Below, piece after piece: positions 1-21,025 of a stretch of DNA of 21,025 nt (position 1 is its first letter; every line of letters begins with the position of its first letter). The DNA comes from a virus. The notes beneath the pieces were generated by a model, which saw nothing but the letters and a program-made list of their open reading frames with translations, did no database searches and was not told the DNA's origin. The stretch lies in the IMG/VR virus record IMGVR_UViG_3300030103_003780, positions 1 to 21,025 of that record, one strand, 5' to 3'. The translations under genes were made by a program, and so were the position numbers.

Positions 1-1
1 A

Positions 2-229
2 ACGCCTGCTCTTCTTGTTTTATTAATTGGTGGCTTTATTGCAATGCTTGGATTTGGTGCATTACCAAGTGATCAAGTATCAGTTGCGTCAGCGTTGTTA
101 ACTCTGGTTGCAACAGCCTTAATGCAAAATTTACGTTCTATCGTGTCCGAAGGTGCTGCTGATGCATCTGATGCCAATGGTAATGGTAATGGTCCTGATG
201 ATAAGAAACCTAAGGAACCTAAGAAATGA
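2..229 (+). CDS. Small membrane protein, C-terminal part (5' end outside window)
   Basis: The reading frame is open to the left edge, so the start is missing. An internal ATG lies at 44. The visible 75 residues begin with a hydrophobic stretch (ALLVLLIGGFIAMLGFGAL), then a second apolar helix around SALLTLVATALM, then a polar tail with an Asn-Gly repeat and a Lys/Pro-rich end. This looks like a small inner-membrane protein with a charged cytoplasmic tail. A holin-like role is one possibility, but nothing specific shows it. The stop overlaps the next start (ATGA at 226-229), so the two genes are probably translationally coupled. I do not recognise the family. Confidence 0.6.
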   Translation, partial: TPALLVLLIGGFIAMLGFGALPSDQVSVASALLTLVATALMQNLRSIVSEGAADASDANGNGNGPDDKKPKEPKK

Positions 230-1077
230 CCGACAAGTCTAAAGTTTTAGATAAAATTGCAAAGGAGTTGGACAAGGCTGTCGAACTCCATGCCAGTCAA
301 GCTAAAAGGCTTAGAGCATTATTGAATAAAAAAAATGAAGTTAACGAGGATTCTAAAAAATCTAACCCTAGAATCCCTAGAAAGGCTGGGCAACCTGCTA
401 ATTCTAAAAAACACTCTGATCTATACACAGATGAAAATCCTAAAGGAACTATCCATGGTTTAGGGTTTAAAGATACCGCTACCGCAAAGTCATCTGTTTC
501 TAAGATTCGTAACTCATCTAGATCTCACGCTCACAAAATTCAAGCAGCCGTTGCTATGGAACAGCGAGCAAGAGAAATGGGTAAGTCTTCAGAAGCTGCT
601 GTCTTTAGGAAGTTTATCGACAGCATGAAGAAGAAAACAAAAAACATTAATGAGGACCTGCGTAAGTGGGTTCAACAAAAATGGGTTGATATCGGCGCTC
701 CTAAAAAGGGTGGAGGTTTCAAGCCATGTGGTCGCTCAAAAGGCGAAAAACGTAAAGGTTATCCGAAATGTGTGCCTGCTGCAAAGGCTGCAAGTATGAG
801 TAAAGGTCAGAGACAATCTGCTGTTAAGCGTAAGAGAGCGGCAGGTAATCCAGGAGGTAAACCAACTATGGTATCCACTTTTAAGAAGAGAGCTAAAAAA
901 AGAGAAGCCCTTGAGAGGTTTGGTAAAATAATTGAAGGCAAGTTATGCCCCAAAGGTAAAGCAGCAGCGCAACGCAAGTTTGATGTATATCCATCAGCAT
1001 ATGCTAACATGTATGCATCCGCTGTTTGTAGCGGGAAAGTAAAGCCCGGTGGTAAAAAGAAAGGTAAGAAGAAATGA
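226..1077 (+). CDS. Multi-module lysine-rich phage protein (DUF5872-like module)
   Basis: A very basic 283-residue protein built from short modules. Residues ~74-132 (GTIHGLGF through EAAVFRKFID) resemble a helical module that I recall from T4-like marine phage proteins. Residues ~147-190 carry KWVDIGAPKKGGGFKPCGR and YPKCVPAAKAASM, the two-cysteine pattern (C168, C182) I associate with DUF5872. Residues ~240-272 carry LCPKGKAAAQRKFDVYPSAYAN and a final cysteine at 268, a third small module. The tail is poly-Lys/Gly. The function of these modules is unknown. High charge and position before the head genes suggest a virion or DNA-associated role, which is inference. ATGA overlaps join it to both neighbours. 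Family names are from memory and should be confirmed. Confidence 0.75.
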   Translation: MTDKSKVLDKIAKELDKAVELHASQAKRLRALLNKKNEVNEDSKKSNPRIPRKAGQPANSKKHSDLYTDENPKGTIHGLGFKDTATAKSSVSKIRNSSRSHAHKIQAAVAMEQRAREMGKSSEAAVFRKFIDSMKKKTKNINEDLRKWVQQKWVDIGAPKKGGGFKPCGRSKGEKRKGYPKCVPAAKAASMSKGQRQSAVKRKRAAGNPGGKPTMVSTFKKRAKKREALERFGKIIEGKLCPKGKAAAQRKFDVYPSAYANMYASAVCSGKVKPGGKKKGKKK

Positions 1078-1418
1078 GTGAAAGGGCAGCGCAGGGTGGA
1101 GACTATTCCGCACAGTTTTCAGGCTACGGAGCAGGTGACAATCGAACTCCCAGTCGCCGTCGTCGAACTCCGGCGCGACGCAGACCTGTATCTAATAGAG
1201 ACAGGGCGTCAGCAGCAGCAGCCATGATGAAGGATACCGCTAAGGCTAAAGGTAAAAGAGGGTTTGCGAAGTATCTAAAAGATATGATCCGCGCTAAACT
1301 TCCTAAACCCGTTCAGTCACAAGACAAAGATACCACATCTGATTCTATTCAAATCTTTGGTAATGTAATTAGGGAGGCTGTTGGTAAGTTTGTATCTAAA
1401 AAAGCTAGGAAACTTTAA
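1074..1418 (+). CDS. Small basic protein of unknown function
   Basis: A 114-residue protein with an Arg-rich N-terminal segment (SRRRRTPARRRP at residues ~27-38), an Ala-rich helix (ASAAAAMMKDTAKAKG), and a C-terminal amphipathic part ending KKARKL. Its ATG overlaps the stop of the preceding gene (ATGA at 1074-1077), so it is coupled to it. It lies directly before the prohead core gene. In T4 this neighbourhood holds small core proteins gp67 and gp68, so a minor core or internal protein is conceivable. No sequence similarity is visible to me and I make no functional call. No terminator is visible after it; 1419-1477 is AT-rich and holds the next promoter. Confidence 0.65.
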   Translation: MSERAAQGGDYSAQFSGYGAGDNRTPSRRRRTPARRRPVSNRDRASAAAAMMKDTAKAKGKRGFAKYLKDMIRAKLPKPVQSQDKDTTSDSIQIFGNVIREAVGKFVSKKARKL

Positions 1419-1452
1419 GATAAAAATAATTAGTATTAAATTATTACAATCA

Positions 1453-1460
1453 GCTAAATA
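1453..1460 (+). promoter_or_regulatory. Late-promoter-like TAAATA box before the prohead core gene
   Basis: GCTAAATA lies 17 bases before the ATG at 1478, followed by an AGAGG Shine-Dalgarno at 1468-1472. It resembles the T4 late consensus TATAAATA and recurs before other structural units (3923, 6439, 6992, 9963, and 19733 on the minus strand). Promoter activity is inferred. Confidence 0.5.
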
Positions 1461-1477
1461 CCTATATAGAGGTTATT

Positions 1478-2131
1478 ATGTCGCATAACAAAGAAATTTT
1501 AGACTCGGTTGCTGAGTATCTTCCTGAGGGGCTTGATGAAAGCACCCTTGAGAAGGTTTCTGAGCTTGTCGCTGTCATCATTGAACAGCGCGTCGAGGAG
1601 CAAGTTGGTGACCTGTCCACGAAGGTCCAATCTTTTATTCGTGGTAACATCGAAAAGTTAAAAGAGCAAGCCCTTAAAGAGCTTGAGCTTGAGAACGAAA
1701 CATTCCGTAACGCTCAAATGTTTGAGACCGTTCGTTCGATGTTTGCATTAGAGAACACCAACCAGGACGAAGTCAATGGCATGGAAGTTCTTGCATCCCT
1801 TGGCGAGCAGCAGGAAGAAAAGAATCAAGCTCTGTTGCGTCAGGTTGACAAACTTCTCAAAGAAAACGTCAACCTTAAGCGTCAATCCAAGGTTGCTAAC
1901 GATAAAAATCAAAAATTAGAAGAAGCATTGCAAACCGTTCAAAGTGAAATGGAAAGTCTGCAAGAATCTTCTGAGGCAGAGAGGCAACTCTCTGATTCGG
2001 CACTTGTCATCAGTGAGGATAACTTCAATGTGAAGGAAGCTGATGAACAGTTAAATGAAAACCACGCTGTCCACGGTAATGAGTGGATCCATCAAGGCGT
2101 GTTAGAAAAACTCAACAGTTTAAGAGGTTAA
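1478..2131 (+). CDS. 22: Prohead core scaffolding protein, gp22-like
   Basis: A 217-residue, highly charged, almost entirely helical protein rich in Glu, Lys and Gln, with long predicted coiled coils (residues ~75-170). It lies immediately before the major capsid gene, the position of T4 gene 22. In T4 the core scaffold directs prohead assembly and is degraded by the gp21 protease. Several L-x-E sites of the kind gp21 cuts are present (LDE, LKE, LEE). Segments such as NAQMFETVRSMFALE resemble gp22 of marine T4-like phages. A Shine-Dalgarno AGAGG precedes the ATG. The next gene begins 4 bases after the stop, so co-translation with the capsid gene is likely. The protease gene itself is not in the window. 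Confidence 0.8.
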   Translation: MSHNKEILDSVAEYLPEGLDESTLEKVSELVAVIIEQRVEEQVGDLSTKVQSFIRGNIEKLKEQALKELELENETFRNAQMFETVRSMFALENTNQDEVNGMEVLASLGEQQEEKNQALLRQVDKLLKENVNLKRQSKVANDKNQKLEEALQTVQSEMESLQESSEAERQLSDSALVISEDNFNVKEADEQLNENHAVHGNEWIHQGVLEKLNSLRG

Positions 2132-2135
2132 TCAC

Positions 2136-3854
2136 ATGACCGCTATTGATAGAAACGAATTACTGAAGCGTTGGGAGCCACTCCTTGAAGGTATCGGGGA
2201 TGATCACATCGCGTACCAGACTGCTCGTCTCTTTGAAAACCAAGCCAAAGAATTTACGAAGCAGACTCTGAACGAAGAATTAAGCGACACAGCTACGACC
2301 ACGGGTAAGATCGGCACTTTCCAGAAGTTCGCCTTCCCGATGATTCGTCGCACTTACCCGGAGCTTATGTTTAACAAGATTGGTGCCACCCAGGCGATGG
2401 ACGGCCCGGTCTCGCAGATCTTCTACATGGGCAACTCGCGTGCTCACGAAGGTAACGAGCAAACGATGTACTCGAAGTTCAACATCACGCCCCGCAACCT
2501 CATTGCTGGTCGCATTGGCTCTGTGTCGGGTCTTACTAAGGGTCCGGGTACTGGCACTACTACGTTCAATGGTGATGCTCCTGACGGCGTGCAAATCACT
2601 GGCAACCCTGGTGAAATTGGAACCTCCGGCTTCGTTCCGGGCCACGGCGCTGGCGACACTGGCGTGTTAGATCTGTCCAACGTTCTTAACGCCACCAACG
2701 GCTCGCCCTCGACCACGATGGGTGGTCAGCTTGCATCGTTCCCGTCTGCGACCACGATCCTGGGTTACTCGGTTTCTTCTGCTGAAAGACTTAAGGGCAC
2801 TGAAATCCCTGAGGTCAACCTTCACATTCAGAAGCAAACTGTGCAAGCGCGTGAGCGTAAGATGAGAGCACTGTGGACTCTTGAGGCTGCTCAAGACCTG
2901 AAGGCTTATCACAACCTGGACATGGAAGCTGAACTCACGGATCTCCTGTCGAAGGAAATGAACCTTGAAATCGACCGTGAACTGATCGAAGACATCCGCA
3001 TGATTGCTTACGGCCCCGCTGCTGTTGGCGCTGATGATTTCGGTGGTTGGTACCTTGGCTCGCTGTATCAAGGCAATGCTGACGCATTCCCTGGCATTGG
3101 CGGTACTAGCACTGGTGCTACCCCTGGTGGAACGTTTGTTGCTGGTTCGTATGAGTATGATTTCGGCACTCAAATTGCGGATGAAGAAGGTGAAGTGTCT
3201 GATGCGACTGCGGCAATCAACCGCAAGTACTCCAACATCTACGTGATGGACCTCAACCGATTCGTGCAAACCTCGCAAAGCTTTGCGCCTCAGACGCTTG
3301 GACACGTTTACTCCAACGTCCTGGCTCTGATCAACTTCGCGAGCACGGATATCTACCGCACGACACTTCGTGGTGCCGGTAACGTTCTGATCACCTCTCC
3401 GGTCGTGGCGTCGATGCTTGAGTCGGCGGCGAAGCTTGAGGGCGGTCTCCCGGCTGGCGATGCTCCGACTGCGGGTGCTGCTGGTAACCAAATCACATAC
3501 GCTGGCAAGTTCGCTGGTAAGTATGATCTGGTGGTTGACCCGATGTTCCCTGAGGACGAAATCATTGTTGGCTACAAGGGTGCTAACGCGATGGACGCTG
3601 GCTTCTTCTACTGCCCGTACATCCCGCTGCAACAGCTTGACACGGTGACGGATCCTGAGACCTTCCAGCCGAGAAAGGGTATCCTGACTCGCTACGGTAA
3701 GGTTGCGGTTCAACCTGCTTCGAGATTCTACCGAGTCATTCGACTGATCGGTGTTGGTCAGCAATTCCTGACGCCTGAGATCTTCAGCCAGACTGGAGCC
3801 AACGGCACGGCGATGAGTCGTCAGAACTACGCTGTCGGTGGTGACTTAGCCTAA
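2136..3854 (+). CDS. 23: Major capsid protein precursor, gp23-like
   Basis: A 572-residue protein, slightly longer than T4 gp23 (521). The N-terminus (LLKRWEPLL, then TARLFENQAKEF) and the following block (KFAFPMIRRTYPELMFNKIGATQAMDGPV) match the gp23 layout, as does the C-terminal segment (YGKVAVQPASRFYRVI). It should form the hexamers of the head shell. T4 gp23 loses about 65 residues to the prohead protease; here LNE at residues 45-47 and LLE at 16-18 fit the L/I-x-E rule, with 47 the better candidate. Codon use is clearly different from its neighbours: C- and G-ending codons dominate (AAC, CGT/CGC, AAG, CTG), as expected for the most highly expressed protein. No gp24-like vertex gene follows; a terminator does. 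Confidence 0.95.
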   Translation: MTAIDRNELLKRWEPLLEGIGDDHIAYQTARLFENQAKEFTKQTLNEELSDTATTTGKIGTFQKFAFPMIRRTYPELMFNKIGATQAMDGPVSQIFYMGNSRAHEGNEQTMYSKFNITPRNLIAGRIGSVSGLTKGPGTGTTTFNGDAPDGVQITGNPGEIGTSGFVPGHGAGDTGVLDLSNVLNATNGSPSTTMGGQLASFPSATTILGYSVSSAERLKGTEIPEVNLHIQKQTVQARERKMRALWTLEAAQDLKAYHNLDMEAELTDLLSKEMNLEIDRELIEDIRMIAYGPAAVGADDFGGWYLGSLYQGNADAFPGIGGTSTGATPGGTFVAGSYEYDFGTQIADEEGEVSDATAAINRKYSNIYVMDLNRFVQTSQSFAPQTLGHVYSNVLALINFASTDIYRTTLRGAGNVLITSPVVASMLESAAKLEGGLPAGDAPTAGAAGNQITYAGKFAGKYDLVVDPMFPEDEIIVGYKGANAMDAGFFYCPYIPLQQLDTVTDPETFQPRKGILTRYGKVAVQPASRFYRVIRLIGVGQQFLTPEIFSQTGANGTAMSRQNYAVGGDLA

Positions 3855-3884
3855 GGGTTAACACTTAATTAACAACGGAAGAAA

Positions 3885-3913
3885 GGGCTCAGTTTTAAAC
3901 TGAGTCCTTTTTT
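3885..3913 (+). terminator. Intrinsic terminator after the major capsid gene
   Basis: GGGCTCAGTTT and AAACTGAGTCC form an 11-bp inverted repeat (one G-T pair) around a short AT loop, followed directly by six T residues. This is a textbook Rho-independent terminator, 30 bases past the gp23-like stop, and the strongest one in the window. Confidence 0.9.
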
Positions 3914-3922
3914 CATTTCTAG

Positions 3923-3930
3923 GGTAAATA
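3923..3930 (+). promoter_or_regulatory. TAAATA box before the neck gene
   Basis: GGTAAATA lies 8 bases before the ATG at 3939, between the gp23 terminator and the gp13-like gene. There is no good Shine-Dalgarno here (AGGG at 3921 is 14 bases away). A start about 6 bases past the box would leave an almost leaderless message. Confidence 0.45.
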
Positions 3931-3938
3931 ATAATGTT

Positions 3939-4811
3939 ATGCCTGAGTATGGAGACAATGTAGTAGTTCCGGTTGTAAGATCCTACGGATCTTCCTATGG
4001 AACATACGGAGGTAATCGCCTTAAAGATTACAAAAGTCCTAAAGACACTGATTTAAATAATAAAGACGCAAAGGACGTAAATGAATTTAAAACGTTTAAT
4101 AGGACGATAAAAGATTATGTTTTAGCAAAACTAGGACACCCAGTAATTGATGTCGAACTTGATGATTTTCAAATTCAAATATGCGTAGACGAAGCTATAT
4201 CTAAATTAGAATATCACGCTCCTGATTGGATGACACAATATGCTGTCTTCAAAACAGAGGCAGGTAAAAATGTTTATGAGCTTCCTCAAGAGATAGCAGA
4301 TAACTTAAACGACTGCTGGTATCGAAGAGACTTTTTTAAGTTTGGTGCAAACCCTGGATCTCTTGAGTTTGATTTTGCGATCATGTTTTTCACAAACACT
4401 GGTCTGTTTAATAACTACAATGTCAGTCAATACTTGCTTATGCAGCAATACCTAAAACAAGTTAAAAATGTTTTAGGTCAGATGTCAACTTGGCAACTTA
4501 TTAACAATAAGTTTCTTCATATTTTCCCTGTGCCTGAAAATAATGATGAAGATGTAATAGTAGAGTTTAGAGCTTTTGATCCCAACACCTTACACCATGC
4601 TTACAAAAGCTGGCTTCAAAGATACACTCTGGCTCTTGCGAAAGAAATTCTAGGCGGCATTAGAGGTAAGTATGCAACTCTTCCTGGCCCTGGTGGTGGG
4701 GCTAGACTAAACGGGGCTGAACTCACGGGTCAAGCTCAACAAGAAAAGCAAGCTCTGATGGAGGAGCTTATGACTGAAATTGAGGGTCCACCTCTGTTTG
4801 ATATCATCTAA
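3939..4811 (+). CDS. 13: Neck protein, gp13-like
   Basis: A 290-residue protein close in size to T4 gp13 (309). Residues ~45-85 (RTIKDYVLAKLGHPVIDVELDDFQIQICVDEAISKLEYH) have the opening pattern of gp13-type neck proteins in marine T4-like phages. The end (AKEILGGIRGKYATLPGPGGG, then QQEKQALMEELM) matches their C-terminus. gp13 helps close the filled head and joins it to the tail. The first ~40 residues are Gly/Tyr/Lys-rich and look like a variable extension. The next gene starts at the stop (TAATG, 4809-4813). A weaker ATG at 3934 opens only a very short frame and is rejected. The gp13-14-15 order agrees with T4, which supports this and the two following calls. Confidence 0.8.
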   Translation: MPEYGDNVVVPVVRSYGSSYGTYGGNRLKDYKSPKDTDLNNKDAKDVNEFKTFNRTIKDYVLAKLGHPVIDVELDDFQIQICVDEAISKLEYHAPDWMTQYAVFKTEAGKNVYELPQEIADNLNDCWYRRDFFKFGANPGSLEFDFAIMFFTNTGLFNNYNVSQYLLMQQYLKQVKNVLGQMSTWQLINNKFLHIFPVPENNDEDVIVEFRAFDPNTLHHAYKSWLQRYTLALAKEILGGIRGKYATLPGPGGGARLNGAELTGQAQQEKQALMEELMTEIEGPPLFDII

Positions 4812-5353
4812 TGAGATATAAGGTAAAGACACCTCCGACAAATCAACCTGATGATCGAAGCTCCAGCTTATCATTATTCAAAAAGAAAAATGATAAGAAT
4901 CTTTTCAACATGGTTGATGCTGAGAACATTAAGATCTCAGGATCTCGTATTAGAGTTTACAAATATGTCGAATCAAACGATATAGATGATATTTATCAAG
5001 AATCTCGTCAGAAGACAATATCTCCTGAGCCTGTACTGGTATGGGGTCACTTTGATCCAAGACCGTTAGAGGAGAACCTGTCTCAGTTTGGTGTTGAGAT
5101 TCAGTATGATCAGGTTTTTAATTTTAATAAATCCTATGTAGAAGGAAGGCTAGGTCGATCACTAACCATTGGTGATGTGTTGGAGCCCGAGTTTCAAGAC
5201 GTTAAGTTTGAAGTCTACGAAGTTCAGGAAGATAGCTTTGAGGCATACGGAGTTTATCACCTATTAGTGCATGCTAAACTTCTTCGAGATACTCAGGACA
5301 TTCACAACGAGTACACTTTTGATCGCCCAGATCAAATAGGAGGTAGAATCTAA
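4811..5353 (+). CDS. 14: Probable neck protein, gp14-like
   Basis: A 180-residue protein, shorter than T4 gp14 (256). The part from residue ~75 on (VLVWGHFDPRPLEENLSQFGVEI, then GRSLTIGDVLEPEFQDVKFEVYEV and a closing YHLLVHAKLLRDTQD) has the shape of the gp14 family: 'F...FGVEI', a 'GD...P' turn and a strand-rich end. The polar N-terminal ~35 residues look disordered. Assignment rests equally on position between the gp13-like and gp15-like genes, joined to both by TAATG overlaps. If correct it binds gp13 at the head-tail junction. It could instead be an unrelated head completion protein. Confidence 0.55.
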   Translation: MRYKVKTPPTNQPDDRSSSLSLFKKKNDKNLFNMVDAENIKISGSRIRVYKYVESNDIDDIYQESRQKTISPEPVLVWGHFDPRPLEENLSQFGVEIQYDQVFNFNKSYVEGRLGRSLTIGDVLEPEFQDVKFEVYEVQEDSFEAYGVYHLLVHAKLLRDTQDIHNEYTFDRPDQIGGRI

Positions 5354-6006
5354 TGTCACGCATTGATGAACTTGCTGTTAGAAATCAAATCGTAAATCTA
5401 ACAGAGCCAAAACTTTTACCTGTGATTGATAACGTTTACAAAGAAAGCTTACGCTCCATGCTGCATGCTTTTGGTAATATGTTTTACATCGATGGTAATG
5501 GTGATAGGATCAAAGTTAACTGCTCATATGGAAACCCCGAGAGAATTGCAGGTAAACTCAAAGCTGACAATACCTTAATTCTACCAATGCTTACCATAGT
5601 TGAGTCTCAGTCAACTCCCGACAGATCAAGAGGCCGCTATCAAAACATTATAAATGAGTCCGTTTGGGATGAGAAAAAACGAAGAGCGCAACGTGTTTTA
5701 AGCTTACCCCCTAGGCCAGTTAACATAACTTATGAAGTTAACATTTGGTGTAAGTATAAGGCTGACATGGATATTCTAAGATCTAATATCTACTCTATGT
5801 TTAGTCCTGATTTACAACTAACTACGAAGTACTCAGATCATAGTAAAGCTTTTATTGAAAGTGAAAGAGATATAGGTAACGCATCTGTAGAAGATCGTGC
5901 TGATAGAATTCTACAAAAATCTATTTCTATAAGTTTAGAAACTTATATTCCGAGTCCAAGATTTCTATTCACTAACACTGGGGAAATAAAGGAGTTCAAT
6001 GTCTAA
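5353..6006 (+). CDS. 15: Tail completion / sheath stabiliser, gp15-like
   Basis: A 217-residue protein; T4 gp15 has 272. Residues ~34-80 (LRSMLHAFGNMFYIDG, IKVNCSYGNPERIAGKL, LILPMLTIVE) follow the gp15 pattern of a 'fg.lF..I' helix, an 'IkVp.sYg....' strand and a '.lP.l.i' strand. The middle (RPVNITYEVNIWCKYKADMDILRSNIYSMFSP) and late part (SISISLETYIPSP) also fit. gp15 caps the tail tube and sheath and connects them to the neck. It starts on a TAATG overlap and ends on another. Gene order 13-14-15 as in T4 strengthens the call. What differs from T4 is what follows: no gp16/gp17 terminase genes. Confidence 0.7.
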   Translation: MSRIDELAVRNQIVNLTEPKLLPVIDNVYKESLRSMLHAFGNMFYIDGNGDRIKVNCSYGNPERIAGKLKADNTLILPMLTIVESQSTPDRSRGRYQNIINESVWDEKKRRAQRVLSLPPRPVNITYEVNIWCKYKADMDILRSNIYSMFSPDLQLTTKYSDHSKAFIESERDIGNASVEDRADRILQKSISISLETYIPSPRFLFTNTGEIKEFNV

Positions 6007-6407
6007 TGCCTATTACTTTCAATGTTACAATAATAGAAGAAGGTCGCCCTGATATAACCAGAAATTTAACTAGAGGTGTGGATGCCACAAGCGATGCGGC
6101 AAGAAACGCTGCTGCAAGAGCAGCCTTAATTGCTCAAAGCACACAAGATAAAGATCTAGAGGACGCACCGCCTTCGGTTAATACTAACTTGTCTGTCTCA
6201 CCTATAGTCACAATATTGTCTAATCAATACATCGCCACTATTAATCCTGGTTTAGACGGTGAAATTCCTGGTAACGATGTTGGACTAGATAGGGGAATGA
6301 CAGCAGGGCTAGTGAATTTAACTCTTTCAAGAATCGCAACACAGGATGTGGGTATTAATTTAGGATTGCCATCTAACATGTCAACCTCATCTGATTTTGA
6401 TGCCTAA
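6006..6407 (+). CDS. Unknown small protein in the neck operon
   Basis: A 133-residue protein I do not recognise. It starts on the TAATG of the gp15-like gene, so it should be co-translated with it. The first ~10 residues form a likely strand (ITFNVTIIEEGRP), followed by an Ala-rich helix (SDAARNAAARAALIAQ), then a Ser/Thr/Asn/Gly-rich part with short strands. No cysteine, no membrane segment. Composition resembles a small virion protein, and position between tail-completion and sheath genes favours a structural role. No known function can be given. Confidence 0.65.
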   Translation: MPITFNVTIIEEGRPDITRNLTRGVDATSDAARNAAARAALIAQSTQDKDLEDAPPSVNTNLSVSPIVTILSNQYIATINPGLDGEIPGNDVGLDRGMTAGLVNLTLSRIATQDVGINLGLPSNMSTSSDFDA

Positions 6408-6438
6408 TGTTTTAAGGTTAGTTTTGAACATAAGTAAA

Positions 6439-6446
6439 GCTAAATA
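6439..6446 (+). promoter_or_regulatory. TAAATA box
   Basis: GCTAAATA, followed by a GGAG Shine-Dalgarno at 6452-6455 and ATG at 6465. Same arrangement as at 1453 and 6992. Probable gp55-type late promoter. Confidence 0.5.
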
Positions 6447-6464
6447 TTATTGGAGTTTTATATA

Positions 6465-6965
6465 ATGGTTTGGACAAATTTAGGTAAACAAAGAATGTTT
6501 GAAGAATTCTTCTGCTCGGGTGCAGTGGATGCTACTTTTAGAGTTGTTCTGTTAGATAACACCGCAACCAGCCAACTCAATGCTGACACTAGCTCTACCG
6601 CTCAGAGCGCCCTAAGTGGCGCTGTAGTTTCTTCTTTACCAGAAGGTGGTCTTGGAGGAACATCAGGTCTTGTGGTAACAAGGGATGGCACAGCAGATCA
6701 AGCTAATTTTGATGTTTCAAGTGCTTCTCAGCTAGGTGCAAGTGCAACTAGAGCCGTTTTGCAAACTTCTAATAATGCTTTTCAATTTTCAGGCTCATTT
6801 AGTAATGCTAGGTATGTTGCATTAGTTGAGTCGGGTGCCGTAGGATCAGCGTTTACATACGCTTTAGATAACGAAATTTATGCTTGGTGGGACATAGGAA
6901 CTGATACTAGTATAGCAGCAGGGAACACACTAACCATTACTAACTTATCGCTACAAGGTCAGTAA
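6465..6965 (+). CDS. Unknown probable virion protein
   Basis: A 166-residue protein starting at ATG 6465, 9 bases after GGAG. A TTG five codons upstream was rejected because the Shine-Dalgarno sits between it and the ATG. It begins MVWTNLGKQRMFEEFF, then becomes a Ser/Thr/Ala/Gly-rich sequence with alternating strands, typical of beta-rich tail, decoration or fibre-type proteins. An aromatic cluster (YAWWDIG, residues ~138-144) precedes the closing strand. It has its own TAAATA box and Shine-Dalgarno, suggesting strong late expression. I do not recognise the family; a decoration or tail-associated protein is only a guess from composition and place. Confidence 0.65.
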   Translation: MVWTNLGKQRMFEEFFCSGAVDATFRVVLLDNTATSQLNADTSSTAQSALSGAVVSSLPEGGLGGTSGLVVTRDGTADQANFDVSSASQLGASATRAVLQTSNNAFQFSGSFSNARYVALVESGAVGSAFTYALDNEIYAWWDIGTDTSIAAGNTLTITNLSLQGQ

Positions 6966-6991
6966 ATTAATTAACTTTTCACTGCAAGAGT

Positions 6992-6999
6992 AGTAAATA
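6992..6999 (+). promoter_or_regulatory. TAAATA box before the sheath-tube unit
   Basis: AGTAAATA, then AGGAG at 7004-7008, then ATG at 7016. It would drive the small 7016 gene, the tail sheath and the tail tube. Promoter activity is inferred from the repeated motif. Confidence 0.5.
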
Positions 7000-7015
7000 T
7001 AGTAGGAGCTTTTAT

Positions 7016-7246
7016 ATGAAAATTGTTAAGAACATTAGCCTGCAAGGACTACAGATACCCTTCAACACCGGTAATGAAGTTAAGTATATTTTCTTAACAC
7101 CTAAGAAACATGTTACTGTCCCCAATAGCTGGCATAGCCAAGTGGCTGAGAATTTGGTTCATCGTCGCATGGTTAAATTGACTGTAACACCAGATCCTGC
7201 TCCCGTTGTTAATTCAACAAAAGGAACCAAACGAGGTAATAAATAA
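7016..7246 (+). CDS. Small unknown protein coupled to the tail sheath
   Basis: A 76-residue protein with a good AGGAG Shine-Dalgarno. The N-terminal half is strand-rich (NISLQGLQIPF, EVKYIFLTPKKHVTVP), followed by a short helix (SWHSQVAENLVHRRMVKL) and a basic, polar tail. The stop overlaps the sheath start (TAATG, 7244-7248), so sheath translation probably depends on it. It may be a tail accessory or assembly protein, or mainly a translational leader. No family recognised. Confidence 0.65.
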   Translation: MKIVKNISLQGLQIPFNTGNEVKYIFLTPKKHVTVPNSWHSQVAENLVHRRMVKLTVTPDPAPVVNSTKGTKRGNK

Positions 7247-9333
7247 TGGCAATTCCCACCAGTCCTTCTGTCGTAGTTCTTGAAAACGATGTATCCGTAT
7301 TCGTACCCAACATTAATTCTAGTGTTGTTGGGATTGTTGGGTTTGCCAACAGAGGTCCTACTGATAAAGCTACTTTAATTACAAGTCAGGAAAATCTGAT
7401 AAGGCAGTTCGGTAGACCCTCAACCCCCATTCCTGGACAAGGACTTGAAGGGGCTTTAGAAATTCTTGAGGCTACAAATCAACTCTACTTTGTCAGAGCG
7501 GCAAATGATGATGCGGCCCCAGCATCCGCATCTATCGATATTGGTGCTTGCCCCGCATTTTTAGTGAGTGGTTACGATCCTGCGGTTGGTGTCTCTACTC
7601 TAAACTTCACTGCCACTAATAACGTACTACCTACTGATGCAGGTTATGTGCAAGTTACAGGTAGCGTAGGGTTAACTAGTTCCGTTAATATAAGAACAGC
7701 CGATGCTATAATCCAATCTGTTTTTGATAGAGATCTTACTGGGGATCAACCGGTGTTCTCCTTCAAAGATCCAGACTTTGACGGAGTCTTCATCGCCAGC
7801 AAGTTTGCAGGTGAAAACGCCAGATTAACATTCTCTTCATTACAAAATGATGGAGACAACACGATAGGCTTTAGGACTGTTGATGCGTTCGGTGCTCCTG
7901 CTGCTGCTGATGGAGCCGTCACTGACCTAACGGGTCAAACTGCCTCAGGCTTCACTTCTAGTGGTGTCGATCTTAGAATATACTCTAGATACCCCGGCAC
8001 GGGATACAACTTTACTGTTGATAAGAATGGTGATAGCCGAGGTATTTCTGTAGAGCTTGCCAACGTTTCAGTGAAAGACAGGCTGGTTATCAACAGCGAC
8101 GGTGTTCAAGCGGAATCATTCAATCAATTAGACCTCTCTCCGTCAAGTCCTGATAACTTTGAAACCGTTTTAACTAGCGAAGAAAACAACGCTAAGTCAG
8201 AGTATGTATATGCAGAACTGCTCAATGATGTGACTCCATTCGATGCTCCGAATGACTTTGGTGCATCTTCCTCGCAGGCTGGTTACATAGGCAATATTGC
8301 GGCCCAAACCGATGTAGATGCTGGTGGTACTCCCTCAGGAACTCCTAGATTTATAAGACCCATAGCTGGTACTTACAATCTTAGTGGGGGAAACAGCGGA
8401 TACAATGATCAAGAAAGCACTACGAATCCCGATGTCAGTTCTGCTGCCGATTCCGCTGCCTTGATAGGCACAGCAGTTGGTAAAACGGGTATGAATGCTT
8501 TGGATGATGATTCTCTCAACATATCTCTGGCTCTAATTCCAGGTATCACAGAGGACACTGTTCAGAATGCTCTGATTACACTTGCTGAGACATCCAAGAA
8601 CTTCCTAGCATTTGTGTCACCTCCATATGCTCTTGGAGAAGTTCAAGACGCAATTGACTGGATCAATGGTAAGAGTCCTACAGCTAGGACCGCAGCCGTT
8701 AACTCTTCTTTTGCCGCTAGCTATTGGCCCTGGGTTCAGGTGTTCAATGCATTTGAAGGCCAAGAAGAGTGGTTTGATCCTACGATCTTCGCAGCTAGGC
8801 AGTGTGTCTTCACTGACTCCGTCAACGATCCTTGGTTCGCTCCTGCCGGGTTTAGAAGAGGTCGTCTCACCAAGCCCACTGATATTGAACAGAAAATTCT
8901 TAATCAGGGTGATAGAGATGCTCTTTATTCCAATGCAATCAACCCGATTGTTAAGGATGCCACACAAGGTATTGTAATCTTTGGGCAAAAGACCACTCAA
9001 AGAGCACCTACGGCACTCGACCGAGTCAACGTCCGTAGGCTTATGATATTCATTCGCAAGGTCTTACTTGAGATTGGTAAGCCTTTCCAATTCGAGCCAA
9101 ACGATCAATTCACATGGGAGCAAGTCGAAGAAACAATCAGCCCGTTCTTGGACGATCTCTTAGCTAGAAGAGCTATTGTTGAAGGTTTAGTAAGATGCGA
9201 TTCCACAACGAACACTCCTTCGAGAGTTGACAGAAATGAGCTTTGGTGCTCGGTTACAATCAAGCCTACTAAGGCTGCTGAGACGATTGTTTTCGAGGTC
9301 AATCTCACAAGCCAAGCGGCAAGCATTAGCTAA
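7246..9333 (+). CDS. 18: Contractile tail sheath protein, gp18-like
   Basis: A 695-residue protein; T4 gp18 has 659. The N-terminus (SPSVVVLENDVSVF, then SSVVGIVGFANRGPTDKATLITSQENLIRQFG) is the sheath-family opening, and residues ~445-500 (PGITEDTVQNALITLAE) with the following WPWVQVFN block form the conserved core. The C-terminus (FTWEQVEETISPFLDDLLARRAIVEG through LWCSVTIKPTKAAETIVFEV) is the folded domain that links neighbouring subunits. The middle third is variable and probably surface-exposed. It assembles around the gp19-like tube and contracts on infection. It starts on a TAATG overlap and ends 8 bases before the tube gene, the usual sheath-tube order. Confidence 0.95.
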   Translation: MAIPTSPSVVVLENDVSVFVPNINSSVVGIVGFANRGPTDKATLITSQENLIRQFGRPSTPIPGQGLEGALEILEATNQLYFVRAANDDAAPASASIDIGACPAFLVSGYDPAVGVSTLNFTATNNVLPTDAGYVQVTGSVGLTSSVNIRTADAIIQSVFDRDLTGDQPVFSFKDPDFDGVFIASKFAGENARLTFSSLQNDGDNTIGFRTVDAFGAPAAADGAVTDLTGQTASGFTSSGVDLRIYSRYPGTGYNFTVDKNGDSRGISVELANVSVKDRLVINSDGVQAESFNQLDLSPSSPDNFETVLTSEENNAKSEYVYAELLNDVTPFDAPNDFGASSSQAGYIGNIAAQTDVDAGGTPSGTPRFIRPIAGTYNLSGGNSGYNDQESTTNPDVSSAADSAALIGTAVGKTGMNALDDDSLNISLALIPGITEDTVQNALITLAETSKNFLAFVSPPYALGEVQDAIDWINGKSPTARTAAVNSSFAASYWPWVQVFNAFEGQEEWFDPTIFAARQCVFTDSVNDPWFAPAGFRRGRLTKPTDIEQKILNQGDRDALYSNAINPIVKDATQGIVIFGQKTTQRAPTALDRVNVRRLMIFIRKVLLEIGKPFQFEPNDQFTWEQVEETISPFLDDLLARRAIVEGLVRCDSTTNTPSRVDRNELWCSVTIKPTKAAETIVFEVNLTSQAASIS

Positions 9334-9341
9334 TAATAATC

Positions 9342-9932
9342 ATGGTAGATAGCGTATTAAAAACTGAGTTCAGATCGAACTTTACTCCTGGAAGATCACT
9401 TCCTAAAATATCAACAAAGCTGGACGCTGTAAGGGCATACCAGTTTGAGTGTAAGTTCTATGGTCTCCCTCCTGAGTTCACCACCACCGCTCAGAGCGAG
9501 CTAACTGCTGCCGCCAAACAGGTGAGCCCTATCGGTGGAGCAGTTGATGACATCGTGGTTGATCGTCTTAACGATAAGATGTACTACCCTGGTAAGTTTA
9601 CTCCTGAGTCTGTCACAATAACTTTTGACAATCAGTTGTTAACTCAGGCCACACCTGCATTGTTTAATTGGTTCAAAACAATTTACGATCCTATTACCGG
9701 GGATGCCACTAAGCTTTCAGCCCCTGGCGGCCCAGGTAACCGGTCATTTAAAGCCACAAAGATGACAATCTTGGAACTGGATAACACCAGCCAGCCTCAC
9801 TCCTTCATTGAGGTTTACGGTGTTTACCCCATGTCCGTTAGATTCTCTGAGAAGAATTATGCGACTAATGACTTCTCCACCGTTGAAGTAGGCTTTAGAT
9901 TCGACTTCGTAGATTACGCGAAGATCGGTTAA
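9342..9932 (+). CDS. 19: Tail tube protein, gp19-like
   Basis: A 196-residue protein, a little longer than T4 gp19 (163). It begins with the family pattern: a polar arm, then AYQFECKFYGLP, a tube-forming strand region (KMYYPGKFTPESVTITFDNQL), the helix TPALFNWFKTIYDP, and the closing strands (FIEVYGVYPMSVRFSEKNYATNDFSTVEVGFRFDFVDY). It forms the hexameric inner tube through which DNA passes. It directly follows the sheath gene, as in T4, and is followed by a hairpin terminator. In T4 the portal gene 20 would be next; here it is not. Confidence 0.93.
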   Translation: MVDSVLKTEFRSNFTPGRSLPKISTKLDAVRAYQFECKFYGLPPEFTTTAQSELTAAAKQVSPIGGAVDDIVVDRLNDKMYYPGKFTPESVTITFDNQLLTQATPALFNWFKTIYDPITGDATKLSAPGGPGNRSFKATKMTILELDNTSQPHSFIEVYGVYPMSVRFSEKNYATNDFSTVEVGFRFDFVDYAKIG

Positions 9933-9952
9933 TCACTTACATCAATTTGAGG

Positions 9953-9990
9953 TAGCCTTCTCTCTAAATAAGAGAGAGGGCTATTTGTCT
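9953..9990 (+). terminator. Hairpin terminator after the tail tube gene, with TAAATA at its loop
   Basis: Two 13-base arms (9953-9965 and 9971-9983) pair with one G-T wobble around the five-base loop AAATA, followed by TTTGTCT. This looks like an intrinsic terminator with a moderate T tail. The loop plus the last arm base spells TAAATA, the box seen before other late units, so the site may be both terminator and promoter. Confidence 0.7.
9963..9970 (+). promoter_or_regulatory. TAAATA box inside the hairpin loop
   Basis: TCTAAATA matches the box before other structural units but sits 30 bases before the ATG at 10001, further than elsewhere. A message from it would begin in the 3' arm of the hairpin and would not contain the full stem. 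Confidence 0.35.
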
Positions 9991-9995
9991 ATTAT
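9990..9995 (+). promoter_or_regulatory. TATTAT box 5 bases before the 10001 start
   Basis: TATTAT followed by AAGTT and then ATG. There is no Shine-Dalgarno near the start. The spacing is the same as at several other genes in this window (see 13063, 14073, 18196) and would give a leaderless message. Confidence 0.35.
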
Positions 9996-10000
9996 AAGTT

Positions 10001-12568
10001 ATGAATTTTTTTACCGAACTTTTGGAGAGCTTTAGTCGTAAACATGATCGTAAGCTTAGGTTACTAGAGCAAAAAACAAGTAGGCAAGAAGCCGAACAGG
10101 CTGTTACAAGTTTCATAACTGGAGCAGCAAATAAATCTTTTAACGATTACTATAAAGATCCTCAATTCCCCACTGTAGGTAGCTACAACAAAAAAAATAA
10201 AAAGGGTGAATTTACTAATGAGGTTATCGGTGCCTCCGTTACTAAAGATGGGAGGCTTAATTCAGGAACTTCAGTAGATCTTGGAACCACTGAGGGTAGG
10301 GAAAAGTTTATCAATAGATTAATGAACGATCCTAAGGGAGAGAGCCCAGAGCAAAATAAAGAATTATTACAACAACAAAAAGAAGATGAGGAGAGACAAT
10401 TAAGAAGAAAAAAAGTTTTAAACTCTGTCATGGCTCAAAATGAGCCTGAAGTTGTCGCTGAAATTGTAAAAAATGTGGAAGAGTTTGAAAACATAGTTAC
10501 TGACCTTTTATGCGGTGAGGGTAATACTATTAATCCTGATTTCAAAAGTGCTATCAGGGCTGACATCAGTGATGCTGATTCATGGAATTACTGCGGAACT
10601 CACTTAGCCTTCTTTAGAGGAGAGCGGGCTGGCAACGTTGAACAGCAATTAGTGAATGAAACGCCTACGCTTCGATATGACGGCAAAGAGGGAGAATATA
10701 TCATTGGGTCCAAGGAGTCGGATGCTGATGCGTCAGAAGCTGTCTCAAAGGCTCTGGTGACCCTAGCAAAGGCTGCTACTGGTAATGAGGATGCAAAAGA
10801 AGAAGCTTGTAAATTATTTCAAGTAACTCAGGGTGGTGGTCTTAATGCTGTAACTGTATACACCGAATATTCAGATGGTCGAGGTCAAAGAGGCAGAGTA
10901 TTCAATAATGAAGCATCCGCTAGATCTTTAAAGGGACTTATGAGTTTAGCCGGATGTGATACAACTCCTCAGTCTGCTCGTCGTGCAGTCATTGCAGGGA
11001 GCGTAGGTGCTGAAAGTAATATTAGAGGAACCATGGGTGAGATAGCCAAGGTAGCTGTAACTAATATTGCAAATTTATCTACTCTAAAAAGAAGTGATCA
11101 AGGTATTGAGAACGATAGAACAAAGACTGCCAGAGAACTCGCTTTAGATGGATTGAAGACGGTGTACAAACAATTAGACAGTCTTAGTGAAGAACGAGAA
11201 ACATGGATTGAGAAATCTCAGAGTGCGCTAGCTACTGAGGAAGAGCAAGCTGCAATTGAAATGTTATCGGAAATTTCAGAGGATAAGGAAAAAATTGAAA
11301 GATTTGTAAAAGCCATATTTAGCATGGCTTCAACAACTTTCAAACAGAGAAAACCAAAGTTTGCTATTCAAGTCGCCGATGAGATTGGAGGAGGTCAAAA
11401 ACAAGATGTTTTAGAATGTTGGGACACCCCTGAAAAAGCTTTCGAGGCTTTAAAAAAGTCGGAAGGTTACAAAGACGATGAGGGAGAGAAAACTAGAATT
11501 ACTCTAGATGATGTAAAGGACTCAGGTAAAACAGCCGCTGAGATATTTGGAGAAAAAAGAAAACAGTTACTTCAAAAATATATTAAGGCGGGATTCATAG
11601 AGAGTGAAGATCAAGTTTTTTATTCCGCTGAGATTAGTTTAAAAACTTTGTTAAGCCTGAGTGCCGCTAAACAAGGAGAGACTACACCGAAAAGTGTGTC
11701 GAAAAGTATTTTACAGGGAGAAGATCCTCGATTCAGAAATATAGTCAGTGATATTGAGAAGCTTTCAGACGGTTCTAGTTTAGTAGAAGGTATACAAAGA
11801 CAGCAGAGAGAATCGGATAGACTTTTAAAAAGTGTTCAATCATTAACTACAAGAGTTAAGGTAAAAGACACTGTAACTAATCCACTTAAAACTTACGCAG
11901 AGGGTCTTCTGGATTCTATAAGAAAAAACAATTCTTATGAGTCTCTCGGTCAATCTGATTATGAAGACCTATCAAACTACATACAAGAAATGTCTAATGA
12001 ATACAAGCTGGGTAGTCCCAGCTTTGTAAAGAAAGTTCAGCAAAAGCTATTCAAGATGACATTGTTTACTAGATTAAACACAGCAGCGCAAGCCGTTAAA
12101 GTTAATGGCAGGCCAACGAAACGCGCAAAAGAGGCTATGCTTTACTCACTGACAGTTCTAAATCAAGCTGGTGGATCGGCAAAAGATGATACTATTTTTC
12201 AAGTGGATGTTTTAGACCAACTTACATCATATGTTTCTACGCAAAACGGAGAAATTAATTCTGTGTTACAATCTCTGTTAAACGATGAAGATAGATGGGA
12301 TTTTCAGGGAAGCACAGGATCACTAACTTTTAGTTACAAAGGTGATGATAATAATCCATCAAATAGAAATAGAACAATATCTGTAACCTACAAAGATGGA
12401 AAATGGATTGCTTATAGATCTGCTACATCAATTAGAGATGCCTCTACTGCTACTAAATCTAAAGACTTAGTAGAAAATAGTAATACAGAAATATATGAAG
12501 CACTTGGTAAACTTCAAGAGGCTTTAGGCATCATTCAGAAAAAAGTTAGAATCCTTGATGCGAAGTAG
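10001..12568 (+). CDS. Large unknown protein, possible internal virion protein
   Basis: An 855-residue protein I do not recognise. The N-terminal ~35 residues are basic and helical (LLESFSRKHDRKLRLLEQK). Residues ~115-140 form a charged coil (NKELLQQQKEDEERQLRRKK). The middle is mostly helical and rich in Lys, Glu and Ser. The C-terminal ~110 residues include strands (STGSLTFSYKGD, RTISVTYKDGKWIAYRSA) and a final helix. No membrane segment, signal peptide or known catalytic motif is visible. It follows the tail tube, where T4 has the portal gene 20, but it does not look like a portal. Size, charge and position suggest a head-packaged or tail-associated protein, which is inference. Its last 45 bases overlap the convergent nuclease gene. 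Confidence 0.7.
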   Translation: MNFFTELLESFSRKHDRKLRLLEQKTSRQEAEQAVTSFITGAANKSFNDYYKDPQFPTVGSYNKKNKKGEFTNEVIGASVTKDGRLNSGTSVDLGTTEGREKFINRLMNDPKGESPEQNKELLQQQKEDEERQLRRKKVLNSVMAQNEPEVVAEIVKNVEEFENIVTDLLCGEGNTINPDFKSAIRADISDADSWNYCGTHLAFFRGERAGNVEQQLVNETPTLRYDGKEGEYIIGSKESDADASEAVSKALVTLAKAATGNEDAKEEACKLFQVTQGGGLNAVTVYTEYSDGRGQRGRVFNNEASARSLKGLMSLAGCDTTPQSARRAVIAGSVGAESNIRGTMGEIAKVAVTNIANLSTLKRSDQGIENDRTKTARELALDGLKTVYKQLDSLSEERETWIEKSQSALATEEEQAAIEMLSEISEDKEKIERFVKAIFSMASTTFKQRKPKFAIQVADEIGGGQKQDVLECWDTPEKAFEALKKSEGYKDDEGEKTRITLDDVKDSGKTAAEIFGEKRKQLLQKYIKAGFIESEDQVFYSAEISLKTLLSLSAAKQGETTPKSVSKSILQGEDPRFRNIVSDIEKLSDGSSLVEGIQRQQRESDRLLKSVQSLTTRVKVKDTVTNPLKTYAEGLLDSIRKNNSYESLGQSDYEDLSNYIQEMSNEYKLGSPSFVKKVQQKLFKMTLFTRLNTAAQAVKVNGRPTKRAKEAMLYSLTVLNQAGGSAKDDTIFQVDVLDQLTSYVSTQNGEINSVLQSLLNDEDRWDFQGSTGSLTFSYKGDDNNPSNRNRTISVTYKDGKWIAYRSATSIRDASTATKSKDLVENSNTEIYEALGKLQEALGIIQKKVRILDAK

Positions 12569-13045
12569 TTCCTTGAATGAGAACACTGAGATTTTTATTC
12601 TATTCACAGTTCCTTTTAGAAAGTTTCCTTGAACGTTAATCTCTGTATCATTTGTAATTACAACTGGTTCCTTGCGGTTCTGGCCTATGATCAGTAGAAA
12701 TTTTCTAGAAGATTTTCTTGAATCTCGATCAGCTTGAGATACCATATTAGAAATTATTGATTTAGGATTAAACAAATCACTTACTTGTTGTTCATTATAA
12801 CCTTTTTTACATTCAATAATAAACTTAAACTTTTCTGGAGTAATTAAGTCTCCATATACTTTTAAATATTGAGGAAGTTTGTGAGTGGTAGCAAACGCTC
12901 CTGACCCAGGTGTTCTACAAAATTCTTTAGTGTCAAATCTTTCGTTTAATTCTTTAGCTATTTTATTCTCAAATCTGTTACCCTTAGCTCTTGAGTTAAC
13001 TTTCTTTTTAGGTTTTAGTATCGATACGTCAAAATTATCTTTCAT
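12524..13045 (-). CDS. PD-(D/E)xK nuclease, Holliday-junction-resolvase-like
   Basis: A 173-residue protein with the resolvase-type restriction-fold layout. A basic start and first helix carry E26 (SRAKGNRFENKIAKEL), then RTPGSGA (45-50), D66 in VYGDLI, and the ECKK strand with E78 and K80. This is the E...D...ExK arrangement of Hjc-like and related phage endonucleases, and the length suits that family. It probably resolves branched DNA before packaging, the task of endonuclease VII (gp49) in T4, although a single-strand or mismatch substrate is possible. The ATG at 13045 has AGGAG 8 bases upstream. Its 3' end overlaps the 855-residue gene by 45 bases, tail to tail. The catalytic set is intact, so it should be active. 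Confidence 0.75.
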   Translation of the reverse strand: MKDNFDVSILKPKKKVNSRAKGNRFENKIAKELNERFDTKEFCRTPGSGAFATTHKLPQYLKVYGDLITPEKFKFIIECKKGYNEQQVSDLFNPKSIISNMVSQADRDSRKSSRKFLLIIGQNRKEPVVITNDTEINVQGNFLKGTVNRIKISVFSFKELLRIKDSNFFLNDA

Positions 13046-13062
13046 TTCAATAACTCCTAGAC

Positions 13063-13069
13063 TATAATA
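13063..13069. promoter_or_regulatory. Overlapping divergent -10 elements
   Basis: TATAATA reads as TATAAT (13063-13068) on the plus strand and TATTAT (13069-13064) on the minus strand. The plus-strand element ends 6 bases before the ATG at 13075, which has no Shine-Dalgarno. The minus-strand element lies 18 bases before the nuclease ATG and leaves room for its Shine-Dalgarno. No convincing -35 boxes are seen. Confidence 0.4.
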
Positions 13070-13074
13070 GCTTC

Positions 13075-13380
13075 ATGTCTAAAGTATCCTTATCGTTAGA
13101 AGATACAAAATTTAAATTAGTTGAACGCAGTAGAGGACGTATGAAGATTCAGATTAAATTTTCAAAAGAAGAAGCTGAGGGGTTTAAAAACTTCTGCAAG
13201 CTTAAGCCGCCAGAAGTAACAGAAGAAGTGTTTTTTAAGCAGATTTTCTTTGCAGGCTGCAACGCAATGAGTGAGCAGATCAGTGCTTTAGTGGAGGCTC
13301 ACAAGGCCGCTAAGAAGGCAGAGGAAAATAAGGAAGAGAAAACTGATGAGCAAGAAGAAGAACAGCTTCAAAAGGACTAA
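13075..13380 (+). CDS. Small unknown charged protein
   Basis: A 101-residue protein, not recognised. It has a strand-rich start (KVSLSLEDTKFKLVERSRG), a possible small helical domain (KFSKEEAEGFKNFCKLKPPEVTEEVFFKQIFFAGCNAMSEQ) that could be a ribbon-helix-helix-like or similar DNA-binding fold, and a Lys/Glu-rich coiled tail. ATG 13075 has no Shine-Dalgarno but a TATAAT 6 bases upstream. An internal ATG at 13141 preceded by AGAGGA is an alternative start giving 79 residues. The next gene overlaps its end by 35 bases. A small regulator or DNA-binding protein is possible but unproved. Confidence 0.6.
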   Translation: MSKVSLSLEDTKFKLVERSRGRMKIQIKFSKEEAEGFKNFCKLKPPEVTEEVFFKQIFFAGCNAMSEQISALVEAHKAAKKAEENKEEKTDEQEEEQLQKD

Positions 13381-13717
13381 AATCTATAACTCCAAGCACT
13401 TGGAGTCTGTAGTTAAGTCTAGTATTGAAGCGAAGCAAAACTCCTATTATTTAATTATAAATTCTTGGGATAAAGTTTGCAATTATTTTGATGATAGGTT
13501 GCCGGTTGACGGTGAGACTAATCTAAATGTAGTGGACATATTCAACGTGCCAAATGCACTTGATGTCATTAAGTCCTCTATAAAGTCTCACAAGGAAACC
13601 ATCTCCACGGCATGTCTATCGAAATACGATCAACTTCCCATGTTGATTGTTATACATAAGTCCTTCCCCAGAGTGGTTAGCTACAATGGGTCAGTAGGGG
13701 CTGAGATTGGTATCTAG
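13346..13717 (+). CDS. Unknown protein, possibly a degenerate thioredoxin fold
   Basis: A 123-residue protein. After a basic start it shows a strand (SYYLIINSWDKVCNYF), a second strand and helix (NLNVVDIFNVPNALDVIKSSI), then QLPMLIVIHKSFPRVVSYNGSVG. That order (strand with a W..VC segment, strand, 'P.L.' strand, '...v..y.G') recalls thioredoxin-like proteins with a cis-proline. The CxxC active site is absent, so if the fold is right the protein is not a redox enzyme. It overlaps the preceding gene by 35 bases, with a purine-rich Shine-Dalgarno-like stretch inside that gene. Its stop shares the bases CTAG with the stop of the convergent sigma factor gene. The fold is a low-confidence inference. 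Confidence 0.55.
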   Translation: MSKKKNSFKRTKIYNSKHLESVVKSSIEAKQNSYYLIINSWDKVCNYFDDRLPVDGETNLNVVDIFNVPNALDVIKSSIKSHKETISTACLSKYDQLPMLIVIHKSFPRVVSYNGSVGAEIGI

Positions 13718-14067
13718 GTAGAGCTTGGGCTTTCAGGAACTCCTCTTCGGTGATTCCTGTATAGCTCAAGTTTTTCATTGTACTTTTTGTTTTTAGAGTA
13801 CAGTAGCCTCAAGTTATTTAAAATAACTGTGGTAAAATAATTGAAAGCTTGCCCAGATCCCCTGTTGAAGTTTTTAAGAACTTTCAGTATAAGTAAGAAG
13901 CACTCCTGCTTTGCTTCTTCATGATCTACATTGAACTTGAATGAAAGCATGAGTCTGTTTATCAGAGTATCAAACATCGCGAAGAGTTCATTTTCATGGG
14001 TTCTATCCCCTAGCTTGAATTCTTGGATCAGATCCTCAAACTTTTCATTATCAATATAGTAACTCAT
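13714..14067 (-). CDS. 55: Late transcription sigma factor, gp55-like
   Basis: A 117-residue protein with the core of sigma region 2 as in T4-like gp55: HEEAKQECFLLILKVLKNFNRGSGQAFNYFTTVILNNLRLLYSKNKKYNEKLELY (residues ~49-103, shown here as overlapping landmarks HEEAKQE, NFNR, FNYFTTVILN, RLLYSKNKKY). gp55 binds host RNA polymerase core and recognises the late promoter -10 box TATAAATA, working with the sliding clamp. It is shorter than T4 gp55 (185). It would read the TAAATA boxes before the structural units in this window. Start and upstream region are shared with the polymerase gene, divergent, with overlapping -10 elements. No Shine-Dalgarno lies at the usual distance. The stop overlaps that of the convergent 13346 gene. 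Confidence 0.75.
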   Translation of the reverse strand: MSYYIDNEKFEDLIQEFKLGDRTHENELFAMFDTLINRLMLSFKFNVDHEEAKQECFLLILKVLKNFNRGSGQAFNYFTTVILNNLRLLYSKNKKYNEKLELYRNHRRGVPESPSST

Positions 14068-14072
14068 CTACA

Positions 14073-14079
14073 TATCATA
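14073..14079. promoter_or_regulatory. Overlapping divergent -10 elements between sigma and polymerase genes
   Basis: TATCATA gives TATCAT (14073-14078) on the plus strand, 6 bases before ATG 14085. It also gives TATGAT (14079-14074) on the minus strand, 6 bases before the ATG at 14067. A TTGAAA at 14104-14099 could be a distant minus-strand -35 box (19-base spacer). Neither start has a usable Shine-Dalgarno, so both messages may be leaderless. Confidence 0.45.
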
Positions 14080-14084
14080 GTCCT

Positions 14085-15119
14085 ATGAATCAACTAAGTT
14101 TCAAGGAGACGAACCCTAAATGTCATGGCTGCCCTGCACTTAGGATGAATCTTCCGACTCATACCATTCTAGACTATGAATATAAGGACGCCCCAGTCGA
14201 TATTCTTTTCATCTCTGACTCTGCTAAGATGTTTGAAGGTGAGTTCACTGCCTTCCGACCTCAGGAGTTTAATGTAATTCAGAGAGAGCTAGCTAGATTC
14301 TCTAAAGAATGGCAAGTTGAGTATACGACTGCGGTGAAATGCCCTAACATTACTTCTGATAACCTAAGCACTGGTATTAAAAAAGCTTGTAAGTCTCACC
14401 TTCACGATACCATTGATCACTACAAGCCAAGACTTGTTTTTGCATGTGGCAAAGTAGCAACAACACTTCTATACGGTAAGGCGAAGGAGGAGAGCAAGAT
14501 CAGGGGTAAGGTCGATACCTTGATTACTGACTCAAAAACTGAGTTTCAAGTAGTGCCGATTATCCACCCATTCCAGGTCGTAGCAGAACCTAAGAACGCC
14601 TATCTCTTCAGAACAGACCTGGAGAACGCTCTTAATAATGAGCTTTTAGGCAAGTCCACAGAGGCTCAGGTAGATCATACTCTGGCTATGAGTATTGGCG
14701 AATTAGATGAGGTGCGAGAGGAGTTCATTGACACTACTCTGGATCTTGCAGTTGACATCGAAACCACCGGCTTAAACTTTCTTGAGGACACCATTCATAC
14801 AGTTTCAATGACTTTGGTTGATAGAGACACGGGTAAACTAGGTAGAACTCTTGTGTTGCCCATTGATCATAAGGAAGCTAGATTAGGGTACAAAGTAAAG
14901 GGCGAGTTCATGAAGTTTGTCTGCAAGGCTATGGCAAACAGAAATAACAGAAAGATCTTGCAGAATGCAGGGTTCGACCTTAAGTTCTTGAAGAGGTATG
15001 GTGTCGATGAAGTTCACAATATTTATGACACAAAACTTCTGCAACACCTTTATAAGGAAGATGTTCCTAAGTCCCTGTCTGATCTCGTTTATTATTATTT
15101 TCCTGAAGAGAAGTTCTAA
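14085..15119 (+). CDS. Family A DNA polymerase part 1: UDG-like Fe-S domain plus proofreading exonuclease
   Basis: A 344-residue protein of two domains. Residues ~10-185 resemble family 4 uracil-DNA glycosylases: CHGC (C13, C16), TTAVKCPN (C86), KKACKSHL (C102), PRLVFACGKVATTLL and VVPIIHP (H161). The four cysteines have the spacing of the Fe-S cluster of that family. The usual GEAPG motif is replaced by SDSAK, so glycosylase activity is doubtful. Residues ~218-344 are a DnaQ-type 3'-5' exonuclease as in PolA: LAVDIETTGL (D224, E226) and LQNAGFDLKFL (D298). The last exonuclease motif lies in the next reading frame. Fusion of a UDG-like domain to phage PolA is known, for example in SPO1-like phages. 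It ends in TAATG shared with part 2. Confidence 0.85.
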   Translation: MNQLSFKETNPKCHGCPALRMNLPTHTILDYEYKDAPVDILFISDSAKMFEGEFTAFRPQEFNVIQRELARFSKEWQVEYTTAVKCPNITSDNLSTGIKKACKSHLHDTIDHYKPRLVFACGKVATTLLYGKAKEESKIRGKVDTLITDSKTEFQVVPIIHPFQVVAEPKNAYLFRTDLENALNNELLGKSTEAQVDHTLAMSIGELDEVREEFIDTTLDLAVDIETTGLNFLEDTIHTVSMTLVDRDTGKLGRTLVLPIDHKEARLGYKVKGEFMKFVCKAMANRNNRKILQNAGFDLKFLKRYGVDEVHNIYDTKLLQHLYKEDVPKSLSDLVYYYFPEEKF

Positions 15120-15643
15120 TGCTTACAGTTGAGGGTAAGAAGTTTGACTGGAAAAACATTCCCCTTATTCAATGTGTTGAGGGTAATGCAAAGGACACCT
15201 ACGCTACTGCCAAGGTATATGTAAAACTACTTGAAGAGGTCCGTCAGAAGAATCTTGAGCATCTATACGAGAAGCTAATCGCACCTCTGACAGTTGCTTT
15301 CCGTGATATGGAGTTTGAGGGTTTGTTGATTGATGAGGATAAGCTCAACGAATTGGACCAGCAACTTCAAGCCAAGCTCAAACTGGCAGACATTGCCTTG
15401 CGAGAAGCTGCTGGTTTGGAGGAGGATGCTAACCTCAACTCAACTAATCAACTTGTAAAGATTATCTATTCATTCGAGAAAAATGATGAAGGCGAGTGGA
15501 TTCAGGTTGACGATTTCGGCCTTGGATTGTATCCTTTCGAGTTCACTAAGAAGGGTGCTCCCTCTACTAATGAAGAAACGCTAACCAAGGTCAAGGCCAT
15601 GGTCGAAGAAGAGTTCACAGCAAGAGGTTTGAAGGTTGAATAA
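15119..15643 (+). CDS. Family A DNA polymerase part 2: exonuclease end and linker to the polymerase domain
   Basis: A 174-residue segment in a different frame. Residues ~18-40 (QCVEGNAKDTYATAKVYVKLL) are the third exonuclease motif with the metal-binding D26; the tyrosine usually four residues before it is glycine. Residues ~45-75 (LYEKLIAPLTVAFRDMEFEGLLID) are the standard PolA segment between exonuclease and thumb ('e..l.p.L..mE..Gi.id'). The end (NSTNQLVKIIYS, KGAPSTNEETL) is the thumb region that lines up primer-template. It starts on the TAATG of part 1. No slippery heptamer is visible in the overlap, so reinitiation is the simplest reading. A sequencing indel cannot be excluded. Confidence 0.8.
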   Translation: MLTVEGKKFDWKNIPLIQCVEGNAKDTYATAKVYVKLLEEVRQKNLEHLYEKLIAPLTVAFRDMEFEGLLIDEDKLNELDQQLQAKLKLADIALREAAGLEEDANLNSTNQLVKIIYSFEKNDEGEWIQVDDFGLGLYPFEFTKKGAPSTNEETLTKVKAMVEEEFTARGLKVE

Positions 15644-16700
15644 CGAAGAGGTAAGTATTGCTAAGGCAGTTCTGCATAATATGTCTCATGACAAGCTAAA
15701 AGCTGCTAAGAAGTTTTTTGATCGCTTTTCAGAGTACAAGAAGCTAACCAAACTGCACTCTGTGTATATTGAGGGTGCTCGCACTGCATTACAGAATACC
15801 GGCAACAGTCGAATGTATGTTAAGTATAACATCGACGGTACCGTTACGGGTCGCATCTCAAACTCGGGTGCCAATGTTGGTAGGAAAAAGACTGACAAGA
15901 TTGGCGTGTCCTTTCACACTCTACCTCGGGAATCGCTTGACGTAAACATTCGTGATTACGTAGTAGCCCCAGAGGGTCATGACTTTATCACGATTGACAT
16001 GAAGGCTATGGAGCTACGAGTGCTTGCTCATGTTGCTAATGAGGAGAATATGATTCACGCTTTTAGGTCTGGCGTTGATCTGCACAGCTACTCTGCTGGA
16101 TTGACCTTTAATAAGGACCCCAAGGATGTGAGCAAACTTGAAAGACAGATCGCAAAGGAAGTGAGCTTCCTAACAGTCTATGGGGGGACTGCATATACTC
16201 TTGCTTCAAAGCGTAATATTCCTGAGGATCGCGCTGAGGAGATTATCAATAGTTGGCTAGCGGCTTTCCCAGGTGTAGGCCGCTACATGAACACTATTGA
16301 TGAATACATTAAACAGTTTGGTTACGCAAAGACTATCTTTGGTCGCTATCGTCACCTGCCTAATGTCCGATCACCTTTTAAGGGTGTGCGTCGTGAGGCG
16401 TTTCGACAGGGTCTAAACTTTACAATTCAATCCGCCGCTAGTGACATTCTACTTTGCGGGATGCTAGGCGTAATTGAAAAGCTCAAAGGCATGAAGGCTA
16501 AAGTTGTAGCCACGGTTCACGACTCAATTGAACTCATAGCTCCTAAGGAGGAAACTAGAAAGGTTGTTGAGATTGTTAGTGACGAGCTTGAGAACTATCA
16601 TTACCTGAAAGACAACTTCAACATTCATTTAAAAGTTCCTCTTGGTGTGGATGTTGAGGTTGGCTCTAGCTTTGGTAACGGTGTTGAGTATGAACTCTAA
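15636..16700 (+). CDS. Family A DNA polymerase part 3: palm and fingers
   Basis: A 354-residue polymerase domain. Visible motifs: GTVTGRISNS (68-77); motif A DMKAMELRVLAH with D121, E126 and R128; motif B ERQIAKEVSFLTVYGG with R170, K174, F178 and Y182 at the canonical four-residue spacing; motif C TVHDSIEL with H295 and D296. The catalytic aspartates D121 and D296 are present; HDS replaces HDE. The likely start is TTG 15636, with GAGG 9 bases upstream and an in-frame TGA just before it. It overlaps part 2 by 8 bases. ATG 15681 is an alternative that would lose 15 residues. The polymerase should be active if assembled with parts 1 and 2. T4-like phages normally carry a family B enzyme instead. 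Confidence 0.9.
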   Translation: MNNEEVSIAKAVLHNMSHDKLKAAKKFFDRFSEYKKLTKLHSVYIEGARTALQNTGNSRMYVKYNIDGTVTGRISNSGANVGRKKTDKIGVSFHTLPRESLDVNIRDYVVAPEGHDFITIDMKAMELRVLAHVANEENMIHAFRSGVDLHSYSAGLTFNKDPKDVSKLERQIAKEVSFLTVYGGTAYTLASKRNIPEDRAEEIINSWLAAFPGVGRYMNTIDEYIKQFGYAKTIFGRYRHLPNVRSPFKGVRREAFRQGLNFTIQSAASDILLCGMLGVIEKLKGMKAKVVATVHDSIELIAPKEETRKVVEIVSDELENYHYLKDNFNIHLKVPLGVDVEVGSSFGNGVEYEL

Positions 16701-18190
16701 CGACCAAGATAATCCATTACACCCATCCATTTCGGTGCCGTGGCTCTAGGTTGTGTTTGCCACTCAAGCAATCCAAATGAACCATACCTTCCATGGTCTC
16801 CTGTTGCTCTATAGAGCATAAACAAGTCTCCACCCTCACCAAACCAACGATCTAAATCGTTGTAATATAACTGACGCATTCCTGCGTTCCTGTTAGCCTG
16901 TACAAATAAGTTTGTAAGGGTTTGATTATTTTGTGCGGATCCTACTCCGACTAAGTGTTGACCACCTTCGTAAGCTAATAGGTGTAAACCCCTTTGAGTG
17001 GTGTCAATCCTGTTCTGCCTTGTGTATACATTGTGATTGTCATCAAGGTCTAACTGACAGAGCGATAGAATGTGAGAAACCGAGAACGTAGAAGCTTGTG
17101 GATAATTACTAGGATTACCTAAGGATCCTCCAAAATAAGGAGCGACTGCAAAAGCATCTGCATTCTCATAGGCATTCTGCCAATCCATAATTTGTCTATT
17201 TACCCAGGGGTTGACGCTTTGTCCCGCCAATACGCGAACAAGTCTTCTTTGATCTAATGGGTTGTAAATGTTAGAGAATAGATTAAACACTTCAACTGAT
17301 CTTTGAGAGTAGTAGCGCCAACCAGCATGCCATGGTTGAGGGTGCAATCCTAATGCTGTTCCTTCGTTCTGAGCATACTGACATTGATCAAAGATACCAT
17401 TCCAAACTTCGTTGCTGTATTCCAAATAAATTGTAAGTGACGGATCTAAAACTATGCGACATAGAAGTGCAAGATACTGAACATATAAGTCGTTTGCCAT
17501 GTGAGGCACACAGATCCACATGTGCTTTTTTGTTTTGTTGCACAGGTCAATCATGTAAAGAGGGTGAACTCCCTCCGACGTAGCCTGAGTATAATTAAAA
17601 AAGTTAGTAGCTTCATACCAATGGATCACAGGGTTATCGTTTGTCCTACCCCAGTTCATAAATCTGATAGTATCGAAAGGCTCTAGGCTCTTCATAAAAT
17701 CAGGGTGAAAGATCCTGTTGGAGTTGTCATATCCTGGCAAGTACACTCTAATATTTTCAATGGGCTGCACAATGTCGGTAATTCTAAGAGTGAAATACCC
17801 GTCGCTAGGAACCTGTAAATTTATTTTAATGTGACCTGGATTCTGATCTACGATTGTAACAGATCCGTTACCACCTGCTAAAGGCTTCAGAGTTCCGATA
17901 CCATCGTAACGAATGTTATAGATACCATCGGGGTAATTAGGAGAACCATCGGAAAAGATGATAGATTCAATCCACTGATTAGGCTCAAGACTTTGAGGCC
18001 ACCCCAAATCGTCCGTATTAATTGCTGGTCCTGCACCCCATGAGAATGGACTAGCTTGATGACTTACCCATTCGCGAGAGCTTTTGAAAGCATCTACAAA
18101 AGGAGTTTGTTGGTGCCAATCAGTGACTGTTTCTAGATTTACACCCACGGGTCCCTGTGGGGCAAAGGCGAGTAGTGCTGCAAGTAACAT
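16697..18190 (-). CDS. Glycoside-hydrolase-like protein, possible clan GH-A, possibly secreted
   Basis: A 497-residue protein. It opens with an apolar stretch (MLLAALLAFA) that could be a short signal peptide, although it lacks the usual positive residues. Residues ~70-150 look like a beta-sandwich. From ~165 a TIM-barrel-like part follows with SLEPFDTIRFMNWGRTN, then IYLEYSNEVWNG (N260-E261, the Asn-Glu pair typical of a clan GH-A acid/base) and LLAYEGGQHLVG (E408, a plausible nucleophile). Similar sequences are often annotated as cellulose-binding or glycosyl hydrolase in environmental bacteria. The substrate is unknown; a host capsule, exopolysaccharide or algal glycan is possible. Its stop shares CTAA with the convergent polymerase stop. 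A perfect inverted repeat covers its start. Confidence 0.7.
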   Translation of the reverse strand: MLLAALLAFAPQGPVGVNLETVTDWHQQTPFVDAFKSSREWVSHQASPFSWGAGPAINTDDLGWPQSLEPNQWIESIIFSDGSPNYPDGIYNIRYDGIGTLKPLAGGNGSVTIVDQNPGHIKINLQVPSDGYFTLRITDIVQPIENIRVYLPGYDNSNRIFHPDFMKSLEPFDTIRFMNWGRTNDNPVIHWYEATNFFNYTQATSEGVHPLYMIDLCNKTKKHMWICVPHMANDLYVQYLALLCRIVLDPSLTIYLEYSNEVWNGIFDQCQYAQNEGTALGLHPQPWHAGWRYYSQRSVEVFNLFSNIYNPLDQRRLVRVLAGQSVNPWVNRQIMDWQNAYENADAFAVAPYFGGSLGNPSNYPQASTFSVSHILSLCQLDLDDNHNVYTRQNRIDTTQRGLHLLAYEGGQHLVGVGSAQNNQTLTNLFVQANRNAGMRQLYYNDLDRWFGEGGDLFMLYRATGDHGRYGSFGLLEWQTQPRATAPKWMGVMDYLGR

Positions 18191-18208
18191 ACTCTTATAT
18201 AGTATGTT
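18186..18208. repeat. Perfect 8-bp inverted repeat over the hydrolase start codon
   Basis: AACATACT and AGTATGTT flank a 7-base spacer that holds a TATATA (18196-18201). On the minus strand the hydrolase ATG (18190-18188) lies in the 3' arm. It could be an operator, a hairpin that hides the start, or a short terminator-like structure after the 18209 gene. Confidence 0.6.
18196..18201 (-). promoter_or_regulatory. TATATA box 5 bases before the hydrolase start
   Basis: TATATA, AGAGT, then ATG on the minus strand, with no correctly spaced Shine-Dalgarno. Same layout as 9990, 13063 and 14073. Confidence 0.3.
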
Positions 18209-19237
18209 TTACTGTTTAACGCAATTAGGCACCATCCGGTTACCTTTCTTCTTCATACCTTGCTTTTTCCAACCAACCCAACATTTCTCAGCCAAGGCTT
18301 GTCTAGCTCCTCTAACTAATTCTGTACTGTTAGCCATCTTAATCGCTCTTTGTTGAGCCGCTGTGTTAGTAGTTCCACTTTTTTGCATGGCGGTCGCTGC
18401 TCTAGCTTTTCTCGCCTCAGGAGATACTCTATCAAACGCTCTCCTCTTGCGCTCCAGTGAGCCTACTCGATTGTAGCCTCTAGCCTGAAGTCCAGGATTT
18501 GCAGGTTTATATTCCCCATCAGGACCAATTTGAGACTGTCTGGATCCCACTCTGTTACTTATTACATTTCCTGTTGGACCAAATCCTCCCACACCACTAT
18601 ATGCTACTCTTAAGTTTTTATTTAAGAAATCTCCAAGCCTTCTTAGACCTCTCCTACCCGCACCAGCCATTCTACTGCCGGGACTCGGTCGCTCGGGTTT
18701 AGGATCAGGTCTAGGATCAGGTCTAGGATCAGGTGTAGGGTCAGGTTTTGCTATGGGCTTTTCAGGTGTTGATCTGCCTCGCGCTTGAACTTTGCCCTGG
18801 ACAGGTTGCCTTCCTCTAAACCCTTTAGGTCTATCTTGAAGAACTAACTTTTCAGGTTTAGACGGTTTATCTCTTGTTACATCTAAATCTGTATCTCCGA
18901 CTTTTACGACAGGCTTCTCAGGAACGTTTTTTCTAGATCTTCTTGAAGCTTTACTACCAAAGTCCGTAAGACGCTTTTTATAAATCTCCATGTCTCTTCT
19001 GTTTCCGACATCAAGATTTCCCAATTGTTTTTGAAGTGCTTTTGCTGCTTCTGCATCAATAAACACTTGACCTCTCGGAGTTCTTACATTTACTCCCTTA
19101 TTGTTTTTTATTGCTCTACTTAAATCTCTTTGAAGCATTCTCGCTTTCTTAATGGCAGAACCCTCATCCAAAGATAACTGTTCTAATATTTTAGAGACCA
19201 GATACGATCTAGCAATATTTGTAGACTCCTTAGCCAT
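18209..19237 (-). CDS. Basic, Pro-rich phage protein with C-terminal two-cysteine module
   Basis: A 342-residue protein starting at ATG 19237, with GAGAG upstream; a start 19 codons earlier lies well inside the preceding gene and is less likely. The N-terminal ~100 residues are helical and charged (SYLVSKILEQLSLDEGSA). The middle is disordered and Lys/Arg/Pro-rich, including a DPRP repeat from a 12-base tandem. A Gly-rich region (YSGVGGFGPTGN) follows. The last ~50 residues (ELVRGARQALAEKCWVGWKKQGMKKKGNRMVPNCV) form the C-W-x-G...VPNCV module that I recall at the end of many marine T4-like phage proteins. Function unknown. It overlaps the upstream gene by 8 bases, so the two are coupled. Confidence 0.7.
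   Translation of the reverse strand: MAKESTNIARSYLVSKILEQLSLDEGSAIKKARMLQRDLSRAIKNNKGVNVRTPRGQVFIDAEAAKALQKQLGNLDVGNRRDMEIYKKRLTDFGSKASRRSRKNVPEKPVVKVGDTDLDVTRDKPSKPEKLVLQDRPKGFRGRQPVQGKVQARGRSTPEKPIAKPDPTPDPRPDPRPDPKPERPSPGSRMAGAGRRGLRRLGDFLNKNLRVAYSGVGGFGPTGNVISNRVGSRQSQIGPDGEYKPANPGLQARGYNRVGSLERKRRAFDRVSPEARKARAATAMQKSGTTNTAAQQRAIKMANSTELVRGARQALAEKCWVGWKKQGMKKKGNRMVPNCVKQ
18700..18747. repeat. Four 12-base tandem repeats encoding a Pro-Asp-Pro-Arg run
   Basis: The unit TAGGATCAGGTC occurs four times with the last copies slightly changed. On the minus strand it encodes a flexible, alternately charged DPRP linker inside the 18209-19237 gene. Repeat number could vary between related phages by slippage. 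Confidence 0.85.
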
Positions 19238-19706
19238 TCTTTTCTCTCTTTCTTTTGGATTTAGCAAGACCTTGTTGAACAGCCCCTGATGCAAGCATTC
19301 CCCTGTATTTATTTTTCTTATCCTTTGGAACTTTTACTGGTCTACCTGCTTGATTGGTTAAGGTTTCAATTATCATCTCAGCCATTTGTTGAAGAGCGTT
19401 AGGATTAACATCCGTGGAGCAGTTCCATCTACGGCGAGCCGCCTTACCGCGCTCACCTGTCCACCCTCTACTTCTAGCACAGAATGACTTCCGACGTTTA
19501 GCTGCTTTACTTCCAGCCTTCAGCTTGGAAGGAGGTGTGGTCACAGCGGTTTTCAGTTTAGAGCCAGGGTTTTGACGACGATACTTCTCAACACCTTTTT
19601 GTGTCAACCCGGCACCGCTCTTAGTGGACCTCTTGTGTCCTCCCTTCTGTGTCATGCCAGACATATCGCCTTTTTCTAATAAAGCTTGCCTAAATCTTCC
19701 AACCAT
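19230..19706 (-). CDS. Basic phage protein with DUF6321-like module
   Basis: A 158-residue Lys/Arg-rich protein. Residues ~28-96 hold a conserved module: KSGAGLTQKGVEKYRRQNPG, SKLKTAVTTPPSKLKAGSKA, AKRRKSFCARSRGW, ending RRRWNC, with cysteines at 76 and 95. I associate it with DUF6321, found in phages and other viruses and of unknown function. The C-terminal part is a helix (NALQQMAEMIIETLTNQ) and a basic tail. ATG 19706 has AGGAG 10 bases upstream and a TAAATA box. Its end overlaps the next minus-strand gene. The late-type box suggests a virion or assembly role. The family name is from memory. Confidence 0.75.
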   Translation of the reverse strand: MVGRFRQALLEKGDMSGMTQKGGHKRSTKSGAGLTQKGVEKYRRQNPGSKLKTAVTTPPSKLKAGSKAAKRRKSFCARSRGWTGERGKAARRRWNCSTDVNPNALQQMAEMIIETLTNQAGRPVKVPKDKKNKYRGMLASGAVQQGLAKSKRKREKNG

Positions 19707-19709
19707 GGC

Positions 19710-19715
19710 TATAAT
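19710..19715 (+). promoter_or_regulatory. Possible sigma70-type promoter for thyX (-10 box)
   Basis: A perfect TATAAT, with TTGCCT at 19686-19691 as a possible -35 box (18-base spacer). It would start transcription near 19722 and give a ~27-base leader for the thymidylate synthase gene, unlike the close -10 boxes elsewhere. Confidence 0.4.
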
Positions 19716-19725
19716 ACTCCTATAC

Positions 19726-19733
19726 TATTTACC
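19726..19733 (-). promoter_or_regulatory. TAAATA box before the DUF6321-like gene
   Basis: GGTAAATA on the minus strand, followed by AGGAG (19721-19717) and ATG at 19706. Same arrangement as at the structural units, so this unit probably belongs to the late class. Confidence 0.5.
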
Positions 19734-19748
19734 CAACCGACACGTTTA

Positions 19749-20537
19749 ATGACTGATAAAATTATAGACTTCCTTAAAGATACTAAAAGTAGCGTCTCTC
19801 TGGTTGATCGAATGATGGCTGATTCGGCCCTCAAGACGGTTAATGCAGCAAGATGCTCCTATGATTTTAAGAAAGATGAATTTGATGAGAAAGATCAAAG
19901 ATTAACTAAATTTCTTTGGAAGCATGAGCACACATCTCCCTTCCGTCACAGCTACTACACATTTCAGGTTAAGCTGCCTATTTTTGTGGCAAGGCAGCTA
20001 ATGAAGTATCAAGTTGGTTCGGGGTTTAGGTCAGTAGAAGCTGACGGAAGGGAGATATTTATTGAAGAGTTTGATCACTTGTATGACATTGACAAGGGAT
20101 GCTCTTGGAATGAAGTCAGTGGTCGATACACTCAGACTTCGGAAGATTATTACATTCCTTCGGAGCTAAGATCCAATCCGCCTCATGGAAATAAGCAGTC
20201 CTCCGGCGATTATGAAAATCCCATGGACGAGAACACCATGGGTTACATGTATCCTGGTGAGGTTATTGAGTACATGGATCAGCTATGCAAAAATGCTCTG
20301 CATATGTATAATCGCATGTTGAAAAATGGCGTAGCCAAAGAGCAGGCTAGGGGTGTTCTTCCTCAGTGCATGTATACCAAAGCTTATTGGACTTTAAGCC
20401 TGCAAAGTGTTATCTGGTTCCTACATCAAAGACTAAAGCCAGATGCTCAGTATGAGATTAGACTTCTGGCTGAGGCTATATACGAATTAATGAGAGATGA
20501 CCTGTGCAAGCTTGGGATTACGAAGGAGAGTCTGTGA
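19749..20537 (+). CDS. thyX: Flavin-dependent thymidylate synthase ThyX
   Basis: A 262-residue enzyme that makes dTMP from dUMP using FAD, NADPH and methylene-tetrahydrofolate, supplying dTTP for phage replication. Evidence: AARCSYD (34-39), HEHTSPFRHSYYTFQVKLPIFVARQ (59-83), SWNEVSGRY (119-127) from the ThyX signature, KQSSG (149-153), and RGVLPQCMYTKAYWTLSLQSV through PDAQYEIRLLAEAI, the conserved C-terminal block with the RxxLP and AQxEIR signatures. About 28 residues (91-118) are inserted between QVG and SWNEVS, inside the signature. The ATG at 19749 is chosen over TTG 19686, which overlaps the divergent gene. No clear Shine-Dalgarno. The stop overlaps the next GTG start. dUMP specificity follows from the family. 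Confidence 0.92.
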   Translation: MTDKIIDFLKDTKSSVSLVDRMMADSALKTVNAARCSYDFKKDEFDEKDQRLTKFLWKHEHTSPFRHSYYTFQVKLPIFVARQLMKYQVGSGFRSVEADGREIFIEEFDHLYDIDKGCSWNEVSGRYTQTSEDYYIPSELRSNPPHGNKQSSGDYENPMDENTMGYMYPGEVIEYMDQLCKNALHMYNRMLKNGVAKEQARGVLPQCMYTKAYWTLSLQSVIWFLHQRLKPDAQYEIRLLAEAIYELMRDDLCKLGITKESL

Positions 20538-21025
20538 AAAAATGTCTCATCATTGGAGACACTCACTACGACACCAAATGTGAAGGATATCTCCAAAGCC
20601 AAATAGAATCTACGATTCGACTTGTCAATGATCACAAGCCTACTCACGTTGTTTTCTTAGGTGACATCTATCACCACAGAAAACCGTCTCCAGAGGTAAT
20701 TGTAGCAACTCATAAGATGTTTAAGAAACTGGCACTCACGCCAGGACTTAAATTCATTTACGTGCTCAGAGGCAACCATGATTCGCAAAATAGGAACGAT
20801 GACGGGTTGACTGCGCTGGAAACACTTTGCTACCCAGGGTCGAAAGTGCGGCTTGTCCAGCAGACTTTAACTGATACTGATCTTAAATTCTTGTTGATAC
20901 CACACTATGAAAACGAAGAGACGATTAAGGAGCACCTACATAGAGGACCTGATGATAATTATATCGCTTTCGGCCATTTCAGCTATTGCCCTGCTCACCT
21001 TGGTATCCGTGGCTTTGATTCTGAT
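20534..21025 (+). CDS. 47: SbcD/Mre11-type phosphoesterase, gp47-like (3' end outside window)
   Basis: An open frame of 164 residues running off the right edge. GTG 20534 overlaps the thyX stop (GTGA) with AAGGAGAG just upstream. Metallophosphoesterase motifs appear in order: GDTHYD (8-13; residue 8 is G), GDIYHHR (43-49), GNHD and GHFSY. The order and spacing match T4 gp47, the nuclease subunit that works with the gp46 ATPase in recombination-dependent replication and host DNA degradation. A gp46 partner would be expected soon after the edge. A plain phosphatase of the same superfamily is less likely given the phage context. Confidence 0.8.
   Translation, partial: MKKCLIIGDTHYDTKCEGYLQSQIESTIRLVNDHKPTHVVFLGDIYHHRKPSPEVIVATHKMFKKLALTPGLKFIYVLRGNHDSQNRNDDGLTALETLCYPGSKVRLVQQTLTDTDLKFLLIPHYENEETIKEHLHRGPDDNYIAFGHFSYCPAHLGIRGFDSD

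What the first reader, a model, noticed from the sequence alone, without database searches (positions are those of the whole stretch)
14085..16700. Family A DNA polymerase divided over three reading frames, with the exonuclease active site split
Parts 1, 2 and 3 together give one complete PolA-like enzyme in correct domain order. The first break (15119) falls inside the exonuclease domain: D224, E226 and D298 are in part 1, and the third-motif aspartate (D26) is in part 2. The second break (15636-15643) falls in the thumb region. The joins look designed: TAATG at the first, an 8-base overlap with GAGG and TTG at the second. I recall that Rhodothermus phage RM378 separates exonuclease and polymerase into two genes, but a break inside the exonuclease domain is different. 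Options are three polypeptides that assemble, programmed frameshifting, or sequencing indels. The required shifts would be -1 at the first join and +1 at the second.
Basis: partly seen in the sequence, partly recalled or inferred. Interest (0 to 1): 0.8.

Follow-up and report, generated by a model that had tools for sequence, protein, structure and literature searches.

The report
Phage DNA polymerase in three pieces
A widespread group of uncultured phages makes its DNA-copying enzyme from three separate genes instead of one, with the proofreading active site shared between two of the proteins; the arrangement is real and conserved in all of more than 120 related viruses examined.

Summary
The three-frame split is real and is not a sequencing error. 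Three overlapping genes, A (14085-15119), B (15119-15643) and C (15636-16700), together encode one UDG-like/3'-5' exonuclease/family A polymerase in correct order. In 123 distinct complete loci (B down to 31% identity) no open frame joins A to B or B to C; the same test finds single frames in four cultured outgroup phages. 37 of the 123 carry other sequence between A and B, often an opposite-strand gene, and one has a gene between B and C. Frame relations at both joins vary, start codons and Shine-Dalgarno-like sites are kept, and dN/dS is 0.02-0.04. This excludes sequencing indels and decay, and all but excludes programmed frameshifting. Best reading: three polypeptides assemble into one enzyme whose exonuclease metal site is composite (D224, E226, D298 from A; D26 from B; all invariant) and whose thumb is shared by B and C. 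Assembly and activity are inferred, not shown. The phages have T4-like capsid genes; eleven longer records hold one PolA and no PolB. The exo III tyrosine is glycine throughout, so proofreading strength is uncertain. I found no published three-piece family A polymerase, but two-piece natural splits are known.

The parts
14085..15119 (+). Gene A, 344 aa: UDG-like Fe-S domain followed by the first part of the PolA 3'-5' exonuclease (exo I D224/E226, exo II D298)
   Evidence: Pfam PF03167 and PF01612; residues invariant in 55 sequences; model pLDDT 89.9 matching family 4 UDG and PolA exonuclease
14121..14642 (+). Family-4-UDG-like domain within A (about residues 13-186), four invariant cysteines C13, C16, C86, C102, no GEAPG motif
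   Evidence: Match to 4zbx over A 13-186; alignments
15117..15121 (+). Join 1, TAATG: stop of A overlaps start of B by one base
   Evidence: Sequence; same geometry in 84 of 123 distinct loci
15105..15113 (+). Purine-rich GAAGAGAAG 5' of the B start, Shine-Dalgarno-like
   Evidence: Sequence; group-wide energies against control windows
15119..15643 (+). Gene B, 174 aa: last part of the exonuclease (exo III D26) and first part of the thumb
   Evidence: Profile aligned to Klenow 482-617; phrog_17 796-920; model pLDDT 84.8 matching PolA chains
15194..15196 (+). Codon of B D26, fourth acidic residue of the exonuclease site (Klenow D501)
   Evidence: invariant in 58 sequences
15636..15643 (+). Join 2, 8-base overlap of B end and C start (TTG)
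   Evidence: Sequence; offset -8 in 69 of 123 loci, others from -44 to +16, plus one with a 585-base offset
15623..15627 (+). AGAGG 5' of the C start, Shine-Dalgarno-like
   Evidence: Sequence, kept in the near relatives listed; group-wide energies
15636..16700 (+). Gene C, 354 aa: rest of thumb, palm and fingers with motifs A, B and C
   Evidence: PF00476 243 bits; catalytic residues invariant; aligned to Bst, Taq and Klenow PolA

Best explanation
A, B and C are three genes made as three polypeptides by coupled or independent translation. The polypeptides fold together into one family A DNA polymerase with 3'-5' exonuclease, the likely replicative enzyme of a lineage of phages with T4-like capsid genes. 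The exonuclease metal site is composite, with three acidic residues from A and the fourth from B; the thumb is built from B and C; C carries the whole polymerase active site. Shown here: three separate genes, conserved breaks, conserved catalytic residues, purifying selection. Inferred: assembly, proofreading activity and the replicative role.
For: No fused frame in 123 distinct complete loci, while four cultured outgroups have A+B+C (or A+C) in one frame (annotated single genes). Inserts of 184-2403 bases between A and B in 37 loci, many with an opposite-strand ORF, and a gene between B and C in L116. Frame relation B to C is +1 in 105, +2 in 16 and 0 in 2 loci; A to B changes in L031. Start of B is always ATG or GTG; Shine-Dalgarno-like energy -4.4 (B) and -5.8 (C) against -2.6 for control windows. 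dN/dS medians A 0.039, B 0.031, C 0.023. Exo acidic residues invariant on both sides of join 1. Exactly one PF00476 and no PF00136 in 11 longer records.
Against: No protein or complex has been seen. The exo III tyrosine is glycine throughout, so the exonuclease could be weak or altered. No multimer modelling was possible, and B modelled alone has low pTM (0.53). Joining of polypeptides after translation is not excluded, though A, B and C leave no room for an intein or intron in loci without inserts.
Confidence: 0.84

Rival explanations
1. One protein made by programmed frameshifting, -1 at join 1 and +1 at join 2.
For: The frames overlap or touch, and in many relatives the relation is the same; an SD-like AGAGG lies upstream of join 2 as in prfB-type +1 sites (prfB from general knowledge; sequence).
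Against: Inserted genes, many on the opposite strand, lie between A and B in 37 of 123 loci, and a gene lies between B and C in L116. Frame relations change at join 1 (L031) and at join 2 (+1, +2, 0). Start codons are kept at both joins.
Confidence: 0.03
2. Sequencing or assembly indels in an ordinary single gene.
For: None beyond the first impression of three frames.
Against: Same breaks in more than 120 distinct loci from many samples and in a single-cell genome contig.
Confidence: 0.005
3. Three polypeptides are made but do not form one enzyme: C works alone as an exonuclease-less polymerase, while A and B are leftovers or have another role.
For: C holds all polymerase motifs; the exo III tyrosine is lost; the UDG-like domain lacks its usual motif A.
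Against: A and B are under strong purifying selection and keep all four exonuclease metal ligands, divided between them, in 55-58 diverse sequences; C lacks part of the thumb, which B supplies.
Confidence: 0.1
4. Separate polypeptides are ligated after translation (split inteins) or messages are trans-spliced.
For: Both would allow separate genes.
Against: The frames abut or overlap by a few bases and the profiles run to the ends of A and B, leaving no intein or intron sequence at the joins in loci without inserts.
Confidence: 0.02

Closest known systems
SPO1-type UDG-exonuclease-PolA single chain (SPO1 gp31; Lysinibacillus LysYB1; Rhodobacter RcMenchie; ctfzr933)
   Same: Order of domains and alignment over nearly the whole length
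   Different: One gene there (about 800-930 aa; SPO1 with an intron). Exo III Tyr is kept in the four unsplit sequences compared; the stretch across join 2 is 28-41 residues against 65-77 here
OM43 phages MEP401/MEP402 split DNA polymerase (PMC10580990)
   Same: Marine phages, family A polymerase in separate genes, seen in most of the group
   Different: Two ORFs, break inside the polymerase domain, a small ORF between; the authors consider an intron
Rhodothermus phage RM378 polymerase
   Different: The exonuclease-bearing protein matches the family B domain PF03104; the gene labelled 'similar to DNA polymerase I' is a 5'-3' exonuclease
Split PolIII alpha subunit in jumbo phages (PMC7824862)
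   Same: A polymerase divided over stand-alone proteins expected to reconstitute
   Different: Different polymerase family, distant genes, two parts
divPolA1 (PMC11348598)
   Same: Divergent family A polymerase of large phages
   Different: Single chain, all exonuclease aspartates lost, found beside a regular DNA polymerase

Membership tests
Family A DNA polymerase | Motifs A, B and C with two catalytic aspartates | tested here: met
   D121, R170, K174, F178, Y182, H295, D296 invariant; PF00476 243 bits against cut-off 34
Family A DNA polymerase | Exo, thumb and palm in a single polypeptide (usual form) | tested here: not met
   Three open frames in 123 of 123 distinct loci
PolA-type (DEDDy) 3'-5' exonuclease | Four acidic metal ligands | tested here: met
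   D224, E226, D298 (A) and D26 (B) invariant
PolA-type (DEDDy) 3'-5' exonuclease | Tyrosine four residues before the last Asp | tested here: not met
   Gly in all 13 split sequences compared, invariant G22 in 58
Family 4 uracil-DNA glycosylase | UDG fold with four cluster cysteines | tested here: met
   Foldseek 4zbx, 1ui0; C13, C16, C86, C102 invariant
Family 4 uracil-DNA glycosylase | Motif A GE(A/G)PG | tested here: not met
   SDS-type sequence in its place
Family 4 uracil-DNA glycosylase | Uracil excision activity | not testable with these tools
   Needs an assay
Programmed-frameshift gene | Conserved recoding site and fixed frame relation | tested here: not met
   Variable frame relations and inserted genes
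T4-like phage lineage | gp23-type major capsid, gp20 portal, gp21 protease | tested here: met
   phrog_138 in the window; phrog_138, phrog_213 and phrog_207 in the Prochlorococcus SAG contig
T4-like phage lineage | Family B polymerase gp43 | tested here: not met
   No PF00136 in 11 longer records and no PF03104 in six, with positive controls; records may be incomplete
T4-like phage lineage | gp45 sliding clamp | tested here: inconclusive
   No match, but the control genomes did not ring either

The most novel reading that the evidence does not exclude
An obligate three-subunit family A replicase in which a catalytic metal site is built from two polypeptides and the thumb from two, standing in for the family B polymerase in a large uncultured lineage of phages with T4-like capsid genes, and kept split over a deep evolutionary span with new tails at the B/C join as a subunit interface.
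Probability: 0.6. Interest if true: 0.75.

Novelty: new variant of a known kind. Interest (0 to 1): 0.66.

Why it matters
Family A replicative polymerases are known as single chains or, rarely, two pieces. Here evolution appears to have divided both the proofreading site and the thumb of such an enzyme and kept it so across a broad phage lineage. If the pieces assemble, it is a natural template for split polymerases and a test of how catalytic sites survive gene fission. It also matters practically: searches that require a full-length PolA will miss or misname these genes, and join 1 is a recurrent landing site for other genes.

Tried and rejected
Sequencing error and decay: rejected by conservation and dN/dS. 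Frameshifting: rejected by inserts and variable frames. RM378 as a homologous case: rejected, its polymerase exonuclease is family B. DNA-level similarity to cultured phages: none; B has no tblastn match in cultured phages. The first search of sequenced genomes found nothing; a wider profile found one Prochlorococcus single-cell contig. An unsplit or two-piece intermediate was sought with widening viral scans and not found; only the best 80 loci per scan are returned, so about 290 weaker matches of the last scan were not read in that scan (some were seen in earlier ones). Foldseek for B gave PolA chains at E no better than 0.007 but probability 1.00; no other family is claimed from that list. 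The clamp gp45 search was uninformative. L253 has a broken B, treated as a defect of that contig. Literature searches for a three-piece PolA found none; the library is incomplete.

Full report
A (14085-15119), B (15119-15643) and C (15636-16700) are three open frames with a TAATG join and an 8-base overlap. A carries a UDG-superfamily domain and the start of a PolA 3'-5' exonuclease, C a nearly complete DNA_pol_A domain. B has only a weak Pfam match, but it lies exactly between the others on phrog_17 (A 547-785, B 796-920, C 929-1237).

Mapping to solved structures gives the anatomy. Klenow numbering here is chain index plus 323, checked by the exo III motif. The profile of A aligns with Klenow residues 330-451 and with family 4 UDGs. 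B aligns with 482-617, with D26 on D501. C aligns with Klenow from residue 625 and with Bst and Taq PolA. So join 1 lies in the exonuclease between exo II and exo III, and join 2 lies in the thumb. Predicted structures agree: A (pLDDT 89.9) matches family 4 UDGs and PolA exonucleases; B (pLDDT 84.8) matches PolA chains, with modest scores.

Relatives settle what the split is. Scans of IMG/VR brought in loci whose C is 44% or more identical among representatives. Searching every open frame on the coding strand with profiles of A, B and C gave 123 distinct complete loci (the window's own included), and in none do two of the parts share a frame. In cultured outgroup phages LysYB1, ctfzr933 and RcMenchie the same profiles fall in one frame, and in Shrew A and C do (annotated single genes). 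The test can therefore see an unsplit gene.

The geometry speaks for separate genes. At join 1, 84 of 123 have the one-base stop/start overlap, L031 has a one-base gap, L094 a 17-base overlap, and 37 have 184-2403 bases inserted. The inserts are unrelated to each other: an HNH endonuclease in L093, a 91-residue membrane-like protein in L131 and others, a 2OG oxygenase in L116, and in many loci ORFs on the opposite strand. Presence of an insert changes at least 15 times on a tree of C (quick tree). L116 also has a 200-residue gene between B and C. At join 2 the frame relation is +1, +2 or 0 and the start codon is GTG, ATG or TTG. Windows 5' of both starts pair better with the anti-Shine-Dalgarno sequence than internal control windows. 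No frameshift could join A and B where another gene lies between them.

The genes are under strong purifying selection, with median dN/dS 0.039, 0.031 and 0.023. The exonuclease metal ligands D224, E226 and D298 in A, and D26 in B, are invariant in 55 and 58 diverse sequences. This is hard to explain unless A and B meet to form one site. Two features are peculiar to the split group. The exo III tyrosine is glycine in all 13 split sequences compared and tyrosine in all four unsplit ones. The stretch across join 2 is 65-77 residues against 28-41, whereas across join 1 it is about equal (39-46 against 35-47). I read the extra tails at join 2 as a likely subunit interface; that is inference. The UDG-like domain keeps its four cysteines but not the GEAPG motif, so its activity is doubtful.

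The phages are uncultured. The window has a T4-type major head protein, tail sheath and tail tube. One member is a 130,604-base contig in a Prochlorococcus single-cell genome, AG-409-P03, which points to a marine setting; host assignment from one single-cell genome is only suggestive. That contig has a gp23-type capsid, portal, protease, primase, helicases, SSB, ribonucleotide reductase and SbcC/D-like genes. Eleven longer records hold exactly one PolA and no family B polymerase (six also tested for the PolB exonuclease), so the three-piece enzyme probably fills the place of gp43.

Compared with what is known: two-piece natural polymerases exist, including PolA in OM43 phages with an ORF between (PMC10580990) and PolIII in jumbo phages (PMC7824862); RM378 is family B. 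A three-piece family A enzyme with a composite exonuclease site was not found in the papers searched. I therefore call it a new variant of a known kind. Assembly, activity and replicative role remain to be shown by experiment.

Noticed in passing
L093:4853-5470; L116:4274-4831 and 5384-5986; L131:3219-3494; L126:4990-5484: Join 1 is a recurrent insertion site for unrelated genes (HNH endonuclease, 2OG oxygenase, membrane-like protein, opposite-strand lipoprotein-like ORF); at least 15 gain or loss changes on the tree of C.
   Followed up: partly
window 15182-15184: The Tyr of the PolA exo III motif is an invariant Gly in the split group but Tyr in the unsplit relatives compared.
   Followed up: partly
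window 14121-14642: UDG-like domain with all four Fe-S cysteines but without the GEAPG motif; possibly a structural rather than an enzymatic domain.
   Followed up: partly
L294 (QCKN01000003.1): A 130.6-kb phage contig of this group lies in Prochlorococcus single-cell genome AG-409-P03; it also carries sugar-nucleotide, aminotransferase, radical-SAM and TPP-enzyme genes.
   Followed up: partly
just 5' of the B start in L096 (B at 5501), L176 (B at 5517) and others: A TATATAG-like motif lies immediately upstream of the B start in many insert-bearing loci; it may be a promoter for B or for the divergent gene.
   Followed up: no
window 16697-18190 (-): 497-residue protein with no Pfam or PHROG match; by eye it resembles a glycoside-hydrolase-like or fibre protein.
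   Followed up: no
window 13714-14067 (-): 117-residue protein with a weak sigma-70 region 2 match just below the cut-off, adjacent to gene A and present at the same place in L078 and L082.
   Followed up: no
L253:5569-5984: B is broken by an early stop with about 20 residues missing; contig defect or real loss not resolved.
   Followed up: no
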